DNA from: Utricularia gibba | Taxonomy: Eukaryota > Streptophyta > Magnoliopsida > Lamiales > Lentibulariaceae | Assembly (NCBI GenBank): GCA_002189035.1 | Contig: CM007989.1 | Span: 4,154,001-4,218,000, forward strand | Reading direction: 5' to 3' | Length of the DNA: 64,000 bases | The notes under the pieces: generated by a model | Told to the model about the DNA's origin: nothing | Database searches by the model: none | Seen by the model: only the letters and a program-made list of their open reading frames with translations | Program-made: the position numbers and the translations under genes | Shown here: positions 1 through 64,000 of the stretch, piece after piece | How positions within the stretch are numbered: position 1 is the stretch's first letter | How the letters are laid out: each line of letters starts with the position of its first letter

Positions 1-918
1 TGTGATTGCATGAAGGTGGGGTTCCCGAACTTTAATTTTAACGTGTCTCATCAGGGAGATTATGTTGGAATAGCATCCGAACCTTTCTGCCTCGTGGGTT
101 TGGACATTGTTTCTTACTCAATTCCTGTTAATCAAACCGTTGAACAATTCCTTCAGAATCTGTCTTCATACTTCTCTCACTTAGAATGGTGCAATATCTT
201 GAATGCTCGTTCTGATGAGGAAAAGCTGAAAACTTTCTACAGGTTATTGAATCTCTGCATTGCAACTCTTTTCTTCTGGAAAAACCATGCTCTTCGGAGT
301 TGATTGTTAACAGCAAGTGATATGTTTCTGTTGCAGATAGCTTATTTATTTCATCACACTTACAGGAGTATCAGAATGTGGAACCGTAGCTCTCTTTTGT
401 TTCGTTCCCTGGTGTTGGTTAACCATAAGGTCATCACTGACTCAGGTATTGGAGCCTGAAGGAAGCTTTCGTGAAGGCCGTTGGTACTGGAGTAGGCTCC
501 AAGCTGGATTCCATTGAGTTTCATCACTCATCCTGGAACAAGATCTCAGTCAGAGTTGCGGGACAAGATTTAAGTGACTGGAAGTTTTGGACTTTGGATT
601 TGGACCAACATCATGGGGTAAGTCCTCCCTTCTGCACTTCTTTTGTTGCATCTTCTTCATGGATTCTGAAACGCACTTGTGTCCCTTCGTTGCGAACAAC
701 CACAAACTATTCTTCTGACGTGAAATGTGCTTTAGATGTCGATAGCTCGGGGTAACCCAAAGCTCGCCGATTCAAACCAGTTGAGACGAGAAGAATCTGA
801 TAACGAGGAGTACAACACCTGGCTGAATCTTCCAAATGGAAGTTTGAAGTTTCTGGCTGTAGAGGATCTTATTGAGATAATGAGGAGCACTGGAGGCACC
901 ACTCTCCCACATGCATGA
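1..918 (+). CDS. 4'-phosphopantetheinyl transferase, 3' part of gene
   Basis: This is the 3' part of a plant Sfp/AcpT-type 4'-phosphopantetheinyl transferase, which moves the phosphopantetheine arm of CoA onto a serine of acyl carrier proteins. Three exons are visible: about 1-242, 446-617 and 736-918, joined in phase by GT..AG introns. Exon 1 carries FNVSHQGDYVGIASEP followed by VGLDIV, the conserved substrate and Mg-binding (GxDxV-like) region. Exon 2 carries YWSLKEAFVKAVGTGVG, matching the family's second motif (W-S/T-x-K-E-A-x-x-K-A), where the glutamate helps bind Mg. The last exon ends at TGA 916-918. The 5' exons lie outside the window; the first exon may begin at the AG near position 15. 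I see no frameshift in the visible part. The family call is strong; the cell compartment cannot be judged without the N-terminus. Confidence 0.88.
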
Positions 919-2000
919 AGGCATACGGGCTTCATGGTGGTCGCCGGCGACATCAAGCTGTATTGGTGGCGCTTTCATTTCACAATGCAGCCTTCCTTCA
1001 ATAAGTGGAAGACACATTGGTCCACACGACAGGAACCCCACTGTGTTGGACGGATTAGGTTGTCTCACGTGACAATCATACATTTGTACGGATACGCGTA
1101 TGAATTTAGATCAATGTTCTAGAATCCACGATTGTAGGGGCTCTCTGTTAGTGAACCAATTTTATTTTAAAAAATTTAACGTATTTTTTTAAAAGTTGAA
1201 AAACATCAATTTTTAATTTTCATAAATACTTACCGAAAATTTATACCAATTATATTCTTATAGTGTAGTTTGCACTAATTATTTCATAATTTATAAATTA
1301 AAATAAAAGTTAAAATTAATTATTGCATACTATATCAATTTTTATTTATTTTTTACTTTTAATTTTATTTTTACTTATTTTTCTACTCATTTCATTTTAA
1401 AATAAAAGTTAAAATTAAAAATCTAATTTCGATAAGTAGCAAATTTATTAAAATAAATTGACTAATTATCCCAAAAATTTTCATTTAATACACATTTTCT
1501 ATCAAACCTGTTCATTGCATTCACTCCCACGACATAATGTATCATGTTTTTGTATCTCTACTTCTACTTCTAGTAATAACACAAATCTCCCATATGAATT
1601 CGTATGTGTATTCGTAAATCTGTGCATAAAGTACGCAAATTGAAATAAAATATGAGAATTCATGTATATATATATTATTTCCCTCATTTTTTTATTGGTG
1701 ATGAGTATCAATATGTGTTAAATATAAAATATATTAAAATCTTTTGTATCATTTTTTTCTGTACCCTCGTGTACACATGCACATGTGATGTGAGGGGTTT
1801 GAGCTTGCCATTTCAGAATTATAGACTTAAGTCTATTCAATTGACTTTTATTCTTTCTATTTGTAACAATGAATAATTAAATATCCATGTTTTTTTTCGG
1901 TAAGTCCGTACGGAAAACCCTAATTGCCAGATTTTGTTCACGATATAAGTTGAAAGACACATTGGCGTTGACTTGCTGAAGAATGAGGGTCCACAGTAGT
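919..2000. other. AT-rich intergenic DNA
   Basis: This is the 3' flank of the phosphopantetheinyl transferase gene followed by AT-rich sequence with many short A/T runs. The ORFs here are short and resemble no family I know. I see no RNA gene or transposon ends. Confidence 0.6.
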
Positions 2001-2011
2001 GTGACAGGTGG

Positions 2012-2174
2012 CCACGTGTCTCCTGGTTCCGTCGAAGCTTCACGATCGAACACCTTGGAGAAAAAGAAAAGAAGTTTTCCTTCTTCCCCGTATAGTTCTC
2101 ATTAATTGTACAACCACCCCTGAATTCTACTCTATGTTCATTTTGGCGCTTCCCAGCGTGCCCCATTTATAAAT
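2012..2174 (+). promoter_or_regulatory. Candidate GRAS gene promoter: G-box and TATA box
   Basis: A perfect G-box CACGTG lies at 2012-2017 and a TATA-like TATAAAT at 2168-2174, about 700 bp upstream of the GRAS start codon. The 2200-2870 stretch between them and the ATG has T-rich runs and no long ORF, which fits a long 5' leader containing an intron that ends at an AG shortly before the ATG. The intron borders are inferred, not fixed. Confidence 0.45.
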
Positions 2175-2879
2175 AATTGGAGTTGGGTGAGCGATGCACC
2201 GTGGTCGCACGGTAATAATGACAGTCCCGAAGGGTGTATTTATAAATTATTCCTGTGGGAGAAAACACTGCGGTTTCTTGATTCTCTTCTAGATAGACAA
2301 GACCAACTTCAATATTTTTTCAACGCCACTCTGGAACTTCTCGATCCTGCTCCTTTTTTCTGCCAAGTTCGATGTACTGATTTTTCATTTTTCCGTGGTC
2401 AATTTTACTGCTTATGTAGTATTCGTTGATGCTGTGGTTTTTGAAGTTCACTTTTTTTGTGCCACCGGATCTAAGCATCCGTCGTCGGTGTCCTTGTTTC
2501 TGTTGATTATTTTTCTTAATTACGAAGCGTTACACTTTTTTGGTTGTTTTCTCGAAAGGTGAAGCTCTTGCTCTGCGTAGGTGCGTTTTTGGGGTAATTT
2601 TCTGTGTACTTTTAGCTATTCCGTAACTTGGTTGTGATACTGAGCTTTGTGTCTTGGTGCTCTTGCTTTAACCGTTTTTGTTCTTTTAATTATGCTAAGG
2701 AAGTATAGAAAGAATGATTGAGCAATTTTCCAGTTTGCGTGTGGTTAGATTCCTGACTATTTTGGTTGATAGCGACGGATTATGGTTTTTCTGCTTTGCT
2801 ATTGAAGGAATCCGTTTGAATACTTCTAATTCTGATATTATCTGGTAATCCTGTAGAGTCTGGATTACAAGTGGCTTCA

Positions 2880-5128
2880 ATGGATCCTCGACTAAGTGAA
2901 ATTTTTGATGCCTCGAATGGATATAAATTTGATGGCGATGACTTTTTCACTTCCTGTGGTCAGTCTGAGTACCCGGCTAATGACATTAATCATGATATGG
3001 ACCTTAAGTTTCTGGATGACTTGTCCTTACGAACGAGTCCAGATCTCCATATTTTTGCTCCATCTTCATCCGTGAGTTATGAAACGGAGTCCCCTGATGA
3101 CCAAGACTCGGATGAAGTGCTTAAGTTCCTTAATATGATTTTGGTTGAAGAGAACCTGGAAGAGAGACCCAGCATGTTCCATGATCCGCTTGCCTTGCAA
3201 GCCACCGAGAGATCATTATATGAAGTCATTGGCCAAGAATACCCGCCCTCACATTACAGCCCAGATATCTATCTTGATCAGACATCTGATAGCCCTGAAA
3301 GTATCATTGTCAGTTCCAGTGATTATGTGAGCAGCAGTAATGGTGGTAGTAATTCTGTAGATGCACAATGGACTCTGGATCCTGGTGAATATAACTCTCC
3401 TTTGGAACAACCTTATCAGCAGGGCACATCCAATTCGTTTGTTCAGGAAAATTCACGATCTTTATCTGCCCCTACTAATCCTTTACAAGCTAAGAGCAAT
3501 CCTGATAACCTGAACTCCTTTGATAGCACAGATTTCATAAAAAACTTTTTCAGCAGTAGTGAGTCGATTTTACAGTTCAAGAAGGGCATGGAAAAAGCTA
3601 GTAAGTTCCTTCCCGCAAATAATCAGTTGATTATTGATTTGGAACAATCACTGCCTAAAAAATCTGAAGACATGCCTGTGCCTGCTATCGAAGTGGAGAG
3701 TTCTGATATTAATGAACCTGCTAATGCCATTAGGAGAAGGAAGCATAATTTTCCCGAGGATGAAAATGCAGAGAATTTGGAGAGAAATAGCAAACAGTCT
3801 GCAATTCATGTTGAAGAAGTTGAACTTTCTGAATTTTTTGACAGAATTCTGCTCTGTAAAGACTCTCAAGGTTCAGAATTTTGCGGGCAGGCTCCAAAAT
3901 TGCCTGCGTCTGAGAGATCTGCCGGGCAAGGAGTTCTAGAAAATGGTTCCAGTGGAAAATCCCAAACTAAAAATAGTGATGGCGAAGGGGACAGTGCGGA
4001 TCTCCGGACCCTTTTGATTACCTGTGCTCAAGCCGTCGCCGCAGATGACAGAAGGGCCGCATATGAGCAGTTAAAACGGATTGACCAACACTCGTCTCCG
4101 ACAGGGGGTGCCTTTCAGAGGCTGGCTCATGTATTTGCTAGTGGTCTTCGAGCTCGCTTAGGTGGCACGGGAAACCAGCTTTGTGCATCTCTCACTCACA
4201 GAAAGATGACAGCTTTTGAGAAGTTAAAGGCATATCAAGTTTTCCTCTGTGCCTGTCCATTTAAGAAGTTGCCCATTTTCTTTGCTAACAAGTTGATTGG
4301 TTTAGCTGCTTCTGAAGCCCATACTCTCCATATTGTTGATTTCGGCATCCTCTATGGTTTCCAGTGGCCTATGCTCATTCAAGAGCTTTCAGAGAGACCT
4401 GGTGGCCCCCCAAGTTGCGGATCACAGGAATTGAACTTCCCCAACCAGGCTTTCGACCTTCAGAAAGAGTAGAGGAGACAGGACGACGCTTGGCCAAGTA
4501 CTGTGAACGCTTTGGCGTCCCATTTGAGTACCAGCCCATCGCCACCCAAAATTGGGAAAACATCAAACTGGAGGACTTGAAGATTGTAAGAGATGAGGTT
4601 GTTGCAGTCAACTGCTTATTCCGGCTTGGCCTATTGCTTGATGAGACGGTTGTAGTCGACAGTCCCAGAGATAAGCTTCTGAGATTGATAAGGAAAATGA
4701 AGCCCGACATATACGTGAATGCAGTCACGAGCGGATCTTTCAGTGCACCATTCTTCCTCACTCGTTTCAAGGAGGCTCTCTTCCACTACTCCGCACTATT
4801 TGACATGTTCGACGCCACCATACCCCGTGACAACACAGAGAGGGTAGACTTCGAGCAAGACTTCTTCGGGCGCGAGGTAATAAATGTCATTGCCTGCGAA
4901 GGCGCGGAGAGGACTGAGAGACCTGAGACCTACAAGCAGTGGCATGCACGCCATGTTCGAGCTGGCTTCAAACCTTTCCCCGTGAATGAAGAGATAATGA
5001 AGAAACTGAGGAGTAAAAGTGCAAGTGGATACCACAAAGACTTTCTGTTTGGTGAAGATGGGAACTGGATGCTGCAGGGATGGAAAGGCAGGATCATTTG
5101 CGCAAGCTCTTGTTGGGCTCCTTCATAG
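2880..5128 (+). CDS. GRAS transcription regulator, SCL9/SCL14/SCL33-like (LISCL), with apparent frameshift
   Basis: This is a GRAS-domain transcriptional regulator of the LISCL subfamily. The protein starts MDPRLSEIFDASNG at ATG 2880 and has a long acidic, Ser/Asn-rich N-terminal half (about 370 residues), as expected for LISCL activators. The GRAS domain begins at LRTLLITCAQAVAADDRRAA (LHR I), followed by the VHIID-type motif LHIVDFGILYGFQWP. The other frame then supplies KLRITGIELPQPGFRPSERV, the PFYRE region (FGREVINVIACEGAERTERP) and the C-terminal SAW motif (LLQGWKGRI-like: MLQGWKGRIICASSCWAPS). The frame changes at about 4401-4414, in GGTGGCCCCCCAAGTTG. One base appears to be missing between PGGPP and KLRITG. 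All GRAS motifs on both sides are intact and the coding part has no intron, so a sequencing or assembly indel at the C run is more likely than old decay. A real loss-of-function allele cannot be excluded. Length would be about 750 residues, normal for the subfamily. Confidence 0.9.
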
Positions 5129-5372
5129 CTCTTCCCAAGTCAGTCTCCTTCCTTCCATCCTCCAACCACCTCATTCTTTCGCTTGAATTGCAGGTGCGTG
5201 CACATGTGTAACTTTCACCTAATGAATAAGCGTAGGATGTTCATGATGTAGTTGGCGTAGTTTCTTTTTTCTGCATGCATCTGTGGCCATACTTCAGGAA
5301 CAGCGCTGCTCTTGTGTACATGTTTGGGGATGAGTGGACTGGTTGAAGTAGGCTTGGATGTCTGAAAATTGC

Positions 5373-5559
5373 CACGTGCCTCTTCAATTTTGGCCCACGT
5401 GGACGAGGCGTGTAGTAAAATAATAATAATCATAGGGAAATTTAACAAGGCATATCCCTGGAGCGCCAGGTGTCCCCCGTGGGGAGTTTTTTGTCCACGT
5501 GTTGCCATTCTCCTCCACACGTTGCTACCGCCGTCCAGACGCGGAAAAGAGGTATAAAT
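5373..5559 (+). promoter_or_regulatory. Three G-boxes and TATA box upstream of the SMR gene
   Basis: Three perfect CACGTG G-boxes lie at 5373-5378, 5396-5401 and 5496-5501. A TATA box TATAAAT follows at 5553-5559, about 60 bp before the first in-frame ATG. G-boxes bind bZIP and bHLH factors (ABA, light and stress responses). A link to such regulation of the downstream CDK inhibitor is inferred from motif clustering only. Confidence 0.6.
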
Positions 5560-5616
5560 GAAGAGGTCCTTTTACAACTCTCATCAAATCCATATCCTTT
5601 TTGGATGTGCACCGAC

Positions 5617-5817
5617 ATGAGTGAGGTCAACAGAGAGGAGTGCTCCACTCCGAAATGCCGGATTCCGCTGAGTTCAACTCCTCCGCCGCCACCGCGGAAG
5701 ACGGTGGTCCGACACGGCAAGGTACAGAGGAATCCGCCGAAGAGCGGCTACTTTCAGCCGCCGGATTTAGAGCTCCTTTTCGCGTTACGCCCGCCTAGGC
5801 CTCAAGCACTCGCCTGA
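5617..5817 (+). CDS. SIAMESE-related (SMR) cyclin-dependent kinase inhibitor
   Basis: This encodes a 66-residue protein of the plant SIAMESE/SMR family, which binds CDK-cyclin complexes and promotes exit from mitosis and endoreduplication. It carries the family's short motifs in order: EECSTPKCRIP (the E-C-x-T-P...IP motif), then PPPPPRKTV (the P-P-x-P-x-K/R motif), then PPKSGYFQPPDLELLF, the conserved C-terminal block found in one SMR group. It is a single exon. ATG 5617 gives MSEVNREEC; an alternative in-frame ATG lies at 5605. Both sit 45-65 bp after the TATA box at 5553-5559, so the 5' leader is short. The small size is typical. I cannot say which SMR number it corresponds to. Confidence 0.82.
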   Translation: MSEVNREECSTPKCRIPLSSTPPPPPRKTVVRHGKVQRNPPKSGYFQPPDLELLFALRPPRPQALA

Positions 5818-6645
5818 ATCCCTAGACCCATCCAGTCGCGATTGTAAATTCTCTGCTCTCTGAACTGTGAATGCGTCTCCTCTCCTTTTGTTGTCGATCT
5901 GCCGCAATTATGTATGGGTTACCGTGGCTGTGAATCCGGCGGCGTCTCTATGCCCTGCTCTTTCCCAAACACTTGCAGGGCATTCACCTGACGGCGATGA
6001 TTTCGGGTGGGCATAAATTAAATATATATATGCGTAATTCATTGCAAGGTGCAACGATTCTCACATTTTATGCAAAATGTGGTAGATTGAAGTATATTAG
6101 GAAAGTTTTTTAAAAGATGATTGAAAATACTTCAAAATGTGGTATCTTAAACTGTAAAATTACTATGTTGAATGCATTGTACTCATGATGTAAAATGTGA
6201 AAATCTAGTTTTTTTATTAATCAGCATATAGAGATTAATCTTCCACTATATTAATATGATTTTAGTCAAAATTATAAGGAAATGTGAGAATCGAATTATT
6301 TTCACAGTTTGATTCAAAAACTGAAATAAGATAATTCAAGCTACCATATTTTGCATAAAATGTGAGAATCAAATTACAAATTGGAAGATTAGTTTATATA
6401 TGCTGATTAATAATAAATTTGATTCTCACATTTTATATAATAGCATGGTGAAAATCGAATTAAAATCGTGAGTACATTGTATTCATGGTAGAGTCTACAA
6501 ATCTTTTATTTGGGATGAACATAAATTTGTTGTTGATTAGCATATAGAAATTAATTTCCCATTTTGTAAGTTGATTCTCGAAATTTACGTAAAATATGGT
6601 AGTTTGGTTTGGATTATACAAGTAAAGTTTTGCAATTCGATTGTA
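5818..6645. other. Intergenic DNA with palindromic repeats
   Basis: This holds the 3' flank of the SMR gene and then an AT-rich stretch with several inverted and repeated copies of the phrase TCACATTTTATGCAAAATGT (itself nearly palindromic). No gene is seen. Positions 5999-6054 resemble 20736-20789, about 14.7 kb away, suggesting a dispersed repeat. Confidence 0.5.
6056..6411. repeat. Cluster of short inverted repeats
   Basis: The 30-bp segment at 6056-6085 is matched in reverse complement by 6341-6370. A second pair is 6216-6244 with 6383-6411. The pairs are interleaved rather than nested, so this is not one simple foldback. Further partial copies occur near 6130, 6190 and 6420. A decayed MITE family is one explanation. 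Confidence 0.5.
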
Positions 6646-6650
6646 ACTTC

Positions 6651-6864
6651 TATCAATCAGACCAACCAGATCAGCAACTCTCAAGAATAAATGAATATGA
6701 TCGTTAGGTACACAAGAATACAAAGAGATGAGATCATTATACATTTAGTATAAATACCACTGATTAGCAATGTAAATATGCACTGGTTTTCGAATAAACA
6801 ACTTGTATGTTTGTCTTCCACACTCTATTCACGACTTTGTCCCTACTCTCCTCTTTGCCTATCA
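6651..6864 (+). repeat. 5' LTR of the copia element
   Basis: The 214-bp LTR begins TATCAATCAG and ends CCTATCA; the canonical TG start is mutated here but kept in the 3' copy. A TATA-like box (TATAAATA) is near 6740. No gaps are needed to align it to the 3' LTR. Confidence 0.93.
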
Positions 6865-6876
6865 TGGTATCAGAGC
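6865..6876 (+). other. Primer-binding site of the copia element
   Basis: TGGTATCAGAGC follows the LTR end directly. This is the usual plant copia site complementary to the 3' end of initiator methionine tRNA. Confidence 0.9.
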
Positions 6877-7427
6877 GACCTCAGCAATAACATCAATAGA
6901 TTCGATGGCCACAGAGGCTCTCATTCAGGAAGTCCTTGCTGCTCTTAAAGTAGCAACTTCTTCGGCCACTACATCTCAGTCTGATATTCCATCACCTTAC
7001 AAGGTGCTCCCCAACGACACAAATGATGTCACTCTCACCACTCCACCTCTATCCCTCCTAAACTATGCACAATGGTCTCGAAATGTTCTTCGTGCTCTTC
7101 GCATTCGAGGAAAAGCAAGCTTTGTCAACGGAGAACTTGAACAGCCAAAGACCACTGATGCGCTCTACAAACAATGGGAGAAATGCAACGACTTGATCCT
7201 TGGGTGGCTTCACCGATGCATTGAACCAAATATCTCCATCACAGTCGCTCAATGCGACACAGCAAGGGAAATGTGGTTGATGTTGCAGGAAAGATTCACA
7301 CACTCAGATGAAGACCGTGTAGCCAACCTACAACACGAAATTGAGACACTAGTTCAAGGTAACCTTTCTATTGATCAGTTATTTAGCAAACTAACAACAT
7401 TGTGGCAGGAATATGATGCGTCCAGAC

Positions 7428-10400
7428 AAGTGGTTTAAAAGACAGACCGGGTCGCCCAGTCCGACCGGAAAAAACGAGAACCGGTCTCTGGATCAGTTCC
7501 GTTTCAATAAAAGCTAGCAAATTAGGGCTTTTGTTGTGACAAAAAAGAAGCGGGATTCTCTATTTCTACTCCTCTTTCCTGGGATTTGTGAGATCTTTGA
7601 TTCAATTCTTTTTTTGTGGTTTTCAACGAACAATCATAATGGATATTGATGCTTCTACAACTGATATACATTTTTTGAATACTTATTTTTGAATTTTTGT
7701 TTAAATGGTTGAACTTGAATCTTGTTAAGCTTTTGTTTATTTTAAGTAAATTAATGTAAATGCATTTCAATTTGAAGTTCCAATCCTGTGTTATTCCACT
7801 TTATATTAGCAATTTAACATTAAATTTAGTTTGTATCTAATTACTTTATGCGGTATTTTTATTCATGGTGGTTTAGTTTTTTTATTTTATTATTATTGTT
7901 GCAGAATGATTTGTTTGTTGTGTGTATTTATGTTGGATGATTTTACTCAAGATTATTGAATGTGCTATAAGTTTATGGTTGGTGAAAAATTATTACTGAA
8001 AATATTTATTCATTATTGGTTTCTTTTTTTTACAATAGGAATGGATTTGATGCTTCTTCAACTGGTGTTGATGAGCATAAAAAAAGAGGCAAATATGATA
8101 TTGCTTGGTAATATACAATTCTTTCAACTAGTAATGGAAAAAAAAAGATTGACTTGTTTATTATGTGATCTTAGTTATGCTGATGTAGGGATTAATTGGA
8201 TGAAAAAGCATTTAGCTGGAGAAGTTGGTGATATAGCACCTTGCAAATGAGCTTGATTTTGATGATAATGTAAGCCTTGAATCTCCTACAGCAGATAGTG
8301 GAAAGAATGAAGCAACAGTTTCAATTTTTTTAAGCCAAGAAAGATAAGGAAGAAATTTGTGATCATTAAATTAAGCAATGATGATAGTTCACAAAAAACC
8401 TTAGAAAGTTTTTGGACAAGTGAAGCAGCAGTGAGAAAGGCAAAACTTGAAATCGCTAAGTTTTTATATAATTCATGCATACCATTGAGTGTGGTCAAAT
8501 TACGTCATTTTCGTACTATGATTGAAGATGCAATTAAACTAGGTCATTCTTTCACCATGCCAAGTTATTATGAGGTACGCATTCCTTTGCTTAGAGATGC
8601 TAAGAGAGAAATTGGATTATGGATAGATAGTATTAAATTTGTGTGGACAGAAACTGGTCGCACAATAATGGTAGATGGATGGACTAATATGTCTCATAGA
8701 ACTTTGATTAACGTTTTGATTTATTGTCTTCATGGAACTATCTTTTATCGCTCAATTGATGCTTCTAGAATTTCTAAGATTGCCAACAAATTGTTTTTTC
8801 TTGTTCATGAAGGTTATTAATTGGGTTGGAGTGGAAAATGTAGTGCATGTGGTGACATGCTGCAAATTATGTAGCAGCTGCAAGAATGATAGAAGATTAT
8901 TATCCAACGATTTCATGGTCTCTTTGTGCAGCCCATTATTTGAATTTGATACTAAAAGATATGAGCGAACTGAAGAGTACACGATCAATTATTGATAAAG
9001 CATCAGTTTATTCTAGGTTCATCTATGGTCATATTGTATTGCTGAATTGGTTGAGAAATCGTAAGGGGTGGACAGAAATTCTTAGATCTTGTGCTACACG
9101 ATTTGGTACAACTTTCATTGCTCTTGAAATTTTTATAAACATAAGCATGAGTTGCAAGCTTTAGCAACATCTAAGGATTTTCTATCATCAAAACTGTCTA
9201 AAGATGCTGCTAGAGAATTTTTCTGTTCAGTAGTGCTTGATCGTAAATTTTGGAATGATTGCTTAATTGTTGTAAAGATCATGGAACCATTAATTCATCT
9301 TCTGAAAATAGTAGATGGGGATAAAAAACCATCTATGGGTTATGTTTATGAAGGGATGCACAAAGCTAGTGAAGGAATTAAGGCAATTTTTTTGATTAAA
9401 CATAAACTTTATGCACCTTATTTGGAAATCGCGAACAAAAGATGACATTCTAAACTAAGAAAAAAATTACATGCTACAACTTATTGGCTCAACCCTGCAT
9501 TTCAGTATAACAAAGATCATTCACAAAGATTAAAGAGTGTGAAGATGAAGTGATAGATGTAATTGCAAGTAAAAGATTAGGTGATCGTATTATTTATTTG
9601 GATGAAATGACTATGTTCTCTGAAAGTGTAGGAAGCTTTGGAAAGCCTCTTGCACTTGAAGCAAGCACAAGGCAAAAACCAGATATTTTTTATTCTAATT
9701 AAAACTTTGATTCCCATATGATTTATGCAAGATATTAAATTATTTATAGCAATTATATTTTACAGATCAATAATGGAAGCATTTTGGTTCAAGCACCCCA
9801 GGACTTCAACATTTAGCTATCAAAATATTGGGGCAAACAGGTTCTTCTTTTGGTTGTGAAAGGAATTGGAGTATTTTTTAACATATTCATACTAAGAAGA
9901 GAAATAAATTAGAACATCGTCGTTTAAATGATTTGGTTTTTGTGCACTATAACCAACGTCTACAAGAGAGGTAATTTTATTGTTTAATGATTTTTTATCA
10001 CATTTTTGTAATCTGATTTTTTTTTATCACATTTTTCTTTTTTTTTAGGTGGAGTGATGAGGTTAAAGCCTTTGAACCAATAGATCTTGATTTTATTGCT
10101 AAATTTGATATATGGATAGTAGAAGAGGAGGAAAAAAGTGGAAAAATATGGATAGGTGAAACTGAAATACAACATGAAAAGAATTTTCATTTTATTGATG
10201 ACAATGTAGAATGTGTTTATCAAGAATTGCAACCTCTTATGGTAGATGAAGAAAATATTACACCTATTTCCATTTTAGGTAGCTTGGATTTATCATCATT
10301 TACATATTTAACAATTGAAGATGTTACTTTGGAGCTTGGATATGAGGGCAACGATGAAGAGACACAAGCTTAAAATTTCATTTAATGCTTTCATTTGATT

Positions 10401-10575
10401 TAAAGGATGTTATTTTGATGTTTATGTGATGTTGAAACATTAGTTCTATTTGGATTTTATTTGGATCTTGAACATTTATTTTCGTTTCATCACCGCTTTT
10501 TTAACAGTCAGACCTTTATAAGAATGAACCTTTCACTTGAACATTTCATACCTAGTACCGATTTTTAAATCATTG
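7428..10575 (+). mobile_element. hAT DNA transposon inserted in copia gag
   Basis: A 3,148-bp element is flanked by the perfect 8-bp duplication GTCCAGAC (7420-7427 and 10576-10583), the size made by hAT transposases. Its ends are imperfect terminal inverted repeats: the left end reads AAGTGGTTTAAAAGACAG and the right end in reverse complement reads CAATGATTTAAAAATCGG. The interior encodes a decayed hAT transposase on the plus strand. Because it lies inside copia gag it is younger than the copia element. Confidence 0.9.
8041..10373 (+). pseudogene. hAT-family transposase, decayed
   Basis: Parts are recognisable in order. A degenerate BED-type zinc finger (KRLTCLLCDLSYADVGINW, then KHLAGEVGDIAPCK) spans about 8041-8249. 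A DUF659-like region with TIMVDGWTN is at 8359-8820. WSLCAAHYLNLILKDM is near 8920-8970. The C-terminal hAT dimerisation region is at about 9779-10060 (SSTPGLQHLAIKILGQTGSS; RRLNDLVFVHYNQRL), followed by an apparent intron ending in a T-rich AG near 10050 and an acidic tail with stop at 10371-10373. Several frameshifts, stops and a small deletion near 8850 break the frame, so it is not expected to be active. Confidence 0.85.
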
Positions 10576-11238
10576 GTCCAGACCATCTGGACACTACAAA
10601 TGCGGGAAGTGCAATGACTCGTGCTTTAAACCACTTTGGGAGCAATGGAAGGACCTACTAGTACACAAATTTCTTACAAGACTTAATCCCGAGTTTCACT
10701 CTCTACACCAACAGCTCCTGAATCAAAAACCACTACTTGGCATCAATGAAGCTTACCAGGCAGCGTTTCGAGAAGAAAATAGACTCCGAAAACCCATACC
10801 TCCTAGTCCCATGGAGGCATCAGCACTATGCAGCCATGGTCCTCAAACAACACTAGAACTCAAGGCACTCTACAAACCAACAGGAAAATACTGCACAAAC
10901 TGTCGATGGAGCAACCACAACATTGATCAATGTTGGAAAATCATAGGTGTGCTTGCAGAATACAAAAAGAGAGACAAGAAAGGAAAAGTAGCCAAACTCC
11001 AAACATATTATGCTAACAATGTGAGTCAAGCTGTGCAAGAACACCCACTTGATGAAGAAGTAATATCCATCACTCGAACTCAACTACAGTCTCCACTCCA
11101 AAAATCAGCAGCAGTTAATCACAATGGAAACTCAATGAGTGAAAAGCCAAATACTAGAATCTTATCCGTAGCTCTACTAGGAAAAACACCGATCATCAAT
11201 GCATTTGTCGGTAACTTTAGTTCTCCACCACACATGAA

Positions 11239-12480
11239 TCATCGATTTAGGGGCAAGTGAACACATGTGCTATGACCTTGAGTTGTTTGAATCCTATATC
11301 CCATTTATGGCACTAGTAAGATTCCCAAATAATCAAACGGTACTAGTCCAACACATAGGAAAAGTTGCACTGAATAAAAACATCATCCTACACAATGTCC
11401 TATGTATTCCAACATTTATAGTGAATCTTATATCAGTCTCTCAGTTAGTATCAAAGAGTAACATTATACCGTTGTTTTCTGCTAACAATTGCTCTCTGCA
11501 AGACTTGTTATGTTCAACGAGGATGATTGGAAAAGCTAGCTTGAAGCATGGATTATATGTTTTTGAACAACATGTTTATCCTTCTATGCACACTCCTGCA
11601 TCTCTGCATGATTAAACTCTGCTCCTATTATGCCATCATCTTTTGAATAGCATTCACAGTGTGCTTATAATTTCAACTTATGCATTATCCATATACTTTT
11701 GACTTATGACATCATCGAATGGGACACCCATCTCATTTGATCATTGCTCACCTTACAAAAACAAACCCTGATATTTATAGTTTTCCCACACGCATATGCA
11801 TTACATGTCTTAGAGTAAAACAACAAAAACTACCATTTCCTTTGCATGATGACTCTACTTACCCTTTTGATCTAATCCATATAGATACCTAGGGACCGTA
11901 CAAGACACGAGCGAGAGGAGGATATAGATTCTTTCTAACCATTGTCGAAGATGCAACACGCTCTACGTGAACGTATCTTATGCGACTAAAATCAGAAGCC
12001 TCGGCTATTATTTCAGCATTCACAAAGATGGCAAAAACACACTGACTAGGCTCCAGAATATTCTTTGGTAGACTTTGTTGGACTTGGAATAATATATCAG
12101 AATAGCTGTGTTGAACATTGCGCATGCCATATTGTTCCAAGCTGAACTATCCAAACAGTTTTGGGGGGGATGCCATCCTCACCGCCACATTCTTGTTAAA
12201 TCGCACACCAATGAAGCGATTAGCGTTCAGCACTTCATATGAACAATTGATGGGAAAACCACCAGATTATTGATACCTGGAAGTATTTGGCTACCTATGT
12301 TTTGCCTCTACTCTCTAAGGGCGCACGAAACTAGACCCAAGGGCCCGACGCTGCATATTTATAGGATATCCTCCTAGAATCAAAGGATATAAACTCTTCA
12401 ACCTTGATAATTAGGAGACCTTCGTTTCTGGAAATGTAGTCTTCCACGAATAAGTTTTTCCATATGCATATAAGTTTCCT
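11239..12480 (+). pseudogene. copia protease and integrase region, decayed
   Basis: The protease active site reads IIDLGASEHM near 11239; the serine of the usual D-S-G is leucine here. A GAG-pre-integrase motif HHRMGHPS is at about 11710, followed by C-x2-C zinc-binding residues (ITCLRVKQQ) near 11800. The first integrase catalytic aspartate lies in IHIDT near 11876, just before a stop, and the second region (FLTIVEDATRST) is near 11935. Multiple stops and frame changes show that this polyprotein is dead. Confidence 0.8.
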
Positions 12481-12684
12481 CGATATTTAAATGCAGAATA
12501 CCAACTCACGGATAATAGCCGCACTTCAAGCACTAAGGACTCACTGGTTGGGGGGAGGCAACATCCTCATGTAGATATAGAAGCCACACAAACACCGGAA
12601 GATGAACACTCACGTGAATGCAATGAGAACAATGGAGAATCCTCACAAGATAACACATTAGACTCTATTATTGAAGAACTCAAT

Positions 12685-14450
12685 GTGGCAGCACCACAAG
12701 ATGACACATCAAATGATGTCATTCAAGAAGCCACGCCCACAGAAACTCCTGCGAACGACACCACAAGACGATCGAGAAACCGCCGTCTCCCTAATTATCT
12801 TAGCATTTATTCCCATACTGTAAATGACCCACAAGCTAATCATAACACTCGTTTTCCTCTACATGCATATTTGGAAATCCAACAGCTTGGAAGTCGATAT
12901 TCCAACTTCGTAAAAAATATGACAATCATCTCAGTAGAACCAAAAACTTATGTGGAAGCAATGGTACTCCCAGAATGGATTGAGCCCATGGAAAAAGAAA
13001 TTGCAACAATTGAAGCTAATAAAACATGGTAAGTTGTTGAGGTATCCAAGGATACCCACGTTATTGGATGTAGGTGGATTTACAAAAAATAAAATTCTCT
13101 CTGATGGCATCTTGGAAAGACGAAAAGCTAGACTGGTGGCCAGGAGATTCAGCCAAGTTCAAGGTTTTGATTATGAAGAAACCTTCAGCCCTGTGGCAAA
13201 ACAAACAACCGTATGCACATTCTTTGCCTTGGCAGCAGCAAATTCCTGGGTGTTATGGCAACTCGACATTGACAACACATTCCTCAATGGAGATCTAGAT
13301 AAATGCATATACATGGAGATTCCTCAAGGATACCATCACAATCGCCAACCTGGACAAGGAGGAAAACTGGTATGCAAGCTTAGAAAATCTCTATATGACC
13401 TAAAACAGTCTCCTAGATAGTGGAATTGCAAATTCACAGAAACAATACTTTAGTGAGGATGTGAACAGAGCCTAGCAGACTCTTCTCTATTCACCAAATG
13501 CACCCTATCTGGAGAGTTCATCGCTCTATTGGTCTATATAGATGATATAATAATTGGAAGCTCATTCACCAAGCTCTTGGAATCCCTAGTCTGTTTCTTG
13601 AAAAAACAATTCAAGCTCAAGGATCTTGAACGTTCGAGATATTTTTTGGGGATAGAGATTGCCCATATCTCTCTATCAACGAAAATATGTTCTTGACCTT
13701 CTAAGCGACCATGGATTACTTGGGGCAAAACCAGCAGCAACACCTATAGACAGAACACATCAGCTGCACCAACGGGACTCCACACCACTAAGAGATCCAA
13801 CACCATACCGACAACTCATTGAGAAATTGATTTATTTAACTCTGATTAGACCGGACATCTTGTATGCAGTACAACAGCTTGCCTAGTACATGAGCAATCC
13901 AACAAATTTACACTCTATGACTGCATTGCGGGTACTCAGATATTTAAGGGTTATTGTATAAAACCTCACAACCATTACAACTTCTGGCTTATAGTGACAG
14001 TGATTGAGCCAAATGCCTGGATACCCGACGATCAATTACTGGAATGTGTATATTCCTTGGAGACAGTCCTATAAGCTGGAAATCAAAATGCCAGAAGTGG
14101 CTCGTAGTTCCACATAAGCTGAATACAGAGCAATTGCATCTACAACTTGCGAAGTAATATGGATTCTATAGTTGCTTAAATCTTTTAGAATTGAGCATCC
14201 CACTAAACTGTCACTTTGATGTGACAACAAGTTTGCTATTCAAATAGCAAAGAATCCTATATTGCATGAACGAACAAAACATTTCCAATTAGATTGACAC
14301 TTTGTACGTGAAAATGTTGTTGCAGGACTAATCTAGCTGGTTCATATTGGGACACAAAATCAGATTGATGGCATTCTCACAAAGGGACTCAGTAAGGATT
14401 AACATTCATATCTACTAAGCAAGATGAGCATGTCCAATATACATGCTCCT
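12685..14450 (+). pseudogene. copia reverse transcriptase and RNase H region, decayed
   Basis: The copia RT start motif is present (YVEAMVLPEWIEPMEKE, then RKARLVARRFSQVQGFDYEE and FSPVAKQTT). It is followed by QLDIDNTFLNGDL and the catalytic YIDD box at 13535-13546 (VYIDDIIIGSS). RNase H remnants (AYSDSD, then [21 protein letters not shown]-like) lie at about 13985-14100. In-frame stops occur at about 13030, 13420 and later, so the region is non-coding now. Confidence 0.87.
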
Positions 14451-14461
14451 CTTGAGGGGGG

Positions 14462-14675
14462 TGTCAACCAGACCAACCAGATAAGTAACTCTCAAAAATA
14501 AATGAATATGACCGTTAGGTACAGAAGAATACAAAGAGACGAGATCATTATACATCTAGTATAAATACCACTGATTAGCAATGTAAATATGCACTGGTTT
14601 TCGAATAAACAATTTTTCTGTTTGTCTTCCACACTCTATTCACGACTCTGTCCCTGCTCTCCTCTCCGCTTACTA
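14462..14675 (+). repeat. 3' LTR of the copia element
   Basis: The 214-bp LTR begins TGTCAACCAG directly after a purine tract and is followed by target duplicate ACTTC at 14676-14680. Its end is CTTACTA, which is mutated from CA. Confidence 0.93.
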
Positions 14676-14680
14676 ACTTC

Positions 14681-14967
14681 ATCAAGCCTTATTTCTCCAA
14701 TGTTCAATATGCATCTAAATAAAATTTTAGTTTTATGTTTATTTAAAAAATTAATAAAAAAACTAGATTGAATGTTTAGAATTATCATTAGACAATGGTT
14801 ATAAGTTGTTAAATATTATTTATTATCACTAAACGATGTTTAAATAAGTTTGGACACTACTAATAATCACTAAACAGTGTTTAAAACCCTCTTGGATGTT
14901 GTTTACTATCATTAATGGAAATCTAGAATCCTTATGGGTGTTGTTTATTACCATTAATCGGTGCCCT
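14681..14967. repeat. Degenerate minisatellite between copia and Harbinger elements
   Basis: Imperfect copies of a unit containing TTGTTTAYTAYCATTAAT recur here near 14900 and 14945, and again beyond the Harbinger element near 19980 and 20025 (GCTTATTACCATTAGG). The Harbinger element therefore seems to have landed inside a pre-existing tandem repeat. Confidence 0.5.
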
Positions 14968-15230
14968 TAAGGCTGTGTTTGGTAGTAGTTTTAGTAATAC
15001 TGGTATAATTTATACCAGATAAAAATTATCCCTCCTATAAGTACACATTATGTTTGGCAGTATGGAATTTATGAGTTGAATTAAAATATCCCATGACTTG
15101 TTTGGTAGACATATATTGGATTACTTTTTACAGATTTTGAACAAATACATTTTTACCCTTCTACATTTTTTTTATCTGGGTAGGGTTCTTGGCTTCGGCT
15201 CTTCAATCATTCTCCAATTTTCTGTGCGAA

Positions 15231-16299
15231 ATGAGCATGTCCCACACAGATAACAACAATGGTCAATCAAAATCGAAACGCGGGTGGAGCGTTGAAGAAG
15301 AACGTCTTCTTGTTATCGCTTTCAAGGATATTATTGACAATGGGTGGAAGAGTGAAAATGGTTTTAGAAAGGGGTATTATGTAGCTCTTGAGAAGATGAT
15401 GAAGAAACGCAAAACCCACTTCAACTTTGACAGCTATTCCACACATTTCTTCGAAAATCAAGATATGGAAAAAGGAATACTACATGATCATGGACATTCT
15501 TTCTCGATCGGGAACATGGTGGAATAGCACAACAAGGATGTTAGAAGCACCAGACAAGATATGGGATGAATTGGTATTTTCTAGGAAAGTTCCTACTTTT
15601 ATTAGTTTGTGACTATTAAGAATCCATTCTGCTAATTATTTGGGAATTGTTGCTGATATGAATTAGTTTAATCATATGGTTTTTGTAATTGTTTTAGAAT
15701 CCATTTTATGGGAGTTCTTACATTTTTTATATGTTACTTGTTGTAAGTGTCTGAGAAAAGCTATCACGAGTGTTGAATTTTGTTTTTAGGGAACCATCAA
15801 TGGACTGAAAGGCTTGAGAAATAAGGTATGGCCTTTTTATGAAGATTGTTTAGAGATTTTTGGAACAGATCGTGCTACCGGGAAAGATGAAGTTGCTCAT
15901 GAGGAAGCTGCCAACCATGCATCCACTGAAGTCGAAGGCAATGACTATCATGTCAATATGAACAATGAACCAGAATCACCAACAACTCAAATACCAGCTT
16001 TTGTGCCAATTTCAGAAGCCAAATCATATGTTCTTAATGATGATGCTGCTGAGAACAATGTAGGGTCACACAAGAGGAAATTTAACAAGAGACAAAGAGA
16101 GGATGAAGTTATTGGAGAACTTATTGGAGAATTAAAAGCAATGCGTAAAGGATCAGATGCTATCACTGAACTTATACAACAAAAATTGATGGCACTTGTT
16201 GATGCTCAATTAAAGCAACAAAATGAGGCTATATCCATCCTTCGTAAAATGGACATGTTACTGACACCCATTCAGATTGTGCATGTGTCTCATGTATAG
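15231..16299 (+). pseudogene. Harbinger ORF1, Myb/SANT-like protein, frameshifted
   Basis: ORF1 proteins of Harbinger elements bind the terminal repeats and help import the transposase. From ATG 15231 the protein contains the SANT-like start GWSVEEERLLVIAFKDIIDN and then NGFRKGYYVALEKMM. At a run of A near 15410-15413 the frame shifts by one; the expected continuation (IPHISSKIKIWKKEYYMIMD) is in the next frame at 15427-15612. After an intron ending at about 15789 the second exon reads NKVWPFYEDCLEIFGTDRATG and finishes with a Lys-rich and helical tail, stopping at 16299. The neighbouring minus-strand transposase fits the pairing. Confidence 0.8.
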
Positions 16300-16605
16300 T
16301 CTTACACAACTCTCATCATTTTTAATATCCCTATTGACATATAATTAAATCAGTTTTCTTATGTTCAACTTGTGTTGAAGACGCCTGCGGACGTGCAATT
16401 GTTTTTGTGCCTCTCAGATGATGAGCGCAGAGCATTGGTCCAACAACTTGTCAGGGAATAGGTTTTATCAATGGTGCAATATTTTTTTGGGCAGCATCAT
16501 CCGTTGGTGCTCTTCAAGACCACGGAAAGGATCAATTCATCTGACTTCTTACATGCACCATAGACATTATATAGTTTTGAAATATCATAGTTTTGAGCTC
16601 CAAAA

Positions 16606-16628
16606 ATATATATATATATATATATATA
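16606..16628. repeat. (TA)n microsatellite
   Basis: An uninterrupted run of about 11 TA units lies inside the Harbinger element. Confidence 0.9.
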
Positions 16629-17094
16629 GAGCTGTCCATATAGATAACAACTTCCCCTAGTTCAAGTAATGTATCATCCATTATCTTTTTGTCTTCTTCA
16701 GTTCACAAACACCTTGACTTCTAAAACTAAAACATAATAACAGGTTCGCATGAAAATTCATAAAAGTAGACCACACTTGCAGCATAACATCACCCGAAGA
16801 ATAATGAGTTGGATGTTATCATATTTTCTAAATTTTTGTTATTCTATTTTAGCATATAAATCTATTGAGTTATAGTTCAAGAAACAAGTGAACCTAATAT
16901 ATGTCTACATCAAAATTTAATGATTTATTTTTATGTGAATAATATACAACATATATTTCATTATCGAATAATTACATAAATTGGAATTTTTTTAATATCA
17001 ATTTTTTTTATTAATCTGTTTTACAATAAAAAACAATGTTCAACATAAACTTTGATTTATGTATTTAAATTCATGTATTAAATTATTTTATATT

Positions 17095-17690
17095 AACGCT
17101 ACCTACGAAATAAATATTCAACAATACACAAATGTATTGGACTCCTACCACATTACTTATTTCGTAGGTGCCATTAATATGGGATACACACATGCGTGGT
17201 TTATACACAATGCATAACCTATGTCCGTGTATTGGATTTCTACCAAATTACTTATTTCATAAGTAGTACTAATACAGGATACACATGGATAGAGGTGGGT
17301 TCGGTTCGAATCGGAACAATGGTTCGTACCGAAACGTTTGGATATATCTAGTTCCAGGCACCCACATGAGAAAAGGTGGGTGCCTGGAATTTGGTTGCAG
17401 ACTCATAAACACCCTCCTGAGGCACCCACATGAGAGAAGTGGGTGTCTGGAAAACTGTCACAAATACTCCTTCCCAAACACCCATATCAGAGAAGTGTGT
17501 GCCTGGAAATGATCTTACCTACTCTTCCTAGACACTCATACAATGCATTATTTTGTAGGTACCATCCAACTCTCTTTCCCGACACCCTTCCGAGGCACCC
17601 ACATGAGGGAAGTGGGTGCCTGGAAATGGTCTTACCCACTCTTCGTATACACCCACACAATATATTATTTTGTAGGATAGTGTGATAACA
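17095..17690. repeat. Hairpin minisatellite with inverted ends inside the Harbinger element
   Basis: The segment starts with CTACCTACGAAATAA and ends with the near reverse complement TTATTTTGTAGGATAG, and repeats TTATTTCGTAGG-like phrases internally. In the middle are tandem units of about 57-65 bp. At least four contain a perfect or near-perfect hairpin of the form AGGCACCCAC ... GTGGGTGCCT: 17354-17387, 17419-17450, 17476-17506 and 17592-17623. Two further units near 17529 and 17650 have only the left arm. It may be a small nested element; no target duplication was clear. Confidence 0.65.
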
Positions 17691-17947
17691 CCATTTTTAT
17701 TATGTTTTAATAAAGAACATATTTAAATTATTTATATTTTTAGTAAACATATGTCATATAATTATAAAAATATTTTTTTTAGTTGTTGCATCTCGCATAT
17801 TCTCGCGTGCTTAGAAATAAATATGATTTATAAAAATGCTGATAATAATCTTAAGTTCACTTTGCAACGACATGTTCTACCATGTTTAAAAATAACAAAT
17901 GTTCAATCTTGGATATGATAGTTAACAGAAACACAAAAAACGAATGC

Positions 17948-19156
17948 TTATCTATTCATATACTGATTCCATATAATTGTTGCAAGCTCATCACGCCATG
18001 TACACCACCCTGGAGAGGTTTCAACAGCTGTTATGAACTCACTAGTCCCTTGCTCAACAAATTTAGTAAAATTCTCTGACACTTCAGCTTCCAACGGATC
18101 ATATGCCATATTCATTCTTACAAAATTGTGTAATAAAGCACAAGCAAGAATAATGCGACTTTGTGTTTGAACTGGATAGTAGGATGCTGACTGAAGAATG
18201 GCCCATCGAGTCTTTAAAATTCCCCATGCTCTCTCAATTACATTTCTCGCTGAGGCGTGACGCATGTTAAACAACTCTTTCGCATTTTGAGGTGCTGAAT
18301 TTCCAGTACCTCATTCTTTTAAATGATAGCGTACATTCTGATATGGAGCTAGGAAGCCATCACAATTGTTGTAGCCATTATCGTATAGATAATAGCAACT
18401 TGCAATCACAACATGCATTTGTATAGTAAAATGTTTCTGAAAACAGCCTGAAACAATGGAAATTCATGCATGGAAAAACCTTTAAAAATCTTACTAACTT
18501 CACAACTAACCTCTATGTACTCGTAGACCACCAATATCCTTCAACAAAGCACTTTTAAGTATACGGCTGTCAGCAGCCGATCCTTCCCAACCAGCAAGCA
18601 TGTAAATAAAATTCATATTTTGATCACACACACCCAAGACATTGAAGGCTATTGTACCTTTTCGGGTTCGATATTTTGACTTATCACACTCAGGCACCCG
18701 TGCCTCAATATAGGACCCATCTAAAGCACCTAAACAATTCTAAACATATTACAAACATTCAACAATTAATAGTTATTAAGATAAACATTGCATAAGCAAA
18801 AAATGAAATAGTATCTCAAAGAAACAGAACCTTGTTGTGGCACTGGTAGTAGTAACAACTTATCATGCAAGCATAAAATAGCTACAAAAATGGCCTTGAA
18901 GTGACAGCTAATTGTCCAAGTCGATCTTTTTGAAGGATGACTTTTGAATTCACATCTTCTTATGATGGGCTAAAGTACCTAAGAAAATACAGACTTTCTC
19001 ACTGATAGTTATATACTTCGAGTCACGAAGCTCTGCATAATCACGAAGTAGACAACACAATCGTCCAAAGACATCTCGATTCATCCTCAATTCCTCCAAA
19101 GCTGTGTTGTTCATGTTGCTAACTAATTCATGGAGATGTTCAATTTGTCTTGGCAT
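17948..19156 (-). pseudogene. Harbinger DDE transposase (DDE_Tnp_4 type), decayed
   Basis: On the minus strand, reading down from 19156, the N-terminal part is MPRQIEHLHELVSNMNNTAL and FGRLCCLLRDYAELRDSKYI. After a frameshift near 18955-18965 the helix-turn-helix-like part continues (RSTWTISCHFKAIFVAIL). An intron precedes the catalytic core: LDGSYIEARVPECDKSKYRT (first Asp, about 18720), then AGWEGSAADSRILKSAL (second Asp, about 18590). A further block contains DNGYNNCDGFLAPYQ near 18370, and the last block is SARNVIERAWGILKTRWAIL with the catalytic Glu near 18240. The stop is at 17948. The domain order is complete, but the frame is broken. Confidence 0.86.
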
Positions 19157-19966
19157 TTTCGATGTATATGAGTATCAGCATTGCTGTCTTGAACCATGAG
19201 AACGTAGTCAGAGCAGCACAATAAGCACAATAATATGAGCAATTTCGAAATTCCTTTGCAACAAATATGCCAATAACAATAACTGAGCATTCTCATCAAT
19301 TGATTCCATCCAAAAAAATAATTTGGGTTACTACAATTAATTCATAACATATAATAATTAATGCAAGAGAGACTACATGCTTATGCGTACACACATCAGG
19401 AACAAAGCAAACAATCAGAAAATACAAAATGAATATGTTTGCATTATTAAAGAAATTATTCATTCATCTTGGCTACTCACCTTCGATTTTGATGTCTCCA
19501 AATGGGTGGGACACCGAATGAATACTTTGTTGTGCCGCCGAACAGTCAAAACATGGATCTCAATTACATGAATTTGAGACCCAACAATGGATCTACGATC
19601 CAAATTTTGCAAGTCGGTATAAAAAAATATTCACAGGTTGAGGAAGAAAATCTGTAGATGGAGGAAGAAATTCGCAGGTTGAGGGGAAACAGAATCGTAG
19701 GGTTGAAAAATAATTTTCCCTCAAATTTAATTCAAGATAAGATGTAGATGTATTTATGGGTATTTTAGACTTTTCATAATCAAAAAGTTATCCATATGTA
19801 AGGTATAAAATTAAGGAAGGGTTTTGATGGGGATACTTTTATGACTTATATAAAGGAAAAAAGTATCCCAGAAAAATTTACTTCTACTTACCAAATACGT
19901 TATTATTAGGCATATTAGGATATACCATCTTATCCCATGTTATACTTATTAACAAACACGGTCTAA

Positions 19967-21567
19967 GGGTTTTGGGTGCTGCTTATTACCATTAGGCTGG
20001 CCCAAGCCTCTATGGATGCTGCTTAAGATTATCAAGTGGTGCTTATGTATACCCTTTTGAATAGTTTGTAATTCGAAAAAATAATGCAGTTTTAATATAA
20101 GCACAAAAATAAATATTTTTTTGAAAGTGTTTTTCATACACATGATTCCAAATGCAAATTAATAATATTTAAAGAATTTGTTTCAAGTAATTATTGGAGT
20201 TTAGATCAACATATAATAAATATTATTTAATTATGTAATTGTTTCGCTGTGGGATACATTTGATTCGAAAATCAAAATTGGGAAAAAGCATCTCCTTAAT
20301 TATTTCTCGATCATTCATTTTATATAAAAAAAATTGATTTACTCTATGATATGTAAATTATGCACATGTATTTATATAGTTTAATTATGCAATTGTTTAC
20401 ATATCTATAATTTAATTATGTAAATGTTTATATATACATTAATTAGAAGAGGGCATAATTATTTTTTGTGTTTGTAAATTATTTAAAAATTTAATAGTTA
20501 TTGTTACATATGTTATACTATTATATACAATATTATGTAATTAAACACATAAATTAATAAAAGAAATATTATTTCGAAAATGATGATTTAAAAGAAATTC
20601 ATTACTTATCCAAATACGTTGACATGTCATTGTATTTGAATAAATAATGAATTTCTTTAAAAAAAATTTTTACGAGATGACTATCTCTCAAATTTAAGTG
20701 GAAATAGATGATCATTTCTAAAATTGAGCGCAATTATTTCCGGTGGTCATAAATTATATATATTCATAATTCCTTACAAGGTGCAATGGTTGAAACAGTC
20801 AGATAAATTGTCTCCAAGGTAGCAAAAATGTTTTTGAAATGATCATTTTGGTTTTATAAATAAAACATTGTCTAACCCATTTTTTTTTAAAAAAACTGAA
20901 AAATATGCATGCTCTTTTTTTCATTGGTAAAGAATTAACGTTGATGAGAAATGCTAATTGAAAAATTTATGAACATTTCATATTTTTTGAATAAAAAATA
21001 AATGAAGGTCTAGGATAATTTATGTAATATATTGAATTATTTATATTTTTTAAAAAATATTCAATTAGTTTTTGAGATAAATTCATTTATAATCTAAATT
21101 TTTATAATACCTTTTTTCATCAATCTTTATGTTAATAAAAGGATGATATCAAGATGGTTACAGGTTCAACCATGTCTTAGAATTATCTTACACAACAAAT
21201 GGGTTTTACATGACATTAAAATTTATTTAAATAATAAATTTAATACATTCTATTATCCAACTGAATTTCTAGATTATATAACTATATTTTATTTCATATT
21301 TTTATTATTATGAGTATTATTTCTACTTTAATAAATGGTATACTTGTGATTTTAATTTGATAATATAATTACGTGACAAATTATAATTCATAATTTTTTT
21401 AAAAAATGATGGTTAACCGTAGTGAGCAGTGCCCTGAGAGAGAGTCATCTGTTGTCTGGTGGAGAACAAAATGCCGCTGGACAAAATTTTAGGATAATCA
21501 CATGAATATAAAAATAATATAATGTATTGTGAGTTTAAACGTTTGTAATATTAATTAATGTTGATTT
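19967..21567. other. AT-rich intergenic DNA
   Basis: Remnant minisatellite copies occur up to about 20045, then very AT-rich sequence with no supported gene. Positions 20736-20789 resemble 5999-6054. Confidence 0.6.
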
Positions 21568-21572
21568 ATCAA

Positions 21573-22104
21573 TGTTATGGGTGAAATCGGTATCCGGTGA
21601 GAGGCCGATTTTAGGTGATAGGCGCGGTCGGGAATGCCACACTTAGTCACCTTCTTCACGTCTAGTACGATTAAAATAGAAGTGAACATGGATTTTTTAC
21701 GTGGAAACCGCCAGAGAGCGGAAAAACCACAGAGCTACCGGAGCTCGCCGGAAAAGAGTTTCACTAGGTGGACGTCGCGAAAAAGGAGAATACAACTTGA
21801 AGAAATCTTTTTTTGAGTCCAACCGCTTTCTTGTCATCATTCCGTCTATTTATAGGAGAGCTCACTCTGACCGAATTCTGGTGTCTGCAAACATCGGTTG
21901 CTTTCTGCTCCTACTATGCAATCTCGCTTTTCAGATATCGGCCGCCTGTTATGCCGTAATTCGGCCGCTTTTCAGGCTGTGTCATATGCCCATACCTGTC
22001 AGATTTCTGACAGACGTCGATCTGTCGTCTGGCATTATCCCCTTGAGATCTCTTTTGGCAGCCTTTTAGGAACCGATTACCCTTGGCCGATTTTTCCCTT
22101 ATCA
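21573..22104 (-). repeat. 3' LTR (left copy) of the gypsy element
   Basis: It runs from TGTTATGGG to CCCTTATCA on the plus strand. A purine tract, seen in reverse complement as CAAAGGGGCTGAA at 22105-22117, adjoins it and would be the polypurine tract. Confidence 0.93.
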
Positions 22105-22314
22105 TTCAGCCCCTTTGATTCGCCGATTCTAGCCCTTTTCGGGGTAAATCGGGGGATCAGAACTACTACGATACCGATTCTTGAGTTGCTGCTTCCCCCG
22201 AATAGGCCACATGCCGTTCTCTACCACACGTCGGCTCGTTGGCACGCCACGTTTTTTCCTGCTCATTCTGGGTACCCCAAACGTCACGACGCTTCGTCTT
22301 CCTAACCTGTCCCG

Positions 22315-22322
22315 TATAAATA
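22315..22322 (+). promoter_or_regulatory. TATA-like box of the antisense gene in the gypsy element
   Basis: TATAAATA lies about 255 bp upstream of the antisense gene's ATG at 22578 and outside the LTR. Its position would give the antisense gene its own promoter. Function is inferred. Confidence 0.45.
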
Positions 22323-22577
22323 AGCGCCCTTCGCGTTAGTTCTTTCCTTTGCCCTTTCTGTTGCCTGCAAGAGTTTTGTGCCCTCCGTGCTCCGTCACAC
22401 TCGTCCGCCGCTCGATCATCGTGATATCCGTCGGAAAACGTCAATTTTCCAGGTATCATTCGGTTCTTTGTCTTTTCCGTTCGGTCTTCTGGGATTTTTG
22501 ACGGGTCCCCCTTGTCATTCTAAGTCCTTCCCCCGTCATAACTCCTACCTCGTTCTAGGGTTTTTGGCTTCTTTGAA

Positions 22578-24827
22578 AATGGGTAGGAGATCTAGTGAAC
22601 TAAACATCCCTTCCCTTCGCATTCGGTACTCAATCCCTGATGAGTACCAGCTTTCTCATGCTCGGGATACTGAAATCCCTTGGGGGTTGGTAAGGACCCC
22701 CTGCCTCCGTTCAGTCTCCTAATTCCACTTGCCTATTTCGAAAGCGGTTTACGCTTCTCTCTTCACCCTTTAATAGTCCGTTTTCTCTATACTTTTGCAA
22801 TTCCGATTTACTGTCTTGCCCCGAATTCCATATTCTGCTTTACCACTTTCCTTTTCTATTCAGCCGGTATGGATCCGGCTATGACTTTGGTAGACTTCTG
22901 TCATCTCTTCAAGATAGCCGTTCGTAAAGCTAAGTCCCCGATGGATGGCCGATCTCACTTTCAATTCCGCCGATTTGAAGATAACCCCAACTTTTTTGTT
23001 AAAGCCCCCGACACCCACCATGATTGGTGGTCTACTTTCGTTTGGATAGCTCCCCCTTTGGGTTCTCGGTGGAACTTCCCAGTCGATCCCCCAACTCCTT
23101 TCAGGATCAAAATCTTGGGTGCGTATCGGTCTTCTTCCGAATCTCGCGAAGTCCTTTATGAGAGGCTTAGTTGGGGCTCAGTTCGGTATGAGTCTCATGC
23201 CTTGATGTTCTCGGGTGAGTCGTTGAAAAGATCAGGTATTATCGGTCGTTCCCGAGACCTCCATTGGCCCGATATCATTCCTTTCGATGGCACTGATCCG
23301 AGGAGCCTTCCTCTTAGCCCCTCTTCACCCTTCCCTCTTGTTCCGGCTTCACCTCCAATTCCCCCACCTGTTCAAACCGGGGCCCCCAAGAAAAAGAAGA
23401 GGGTTAAGACAGTTGCGCACAAACCCTCAAAGAGGCAGAGAGGTAGTCGGGTTCAGCTTTCCCGAGTCTCAGAATCGGCACTATGCCTTATTGCTTTTCC
23501 TTCTTTCGTTTTCAGCTGAAGAGATGGTTCGGAGAAGCTCTCTGGAAGATTCGATGATGGTGCGGTTCTCCGCCGAGATGCAGAGGGCGCAAGAACCCGA
23601 GGATCCCTCTCCTGCACCAGTCTATCTCCTATTTAATAGTTACTGCGAATTCCCGATTATAACCCCCCCCCCCCCTTTTTTTTTGGTTTTTCTTTCAGGC
23701 TGATATGATTGGAGCTCAGTTGGATGCCGCTGATCCTTCCTCGGGGGAAGATCAAGTAGTGGAAGTCTCCGAGGCCCCGGAGTTGACTTCCCGTCCTTCA
23801 GCCGGAAAAGGGAAAGAGAAACTTCCTCCATCACCCGATCTCAGCGATACTCCTATTCTCGATGCAAGATTCTTTTCGGCTGGAGCTTCAACATCGGCTC
23901 TTCCAATCGAGTTACACGGGGATTCTGCCCTCGTAGAAGTAAGGGACAACCCGGTGCTTCCTCTACCCTCAGTTCCAGCTGAACTAAGAGGAATCCTGGA
24001 TAGAGCTATGTCTATTACCTCGGGTGTTCAGCCGGAGACGGTACTTGAAGGGATCTGGCAGGTACGTATCCCGTTTCCTCTTCTAAATTCTAATTAGTCG
24101 GTCCTTGACTAGAGATATTCTTTCAGGCTCTGACTCTTGGGTGGGGAATGGTTAGAGAGATTGGCTCTCAATCGGAGGAAGTCTCTCGACTTCGAGCCCA
24201 AGTTGTGGCTCAGAGCGCCCAGATAAAGTTGTTGGAGGAGGAGGGGAGTTCGCTGAAAACCGTTTTAGGGAAGTGCAGCCGCCAGGAGGAAGAACTGCAA
24301 AATGTGATCGAGGAAATGGGAAAGGCGGTTGACGACGCTCAATCAGAGAGAGAGGGCTTCAAAGTCCGATTTGAGGAGGCAGGAGCGGAGTTAGAGCATG
24401 CCAGGGCCGCATTTCAGCATTGGAGGCCGAATTACTTGATCAACAAGCATCTCGGCAGGTTCTTCTGGATGACTTTGTCAATTCGGTCTGTTTTGCCGAA
24501 CTCTCCGATATCTATGCAGGAGATTTAATCGGCTTACTTCTATACCGTCAGAGACGACAGTTCAGCCGGGAATTTGGGCTTTCAATCATGGATCCGTGCT
24601 TCGACAGGATAAACCCCCTGACGAAGGATGAGAACATGCTTGATGTTATCGCGGATACCTTCCAGGCCCCGGAGTTCGGGTTCGAAGCTGATCGGGAGCG
24701 ACTGATTTCGCTAATTCAGGCGAGGATAGGGCGAGAGAATGACGCCAAGTTGAGGGCAAGGATGAAACGGCATACCGGTTCCTCTGCCAATCCTCCCGAT
24801 AATCCCCCATCCCCTCCTGTATTTTAG
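22578..24827 (+). CDS. Antisense, intron-containing gene of the gypsy element (putative gypsy-type transposon domain plus coiled coil)
   Basis: This gene is on the strand opposite to gag-pol, between integrase and the 3' LTR. It starts MGRRSSELNIPSLRIRYSIP at 22578. It continues, after a one-base frame change in a G run near 22680-22690, with AYFESGLRFSLHPLIVRFL and LAPNSIFCF, which resembles the N-terminal region of the plant Transposase_28 (putative gypsy type transposon) family. Next come FHLFKIAVRKAK-type and WWSTFVWIAPPLGSRWNFPV segments, then a proline-rich, basic stretch (GAPKKKKRVKTVAHKPSKRQ). Likely introns: about 23445-23516, about 23621-23699, and 24061-24126, each with GT and a T-rich AG. 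The last exon is a long Glu/Gln-rich coiled coil (24148-24420), then after another one-base shift near 24405-24420 a C-terminal domain with FELSDIYAGDL-like sequence, stopping at 24827. Function unknown; family assignment moderate. The two frame changes mean this copy may be inactive. Confidence 0.65.
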
Positions 24828-25618
24828 TAGTTTTTGACTTGATGTTTTTCCCCCTACTGTGGGGCTTTTTTGATAATTTTGGTCTCCCGGTTCGGGATTT
24901 TCTTCTAATTTACTCTGTTTTTTTGCGCATCGCTTTTGCCTTTGGTGACGTTCACATTTCGGGGAAGCCCCGAGTTGGTTTTCTATGTCTATTACGTGCT
25001 TAGACTTGGAGATTCGCCTATGTTTTTATGATTCGGGGTGGATGCGTCCTCGCCAACCCTTTGATTGTGCTTTTTGATTTTAGTTTGCCTTAGTGTTTCC
25101 TCATGCGAGCTGAACCGCTGCTAGGGAAGTAGGCCGGAACCCCTCATGGGTTGAGCGACTTCCCCAATCCGAAAGGGCCCTCTTCTGGCCATACCCCATT
25201 GTTTTGAACATGGGGCGGATTTGTTTCGGGTGCTCTTGCCGCCTCGAGATTACGACAATAAGGTCAATACTTAAGGGCTTTTTGGGGCTTACGCGTGCGA
25301 TTTATATAAACCGGTGCCCGAATCGTACCAGGGCTTATTCTTGCTATTGATGCCTGGGTTGGTAGATCGCATATATATATCATGGGAGACCCCGAGTCGA
25401 CTTGATGTATCCCACAGGGGATCCCGATTTATGAGATTCGTCTGGGCTTACGTTACTTGGCCAGAGCTTTAAATCTTTGATGGTCTGCCTGGGCTTACGC
25501 AATTCGGCCAGGGCTTGTGTTTTGTTTTCCCATCTCCATTTCGGAGGAATTTATAGGTGCATGAGTGCTTTGGGGGAGAGAATGCCGAATCCTGTGACAG
25601 AGATTGATATTGAGTCGG
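24828..25618. other. Non-coding part of the gypsy element between antisense gene and integrase
   Basis: About 790 bp with repeated GGGCTTACG and GGCCAGGGCTT phrases, without a supported ORF on either strand. It lies between two convergent genes, the antisense gene and integrase, and probably holds their 3' ends. Confidence 0.55.
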
Positions 25619-26763
25619 TTAGGCGTAGAACTTCCTTAGATGGGATGCGTTCCACGACCTTGGGAGTTCCACGCCATCTAATTGTTCCAGGCGATATGCT
25701 CCTTTTCCGATCACCCTTGAAATCCGATAAGGGCCTTCCCAGTTGCGGTCTAATTTCCTAATGTGTCTTTGCGGTTGGACGCTTCGGAGCACCAAATCTC
25801 CCTCATGGAATTCCCTTAGGGATACCGAGTTGTTGTAACTTTTCTCCGTTCTTCTCTGATAAGCACCTAGTCGGCTATAGATGCTTCGTCGCTTCTCTTC
25901 CAACAGCTCCAATTCAAGTTTTCGGAGTTTAGTATTCTCTTCTTCATTATAATGCTCTACCCGGTAGCTCTTCAAGGTCAGTTCGATAGGGCATATGGCT
26001 TCTGAACCGTAAACCAATAAGAATGGGGACTCTTCCGTGGTGGTTTGAGGGGTAGTATGATATGACCACAGTAACTCATCTAAGCGATCTGCCCACGACC
26101 CCCAAAATCTTCGAGCTTAGTCTTCATACCTAATCGGAGCGTTCGGTTCATTACCTCTATGAGGCCATTGCTCTGCGGGTGATATACCGAGGTGAAGTTG
26201 TGCTTGACCGAATACTTATCCAGGAATGCATCCGTTTTTCCTCCGGCGAATTGAGTTATGTTATCAGTCACTAGTTCTCGAGGGATTCCAAACCAGATGA
26301 AGATGTTTTTCCACAGAAATCGGATAACGGTCTCCTTTGAAATCTTTGCCACGGCTTCAGCCTCTACCCACTTGGAAAAATACTCGACACCCACGATGAC
26401 GAATTTCCTTTGACCCGAGGTGTGGGGAAAAGGCCCCATTATATCCACCCCCCATCGGTCGAAGGGGCAGGAGAGTGGGAGAGAGGTTAGTTTGCTTACT
26501 GGTTTCCTCGGTATACTTGCATGGTATTGGCACACTTTGCACTTCTTCACCATATCGGTAATATCCTGCTTCATAGTTGGTCAGTAGTACCCGGTTCTTA
26601 GAACTTTCCGGCATAAGGATCGTATTCCTATATGGCTGCCGCATTCACCCTCATGTAGATCGGTTATGAGTTCTTGAGAATGCTTTGCCCCGATACACCT
26701 CAATAAGGGTCCATCTAAGGATTTGCGATAGAGAATTCCATTCACTAACGTATACCTCTTCAC
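25619..26763 (-). pseudogene. gypsy integrase
   Basis: Reading down from 26763: the HHCC zinc-binding region (HEGECGSHIGIRSL, then KKCKVCQ), then the catalytic core with WGVDIMGPFP (first Asp), LVTDNITQFAG (second Asp) and SNGLIEVMNRTL (Glu). The C-terminal part (WEGPYRISRVIGKGAYRLEQ, ending ASHLRKFYA) stops at 25619. The usual E-N of the last catalytic motif reads E-V here. The region is split into three ORFs by frame breaks near 26575 and between 26017 and 26080. The integrase inserts cDNA into the genome. Confidence 0.88.
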
Positions 26764-26775
26764 GCTAGTCTCTAA

Positions 26776-27375
26776 CTATCGGGCATTCGGCTTATCAGGT
26801 GGGGTTTTCTCATTTTGTAAATACCGGATGTAGGGCATCGTCCAGTCATCAAGGGGACTCAGTTGTGGAGAGATATCGTTTCCCGGTTGTTGTGTGATAT
26901 GATTTACGGCTCGTAGGCTCACCGAAGGTCGGTCCCGCAACCGAATTGTCACACTTCCTTCCCTTAACTCGTGAAACCCTGCTGCGAATCGGGCGAGGCT
27001 ATCTGCGGACCCATTTTTCTCACGTGCTACGTGTGATAGGGTGAACTCCTTGAAGGTTTTAGCCAAGTCCTTCACCTGGGCACGGTACAGAGCCATGAGG
27101 GAGTCATGGGTTTCGTATTCTCCCGAAAACTGCCCTTGCACAAGTCGCGAATCGGTGTAAACATCGAGTTCTGCCACTCCTAGCTCCTTGGCAATTTTCA
27201 TTCCCTCAATCAGGGCTTCATATTCGGCCACATTGTTAGAGGCAGGGAATAAGAATTTCACCGTAATATAAATATGCTCTCCTTCTCGGGTCTTAATGTC
27301 TATTCCTCCTCCGGCACCGTTGTATGTTGAGCCATCCACTTGCATAGCCATCGGTCGTTGGCTTCCATGAAACAA
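26776..27375 (-). pseudogene. Second (archaeal-type) RNase H of the gypsy element
   Basis: The ORF has the archaeal-type RNase H signature: VDGSTYNGAGGG (first Asp), NNVAEYEALIEGMKIAKELG (Glu), DVYTDSRLVQGQ (second Asp) and HVAREKNGSADSLARFA (last His/Asp region). A second RNase H of this kind downstream of the normal one marks the Tat lineage. Known only as a degrading activity on RNA-DNA hybrids; its specific role in these elements is unclear. Confidence 0.85.
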
Positions 27376-27523
27376 TCTATAGGCCAGGTCATTTCGACCA
27401 CAAAATCAGCAAGAGGTTGGGCCTTGATTGTTGTTCTCGACTTAAACTCAATATCCATTATGCTTAATTCAACTGCCCATTTGGCAACCCTTCCGGAAAT
27501 CTCTGGACGAGACAGGATGTTCT

Positions 27524-28566
27524 TCAGAGGCTGATTGTGAATACCACAATGTGCCGATCTTGGAAATATGACCTCAATTTGGTGGCTGCCATCTTTAGAG
27601 CCAAGATGAATTTCTCTGTCACTGTATAGCGGGTTTCGGCCGGTAACAAAACTTTGCTTACATAATACACCGGCAAATGACTATTTGCCGAGATGGTTGT
27701 CAAGACTGCATTGACTGCGACGAGCGATATAGACAGATATAGTCCTAAGGGCTCCCCTGCTTTCGGAGCCACAAGAAGCAGGAGTGATGAGAGGTATTCC
27801 TTGAGTTTCTCAAAAGCAATCTGGCAATCCTCGTTCCATTCTAAAGTACTTCCCTTTCGCAAGACCTTGAAGAAGGATGCCGACTTATCGGCTGACTGAG
27901 ATATGAAACGGCTGAGGGCAGCCAATTTACCCGTGAGGCTCTGGTATTCCTTGATTGTCCTCGAAGGTTGCATTTCGCATATTGCCTTAATCTTCTCGGG
28001 TCAGCCTCGATTCCTCTCTCCGATATGTAATACCCAAGGAATTTTCCACTTTGCACCCCGAAACAACATTTCAATGGGTTGAGCTTTAACCCGTATGACC
28101 GACATAAAGAGAAACACGAATCCAAATACGCTAAATGGTCTTCTTCATTCATAGATTTCACGATCATATCGTCCACATACACCTCCATTGAGGTACTGAT
28201 TTCAGAAGAGAATATTTTATTTACCAACCTCTGGTAAGTCGCCCCAACGTTCTTCAATCCGAAAGGCATTGCCACGTAGCAGTAAACTCCATCCTTAGTG
28301 TAGAAGGTGGTTTTCGGTTGGTCTTTCTCGGCCACGAAAATTTGATGATACCCCGAATAGGCATCCATGGTGCTAAGAAATCGGGATCCGGCAATGGCGT
28401 CCACTAGCTTGTCGATCTTTGGCAAAGGATAAGGGTCCCTTTCGCAGCAGGCGTTGAGGTCGGTGAAGTCAATGCACATCCTCCATTTTCCCCCGGGCTT
28501 CAGGACGACGACCGGGTTGGCTACCCATTCGGAGTAATGGATCTCCTTCACATAACCAGCTTCCAA
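27524..28566 (-). pseudogene. gypsy reverse transcriptase and first RNase H
   Basis: The RT has the gypsy motif series: VVLKPGGKWRMCIDFTDLN, PYPLPKIDKLVDAIAG, STMDAYSGYHQI, MPFGLKNVGATYQRL and the catalytic VYVDDMIVKS. The thumb and connection include GLKLNPLKCCFGVQSGKFLG. The RT ORF stops at 27841; the RNase H part continues in an overlapping ORF in another frame (27524-27973; SLVAVNAVLTTISA, VYYVSKVLLPAETRYT), so one frameshift lies near 27950. The copy is not translatable as one polyprotein. Confidence 0.9.
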
Positions 28567-29171
28567 GAGCTCTCTTGTTTTTTCTTTGATAATTTGGCAC
28601 TTTTCCTCTGAGAAATGTCGTTGCTTCTGCCGAATCGGTTTTGCCCCGGGTAGGTATCAATGTGATGTTCGGCGACGGATCGATCAATGCCTACAAAATC
28701 CGCAGCAGTCCAGGAAAAAATATCGGTGTTCTTCATCAAAAGTTCAACTAACCTTTTCTCGAATCTAGCGTCTAGATTGGCACCGACGCGGGTGGCTTTC
28801 TGCGCATCTTCTGGTATTAGTTGCATCGACTTGTACCCTACTGGTTCCATCGCTTGTCTAGGGGGTTCCTTTTCTACCATCATTACTCTCGACTTCTTCA
28901 TGCAGGGGTCCCGACAAGAAGATACATAACAGGATCGGGCGGTGGATTGGTCGATACCCATCGTGCAAATGCCCTTCGATGTTGGGAATTTGATTTTCAA
29001 ATGCACAGTGGAGGATAACATACCGAATTGGTTGATGCCGGGTCGCCCGAGGATGATGTTGTACGAGATCTCTGAATCCAGGATTAAGAATTCCAACCTT
29101 TCGGTTCGGCTCCGCCCTGCCACTCCGAATGTTACGGGCAGGGTTATTTTCCCGATAGTTTGCACGGCCCG

Positions 29172-29516
29172 CTAGTCGAATGCGTATAACTCCATGCGCA
29201 CATGACGAATATTTCCCTCGTTAGATGATGCCAGTAACTCGGCCACTTCCTTCTTCATGATGTTGCATGAGGATCCTTGATCGACAAGAATCCTCCTTAC
29301 CTTGGTGCTCCCACACATTCCTGACACCACCAAGGGCTCATCTCTCGCGGCTGGGCCAACCGGGTCATCTCTGCTGGAGATGCTGATCTCTTCCTTTTCC
29401 CAAGCAGCTTTCTCAGTCGGATCATTTCCGATTTCGAAAACTTCTCTTCTGACTTCATCCAAATATCTCTTCCTTTCCTTTCCGGACACATCCATCTCGG
29501 TTCCTCCAGATATCAT
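29172..29516 (-). pseudogene. gypsy aspartic protease region
   Basis: The active-site segment RRILVDQGSSCNIM matches the plant gypsy protease pattern (V-D-x-G-S-S). A following ORF at 28548-29165 carries the rest of the protease and the spacer into RT (SYNIILGRPGINQFG). Frame breaks separate it from gag and RT. Confidence 0.82.
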
Positions 29517-31041
29517 ATGGATTTCCCGAATATAGGGGGACTACCTTGCATTTGATGGGCACTCCGTGAACTTTCCGGTATGTCTTGTCCTTCTCCAAGA
29601 TTCGGTTCCCTGTTGGCTCGCGAGTTCGCCATCCCCGGTTTCGGAGAGAATTTCAGATATCGGTTCTCCTCGTTCCCCGTTCGCTCGTTACGTCCTCTTT
29701 TCCGGTCCATCATTGATGTGGGGTTCCGCATCGCGTTGTTCATCCCTCGACCAGCATGATACTGCTCAATCATCCTCTTCATCAATCGGCAGTGAGCAGT
29801 ATCATGCCCGGTGGTCTTGTGTATTTCGCAGCAGGCATTTGTTCTGGTTGGTTCCACCTGATATACTTCACGGCACTTATTCGGCCTGGGTCCCCGGTTA
29901 AGTTGGGTCTCCTGCTGTGGGACTGGACGAATCTCCATGCGGCTTTTCATCTCGGCCCTGAGGTCGTCATCCACTCGGATGTACTTCATGATTTTCCTTA
30001 GCAATTCTCCGAGATTCTTTGGTGGGGACTTCGATAGGCTATGTCCCAATTTCGACGTTCCTAAGGCCCGCTTCATTATTTCCACCCTTTCTTTTAAATC
30101 CAATTGGACATCTTGCGCCAAGCAGTTGAATCGATCGATGAATCTTCGCAAGCTCTCTTTTCGGTGGTCATACCGAATAGAGTATAGTGATGCCTTCGAA
30201 GGTGCTTCAATGTTAACAGCGTATCGGGTAGTGAAGAGCAGTATTAATTCCCGATAAGATGCCACGCTGCATGGTTCCAACTGTTTAAACCAAGTCTTCG
30301 CTCCTTTCTGGAGCGAGCAAGCAAACAGCTTACACTTCATGGCCTCTGAATGTCGAACTGTGGACATCCTCATATCGAAGTCGGTTACATGCGATATGGG
30401 GTCCCCTTTTTCGTCATACGTGGGTAATCCGTCCGGGACCCTAAATCCTCTCTCGGGCTCTTCTCCGACTAAATCGTCCGAGAAAGGGTCAAAATGTAGC
30501 ATTGTGGTTCCAGCTGCTCCCTCAACTCCACTCTTCAAGGCCAAAGCAATATCGATCAAAACATCTCCTCTTCCAGTGGATACGTTCTGATCGAAAACGT
30601 CCCTGAAGCCTCTATCCTCTCTTCTTCCTGCCAACGTCCGCTTGTCGATAAACCTTTTCCTTTCGCGGATTTGGTCTAACTCTCTTTTCAACTCTTTTTC
30701 TCTTTCTTCCAAGATTTTGCTAGTCATGTTCTCCCTGTCAGTTCCTGGCTCATACACGACTTGGTTGCGCCTCTTTCTCCGCAGCATTTCCTCCTCGGTT
30801 TCGGATTCAGTCTCCGTATCTGGGGGTACTCCGAAATAAGAGGTTGCTTCCCTGTTTGTGGTGCAGTTTCAGGTGTTCTCTCCTAGGCGTTGGAGTTGAG
30901 ACCTGAAGGTTCCCGGAGGTCGGTAAGGATTTCCGTTAGTAGGGCCTTCAGTTGCTCCCTGCTAGTGATCATAAGGCCGGGATCTCGAGCGTCGGCACTT
31001 CTGTCATGAGCCGAGTCGGTGGCTGTGCTATTTTCCGCCAT
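29513..31041 (-). pseudogene. gypsy gag
   Basis: The likely start is ATG 31041 (MAENSTATDSAHDRS). A stop near 30887 and a one-base shift near 30835 break the N-terminal part; the main frame then runs from 30787 to 29513. It carries the retrotransposon gag region (HVTDFDMRMSTVRHSEAMKC, KTWFKQLEPCSVASYREL, HRKESLRRFIDRFN) and a zinc knuckle-like CEIHKTTGHDTAHC, in which the second cysteine is histidine as in many Tat gags. Gag forms the particle that packages element RNA. Confidence 0.88.
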
Positions 31042-31093
31042 GACTCGTGATTAGCGAGTGGCTCCTGTGGGTTTAATGGGACTGTGGAACGTA

Positions 31094-31111
31094 GCCCCAC
31101 GGTGGGCGCCA
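31094..31111 (-). other. Candidate primer-binding site of the gypsy element
   Basis: On the minus strand, four bases inside the 5' LTR, the sequence TGGCGCCCACCGTGGGGC is found. TGGCGCC at this position is common in Tat-lineage elements as the tRNA primer site; I cannot name the tRNA with certainty. Confidence 0.7.
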
Positions 31112-31115
31112 AATA

Positions 31116-31647
31116 TGTTATGGGTGAAATCGGTATTCGGTGAGAGGCCGATTTTAGGTGATAGGCGTGGTCGGGAATGCCACACTTAGTCACCTTCTTC
31201 ACGTCTAGTACGATTAAAATAGAAGTGAACATGGATTTTTTACGTGGAAACCGCCGGAGAGCGGAAAAACCACGGAGCTACCGGAGCTCGCCGGAAAAGA
31301 GTTTCACTAGGTGGAGGTCGCGAAAAAGGAGAATACAATTTGAAGAAATCTTTTTTTGAGTCCAACCCCTTTCTTGTCATCATTCCGTCTATTTATAGGA
31401 GAGCTCACTCTAACCGAATTCTAGTGTCTGCAAACATTGGTTGCTTTCTGCTCCTGCTATACGATCTCGCTTTTCAAATATCGGCCGCCTGTTATGCCGT
31501 AATTCGGCCGCTTATCAGGCTGTGTCATATGGCCATACCTGTCAAATTTCTGACAGACGTCGATCTGTCGTCTGGCATTATCCCCTTGGGATCTCTTTTG
31601 GCAGCCTTTTAGGAACCGATTACCCTTGGCCGATTTTTCCCTTATCA
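31116..31647 (-). repeat. 5' LTR (right copy) of the gypsy element
   Basis: A 532-bp direct repeat of 21573-22104 without gaps, followed by target duplicate ATCAA at 31648-31652. Confidence 0.93.
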
Positions 31648-31836
31648 ATCAAAAAATTTTAAAAACTCAAATTTAGAACGGACAATTTCGTTTGTTATTT
31701 TATGTTTTTTTTTCTAGTCAGTTGTGTCTCGCAAAAAAACCACGGTACTGTACTGTCCAAAAGACGAGGCAAAATATTAACTCACGCGAGTATGTGCGTG
31801 AGGTTGCTCTCTCAAAAAAATTCGACAGGTTACTTT

Positions 31837-31888
31837 GTCCCACATCGGAAGTTAGAAGTATATGGGCTTCTCTCACAATAGTTATAAT
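31837..31888 (+). promoter_or_regulatory. U2 snRNA promoter: USE and TATA box
   Basis: The plant snRNA upstream sequence element GTCCCACATCG is at 31837-31847 and a TATA box (TTATAAT) at about 31883-31888. The 35-bp spacing is that of RNA polymerase II snRNA genes; polymerase III types have a shorter gap. RNA start follows about 26 bp later. Confidence 0.9.
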
Positions 31889-31913
31889 CTGATGACCTTC
31901 GGGCTAAAAACTC

Positions 31914-32113
31914 ATACCTTTCTCGGCCTTTTGGCTAAGATCAAGTGTAGTATCTGTTCTTATCAATTTAATATCTGATACGTGGGCCAATGGCCCACAC
32001 GATATTAAATTAATTTTTATCGGGGGGAGGGTCCAATGGGTCAGCTTGCTGGCTCGGGCTCTCACGCGTCGCCATTGTGTTGCACTACTGCTCTGGCCTG
32101 GCGTACCCCTCCC
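31914..32113 (+). ncRNA. U2: U2 spliceosomal snRNA
   Basis: The RNA begins ATACCTTTCTCGGCCTTTTG, the nearly invariant U2 5' end, followed by the branch-point recognition segment GTGTAGTATCTGTTC. A TTTAATATCTGATA hairpin region, the GTGGGCCAATGGCCCAC stem (stem IIb) and an Sm-type site (AATTTTTATCG) follow. It ends in the GC-rich stem III/IV region GCCTGGCGTACCCCTCCC. Length about 200 nt matches plant U2. U2 pairs with the intron branch site in the spliceosome. USE, TATA and 3' box are all present, so the gene looks functional. The mature 3' end may differ by one or two bases. Confidence 0.95.
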
Positions 32114-32125
32114 AACCGAGTCCAA
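32113..32125 (+). terminator. snRNA 3' box
   Basis: CAACCGAGTCCAA fits the plant snRNA 3'-end signal CA-N(3-10)-AGTNNAA directly after the U2 coding part. Confidence 0.8.
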
Positions 32126-33205
32126 AATTTCATATTTTGTGCGTAAAATCGCGCACTTTGCATGGATTTTACTCTTCATTAAGCCTTAATAAAACTCAAG
32201 GTCAAGGTGGGGTTCGGTTCACAAAAGCTCTATGGTTTGTGAATATCTAATCACATTCACTTATTTATTTACTTGGTTGTAATCATTATTATTTGAGTTT
32301 TTTTATTACTCAAGACAACCCTTTTTTTCATTGCCACTTTGAGCTCCATTTCCTTCTTCATCATTGCTTTTCTTATTAACAGGATGGGTATTAAAGCCAA
32401 TGTCACTCAGGTTTGTCTAACCTTCTTCTTCTTTTTTCAGAAACTTATATAGAAAAAAATTGAATATGGGTGGCCTTAGGAATTAGTGAAAGTCGATCAC
32501 CTTTCCCTTTCTGAAGAACTAGACTCGTCACAGCTTATTTACTTGTGGGCTTGTCATGTATGAGAGCAGCCACATTTCTTCAATCGGATACAGAGTATTC
32601 CCAGGTGGTGGGTGTCTTCGGATACACGTAGTGCACTGTAGTTGATCAAATGCTGTTTTACCCAAGCTGATATCACCCGCGATACGAAATTCGTAATAGG
32701 TGCAGCAGTTGGCGACAGAATGTATTCCAGGTGAATGCAATGGATTTAGATCACCTCCATTCTTTTTCTGCAATCGGATTATCATCTCCTGCATCTTGTT
32801 TTTTCTAAACTTCTTAATCTGCAGGTTGGCCAAGGACAGCTGGGTCCTTATTTGGGGAGTAACTGTGAAAAATACCCACAGCATACGTATTTTCGGATCA
32901 TGGAAATGATCTTGGGAGTTTCAAGACGTGAAGGGAAACCCCACCGAGGTGCACAGACGAGCCATGGCTCTGGATTAGTTCGTGGAGTATGCTGTGGATC
33001 ACAACTCACGTTCCAAGAGATAGCTCCATGTTTTTTTCATCATTCTGTGGTGCTGACATGAATGAAGCTTGACAAGTAGCCGGCAACAAGTTCCTGTATT
33101 TTTCATATTCTAAACTGAAGAATAATACAATACATAGGCTGTGTTTGCTATTCGGTAAGATGCTTGTTTGAAGCAAACTACGCAAGAAGACTCCAGGCTA
33201 TCTTT
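32126..33205. other. Unassigned region, possible decayed gene fragment
   Basis: This stretch has a less AT-rich, gene-like texture on the plus strand, with T-rich acceptor-like sites (for example before GATGGGTATTAAAGCC near 32380 and before GTTGGCCAAGG near 32824). Reading frames are short (for example 32852-33061) and have stops. I cannot match it to a family. It includes the 3' flank of the J-domain gene on the minus strand at its right end. Confidence 0.35.
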
Positions 33206-34072
33206 CTATATACCCAATTCGGATTTCAGTCGTGCGAGTGCAGCTTCAATGTCATCTATGCTGGAGTCCTCCTCACTTGTCTCTGGTGTTGTTCCCTTGT
33301 TCACAGTATCAGATTCTCTCTCAGCATCTGAAATGTTGAGTTCTTTCTCCAAGAACTCAACGAACTCCTCTCCGATCTCCTGCAGAATGGAGAAACAGTA
33401 TTCATCATTTAGGAGTGAACATGAAGCTCAAGTGCTTTCTGCATTTGCAGCAGCAACTCACCGCCAGCTCTTGCCACAAACTCTTGGGTTTTTCTTGTTT
33501 TGTTGCTTCCCAGTTGCGAAATTCTTCCTGAATATCTCTCAGGAAGTCCCCTGGAGGTGAAAATGAGTAAGCCTCAGCTCAGCATCTCCTTTTATGTACA
33601 GTATACTGAAAAGAAGCAGTAGCAGCAACACTACCAAAACCATAGAATTCATCCTGGGCTTGGCTTGGCGCAGCCCCTGTTTGATACTGTGAACTAGAAA
33701 ACCCAGATCTGTGATTCCCCGATTTACGATTCAGGATCGTGTTATAAGCATGCTTTATCCTTGTGAATTTCTCCTGTGCATCAGCCTACGCAGATCCTCA
33801 ATCAATCGACTCAGCTCATATGAAGAAAACAGAAGAAAGAAACAACGGAAAGGTACCTCCTTATTCACATCAGGATGGTACTTGAGAGCAAGTCTACGAT
33901 AAGCTTTCTTGACATCATCGATTGAAGCTGTGGTGGGAACGCCCAATACCTGGTACGGAGATGGAGAATCCGATTTTTCCCGCGCACTGGCTCGTACGGA
34001 GAAGTTTACAGCAGGCTTTGTTCTCATCCACATCGGAGAAACCATAGCAGGGCGACGGAGGACGGGGGGCAT
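33206..34072 (-). CDS. J-domain (DnaJ-like) protein, probably plastid-targeted
   Basis: Four exons on the minus strand: 33857-34072, 33635-33785, 33462-33550 and 33206-33379, giving 209 residues with consistent phases. The first about 37 residues are rich in Arg, Ser and Ala with few acidic residues, as in a chloroplast transit peptide. The J domain follows: [20 protein letters not shown], then [14 protein letters not shown] with the HPD motif that stimulates Hsp70 ATPase, and [16 protein letters not shown] after the first intron. The C-terminal half is acidic and has no zinc fingers or client-binding domain, so it is a type III (class C) J protein. It starts 344 bp from the divergent PREY gene. 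Confidence 0.87.
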
Positions 34073-34416
34073 ATGAAGTGGAGGAAATTACTTCTTACGG
34101 ACGCGAACGAGGTTATCGTTGGCGACGAAATCGATGGTGCGTTCAATAAGACATGGAATCGATCCATATACAAAACCGAAACGGCGGATTCCGGTGAGCT
34201 TGCAGAAATTGGGGCCGCGCCGGAATCTGGTCGGTTGCCCTGCCATTATTTTAGATATTAAAAACATTTTAAGAAAAACATTTTTAATGAAGTTTTATAC
34301 TCATTAATTTAAATAATTAAAATCAGAAAGAAAATACTAGCTCCTTTGGCTATCATTATCCTTTGCCCTAAATCCCCAAATTCTCTTCCTCGGCTGCAGA
34401 AACCGATAAACGGAAA

Positions 34417-34677
34417 ATGGTGCGAGGATCGAGGACACTGTTGAGATGCGACGGCGGCAGGATAAGCGCCGATCTGCTGAAGATCCTCGTTTGTCCGCTT
34501 TCCAAACAGCCCCTGCGGCTCTGCCTGAAGACGAATTCGCTAATAAGCGACTCCATCGGTGTCTCTTACCCCATTGTCGACGGGATCCCCCAGCTCGTCC
34601 CCTCGGACGGCAAAGTCCTCTCCGACGATGACGCTCCAGATTCTGCTGTAAGAGTGACCCCCAGTTCTGAAAATTAG
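34417..34677 (+). CDS. PREY-like / Trm112-like small protein (UPF0434), probably mitochondrial
   Basis: A single-exon 86-residue protein. The core is SADLLKILVCPLSKQPLRLC followed by NSLISDSIGVSYPIVDGIPQ and LVPSDGK, the fold of the Trm112p/YcaR (UPF0434) family as found in PREY. In animals PREY helps stabilise methyltransferases of coenzyme Q and complex I assembly in mitochondria; this role in plants is inferred. The N-terminus (MVRGSRTLLRCDGGR) is basic and could be a short mitochondrial signal. One of the usual zinc cysteines (CP at LVCP) is kept, but the second pair is not, as is common in this family. Confidence 0.88.
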   Translation: MVRGSRTLLRCDGGRISADLLKILVCPLSKQPLRLCLKTNSLISDSIGVSYPIVDGIPQLVPSDGKVLSDDDAPDSAVRVTPSSEN

Positions 34678-36008
34678 GTATTGGGGCTGCCATGGTACTG
34701 GAGTTGCTTTTCTTGTCCAATGAAACAACTTGGCATTGTAGCTTCATCATTGTGCCTATTCATTCTTCACTGAACTTGAATAGAATAGTTGGCTGTGGCC
34801 ATGTTTCACATTGAAAAAGTTCCTGGTTGCCAAATGCATAAACATCATCCTGGAAATCCATGTTTGCAGCTGCTGTGTTTGATGCTGGAGCTAAGTGTTT
34901 GATGCTGGAGCTCTCAATCTTTCAGTTTCATAGGTTGGGAGCTTGATGTGAATCAGTCTCTTGGTTCAGAGTCCACGCTGTGTGCCTTGATAGTTACATC
35001 TGCCTCTTGATATGGCGTTTATCCCACCGATAGCATGTCTGAAATTTGCTTGCTTCAAACCGCAAAAGCACCAAGAAGCAGCAAGAAAGAAGCTTGGATT
35101 AGCTCACACCGGTACCTCAGCCAAAAAAGGAGACCCCTCGATGAATCCCATTTCCCTCAAGGGGGCTGGAAAATCTTCCAAACATTAATGGTGATAATGG
35201 TTTCTATTTCTAAAAATTATGAATAATTTTTGTTTAAAAAAGGAATATAAATATAAAAAACTGTAATTCAACTTCTATTTTACTAAATTATTCTTTGAAA
35301 ATTAATCTTTGTAAAATAAAATATAACGTAAAGTATTTTTCTATTTAGTTACATTTATTCCCGCATCCCTAAACTATGAAAGGCGTCACTCTCTTGATGA
35401 GAATCTTATAATATACTTATAATTTGCAAAATATTCTTTCTTTCAATTAAAGAATTTTTATATTTTTTTAAATAAATTTACCAAAATTAGTAATATTTTA
35501 TGTACATTTACTAAAATCTATCAATAAATATAGTTTTAATTATAGTTATATACCAGTTATTTATTTAAATATAAATAATTTAAATAGATATATCTTGTTG
35601 AATAACATCCCTATACTCCACAATAACCATCTCTTCTGGGAGAAGTTGTTTATGCGAAAAAGGGTGAATCTTGAGGTTCTTTATTTAAGGAAGGTGGCGT
35701 CTGTAGGAAATGTAGGAGAAGCCAGATGTGGTGATGCCAACAGTTGCTGCTGAGTAAATGTGAAAGGCCAGAAAACAGCAGCTTCATTCAATTCTGTAGG
35801 TAAGCCCATGCAAAAGGTTGCTTTTTTCTGTGCCATCTCTGGGCTTTAGGATTTCTCTTTATAGTCTCAAGGCCCGGCTGCTCGTCTTTTCCATTTTCTG
35901 CGACTTTCCATTTTAGCCAAATCTATGGGGATCTTCTTAGTTGGCGGTTGCTGGGTCTTGGACGGATAATAGAACAGAGGAAAAAGGAAGGCGAGGAGAA
36001 GGGGAGTG
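34678..36008. other. Intergenic DNA
   Basis: The 3' flank of the PREY gene includes a short direct repeat (GTTTGATGCTGGAGCT twice near 34880-34912), then AT-rich DNA to about 35600. The last 350 bp before the MADS-box ATG are less AT-rich and probably hold its promoter and leader. No gene is supported. Confidence 0.55.
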
Positions 36009-37470
36009 ATGGGTCGAGGGAAGATCGAGATTAAGAAAATCGAGAATGCGAACAGTCGTCAGGTTACTTTCACCAAGCGCCGCGCAGGCTTGTTAAAGAA
36101 GGCTCGTGAACTCGCGATTCTCTGCGACGCTGAAGTTGCTGTTATTATATTTTCCAGCACCGGAAAGATTTTCGATTTTGCTAGTTCGAGGTTTTCTTGC
36201 ATGCCCCCCCCCCCCCCCCCCCCACCCCCTTCTTTTTCTCTTCTTTCCCGTCTCTGCATGTCGTTCTTGCTTTTTGATTCGCTCCAGTCCTCTTTCTTTT
36301 TTATAATTCCTCTGTGGAATCACTAGCTAGGTTTCTGGTTTCATGAGGGTAGCCTTACTCTGCTATCCAGATGCAGTTAATGTGTTGATAAACTCTGTTC
36401 AAAGTTCTAGTCTTTTGTTACTTATATTCTGTTGTTGCCTTCTTTTTATAAATTGAAATTGTGAATGGATCATTGGGTATGACAACTTCTTGAAGGTTTC
36501 ATTGTTGAACCAGTTTCTAAATCCTGGTTGCTCTGATGTAGCGTTCTCTAAAACATTTGCAGCATGGAAAGAACGCTCTCGAGGTACAAGGACCGCGTTT
36601 CCAGTCCTCGTGAAGATAACTCAAGTGAGGTATGTAATCTGTTGTTATTTGCCTCATTGGTTTCCAATGTGGATCTACTGATGCGTTCTGCATCTGTGTT
36701 GTTATATATTGTAAAGCCGAAGAAGCAAACCAGTGAAGAACTCCAGAGCCTAAGAGAGGAAATAGCAAAACTCAAAGCAAGCCACATGTATGGTTTTCTG
36801 TATGATAACCACAAGAATTTCCGTTTGAGTTGAATCGTTTCGATACCTTGCAGGCGATTGTTGGGAAAGGACTTGAGAGATCTGGACTTGAATGAATTGT
36901 CTGATGTTGAACAGAAACTCAACACTGGGCTGATGAGTATAAAGGAGAGAAAGGTTTGGCAGATTTCAGGAATTACCATTTTGAAACTTGTGTGTTTGAT
37001 CATGTTGGTAACATGGATTTCTTTGTGAAGGAGCAATTACTATTACAACAACTTGAGCAGTTTCACGAAAGAGTAAGAAATCTTGGCATCTCCTTCTGAT
37101 GCTTTCTATCTGGTTGATGAGTAGCTAACTGATTCAAACAAAATGTTGCAGGAGAAAAAATGTCAGCTAGAGAACGAAACCTTACGCAGACAGGTAACAA
37201 AAGAAGGCATTTCCCTCAGCCGAGTTAACAATGGAATGAACCAGTAGCTTATCTGGTTGATAATGGCTTAAAGGTAGAGCTGCTGGGAGCTTTGTTACCA
37301 AAGGAATCCTGTGAAACCGGCGGCAGAGGCGAGGAAGACGAGCAGTCTGATACCTCCCTCCACTTGAGGTGCCTGCACACGCAACACTTCTAGCTCTACC
37401 ATCCCTTCGCAGCTCATCATTTTTCTGCTTCTGCAGGCTCTCATACGGACGCGAGGGCGGTGCGGCGTAG
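36009..37470 (+). CDS. MIKC-type MADS-box transcription factor, AGL15/AGL18-like
   Basis: Eight exons: 36009-36190, 36563-36629, 36717-36787, 36854-36953, 37031-37072, 37152-37193, 37274-37368 and 37437-37470; phases agree and give 210 residues. The MADS domain ([20 protein letters not shown], then [20 protein letters not shown]) binds CArG-box DNA. A short I region ([14 protein letters not shown]) and a K-box ([45 protein letters not shown]) follow for dimerisation. The C-terminus [13 protein letters not shown] resembles the SDTSLQLGL ending of AGL15/AGL18 proteins, the basis for clade choice. These proteins act as repressors in flowering time and embryo programmes. The C-terminal region is short. 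Intron 1 contains a long C run near 36205-36223. Confidence 0.88.
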
Positions 37471-37786
37471 CCGTCTGAATTCAACAGCCATACATCACAA
37501 GGCCGCATTTTGATTCAAGGGGTAGTGTTTTGCACATCATTTTGGACAGTGAGTCATGGCTTGAATCTCTGTCTCGTGGATTCCTTTACTAATACTACTG
37601 TGAGTATCAACATCCAGACGCCCAGAGAGCCATTTTCTGTGCCCCAACATACGCCCTGAATAGCAAGGTTATATATAGTAAGCCATTACATGGTTAAAAC
37701 ACAAGGGACATTATAATGCACAGGAAAGTTTGAGGTTATCCCATTTTCACGTACGAGAGGGGAAGCGCAGTGCCCTTTTCTCCCTC
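37471..37786. other. Intergenic DNA between MADS-box and AG-peptide genes
   Basis: About 300 bp forming the 3' flank of the MADS-box gene and the promoter of the next gene. No ORF of note. Confidence 0.5.
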
Positions 37787-37793
37787 TATAAGA
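37787..37793 (+). promoter_or_regulatory. TATA box of the AG-peptide gene
   Basis: TATAAGA lies about 108 bp before the first in-frame ATG (37895). Confidence 0.6.
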
Positions 37794-37894
37794 GGGGCCC
37801 TTGATCTCCTCGATTCACAGGGCAGCAAGCCATCCTCGTCCACAGAGTGCAGGATTCGACGAATAGCATCCATCGTTCACCGGATTTTCCACCC

Positions 37895-38107
37895 ATGGAC
37901 ATGAAGACGGTCGTTTTCGCTGCCGCCGTGGCCACAGCGGCCTCCCTCGCAGCCGCAACGGGCGGTGCCGTGGAGGCGCCTGATGCCGCGTCACCGATCC
38001 CGGTGCAGACCAGCGATGCCTTGCCGTTACTTGGATCCCTCCTCGGAGCCTTCGTTGCTTCCCTGGTCGCCGTGTACATGCCTTGGAACTATGGATCCAG
38101 GACATGA
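37895..38107 (+). CDS. Arabinogalactan peptide, AGP23-like
   Basis: A 70-residue single-exon protein. It begins MDMKTVVFAAAVATAASLAA, a secretory signal peptide, followed by a small Ala/Pro/Ser-rich core (VEAPDAASPIPVQTSD) with proline sites for hydroxylation and arabinogalactan attachment. It ends with the hydrophobic ALPLLGSLLGAFVASLVAVY, which matches the AGP23-type C-terminus (LP-LGSLxGA) and would direct GPI anchoring. AG-peptides are cell-surface proteoglycans; AGP23 types are mostly pollen-expressed in other plants, which cannot be checked here. The frame extends upstream, but the first ATG is 37895. Confidence 0.83.
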   Translation: MDMKTVVFAAAVATAASLAAATGGAVEAPDAASPIPVQTSDALPLLGSLLGAFVASLVAVYMPWNYGSRT

Positions 38108-38736
38108 AGAATCCTAAGTGATGAATAAAATAATACTCGAGTTTGTTTTTAATTGTTTTTCCAATAAAAGTCCATTAAAAAAATTAATATGCATCTAGTA
38201 GACTGCTAAAACTCAATTAAAAAAAATCGAAATTTCGAAGAAAAATGTAAAAAATAATAAATTTATTTTAATTTAAAGCAAAAGTTGAATGTTAAATTTA
38301 AGAATATATAATTTATGAATTATAAATAATTTTAAATTTAAAAGAGTAATATATTTAAATGATATAATAATACAAATATATATGGTTTCTTTATTTAATA
38401 TTTTAAATAATTATATGAAATAGATATTATTTAGGTTTATATTAAAAATTAAGCATTTATGAATTTTTTATCATAAAAAATAAAAAAATATATAATTAAA
38501 AATTTATCATGCTAACAAATATTTTTTAATTAGACCTAAAAATTAAAAAAAAAAATAAATTTATTCCAAAAAATTTTGTTTCAATTCAAAAAAACGAAAT
38601 TTCATCTTAAAATATATCACTTCAAATTGGCTTAGTGGTTCGAATTTATTTAATAATTTATTACAGGAAAAAGGTCCCTGAAACCGGAGAAATACTTCAT
38701 GCCCCCGGAACCCTAGTCGTCGTTGTCATAACGACG
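38108..38736. other. AT-rich intergenic DNA
   Basis: Very AT-rich from about 38150 to 38630. No gene, RNA or transposon ends were seen. The last 100 bp are the leader of the next gene. Confidence 0.6.
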
Positions 38737-39459
38737 ATGTCCTGGAGAATTTTTTCTCGGAAACTTCCCGTTGAATTTCTGCGCCGATCAAATGAAGTTT
38801 TCTTCTCCGCTGCAGGCTCGCCGTCGTTGATCTCGAGGCATCACTCACTCACCGGACCCCTCGCGCGAAGCTACAACAAATTCCCGGAGACCCGTCTTTC
38901 GGGATCCTTTCGATTTTCAGTTTTTACCCCTCATCAAGCAAGGTTTTTGTCAGTATCTGCTCCAAATCAGCCGCATGATAATGAAAAGGCAGGCCTTGAG
39001 CACCCTAGCCAGATTCCAGAATTCAAGCATCAAGAAATCACCGGACCTACGGTGGAGCGAGATCTATCGGCGCTAGCCGATGAAACCAGGCAAGTTCTGG
39101 AGACGCTGATGAAGACTATGTACAGCTTAAGCCATGTTTTTGCTGGTTTGGGGGTGTTGCATCTTGGGTTGGGGGCGTGGGTATCATTCACTTTGCACAA
39201 CTCGCCTCTTCACGAGGTGTCCATACAGAGTTTCGTCGCGGTCGGGCTCCCCCTTTCGATGGCTTTCATGCTACGCAGATCCGTGAAGCCGATGAGTTTC
39301 TTCAGGAAAATGGAGGAGCAGGGGAGGCTGCAGATTTTGACACTCACTCTTCAGGCTGCCAAGACTTTGAACACATTCTTCGTGCGGGTTCGTGGGGTTT
39401 CTTATTTGTGCATTGCTGGTGCCTCTGTTGGTTTGATTCTCGTTGCCATTAACAGATAG
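38737..39459 (+). CDS. Predicted mitochondrial membrane protein of unknown function
   Basis: A single-exon protein of 240 residues starting [20 protein letters not shown]. The first about 75 residues are rich in Arg, Ser and Phe with almost no acidic residues, a typical mitochondrial presequence. An acidic linker (residues about 78-130, with [20 protein letters not shown]) precedes about three hydrophobic segments: [35 protein letters not shown] and [20 protein letters not shown] do not recognise the family beyond a plant-type membrane protein. An in-frame extension to 38635 has an ATG-less start, so 38737 was chosen. It is convergent with the methyltransferase gene; their stops are 509 bp apart. 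Confidence 0.7.
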
Positions 39460-39968
39460 CTGATGATCAATCCTGATTCAGTTTGCCTTCTTCCATGTTA
39501 TCAACTGTAATAAGTCTGAATTGCAACGAACTTTTGTGGGTTCTGTTTCTGCTCTTCAATAGAATGATACTTTTGTTCCATCTCTGGAACTATGTCCCTA
39601 CTGGAAGGGCAATGGATGCAATCCTTTCATGTGATGAAAAGCTCCATCTCCCATCAGAATTGGAACATTTCACATACCCAATGAACCAATGGATCTACTT
39701 GACTCTTGAGGTAATTGCATAAATACATTCTTAGCAGTTCATATGTAAGAGAAAGCAGCATACCCGGAGAACAAAAGACTCTCCTTTCCAAGAAAAGGCA
39801 ACCCTCTGTGCACTGGCACCCAAGTCATTCGCTGATGAATCCAGCTGAATCATTTCACCCATCAGTAAGGAGTTGCCTGTTTGTTGCATATCCTGCCCAT
39901 TGAGAAGTACCATGTCTGGTGTATGATTTGTAAAGATTCATTCATGGCGAGAGAGATAACATGCATGA
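39460..39968. other. Convergent 3' flanks
   Basis: This holds the 3' flanks of the mitochondrial protein gene and the methyltransferase gene. ORFs 39483-39722 and 39715-39903 have no support. Confidence 0.55.
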
Positions 39969-41263
39969 TTATGCAAAGATGTCTTCTGTCACACCGCGGC
40001 CATTCACCCACGGTTCAGGAGCACTACGAAACTGTTGATAGTTAAGCTGCCTCGAAGCTTCATAGACAGCAATCCCGACACTAACCGAGAGATTTAGACA
40101 TCTAACGTAAGTTTCGATCATGGGAATCCGTATGGAGCCTCCACCCAAAGTTTCACTCTTGCAATCAGCAAGAGCCTCCGGTGGTAAACCACATGTTTCT
40201 GAACCGAAGACCAGCCAATCACCAGCCCTGTAAGTAAATTCCTGGAGCAAAAAAAAAGAGAAGATCAAACAGTTGTTAGAGTTAGCTGAATTGAATCCTA
40301 TATATGGACTCACCGAGTGGACGGATGAACCCATCTTTGTAAATGCTAGAAGCCTCTTTTCCCCATCCTGTAATGTCAAGATCAAGAAAGCATCACAACC
40401 TAAGCAAGAGCACCATAACATTCTGATACCACGAGACAATGAAAAACCTGTTTCTTGAAGTAATCTCGGAATTCTGACCATGAGCCATGTACCTTCACTA
40501 CCACATATCTGATGCAACAAGTCAAGTTGCACTACACAAGAAGCCTCCTCAGTAACTTAAAAAGACAAACTTATCAAGAAGGATACGGCCAATAATCAAG
40601 CCCTGCCCGCTTTAACTTTGCATCATCGACCTGAAAGCCCAGTGGCTGCGAAGACAGAACATGAAGCAGCCGCTTACTTTGCGTACTTGGCTGATTGTGA
40701 TGACACGGAAATGCCCAAAATCTCGTTACCTCAACCAAGTGCAATTTGACTGACGATGCAGCACATGTCCGAGCAATGCATCCTGTATTCCCCGGAATCT
40801 GTCGAATCCCCAATTTGCCAATAGTTGAGACACATGAACAATCATGGTTAGCAAACAGCCGCGAAAGACGAAAAGTGAAGTACCTGCGGCGACACGAGGA
40901 CTACTTGGAGCAATTCACCGGTACGGGGACCTTCGTCAATCGCCCACTCGAACCCATTACCATGGGCATTTCTCACCGCTGCATATCGTCAGAAGAAAAT
41001 TCAACTCCCTAAAACAACCGTTGGCAATTACCGACGTCAGAAACTAGGCTATACTGAGTACCCGTACAGCGCAGCGAGGAGAAACTCGCCGATGAGCGTA
41101 TGCAAGCGCGTCGATGCAATGAACGAGGCTCGTTTTCAAATGAGAAGACACCGCAACGGCGGCGGAAGAGCCGCGGCGCCCTTGGGCAGAAGCCCACGAG
41201 GAGGGCGGCGGATGAGGAGACGGCGCTGAGAGATCTCAGGCCCGGTATCTCCATTTTGTTCAT
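39969..41263 (-). CDS. SpoU-family tRNA/rRNA 2'-O-methyltransferase, TrmL-like
   Basis: Seven exons on the minus strand: 41032-41263, 40884-40978, 40730-40798, 40587-40645, 40448-40508, 40314-40367 and 39969-40241, giving 280 residues with consistent phases. The first about 75 residues look like an organelle targeting peptide (basic, Ser/Ala-rich). The SPOUT methyltransferase motifs follow: [14 protein letters not shown] (motif 1), [16 protein letters not shown] (motif 2) and [20 protein letters not shown] (motif 3, the knot that binds SAM). This arrangement fits TrmL, which methylates the wobble-base ribose (position 34) of tRNA-Leu in bacteria; the target in the plant organelle is inferred. 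Alternative ATG at 41254. Confidence 0.88.
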
Positions 41264-41729
41264 AAACTGACAGAAACTAATGGGCCTCCTCCCAGATTTG
41301 TTTTATTTATTCCCAATTATCATACCACTATACCCCTGACCCGACCCGACCCATCTCGGCCTCATCCAGTGGAGGCTCAAGTTCAGGAAGCAGGTTGTCG
41401 TTTCTGAGCACACCTCAGGATGCAACTACAGTGCGGTGGGTGTTTTCAAGGCTACCAAAAGATGCCATTAAACCACCTTGCTTTTCATCCATTGAAATTC
41501 AGAGAGATTCAAAGAAGAAAGCTTTTCTCCATTTATCAGACAAATGAAAAAATATACGGGTAAAAAATAACTATAAAACAAACCTAAGTAGACAGATCAG
41601 TCCATGGAGCTGAGGGAGTGTGCTTCTGTGCTTGCTTTCATCACATCAGACAAGCATCTGCTACCGCAGCACCTACTGAGACAAAACGCCTTGCCCTATT
41701 TCTCACCTGATGACTTACACCTATCTTCT
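41264..41729. other. Intergenic DNA
   Basis: The promoter side of the TrmL-like gene and the 3' flank of the LHP1 gene. Nothing else is supported. Confidence 0.5.
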
Positions 41730-43765
41730 TCATGTGGGGCTGTAACGCAAATGCTTCTCATAGAAATCTATTAGCTGCAACAACAAATGAGTGCCACCAT
41801 TCAACGGTTTTCGGGTTGTTTCGCATGCATCATCATACTACAGTTAAGCACTTACCAAAAGTGGATCGTGTGATTTCAAGAACTTGTTGTCAACTGTGAC
41901 CTTCGTGCCGTCAGACCTGAAGGTATTATTGTTAAACAGTGAAACAGGCGTTTATACTGCAGTTAACTAGAACAAACAAACAAACAAACCAAACATGATG
42001 TGGTTCAAGAAATCAAGATAGTGAGCAAAATGCAGCACTGTCAAGAAGACGGAAAAACATCAGACTACAAAGGTCTGTTGTCTGATGTTTTCATCTGCAA
42101 AAGACAGAATCGCCATAACGTATACTCATTACATGTAACAAGGGAGCCATCACTCATGGAATGCCAGTTTCAGGGATTCACTAAACCTCTTATCAAGGAA
42201 TAATGCTAAAGAGACACTGATGTTAAATGAAACATGGCCAATTTCTAGAGTATTTTCAAAAAAAAAAAGCACGTTCGAGTATATGATAACAAACCTCAAA
42301 GCCTCGAAGGCTACTATAACATCTTGGACGTTATTGGAGATGGACGCTTTGTAGCTGATAGGCTTGATGATTTGGACTATTGTAAATAGGCTTCTAGAGT
42401 CCTCTTGCTTGTTTATACAGGTTCCGGTGAACTCCTGATGTTGAACATCTACAGGAATGGTATCCGTACATTCTGCTCCATTAGCAGTATCATTAGCCGA
42501 ACATGACTTCGAATCCTTTTTGAACCTCTTGACAAAACCAGACTTCCTCCTTTTTGCCCCAGTACAACGTCCTGATGATGCGGAGTCTCCTCCACATGGC
42601 TTCTGAACTCTGTCAGACACGGCATCCCCTAAAACCGGAATAGTTTCATCATTGGTTGGCACCGATGCCATCAGCTCCAGCACCTTTTTTTCTTCACTAT
42701 TCTCAGCTTCTTCCTTGAAGGCATCATCACCAGCACATAAACCACTGACCCCGGCATCGCCACTCTTATTTCCATAGCCTACGCCATTTGTTCCGGGGCA
42801 CGAAGTAGGTTCCTCAGCAATTCTTATCACGTGTGAGGGTGCATCACATCTGGCAGTCCCAGAAGATTGCTGATGAACCTGATGCATTCTTTTCTTCGGT
42901 TGAACTGGAGTTACACTGGCTTTCCGCTTTCTTTTGCGTGTTGAACGGCTTTTTCCAACTTTCAAGCTTCAGTGCAATAAAGCAACAAGAATCCAAAACC
43001 AGAAACAAAAAAAACATGAGTCCAGCTGTTTACAGTCTCATACTGATAAACCATCTTTCGTGATACGAGTAAATGACCACACAAGGAAATTAAGATAAAA
43101 AATAAAAGACCTTTCTTCAAACGCATCAACGACATCGGAACACTGCATAAGGTTCTCCACCGGCTCCCACGTATTCGCAGCCTCCGACCACCCTCGCCTT
43201 TCCATGTGAACAAAGCCATGAAAACCCATATCCGTCTCTCGGAAAAAAAATTAACAACAAAGTGGATGAATCGTAGATCACTCACCATTTAATGAGATAT
43301 TGAACTTGGCCCTGTTTTTCATCATTTGCAGATTCCCCAGATAATGCCCACATCGGATTAATGGTAGATTAAAAGTCGAAAGAAAAGCCTAATAATTGAA
43401 GAGAACTAGAAACGGGGTACGCAACTCCTCACCTTCCGAACGCGCTTCCTTCGAACCGCCTCAATCTCGTAGTACCCATCGGCGAGTTTCACCTTTTCAC
43501 CCTCGGCGGCGTCATCCTCCGCGTTTTCGAGCCGGTCATCATCTGAATCCTCCTCTTCTCCGTCTTCCTCTTCGGCGGCGTCGTCCGGGAGTTCCAATTT
43601 CTCGTCCTGGTCGGCAATTGTCATCCCGAGGGCAGATGAGTCAACGAGGCGAAGTGGGTCGCTGTGCAAAATCGGGTATGCTGAAAGCTGCTGGCAGTCG
43701 TCTTCTGTGCTCCTCTTTTTCCCTCCCTTCATTCTCTTTCCAGATTCGCGCGGAAGAGTCCACAT
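41730..43765 (-). CDS. LHP1: LIKE HETEROCHROMATIN PROTEIN 1 (LHP1/TFL2), chromodomain protein
   Basis: Six exons on the minus strand: 43433-43765, 43286-43311, 43111-43197, 42295-42966, 41856-41916 and 41730-41774, giving 407 residues with consistent phases. The N-terminus is very acidic ([13 protein letters not shown]). The chromodomain spans exons 1-3: [27 protein letters not shown] and [16 protein letters not shown], with the aromatic residues (Y, W, W) that read H3K27me3. A basic, Lys/Arg-rich hinge ([25 protein letters not shown]) follows in exon 4. The chromoshadow domain is at the C-terminus ([45 protein letters not shown]). LHP1 is a Polycomb-associated nuclear repressor. ATG 43765 is used; an in-frame ATG at 43732 (MKGGKKR) could be the true start. 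Confidence 0.93.
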
Positions 43766-44041
43766 CGGCGGTCAAGGCAGCCACACATCTCCGCGGCTGG
43801 AGCTGAGGTTGAGGAGAGAGGTTCGTTTTGAGTCTCCGCTCCAAATTCTCAGGTGATGGGCCCCGCAGAGTCTCGTGTACACTTAAACGACGATGAGGCT
43901 GATTAAGTAAATAAATCAGGCCTCTAGTTCCCTTTATACGTTTTTTATGTAGTGGAGATTCATGATGGGTGGAGCTCCACGATCGTCATCGGGTTGGCCG
44001 GGGTCCAGGCGTCCGCCATTTTGGGTCCTGTGGGAACAGAC

Positions 44042-44639
44042 TAGACCTAGGCATGGGTACGGGTCAACTCGGGTTAGCCGCGAGTCGACCTGTATAGAAT
44101 GGGTACAAGTTATTCGTACTCGTGAAAAACAAATACGAGTTAAAGTCGTTGGTTTTCAATTCGACGAGTTATTCGGATAACTCGTGAAAAAATGAATGAT
44201 TTATACTCCATATTATTCATTTATTAATTTAGTTTTTTATATATTTTTTATTTAATATTAATAATTTGATACTAATTAATTTTACTTATATTATATAATG
44301 CTAGTCTTAAATATCATAAAAAATGAAGAAAAACTTTATTATATTTTTTGAAATTGAATATTTAATGATTAAATAGATCATATACAAATAAAAACATTAA
44401 TATATAACAAAACAGTAACTGAAAAATAGAATAATTATTTAAAAAAATAAGATAAAATGCGAGTTGAAGAGTCCATACTCGAGGCAACTCGACGAGTCGA
44501 TGGGTAACGAGTTAACTCGAGTACGATACGAGTTGGGGATCAAAACCCATCAACTCGTCGACTCGTGAACTCGTAATAGAGCCATGACTCGACGAGTTTG
44601 ACTCATTATTCGGCAAGTCGCGATCCATGCCCAGGTCTA
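44042..44639. mobile_element. hAT-type MITE (598 bp)
   Basis: The element begins TAGACCTAGGCATGG and ends with the near reverse complement CCATGCCCAGGTCTA. It is flanked by the perfect 8-bp duplication GAACAGAC (44034-44041 and 44640-44647). The inner part has further inverted repeats of ACTCGTCGACTCGTG type and an AT-rich centre without an ORF. It is a non-autonomous hAT derivative. Confidence 0.9.
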
Positions 44640-44647
44640 GAACAGAC

Positions 44648-47600
44648 CCACCAGAAGCAGAGACAGATAGATATAAGTCATCAACTTGTTGGGAGCTTAG
44701 CAAGCTCTTTTTGGAGAAGATGATGCATGGCATAAGTCCAACACTATCGAAGGTAGCATCCCACAAACCCTCAAAAGTGGAATGAAACTTCAGTTTTACG
44801 AAATTCTACCTTCAACTTGAGAAAACATGGAGCTTTCCTCTCTGCGAGTTCGGGTGTATAAAAGCCTGTTGCAGAAGGTGGTAATGTATGAGCTATAAAG
44901 AAGACACGAATATCTTCAAAGGCGACAACAAGCAAGCATAGTTGTATCAGCTATAAGGCAATCAGCCTATGCTTCCCAATGCAATCAAACCAGCTATGGA
45001 GAATTGCTAAGATTAGCCTTTTCATAATAGATCAAGCAAAACTATACAACTTCGGGATCCATTTTCTAAGAGACTTGGCATGCCAACACTACAGCAGCAG
45101 CTTCTTGTTCAAAGCCAGACACTAGGTTCTGCATACATACCACAAATTTACAACTAAGAAAATTTTTTAGACAAGATGATAGAACAGAAGACACAACTTC
45201 AAGCTTACATCTTTAATTGAAATACTGGCAACCAATCTCCAAGAGGGAGTTGTGGCGTAGAGTTTGGTTGTCCCTAATAACTGAAGAACTTCCAGAAGAA
45301 GATTTTCTCAGGATAAATCAAACTGGCAGTTCATAAATATCAAATAACCATTAGCAATGCCTATAAGGTAAGAAATAAGAAAAAGAGCTGGTAGTTAGAT
45401 GATAGAGCTAATCCAGACTAAATTCTTGGCAATACCAAATATTACACATGAGAAAGTAGATTTCCCAAAACCACACAATGTTCATGATATAGTGTTCCTT
45501 TGGTCAATAACAGTTTCCACGCATGATGGACCTTTCTTATCATGGTTAGTATTATTAAAGATTAACCAACTGAAGCCTTGCCATAAATAAACCTTCTATT
45601 TAAAAAACATCCACACCTTGTCAAGAATTTTAAGACCACTGACCACTGTACGATGTATATGGGGTTAGCTCATTATCTGCAAAGCAAGCAAACCATACAC
45701 AATAACTGAGATTTCAGCAATCAGGAATTTCAAGGCAACAAAGGATTTCCACAAGTTTTCTGAGTAGGTTGCACATTAAGTAGGGCTTTAAGCAATATGA
45801 TGAGCTCTAATTCAATCCTGGGTAAAAAAACAATGAAGAAAAACTAATGCAGACCTTACTATGAATCCAATCATGAAGAAAATGAACAATGCATGTTTTT
45901 AGGAATCCTTGAAAACAGAATGGCCAAAACATTCTACAAGAACAAGTCTTCAAGTTTTCTTGATGGCAATTTTAAGCTCAGCAACCCCAACCTAGAAACT
46001 AAATGCATGAAAATATATTGTCGCATCATTCTCAAATTAAAAAGCATTTAACAAGCCAAAAATCATGTCCAAGGAAAGCATAGACGTGATGCTCTAAAGT
46101 AAAAGATGCTTCCACAAAAACATCCGAAGTGATCTGGTAAATGGGATTATCATAAGGTTTGTTGATGTTAGCAAATTCAAACACAATATTCCTAATTATA
46201 ATACAAATTTCAATATCCACCCAAGTTAAACGAAAAAATACAAAGAAACACCCTATGCCATATTGAAATAATTCGGATTCTACAAGAAGATGCAACTTCG
46301 GGTTAATACAGAACAATGCCGACAACTAAGGAAAGTTATTTTCATGTGGAATAGCAATTAACAGAATCCTTTTCAAGGTCCTTGTGGAAATATGGGCCCT
46401 TATAGACTTGTTGATGCACTTTAAAGTACGTTTAATTCATTCAAATAAGGTGCCACGTTACTAATGGAAATTTCACAACATATACAAATAGAAACAGGCA
46501 TTTTATTAAAGCCTATGAGAATGCAAAAAAGTGAGTCAAACGCTATGTGCCTCCAAGACAAGTCACAAATGTAAAGAAGAAAGAACTCAGGAAACACATC
46601 ATATTGAATCTAAGAAGTTATATCATCTCGACATAAATGAGCCTTGGGAAAAAAATATTTTTAAATGATGGGCACAAAAGTGTGAATGTGCTTTATTTGA
46701 AACAAACCACAATAAAAATTTGTAAAGGTTTTTGTCCGAGAAAAAAAAATGTTTGCAAATACTAAAGAGTTTAAAATTCAGTATTTATAAAAAAGAAAAT
46801 TTACTTTATAAAGAAATTTCCTTATCCTTCTGTTGAGGTCAATCCTAAAAACGCCATAATGCTAGCCATAAGCTAGCACACAAACTCCTAGCCAATGAGC
46901 AATCAGATTCAATGAAGAACCAGTACATCTTGCAACACGTTGATCAGCTGAGATTGTCCAATGATCAATCTCTAAATCCTCATAGATATTCCAATCAAAA
47001 TAAAAAGGCAAAAATAAACTTCCTACTCTAAAAGTCTCATAACTATAAGCCAAAAATTGCAAGTTGAATAAATAAGGTAGAACTTTATAATTCTACCAAG
47101 AAGCGGAAGTTTATCATAAAGTAACATTTCTAACGAATAAAGAGCGAGATCTCAATCAGATGCAGGCAACAGGAACCTGGACATGTTCTCATGAAACTCC
47201 ATCTCTAGCTCCACCAATAACACCTGCCGCTGCTCGAAGTCTCTTTGCAAAGAAACCTATCTGCTCCAACAATGTCTTTTGTAACCATCGTTGTCTCCTT
47301 CAAAACATGAACCTTGATTTGCCCAAATCCTAGCTCATGAATGTGTGCATGTATCCCAAAGGTGATCAATCCAATTAAAACAGTTTTCAAGAACATTTCT
47401 TAGGATCCCAGTCCAGAAATATAATCCATCAAAAGATTCCAATTCTGAAGGAATTAAATAAGAATCAACGACCAACAAAGTACAAAGAAAAACATCTAAG
47501 AGAACCTAACTTTATCATCGAAGACAAAACTACAGAGTCAATCTATAAAATATACAATACTCTAAGTTCAATGTGAAATGGAATAGCCAATCGTTTTCCC

Positions 47601-48967
47601 TTTCGTAGAAAAAACGAACTGTGCTCAGCCGTTCCACGATAGCTACAGAAAAAAGAAAAGGGAATATTCAAACGCGGGAAAAGAAAGAGTTCTAACGTAT
47701 GATCAATGAAATCCTCAATGCCCAACAACGTACATTTCATAAACATGCATCAAAACATGGGTCGGTAAGTATGACATAAAATTTGTGAAATACATTATTT
47801 TACGTTTTTAGTTTGTAAAATATATATTACACACACTATTTTTATTTGCAGAATGTGATTAACAGGTATAAATGCATGGACAATTAGATAGAATCATATG
47901 GATGACTTAGTTAAGAACACGCATTATTTTTATGATAGATGATTGAATATCAAATCTTAGATTCATTTCCCTTTGATTAAATGATCTTGAAATTCTCCAT
48001 TTCCTCACATGTAATCTCTACTTTGAATTCAATTTTCATGAAAAAAGTTATTGCACATAATCACCATATTGAAGATTTCCGTCCATGTATTCTCCAGTGA
48101 AAATATTCTAAAAGATCAATTCTCCAAATTTGTAATATGATGTGAGGGCATAAAGGTGTTTCTAGTGAAATTTACAATTTTATTGGAATGGTTTATCGAG
48201 ATTTTATAATATGAGATAAATATAATTGTAGATTTTCGTGTTATTCATATGAAAGTCAAGTTTTACAATGTCAACATTCATGACTTCAACTTCTTCCCAA
48301 TTTCGGATGAATCCGAGATGCATAAGATTGATAAAATATTCATTTTAAATAAATGAAAAGATTGATAAAATTTGTGAAATATATCACTAAGTATTTATTG
48401 TTTACAAAAATTCAAGAAGAAGTAGATGTTTTAAAACCGTCTAAAATATGGTTCGATGATTGATCCAATTTTTAAAACATTGGTTTTGAGTCGAACGTAC
48501 AATTCAACTCCAATGGATACAAAATATTATTTTATATAGATTTGAAATAAAATAAAAATTAAAAAAATATAAATGCGTGAAAATGTATTTTCCTGAACTT
48601 CTCTAAAAAAATGTATTTTACAAACGTAAAATGGTGACCCACCAAACCATAATTCACATTTATCCCCTATTTCTTATTTTATTTTAATTCATTTGTGCCT
48701 GTGCCTGTGGCAGATGAGTATGATGGTCAGATGCTTCGTGTGGGCTTTAGGAGCAAAGAAGCCCACCAAGGCCCATCGATCAATCCAAGGTCGGCTTCGT
48801 CATTTTAAATTTTCAAATCATTTATATTTTAAATTTTAGAAATAGAAATAATTTTTTAAAAGTAATTCCTTCTAAAGTTTTGTATTTAATAAAAAAAATA
48901 ATTTTACGATTATATTGTTTTTACCAAGGGGTTTTTTTTAATTGGAAGAAAGAGGTACCGCTGGTGC
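44648..48967. other. Long stretch with no recognised gene
   Basis: About 4.3 kb. The part up to about 47,750 is moderately AT-rich and looks like intron or non-coding transcript sequence, with no ORF longer than 97 codons, none of it recognised. From 47,750 to 48,700 it is very AT-rich. I see no transposon ends. The 3' flank of the PIG-P gene is at the right end. Confidence 0.5.
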
Positions 48968-49899
48968 CTATGCCTTTGCATTTCTAAACATTATCTTGTT
49001 CACCTGATCGACGCCGATGTCTGATATCGGCCGAATGGGCTGGTCGTCGTCGTCCTCTGTGGAAATGATGGCACTAAAGGGTTCTGGTTCCCTACTGAAC
49101 TCATCTACAAGATAGGACGACACATCAGGACAATTTCAGTAAAATGGCAGGGTGAGTAATTGCTCAGTGCCGATCACCTACCAAACATGGTGTTCAAGGA
49201 AGTGGGAGGAGGAGTTGCCATGAAGTTGATGCCGATGTAGAAGACAATACCCACTGCAACTGAAACCATCAAATAAGTAGGTACGACCAGTGCCCAGTGC
49301 CTGATATGGATCACAATTTGCGGCATCAAGGATTATGTAAGAGTTTGTGGATGTAAACGTTGTATCTGACCTGCTTGGGTAGTAGTAGATCCCCACAGAA
49401 TGTAACCATTCATCTGGGATATATGCCCATATGAGGAAAATGGCTGTTGGATAAGCAAAAAAGGCTTAGACATGTAGATCAGAGATGTTGTAACAAATTA
49501 ATCTGTTCTGATAACCCAATTTGGAACTGCGAGTACAGTTTCCAAACCCAACAGACCGACAAATCCCCATGTTCAATCCTGATGTGAACTCTAATCCTCT
49601 AACGCAGCATCAAATGGCAACAATTCAATAGTCTTCACGGAGATTCAGATGGATGCTCAACATCATGTAACCAAGTGGGAATCTAATGAGTCAATTGGAA
49701 CCAAACCTGTGAACACCACGGTGGTTATGGAGCCCACGAACCCATAAACCTCAGAAAGTTTGGGGCCATGCTCGCCGGAGACACCGAAACCTGCCGTATT
49801 TTTGTAGTCATCGACTTGAGAAAAACCGGGATTCGCCTTCCGATTCTTGGAGAAGCTCAGGATCCTTCGTGGGCTGTTAACAGAACAACGGTCTTCCAT
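48968..49899 (-). CDS. GPI-GlcNAc transferase subunit P (PIG-P)
   Basis: Four exons on the minus strand: 49707-49899, 49371-49443, 49182-49300 and 48968-49104, giving 173 residues with consistent phases. PIG-P is a small membrane subunit of the ER complex that adds GlcNAc to phosphatidylinositol, the first step of GPI-anchor synthesis. After a polar N-terminus of about 50 residues come the family motifs EVYGFVGSITTVVFT, then AIFLIWAYIPDEWLHSVGIY (first membrane segment), HWALVVPTYLMVSVAVG (second) and FMATPPPTSLNTMF, ending in an acidic tail (STEDDDDQPIRPISD). The length is normal for plants. Confidence 0.93.
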
Positions 49900-50219
49900 A
49901 CTAGAAAAATTTCCTCCAGGTAGCGCTTCTGCTCGGGCATTTCGTCGAACAAATTGTGCGCGAGGCTGGCTGATACTAAACCGAAACGCAATGCGGTGTC
50001 GGAGCGCAATTACGAGGAATCAAGGGGCACCAGGGAAAATAAGAAGAAATCGTTAAAAAAAACCCTAAGGAAGCACAGATTTAAAAAATTAATCCAAGAC
50101 AAGAAAATCCAGAAAAACTGGATAAGAAGTTACAACTCGCATTCGGTCATGGGCTCATACCGGAAAATTTTACAACAGAAAAGAAGTAAATAGTTGATTG
50201 TTGCTCGGAAAAGTTGTGG
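49900..50219. other. Short spacer between PIG-P and eIF3b genes
   Basis: 320 bp: the upstream side of PIG-P and the 3' flank of eIF3b, both on the minus strand. Nothing else is supported. Confidence 0.5.
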
Positions 50220-53200
50220 TCAGTCGAAGGAGATGACTTCTTCTGTAACATCCACCACCTCCTCGATCTCCACTTCCTTTGCTTCGTACTCCTCTTCTTC
50301 ATCGCTAGCCTCGCCGTCTCGCAGTTTCTGGCGGATGAGCTTCTCTTCTTCGTGGAATCGCCTCCACTCTCCGATCCACCGTGCCCACTCTTCCTTCACC
50401 ATCTTCCTCTTCTCGCGGTCCTGCTCACTTAACAGCAGAGAAACGTCTTGATCCTCGGCCTCGTACTTCTTGCTGTACTTTTTCAAGTTCTTTGAAATCT
50501 CCTCCTCCTTTTCAGGGCTCAACAAGGATGGAGGCCTCGGCCGCCACAAAAACTGCAGTTGGAAAAGTCAGCCAAGTGTGCTTGCTAGGTACAACCGATT
50601 CCAAATGGAAGCAGCACTTACTTGGAAGAAATGGTCCTTGAGTATTCTGTACAGAGGTTTTCCATTGAAGGACCATACGTTGAATCCATTTTCCATCTCA
50701 TGGACAGATGTCACCGCCGTCACAACATACCTGCGCGAATGTACAAAAGATCAGCATAACGGTTCACATTCCTCCAAAAACGTACGGGCACAGAGTGGTT
50801 CAGAGGCAACACTCATAAAAGGGATCAAACCTCACCTTCCAGTAGGATCCCATTCAACGTCTGTTGCCATGAAATGCTCAGCCTGTGCCATTGTCTCAAG
50901 ATCATCAACATTGTAAAACTCCAGTTGCCCGTTGAAACCCTTTAATCCAGCTAGTATGATAAAGCGGCCTGACGGGGACCAGTAAAGAGCGTTTGCCTGC
51001 TTTGCCTTGAGAGTGGTCAGCTTGGAAACCTTCAGTGTATTGCTGCCACTCCGCATCGAGTAGAAACTAACATCAGGCCTTGGGTTGTCACCATGGATAA
51101 CAGCAAACCTGTGACCCTTGGGCTCCCAAGCAAAGGCAATGATCTTGTCATTCTTATTTTCAAGCTCCAGAACCTCTATAGGAATATCCCGTTCCTTGAT
51201 TCTGAAGAGCTCAAATCCAGTATATGTGCTTTTCTTGGTTTTGGTGTACCGATCGACCTTAACAGCAAGGTATTCCCCATTACTCTGCCAGTACATTTTA
51301 CAATCACTGACGCTGAATAGATTTTTCTGCCTCAGCTCACTTTTGCTTGGGATTTCCATAAGACTCACCTGCCATATGAAATGCAAAAAAATAATTATAA
51401 CCTTCATATGCCTAAAAGCCCTGGTAAATGTATTTACCCTTGCAGGTTGATTTCCTCCTCCAAGTTCTGGAACAAAGAGGGCAATAATGGGATCCGTAGG
51501 TGACCAGCTGAAATCTACAACATTATCAAACTTCACAGATTTCTTGTCAATCAGACCAAAAGTCTGTGTTTCATAAACCGATATGACATTCTTTCCAATT
51601 CTTGCAAAGTACTTGTCATCTTTTCCACCACCCCATCTGCAAAAAATTATAGCTAGACGGATCAGAAAACAACCCTTGTTTTGTTTTTTTATCAGTAGAA
51701 AGAAAAACTAAATTATTGAAAGAAAGTGCTTGATAAGCTAACCGAAGCAAGAAAAAGTGTCATAAATCACCTGAACACAGGCCAAGACACACCACTGACT
51801 CCACCGGTACCCCAACGGCAAATTCATCAGCACTCCCCTTGAAATCTCTCATAACTTTCCCAGTTCTAGCATCGAACAGATTTATGACAACCCTCTGCAA
51901 GTAAGCTCCATTAAAGCAATAATCTAAAACAACATCAAAATTCATATAGAGGCTCCGTACATGAGTATCACGAGGATTGCTGGGTTCATGGCTACTATAT
52001 GTCACCAGATACTTTTCACCAGGGGAAAAATCAATCAAGTTTACCTGAAAAATCGCACCATTAAATCAATAATTCTGTGAACGAGAATATGGTTTCTAGG
52101 ATGTGACCATCCAAAAAATACCTGGGGGTGAGCATATCTCATTAGGCGGTTAAAGGTTGTCGCACCACCCCAAATTGCAGCACCCTGTCTATGCACGGTG
52201 GCCAAGTATGTTCCAAGTGGTGACCACTGCACGAATTTTTCTGTCCAGTACTGCAATACAAAGATACCAAATTCAGTTAATTAGATGATGAACACAAATG
52301 ACCATATTATAAACTGCAATGGAGCATTAGCTAAGACAACACCATATTTCTGTCCTGTAGATATTGTGTTTACTCACCGCCCTTTTATAAACTGGCTCAG
52401 GTTTCATGTGTCTTGCATCATTCCAGAAAACCTCAGTATCTGATCCAGAGCGGATCACGAACTGATCTCTAGCTTTCTCATCCATAAGCCACTTTTGCAA
52501 ATTCTCCTGTAACAAACAGAGGTGTGATAAAAAAAAAAAATTATATGTTAAATAGAGGACTGAGCAGGAAGAAGGTATCGACCCCTGGAACATATGGCTT
52601 AGTTTCTGGGGGTGCCCACTCCTCTGGAACTTTCATAAACTTGTCGATGTCTTCGAACATGTTAACTGCGAATACGTGAGCCCTATCAAGCTTGTACAGA
52701 TGGGTCTTTTCCTTAGCCAATTCAGCCTCCTAAAATCCGACATATGCATTAAACATTTATAAACCAGACAAATTTTGAAGCCAAAATTTGCCAAAAGCTA
52801 CCTGCGGAGTGTTGTACGCGATGAAGCAATATCCCAATGTTTTCCCCGTTTCCAGGTCAACAGGCATCCAAAGTCCATCATCTTTGATAACCCCAATCTG
52901 ACTGTAAAGTTTTCGAACAACGCCTTCCAATTTCTCAAATTTCTCTTTTGGCACCACCGGCAGATTGTCTACTACAATGATGTTTGCAAAACCCTCTTCG
53001 GACTCCAATGGTTCCCCCTCCTTCAAATCCTCGTCGTCACTGCCACAGTTTGGAAAAAATGAGACAACATCATGACAGAGGGAACGAAAATCACCCCAAA
53101 CCAATTCGCATGAAAATATGCACCTAACGATGCCGAAATCCTCACCCGGAGGCAGCTTAATGGAGTTGAGATCAAGCGAAGCCAAATCAACATTAAGACG

Positions 53201-53248
53201 AGTGGCAGTAGCTCGAATCTCCTCCGGCAGCGAAATCACTTCCGCCAT
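50220..53248 (-). CDS. Translation initiation factor eIF3 subunit B, with apparent frameshift
   Basis: Eleven exons on the minus strand: 53124-53248, 52802-53039, 52583-52729, 52378-52506, 52122-52250, 51961-52044, 51771-51894, 51438-51636, 50836-51368, 50622-50730 and 50220-50552. The protein has an N-terminal RRM (ANIIVVDNLPVVPKEKFEKL; GYCFIAYNTPQ), then the nine-bladed WD-type propeller (FVQWSPLGTYLATVHRQGAA; IDFSPGEKYLVTYSSHEP; PKGHRFAVIHGDNPRPDVSF), and an acidic C-terminal helix (EEEEYEAKEVEIEEVVDVTE). eIF3b is a scaffold of the eIF3 complex that loads mRNA and initiator tRNA on the 40S subunit. All exon phases agree except exon 7 (51771-51894), which is one base short at the C/G run 51810-51813 (GGGG where five G are expected). 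With that base restored the protein would be 716 residues, the normal length. Likely a sequence error. Confidence 0.93.
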
Positions 53249-53312
53249 GTTTGCTCAGATTGGAGGAGGGTAAAGAGTCGTTTAGGGCCACTATAATACT
53301 GTGGCCCTAAAC

Positions 53313-53867
53313 TAGAGATGAAACTTGAGCCGGGCCGGCCCGACCGTATTTCAGAGGGCCTCGTCAAGTTTCGGGCTATGGCTGGGCTAAAGCTCGATTA
53401 CACAAAAATATGATTAGCATGGCCCTAGCCCGATTATTCATTGGGCCGGGCTGGCACCACCCGGCCCACGGGCCTATCATGTAATAAATAAATTTTTTAA
53501 AAAATTATTAAATATTAATATACATTTTATTATTATTTAAATAATTTATAGAAAAAAATTTAAAATTATGATATAAATTATTAATTCATATTATCTATTT
53601 TAAAAATAAAATAATGCATATAAAATGAATTTTAATTATTAAAAATAAAAAAATAATTATAATTATCATGTATAAAAATCATATTTTTAAATTGGCCATA
53701 GGCCCGTCAGACGTTAAGGCTCAAACCTCAATCAACCCTAAGGGCTTTGGGTTTTGGGCCAAAAAGCTCGACAATCTTTCAGGTCATCAATGTATCAGCT
53801 CAAACCCGATGTTTTTTGGGGCTAGGTCGAACCAGCCCACGAGCTTGAGCTTTAACTTTTATCCCTA
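53313..53867. mobile_element. hAT-type MITE (555 bp)
   Basis: It starts TAGAGATGAAACTTGAGC and ends with the near reverse complement of TAGGGATAAAAGTTAAAGC. It is flanked by the perfect 8-bp duplication CCCTAAAC (53305-53312 and 53868-53875). It has GC-rich ends (GGGCCGGCCCG) and an AT-rich centre, no ORF. It lies 65 bp upstream of the eIF3b start codon. Confidence 0.9.
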
Positions 53868-53870
53868 CCC

Positions 53871-53986
53871 TAAACTTGTCAATGTCTTCTATGTTAACTG
53901 CAAATACGTGAGCTCTATCAAGCTTCTAAAGATGGGTCTTTTCCTTAGCCAATTCAGCCTCCTAAAATATGACATATGCATTAACG
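53871..53986 (-). pseudogene. Duplicated fragment of eIF3b exon 3
   Basis: These about 116 bp match 52636-52754, i.e. most of eIF3b exon 3 and the start of the adjoining intron, in the same orientation. Shared runs include ATGGGTCTTTTCCTTAGCC and AATTCAGCCTCCTAAAAT. The copy has several substitutions and a 3-bp gap. It follows directly after the MITE. It cannot encode a protein. Confidence 0.88.
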
Positions 53987-54430
53987 TCTTGTTTGGTAGG
54001 ATCGTTTAGTTTACATTTTATTAAGATTATTATTGTTTAGATAAACAAACATCTATTGTTTAAATTATATACACATTAGATAACATTGTATATAAATATG
54101 AATGTTTACAATATTTTGTGCTTGATAGGTTATTGTTAAATAAATAATTTTATAAAAATTGTCTAGAATACCTTTATTATTATTTGATTACTTTTTAGAG
54201 TCATATACCCTATTCTTTAAATTATGTTTGTATAGGGTTTTAGAGCTCTTCTATGATGTTTCAGGTTCATGTAAGATTCATCTCCATTTTCATTTTTCGA
54301 TATTGTTTTCACACTTTTATCTCATTGATTACATTGTTTTCAACGTTTTTCGATTAATCTATATGAGAAACAAATTATGCTGTTTTTTTTATTGTTGATT
54401 CGATTGAAATTTACTAATTACATTTAATGT
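53987..54430. other. AT-rich DNA
   Basis: AT-rich sequence starting with CTTGTTTGGTAGG near 53993, which looks like a Harbinger-type terminal repeat but has no matching partner that I could find. No gene is seen. Confidence 0.4.
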
Positions 54431-55350
54431 AATCTCTCAGCATAAACTCTACTAGAGATAAACCCATTAGATTCAATAAGAAATCGACAAGTACCGAAGG
54501 TGGAGAGAGTTCTAGGGCTAGATGTAATTGGAATATGCATGAAGAGATATTGTTTATTACTGCATTGAAGGAATTAGTAGCTAATGGGTGGCATTATCAA
54601 AATGGATGGAAACCAAAATATCCATCTGTTTTAGAACAATCATTCATAAAGTTATGTCCTAGAACTGAAAAAAGAACTCATCCTCATATGCATTCCAATA
54701 TGGGTACTTTTAAGAGAGATTATAATATGTTCATTGACTTCTTAAGCAAATCTGGAACCGGTTTTGACTATACTACCAAGATTGTGGATGCAACACCAGA
54801 ATTGTGGGTGGAGTTGAAATTGGTAATATATGAAATTTTTTTGATTCATTTTCTATTTTACTTTTGTTTAATTTATTTTATATGGGCAACATGATGAGCA
54901 TACTCACAATATTTTGAGGAATAAGAATTGGCCTTACTATGAGTATTGGATTGATATATTCGGAAAAGATAGAGCAGATGGAACATTTCTTGAAGAAGGT
55001 GATGTAACAAATGTGAAGTATGAAACACCACCAATCAATGAAGATGATCTATTGGATTCGACGAACTTGTTGCTGCCGTTCTCAAGTCCACCATTTGAAG
55101 CCAATGATAAATACTCTTCTCATGATGAGCCTGCTCCATTTCAAGAGGAAACCTCATCTACATATGGAGGGAGAAAATGAAAGTATGCCAACACAAGTTC
55201 AAAGAGTGGTGATGAGGTAGGAAGTGCTGAAGGGAAAAAAAAGAAGGGCATCAGATACTGAGTTTGAGGATCTGCTAGTTGAATTGAGGGAACTAAGTAG
55301 ACATTCAAATGTTGCCATACGTGACCTTGGTGACAAACTAATTTAATCGG
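54430..55350 (+). pseudogene. Orphan Myb/SANT-like gene of Harbinger ORF1 type
   Basis: The first part (ATG 54535, frame open from about 54430) reads WNMHEEILFITALKELVANG, then NGWKPKYPSVLEQSFIKLCP and FIDFLSKSGTGFDYTTKIVD, the SANT-like domain of Harbinger ORF1 and of related host genes. An intron follows at about 54824-54890; exon 2 begins NILRNKNWPYYEYWIDIFGKDRADG and runs to 55180. A frame shift leads into KKKRASDTEFEDLLVELREL at about 55230-55320. No transposase is next to it and the ends of the element are not clear, so it is a deleted element or a domesticated remnant. Compared with the 15.2-kb copy the wording differs widely, so it is a separate lineage. Confidence 0.6.
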
Positions 55351-55509
55351 GAAAAGAGTTGCAAGAGAAGAAAAAGGAGGCTGTTGATTGGATTCGAAAT
55401 ATGAAATCCAATACATTGTCAACTATGCAAAGATTGAAGGTGGCGCAAATTGTTACTAGGGATGATGCTATGCTTGATTGTTTTTTAGGTAGTTCGATTT
55501 CAAAGTGAG

Positions 55510-55770
55510 AGATTATGGTTGATAGCATTACAAGAGGTGAAATGTAATTTTTGTTTGATTTAGCATTATTACTTTTTGTTATTTTTGGTTAACTTGTTTA
55601 CTTTTGGAAATCAGAACTCATGTTTTTTTTTAAATAGCATGCGTAATCGTTTTTTATATGTAGCAAAAATGATAAAGAAATTGTTGTTTGAATAACATCA
55701 ACATTTAATGATAAAATTGAAAATTATAATTTGAATATGCAACAATGATTCTTGTAAGTTGATGCTGGTG
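55510..55770. other. AT-rich DNA
   Basis: No supported feature between the orphan Myb/SANT gene and the release-factor fragment. Confidence 0.4.
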
Positions 55771-56150
55771 AGTGAGTGCTTATGCAGTGCATTTTTCTCC
55801 GCCTAGAGGACCATCTCGAGTTGTTTCAACCGAGACTGGAGCACGGCCATGGCAGAAGCCTTGTTATGATGCTGGGATCTGCAAAGTTTCGAGTGAGAAA
55901 AAGAAGAAGGATGGTTGACGAGAAGGGAGGAAGAGCGGTGATCTTTCATTTTGGCACTACGTTCATCACTCTAATAAAAAAATAGAGGAAAAGGAGGGAG
56001 TTAAGAAATGCCTTGAATGCTGCAATCTCACCAGCCATTTCATCGATAAATGTAACTCCATAGGCATGAAGCTCAGCCTACCTCTTGTGCATCTACATCA
56101 CCATTGAGGCACAATCCATGCTCTCAATGCCACCTGCTCCAGCTTGTACT
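55760..56150 (-). pseudogene. Class-I peptide chain release factor (RF2/PrfB-like) pseudogene fragment
   Basis: On the minus strand, 56150 to about 56000 reads AGAGGIESMDCASMVM, a stop, then AELHAYGVTFIDEMAGEIA, which is a decayed copy of the release-factor segment before the GGQ loop (normally A-G-A-G-G-x-E-x-M-D-W...). Further down, about 55880-55790 reads CRSQHHNKASAMAVLQSRLK, the post-GGQ block of release factors (R-S-Q-x-x-N-K-x-x-A). The GGQ region between is lost and stop codons replace conserved Trp and Gln. Organelle release factors of this kind recognise UGA/UAA stops. This copy is a dead fragment, probably a duplicate of an organelle RF gene elsewhere. Confidence 0.65.
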
Positions 56151-56159
56151 TATTGGTTT

Positions 56160-59100
56160 TGTGGTTAGAGAACATACAGTGGACAAGAGTGTTTAGAACA
56201 AACAAAAACAGTGACAATTTTGAAATCATAAGATGAAAGCTAGAGCTACTACTCTGCAATCCTTCGGAGAGATGATCCAAACCTCAGAATTGTTTGGGTG
56301 ATCATCGGTAAATTGATGCAACTGTATATCTTAGTTCGGGGAAATCCATCAGAGAGACGATCCAAACGTTACGAATCACCTCTACTAATTAGAGAAGAGA
56401 TGGAGAATGTTTGTAAATGACATACATAGCAAATTGTATTATTTACAAGCATGACATCGCACAGTAAGTTTTAGCACAGACTCTGTAACTTCACGACAGC
56501 CATATGCAAATATATGGAAACCCTAGACGTATAATCATCCCTTATATGGCAAGTATGTGTGTGCAGAAGTATTGGAAGATATTGGCAGAAGATCATATCT
56601 GAGATTCCTGCTGAGAATACGGGATTACCTTGTATAATTCAGTTTCCCCAAAATAGCAGATTTGTAATTCTATAACTTTGACCATTGTGAATGAAAAGTG
56701 AGAGCTTTCCTGGAACAATTTTTAGTTTCTTCTTTTCTTCAGTGATTATCAAGAAGAGAAAAACATCATCCCCACTTAGAAACTTCTCGATTACAGGTCT
56801 CCAACGAATGGAAACATCATCTCCGGCGTATGTTGGTCAGTTCAACAGACATGAATGTTGGTCCGTGTTGATGGTAACACGGACCGAGGCCGGTTGACTT
56901 GTTAATTTCAGTAGAGGCCATAGGGAAGATAGTTTGAAAATAGCTGACTGACGAGCGAATTGGACCCTGCAAGCAAGATTTGGTTCAACGAATCTCGCAA
57001 CTAAACAACAGATCTCTTCTTCATAACCCACAAGGTGAGACTCCGTAACCAAAACCAAGGAATTGTAATCCAGGTCATCTGAGATAGCCTTTTTCTGGAA
57101 AGGTTAGAGCTTTACTAGACGATGGAGAATAGGGTGATCGGGGGTTGGAATGTTCGACATGGACTCCACCCAACTACCTTGTTGTCAAACACGTACCTTA
57201 CATACGACAAGACAAGTAAATAACCACGGTACCGGAGATCATGAACCAAACTCAAATCTTATACTAACTTTCTATCAAAATAATACTCTCCTATAACAGT
57301 CACAACAATAATGATTTAATTTACATGACTATAAAGTAGTATAATTTGGTAATTCGTAAACCTTTCGCCTATTTCAAATCTTGGAAGATAATAAGTGATC
57401 AACTAAATTAAAAAACTGATATATTTTAGTCAAATATAATTACTACATTATCCTTAATACAATATATATATATTTTGCTTATTTGTTTGTTAAATATATT
57501 TATTTATTTTCTATATTATATAGTATCATTTTTAACATAATAAAAATAACTATTTATATTCATTAAAATTAAATATAAACTTACATCTATTTACAAAATT
57601 CAAATTAAATGAAAATTAATAATATTTTCACTACTTTTAATCATTTATTTTTAATTTTTTTAATGTTATTTTTGAATTATTTATTTTGATAAAAAGTATA
57701 ATTTATAATAATTAAGAATACCAAAAAAATGAAAAACAAAAGACGAGTAATTAATAATATACGTGTATTAAACAAAATAATATCATCCATATGCTCAAAA
57801 AATAAATATGTAATTAGTATACATATATAAGTTAATAAGAGAACAATATATTTGTAAATTTCGATATAAATTTTATATACTATTTATATTAATACAAACA
57901 TGGATTATAAACTACGAGCATAATTTACATATAATCTAAGTTCGTGATATAGTCATAAACAATTTTATGTGTGTATCAAAAAGTCATATGAGTGTAACTT
58001 ATGCACACTAAGACATCAAATTATTGGTGAATTATATGCTTCTCCCCTATGGTACATCAAAAACATGTGTCCCGTTATCACGTCATCCTGCGTAGAAGTG
58101 GGATGGGATTATGAGTTTTTAATATAATTTGTTTTTTAATTATTGAAGAAACTGACAGCTCCCAGGATTCCCAATACCGACAACAGGAATCCTTCAACAA
58201 ACAACAACGTTGAGTCGGAACCAAAACCTACACTCTCCGGTTTCACACGCGCTCCGGGCCGGACTACTCGAGTTAGGCAGCGAGGTAGTCCAGGCGGTGC
58301 CCAAGATCAGCCATACACGGTGTCGTCAGCGTGGCGCGCGTGTGGTCAGCGCCACCGGGAACGTGAAAATACGTCACCCCAACTCGCCGGCGGGCCATGA
58401 CAGATGTGCCATTACAGAGCATGCCGTACGTGAGGCAGTCGATCGTGGAAGAGAAGGGACCGCAGGTGGATCCTACTCCTGTATGGGTGTCTTCAGGACA
58501 GCCAATGGAGCCTCCGGTCCACCGGAGAGCCACTGGATGGTCCCGGTATGTGACATCAGCATCATAGCGGACAATGTACAAAAAAGTCACGTAACACAGA
58601 ATTTCTGATTTAAATCTTGTCCACAGTTACCCCCCACTTACCCTTTTAAAACAGTTGAGTGCATTTATTATAATATAATTTTCACATCAACATCAAATAA
58701 AACAAAACTAAATATTTGAAATTTATTTCATACCCTGTCGTGCACGGATCCAACTTCGAGAAAGGGGAGAAAATTAAAATAGGAAGGTATTTGAAAACTC
58801 AGAAACTAAAATAAAACCAAATCAAAATTCAAAAAAATAATGAATATTCAAATATATTATAATTAGATACAAATATTTCGATACATTTTCGTATTCATAA
58901 CTCAATCAATATTTTTTATATGTTAAATTATACTTTATTAGGATTGTAGTTAATTCGAATCTAAACCATGATTTCGATTCAATATTCATACTTTTCTTAT
59001 GGTTCCAGTTTAGGACTGAAAACGTACGATTTTAAGTCAATTCGTTATTTTTGGAATCGAGAAACTATTGATCCAATGCATTTGGAACCGACAATTAGAA

Positions 59101-61930
59101 CTATCATTTGTGGTATGATAATGAACCATTGTATCTAATTGGAGAAAAGTTAATATTTTTGAAAATGTTTATCGATTTGCACATAAGTCGTTATGAGCAA
59201 CTGAAACAATTTTAAAAAAACATTGTGTTTATTAAGTACTCCCAAAAACTCATTTGGATGCATAGAAAATATTTAACAGTTTTAAAGGTATTTTTAGACA
59301 TACATAAAAGATCTTTTACATATCCGAAACTATAATTTTTATTTACATTAATTTTTAATATTTAAAATCATGATTTAAAGCTAAACCATACAGTTCAATT
59401 CAAAGTTTATGATTTCGATTTTGATTTGATTCAAAGTTAATAATTCTAGTTTCGAATCAAATTATGTAATTCGGTTCAACACCGAAATCTGAATCGAATT
59501 TGACATTGAACCATAATTTATAAACCATGGGTTAAATGAAACCAATTGATTCAAAACCGGTAATAACATGATAAACGAAAAATTCACACGTCGTAAATGT
59601 AAATCTTCCTATCAAAAAAATTTATAACATAATACATATTCAAGCATAAAACAATTATAAGCATAGTAATTAGGATCGAACACGAAGAGCAGGTGCTTGT
59701 TATATGAAAGTTAATGCATAAAATCAGTGTCATGTTAGTAAAATTGGTCTTAGTTAGGACTAAGGTAGAACTAAAATGAAATACAGTAAAAAAAAGTAAT
59801 AAGTTCTGGAGTTCGGTTGTTTTTGGAATGAAATGCGTGATGACTTGGGACTCATAGGGGATGTATACTCATCACTAAATAAGTCTATACAAACTACAAA
59901 TCATAAAACTAACTCACAAGGTGTAGGTCTACCCGAACTCTTGTTTTTCCCCCTAATCTTTGGTGTATGTCTAATTAGGGTTGTTAAGTTAGGTTTCACT
60001 ACTTCCCCCTCCTGAATCTATCTTGTTTTGTTAAGTAAGTGACGTGGCTTATGGATGTTTAAATATAAAGATTGAATAACATGTTTCTACCCTTTTCACC
60101 CAAGTCACCCTCTAAATACTTAGCCACTTATACTTGAAACAAACGAAAATAGAAAATAAAACATCATCCACAATGCATTTATGTCTCAGTCGAGTACTAG
60201 AAGATAAACAAACAGTAAATTGAAATGTTCGACAGAAAACTAGAAAATGTCGTTAGCTAATCTTAGCTATGAGTAATAATCCTTGGAAAACAGAAAATAA
60301 TCTTCAAGCATAAGCTTAGTTCATGTTCGTCTTTCTCGTTCTTCCTCCTCAGAAAATCTTCTCCAAAAAGTTGTTCGTGAGTCTCCAAGGTGAGATCTAT
60401 CTTCTCTCTCCAACTTTACTTACTTTTGTTCAAAATCTTCCTTTTTATTTCTTGGATTTTGTGTGTACTAATTTTCAGACTTTTGGACTTATCTTCTACC
60501 ATTACACTGTGCATATTCGGCTCCTTGGGATTTGTGTTGCGACTTGTACTACATTGCTCAAAAAAGACTATTAGAAGTTTGGGATTAAATCGTAGATTTA
60601 GTTCTAACTAAGATTAAAATAACGTAAATATGTTACTTTGTGCAAAAATATAGAAATTGATAGTAAAATCTGATTTTTGTAGCACAATATGAGTAATTAC
60701 TATGATCTCAATCACTCAAAAATATGTGTTATCACAACACTATATTTTTATAATGATGTGATATAGTTTCTGTGTTTTGAGTTTATTATGTCATTTTTTA
60801 AATTTGGATGTTTATTATATTACAAATTATTATGGAGGCCTTGGTGGGTGGACTGCAAATAAATGTAATTGATGAGGGTAGATGCAGGGGGAACACAGCA
60901 CACTTGCCGATCGTCGGATGGATGAGCGGTCCAAGTGCTTCCACGTGGCAAGAATCTGTCTCTATAAAAGTATAACCCGCATAAATACTTGGGTCCGGTG
61001 GAACATTCAAGTTTAATTCATGTTGAATAGCAAACATTTATTATAAGTCAGATGAGAATAATATTCAATATCATATATTAAATTTTTGAATACTTTATTT
61101 ATTAATCTTTAAATCAAGACTAATCGCATATTTTTGTGTTATTTAATCTTATGATGTTATGATGTTAAAATACTATATTTCTTAATTGAAAAAGCTTTTT
61201 TCTTGTATTATTTTTTTATTCTTTCAATTTTCTTAATAAAGGAGTTTTTATATTCAATTTTTCATAAAAAAATATTCCAATTCAAAAGGTATATCTTTTG
61301 GAAATTTTAACAATAATTTTGTATAATATGACATATCTATAATTTTTTATAAAATTTTGAATGTAAATATTTTGATAATTTTATTTCTAAATTTCTCATT
61401 GTTTTACAAACTAGATCCACCACATATAGGGACTGTTCTAATTTTAAAATTTTTAAAAGTAATTTTGTCTAATTTTTAGAAACTTTAATATTTATTCTTT
61501 TTAAAATTTTTATAAACTTTAAAATTTTTAGACACATTAAATAGATTTAAATTACAATATTTTAATCTTTTAAAATGATTATATATAATTAAATACAATT
61601 TTATAATAAAAATGGTTAATCTCAAAACTAATATGAATAAATAAAATATATTATCAAAAGTCACATTATTAATATAAAAAAAATTCATCCGCCCGCCAAT
61701 GGCGGCTGTGCCTACCAACAGCAAAAGAGAACGTTGTCATTGTTTTGTCGTTTCTTATTATTTTATAAAAAGAATATTTCGATAAAAAAAATATTTTTAT
61801 TTGAAAGTAGGTGCGGTCATTAGTGAATGACCCGAATGAACGTTAATGCGATTCGGGTCGGGTCGAATGTTATGCAACTGCTCCGTTAGGCTGATACTAC
61901 TGTGTTGAATCCGGGAGCTTCGTTTTTGTA
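56160..61930. other. Long AT-rich gene-poor stretch
   Basis: About 5.8 kb without a gene I can support. It includes a GC-richer island at 58140-58620 with overlapping ORFs on both strands (no family recognised) and a TATA-like CTATAAAAGTATAA near 60961, with no gene next to it. Flanks are very AT-rich. No LTR, TIR or tandem array was clear. Confidence 0.5.
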
Positions 61931-61941
61931 TCTCCCCCAGC

Positions 61942-61949
61942 TATAAATA
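61942..61949 (+). promoter_or_regulatory. TATA box of the MYB gene
   Basis: TATAAATA is 46 bp upstream of the ATG, implying a very short 5' leader. Confidence 0.6.
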
Positions 61950-61994
61950 CCGCCATGTGCGTCCTCAAACGTCCCGACGTTTGTCGGGGAAACA

Positions 61995-62770
61995 ATGGGG
62001 AAATCCCCTTGTTGTGCTAAAGTTGGGCTGAGACGAGGTCCATGGTCTGCCAAAGAAGACGCTCTTCTTTCGAGTTACGTTCAGCAACATGGCGGAGGCC
62101 GATGGCGATCCCTGCCGGAAAAAGCAGGTGACTCTCGCATTCTGCTTCTGATTCTGATTCATTCTACATGGGAGCGCTGTGATTCACGTCTTCTGTGTTG
62201 TTCTTAGGTCTGCAGCGGTGCGGGAAGAGTTGCCGATTGAGGTGGATGAACTATCTCCGGCCGGGGATAAAGCGAGGGAACATGAGTGAGGCGGAGATAG
62301 ATCTCATCGTACGTCTCCACCGTCTGCTCGGGAACCGCTGGTCGCTCATCGCGGGTCGGATACCAGGCCGAACCGACAATGAAATCAAGAACTATTGGAA
62401 CACCTATCTCCACAAGAAGATGGCCCCATCATCGCTTTCGGAAAATCAGAAACCGACTGTCCGCAGATCACCTGGTGAACCCAATAACAATAATCAAAGT
62501 GATACTCCGAGGACTACCCTTTATGCCCCTAAAGCAGTACGGATTTCTTCCCCGACCAGCATCTCCAGAAAGGTGGAACCGCCGCCTCCCCCGCCACCGG
62601 TAACACCGCCGCCTCCCCCGCCACCGGTAACACCGCCGCCGCCACCACTGTCGCTTGATGGTATGCAGGAAGATTTACTGGGTCTGGGTTGGAGAATGCT
62701 GCCGGGAGTTTCCGATGGCGAGGTGATGCTAGAGAAGGTGTACGACGAGTACTTGCAGCTTCTTTATTAA
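61995..62770 (+). CDS. R2R3-MYB transcription factor with bHLH-interaction motif
   Basis: Two exons, 61995-62127 and 62208-62770, giving 231 residues. The R2 repeat ([20 protein letters not shown] ... [11 protein letters not shown], then [13 protein letters not shown]) and R3 repeat ([20 protein letters not shown], then [20 protein letters not shown]) have the regular tryptophans, with R3's first Trp replaced as usual. Within R3 the bHLH-binding signature [DE]L-x2-[RK]-x3-L-x6-L-x3-R is complete ([20 protein letters not shown]). Such MYBs pair with bHLH and WD40 proteins to control flavonoid pigments or epidermal cell fate. The tail is proline-rich (PPPPPPPVT twice), ending [13 protein letters not shown]. 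The usual second intron in R3 is missing. Subgroup not settled. Confidence 0.92.
62579..62632 (+). repeat. Two perfect 27-bp repeats in the MYB coding region
   Basis: The 27-bp unit (starts CCGCCGCCTCCCCCGCC) occurs twice without change, encoding two PPPPPPPVT blocks; a third partial, changed copy follows. Confidence 0.9.
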
Positions 62771-64000
62771 TCGATCTCGCTCTTTTACCTTCACTTCATC
62801 TCCCCTTTCAAAAAAAAAAAAAAAACATTTTCAATCATTTGATATTATAATAAAACTAGTGCACATTTTCATTATTTCAACTATAGCCGTGTTTTAAATT
62901 TTATAATATTAAAAAAATAAAAATAGAAATTCAATTATGAGTTATTTTTTAAAATTAAGATGTTTTTTGAGGATGAAATCGATAGAAATAATAATAAATC
63001 TCAAAAGTAAAAAAAACGTTAATTTTGATTTCTAACATGAATACATTATAAATTCAAAAAGGTTATTTTTTATTCAATTAGAAGTAAAAACTAAATAATG
63101 TTTCAAAAGTAAAAATAGCCTCCAAACATTTTCCAAATCATTACAGTATTATTCGTTTTATTAATTTATTAAAATAATTCTATTTAGGATATGTTTACTG
63201 TGCCTCCGAAAAACAACTCTTAAAAAATTATTCTAAAATCTTTTCCGTTTTTATTGGAGCATGGATTCATCATCTTCTCAAAAAAAAAAAAAAAATCAAA
63301 ATAATTTACTATTTTATCTTCATATGAACATAACCAGCACTTGTTTTGTTTGAGAATAAATTCGAGCTACACAAAAAATATTCTTAATTTTTTAAGATTT
63401 TAATCTTTAATCGTTTTATAGTAAAATCAGAAATAGATTCCATGATTAACTTTAGAAATTATTGAATTTAATAAATCTATATTTCAAAGACTAAATAAGA
63501 GATTAATTAAAAAATTATACTATTTATTTTTTTTATCTATTCTAAAAATACATTTGTATCATAATATTAAGTTATATAATAATTTAATTTATTAAACTTT
63601 ACAATATATATTATTTTAATAGATTTTATAATATAATTTTATATTATCTTACAAAATAGTTTTACAATGATTCAATTTCACTTAATGGACAACTATCATT
63701 CGGAGCAGCTAACCTTACACAAGAACTCTATTGCAATCATTCATTTTCTCATCCTTGTCGCCTATGGCCTGAATGCAATAGGTTATATGGGATATGGATA
63801 GTCATAATCTAAAAAATAATTTTATTTTACATAATTTGAAATACAGTTTCAAATTACAAAATAATGACTTACTTATATTGAAATAATAAGTTGAGATTAT
63901 GGATATTAATTTTTTACATGAATTTTTAACCGAATTAAAAATGATTATATAATAAATAAAATCTCATTATTTTAGTATCATAAGCTCGAACAGGTTGCCC
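62771..64000. other. AT-rich DNA downstream of the MYB gene
   Basis: An A run near 62809-62825 and another near 63281-63296, otherwise AT-rich sequence with no gene or RNA that I can support. Confidence 0.5.

Follow-up and report, generated by a model that had tools for sequence, protein, structure and literature searches.

Does the DNA between the integrase and the 3' LTR of a Ty3/gypsy retrotransposon in Utricularia gibba encode, on the strand opposite to gag-pol, a spliced protein belonging to the element itself, and if so, what might that protein do? An initial annotation of a 64,000-nucleotide stretch of this genome (contig CM007989.1, positions 4,154,001 to 4,218,000; hereafter "the window", the numbering of which is used throughout) had placed at 22315–24827, inside a Tat-type element, an antisense gene of at least four exons with its own TATA-like box, a basic Pro-rich linker, a long coiled coil and an acidic C-terminal domain. 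It had also taken this gene for more than a chance reading frame, noted two one-base frame changes, and proposed an HMM search for Transposase_28 and a dN/dS comparison with gag-pol as checks.

The host element is laid out as follows, all features lying on the minus strand, i.e., that of gag-pol:

21573–31651 (−): Ty3/gypsy element of Tat/Retand layout, delimited by its LTR pair and containing Pfam matches for gag, RT, RH, RVT_3 and integrase
21573–22108 (−): 3' LTR, 536 bp, TG...CA on the element strand, with 19 differences from the 5' LTR
25619–26574 (−): integrase, core and C-terminal part (PF00665, E 2e-13)
26776–27375 (−): second, archaeal-type RNase H (RVT_3) between RH and integrase (PF13456, E 2e-18)
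27524–27973 (−): RNase H of the reverse transcriptase (PF17919, E 2e-19)
27841–28566 (−): reverse transcriptase (PF00078, E 5e-30)
29513–30787 (−): gag (PF03732, E 6e-8)
31116–31651 (−): 5' LTR, 536 bp, followed in element orientation by the PBS-like TGGCGCCCACCGTGGGG

The domain order gag-RT-RH-INT is that of Ty3/gypsy elements, with no Pfam match for a protease. A second RNase H of archaeal type (aRH) is a mark of the Tat clade (PMC6317226), and we place the element in that clade because RVT_3 lies between RH and integrase, in agreement with the earlier assignment. Its internal region spans 9.0 kb, of which the 3.5 kb between pol and the 3' LTR (22109–25618; Retand range, 2.9–6.6 kb) carry the antisense gene. 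Both LTRs are 96.5% alike (K2P 0.036), which at an assumed 1.3e-8 substitutions per site per year would mean an insertion about 1.4 million years ago. No clean target-site duplication flanks the element (ATCAA at 21568–21572 vs. AAAAA at 31652–31656); the duplication may have been lost through decay, or recombination between elements may have produced this copy. Elsewhere in the window, positions 12685–13420 and 15189–18274 resemble by eye a copia pol fragment and a PIF/Harbinger-type remnant (SANT-like protein, DDE fragment).

Thirty-six copies of the antisense stretch from the same genome were aligned with the window, and 12 more diverged loci (L091–L102) were added, giving about 48 in total, mostly decayed and as low as ~45% in protein identity. 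Between the integrase (25619) and the 3' LTR (22108), these define on the plus strand a gene of four exons and three introns:

22315–22322 (+): TATA box TATAAATA, 264 nt upstream of the ATG, present in most copies
22579–23442 (+): exon 1, from the ATG at 22579; one base lost near 22681–22704 in the window copy
22731–22916 (+): Transposase_28 domain (PF04195) within exon 1; 20.5 bits, E 6e-4, below cut-off
23388–23441 (+): bipartite basic motif KKKKRVKTVAHKPSKRQR (KKKKRVKxxxHKPSKRQR), a likely nuclear localisation signal, retained by almost every in-frame copy in every family
23443–23515 (+): intron 1, 73 nt, phase 1, GT/AG conserved
23516–23619 (+): exon 2
23620–23698 (+): intron 2, 79 nt, phase 0
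23699–24061 (+): exon 3, acidic and fastest evolving
24062–24126 (+): intron 3, 65 nt, phase 0
24127–24827 (+): exon 4, its stop codon ending at 24827; one base lost near 24406–24422 in the window copy
24169–24411 (+): coiled coil at the start of exon 4; heptad test p 0.0006 (score reached by 0.06% of shuffles), weak Pfam coiled-coil matches
24423–24824 (+): conserved C-terminal domain of about 110 residues, 70–88% identical between the window copy and three other copies

The limits of the initial annotation thus coincide with the first base of TATAAATA and the last base of the stop codon, and its exon number, introns and TATA box are borne out; TATAAATA is also kept, at −280 to −289, in a second promoter type that is about 60–65% identical to the first. 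Exon lengths in siblings of 865, 104, 363 and 702 nt amount to 678 codons including the stop, and the reading frame is maintained across every intron. Exons 1 and 4 of the window copy measure 864 and 701 nt, and the two frame changes are accordingly one-base losses in that copy. The start was placed at ATG 22579 because the 5'UTR carries no coding signal. As the joined frame is interrupted in every copy of the set (the best sibling has a single in-frame stop), the alignment does not show a currently expressed protein. No long opposing minus-strand ORF runs over the gene, the maximum being 117 codons from stop to stop. An alternative first intron at 22690–22863 was rejected: its GT/AG is not conserved, it is coding, and it contains most of the Transposase_28 match. 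A Pfam search on wrongly joined exons gave no match.

Coding was gauged from codon periodicity, i.e., parsimony changes per column among copies sharing over 60% identity with the window, assessed by chi-square, with exact counts that depend on one tree. Periodicity was strong in the main part of exon 1 (p = 6.6e-56), exon 2 (5.5e-5), exon 3 (1e-12) and both parts of exon 4 (1.4e-22 and 2.7e-14); changes at third codon positions were roughly double those at either other position in exons 1, 2 and 4a, with a clear excess in exons 3 and 4b as well. The introns (p = 0.41, 0.63 and 0.83) and the 5'UTR (0.18) were flat. Internal branches showed a sharper contrast (in exon 1, for instance, 0.50/0.37/1.27 changes per column). 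Between clearly diverged copies, dN/dS of the antisense exons was 0.08–0.29, compared with 0.04–0.13 for RT in most pairs in which RT had also diverged; the latter comparison covers 13 copies with an aligned RT, many others having no RT at the fixed offset owing to indels or truncation. Purifying selection on the antisense gene, of the same kind as in pol, is thereby supported, and recombination cannot yield codon periodicity or pairwise dN/dS values of this sort. Judged from these sequence patterns, the antisense gene is a real gene of spliced type and not a chance reading frame, as had been surmised.

Its predicted product is composed of dissimilar parts. Transposase_28, sub-threshold in the window copy, scores 26.2–30.4 bits in several siblings (Pfam cut-off, 26.2) and has 149 matches in the genome; conservation of exon 1 extends beyond the Pfam model to about 23270, near residue 190 of the aligned exon 1 part. 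Exon 1 ends in the Pro-rich basic linker of the initial annotation (11 K/R, no D/E and 12 P in 47 aa), which varies among families, and in the basic motif, which is kept across them as K[KR]KRVK...[HQ]KPSK[RK] and suggests a bipartite nuclear localisation signal. The coiled coil likewise holds up, with no Pro in a stretch of 93 aa. The acidic character ascribed to the C-terminal domain stands in mild form only (22 D/E vs. 16 K/R in the last 134 aa); the acidic part is instead exon 3 (20 D/E vs. 8 K/R). The C-terminal domain has no Pfam or PDB match, PDB profile searches having returned chance-level hits only. Some of the best Transposase_28 hits (e.g., G000:C2:2203655; L103 4440–5232 with a downstream frame; L105 at about 7024, minus strand) adjoin an FCP1/NIF-type phosphatase-like frame (RKLLIFDMNGVLADIVY...); within 4–5 kb of these, no relatives of the window element's gag-pol are recognisable, possibly reflecting a non-LTR or host setting for the domain. 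Locus L103 also holds, at 7259–7913, a 35–54% identical homologue of exon 4 with no matching exon 1 at the usual distance, and this reads as a truncated or very diverged antisense gene.

The introns are conserved across diverged families. Splice dinucleotides GT and AG occur in nearly all of the 36 copies and change less than other intron columns (1.2 vs. 2.9 changes per column, p = 0.0005). At L091–L102, the gaps between exons, where flanking exons were found, measure about 70–74, 61–73 and 63–69 nt, bounded in nearly every case by GT/AG at unchanged positions and phases; intron positions and phases are thus common to families that are mostly 41–55% identical in protein. Precise intron loss was seen in no copy (deletions in two copies remove exon ends as well), which fits reverse transcription of the sense RNA alone. 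Intron lengths vary locally: intron 2 has a C run followed by a T run right before its 3' splice site (23660–23690), of variable length among copies, and the intron 3 gap in L047 reaches 238 nt through tandem duplication of part of intron 3 and the start of exon 4. The conserved splice sites, together with a TATA box shared by two promoter sequences that otherwise differ, speak for a spliced gene with expression of its own, splicing of its antisense RNA suggested by the conservation of the sites.

Identity profiles reveal that the copies are mosaics along the element. Locus L050/L086 is 90–97% identical to the window element from 24723 through integrase and RT (RT dS 0.078), and only about 51–70% identical from the LTR edge to 24400, with synonymous sites near or at saturation. 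L041 is of window type throughout exon 1 and switches thereafter to another type that lasts until about 24500. L038 and L040 begin with a different promoter, are closely related to the window type over exons 1–2, change to the other type between intron 2 and about 24500, and then return to the window type. Trees of exon 1, exons 3–4a and the end of exon 4 conflict with strong support; e.g., exon 1 places L041 in a group with the window (support 1.0), and exons 3–4a place it with L038, L040 and L050 (1.0). The antisense gene therefore recombines as cassettes, such that near-identical pol regions accompany anciently diverged antisense genes. Template switching between co-packaged RNAs, reported for plant elements according to PMC1950507, is the likely cause. 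This swapping between pol backbones suggests that the antisense gene works as a module.

A gene of this kind has been met before. Antisense Transposase_28 (TRP28) ORFs have been recorded in 97% of the recently active Retand clusters from flowering plants (Vicient 2025, PMC11963269), where the domain is predicted to bind DNA and 11 antisense Smc-like domains are listed beside TRP28. These ORFs (Retand of Silene and RIRE2 of rice included) match the window gene in their pol-3'LTR position, antisense orientation and PF04195 content; some Retand elements have a coiled-coil (Smc-like) antisense ORF alongside, and their dimensions are those of the window element. That survey, in which the word "intron" nowhere appears, called ORFs one by one with ORF Finder, whereas the window gene unites TRP28 in exon 1 with a coiled coil in exon 4. 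The antisense gene23 of maize Grande (Gomez-Orte 2013), as described in PMC7264820, likewise lies between pol and the 3' LTR, has its own promoter and encodes a nuclear protein, a likeness of description rather than of aligned sequences. According to a 2025 review (PMC12786077), plant LTR-retrotransposons generally lack introns, Ogre and EVADE being exceptions. These two share spliced RNA with the window element; however, their introns belong to the sense genomic RNA, where they control how gag/pol is expressed, whereas those described here lie in the antisense RNA only. Marker genes for detecting retrotransposition follow the same logic of intron orientation as the antisense gene, with the orientation exchanged. 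HTLV-type antisense genes (HBZ, APH-2) also start near the 3' LTR and encode nuclear proteins, an analogy only, with no sequence relation shown. HBZ also occurs in a spliced form. The antisense gene is thus of a known kind; its intron-bearing single-gene structure and cassette exchange are new as far as the literature consulted shows, a priority that is not certain.

Building on the observed gene anatomy, coding, purifying selection, intron conservation, domain and cassette-wise recombination, we propose the following. Host RNA polymerase II would transcribe the antisense gene from its own TATA promoter near the 3' LTR, opposite to gag-pol, and the host spliceosome would take out the three introns, all of them short. 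A protein of about 677 residues would result, comprising the Transposase_28 domain, the NLS-like basic motif, an acidic linker, the coiled coil and the conserved C-terminal domain; it would enter the nucleus and, probably as an oligomer, bind DNA or chromatin in a way that promotes expression or insertion of the element. Gag-pol genomic RNA would meanwhile carry the introns reverse-complemented and unspliced, to be copied into each new insertion. Since only the antisense RNA presents them as introns and it is the sense RNA that is reverse transcribed, they can persist. To this scheme as a whole, i.e., an independently transcribed nuclear accessory protein, we assign a probability of roughly 60%. 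Its parts differ in strength. The TATA box and analogy with the literature point to transcription of its own, and the basic motif to nuclear entry; that the protein is a regulated one, as in the initial annotation, is an inference. For a coiled-coil oligomer that binds DNA or chromatin and thereby favours the element's expression, the odds are about even. DNA binding and the step served by the protein are the least certain parts: purifying selection does not tell which step this is, and single-sequence AlphaFold2 models failed (pLDDT 37 for exon 1 and 49 for the C-terminal domain; not used for fold searches) and thus lend DNA binding no support here.

The main rival accepts the nuclear protein and has it act on the incoming DNA copy instead of on transcription, escorting the pre-integration complex into the nucleus or guiding integrase. 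Such a role was proposed in PMC7264820, and the NLS-like motif and coiled coil would suit it; a separate mRNA would be needed for it, and the gene has been swapped between elements with pol almost unchanged, so that no tight co-evolution with integrase is visible, both points weighing little in either direction. We regard this role as possible, at clearly lower odds than the accessory protein as proposed. Capture of a host gene by the window element's family in recent times strikes us as improbable. Introns and an own promoter do resemble a host gene, and Transposase_28 proteins are found in the same genome beside a phosphatase-like frame with no recognisable gag-pol nearby; however, the many families with saturated synonymous divergence make any capture ancient, and Transposase_28 is present in 97% of flowering-plant Retand clusters (PMC11963269).

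Two further explanations dispense with a functional protein. Convergent transcription could tune or silence the element through double-stranded RNA, with the antisense RNA itself being what matters; the gene does overlap the 3' part of the genomic RNA, and antisense transcripts of other elements act in this way (reviewed in PMC7264820 and PMC12786077). An RNA-only role nevertheless predicts neither codon periodicity with dN/dS of 0.08–0.29 in all exons nor conserved introns, which renders it very unlikely. Chance reading frames in a decaying element would account for the two frame changes and the below-threshold Pfam score of the window copy, yet codon periodicity already refutes them, and the dN/dS values and the introns conserved in diverged families also stand against them; we give this explanation next to no credence.

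The reading that we favour, an accessory gene of the element itself, may extend beyond this locus. Throughout Retand elements, the antisense ORFs annotated one by one as TRP28, Smc-like or unnamed are probably exons of one ancient, intron-bearing, host-spliced gene that is exchanged between families as promoter, N-terminal and C-terminal cassettes, such that one pol backbone can carry quite different versions. The four-exon structure explains why ORF searches fragment the gene. Plant retrotransposons have been known for decades to carry antisense genes, with no function assigned to these, and a gene model in which the start codon, the three introns, the conserved basic motif and a conserved C-terminal domain without a Pfam match are all fixed shows which protein to produce and assay, while diagnostic splice junctions would expose antisense transcription directly in existing RNA-seq. 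An element copied through RNA can thus retain introns for very long, provided that these lie on the strand that is not reverse transcribed.
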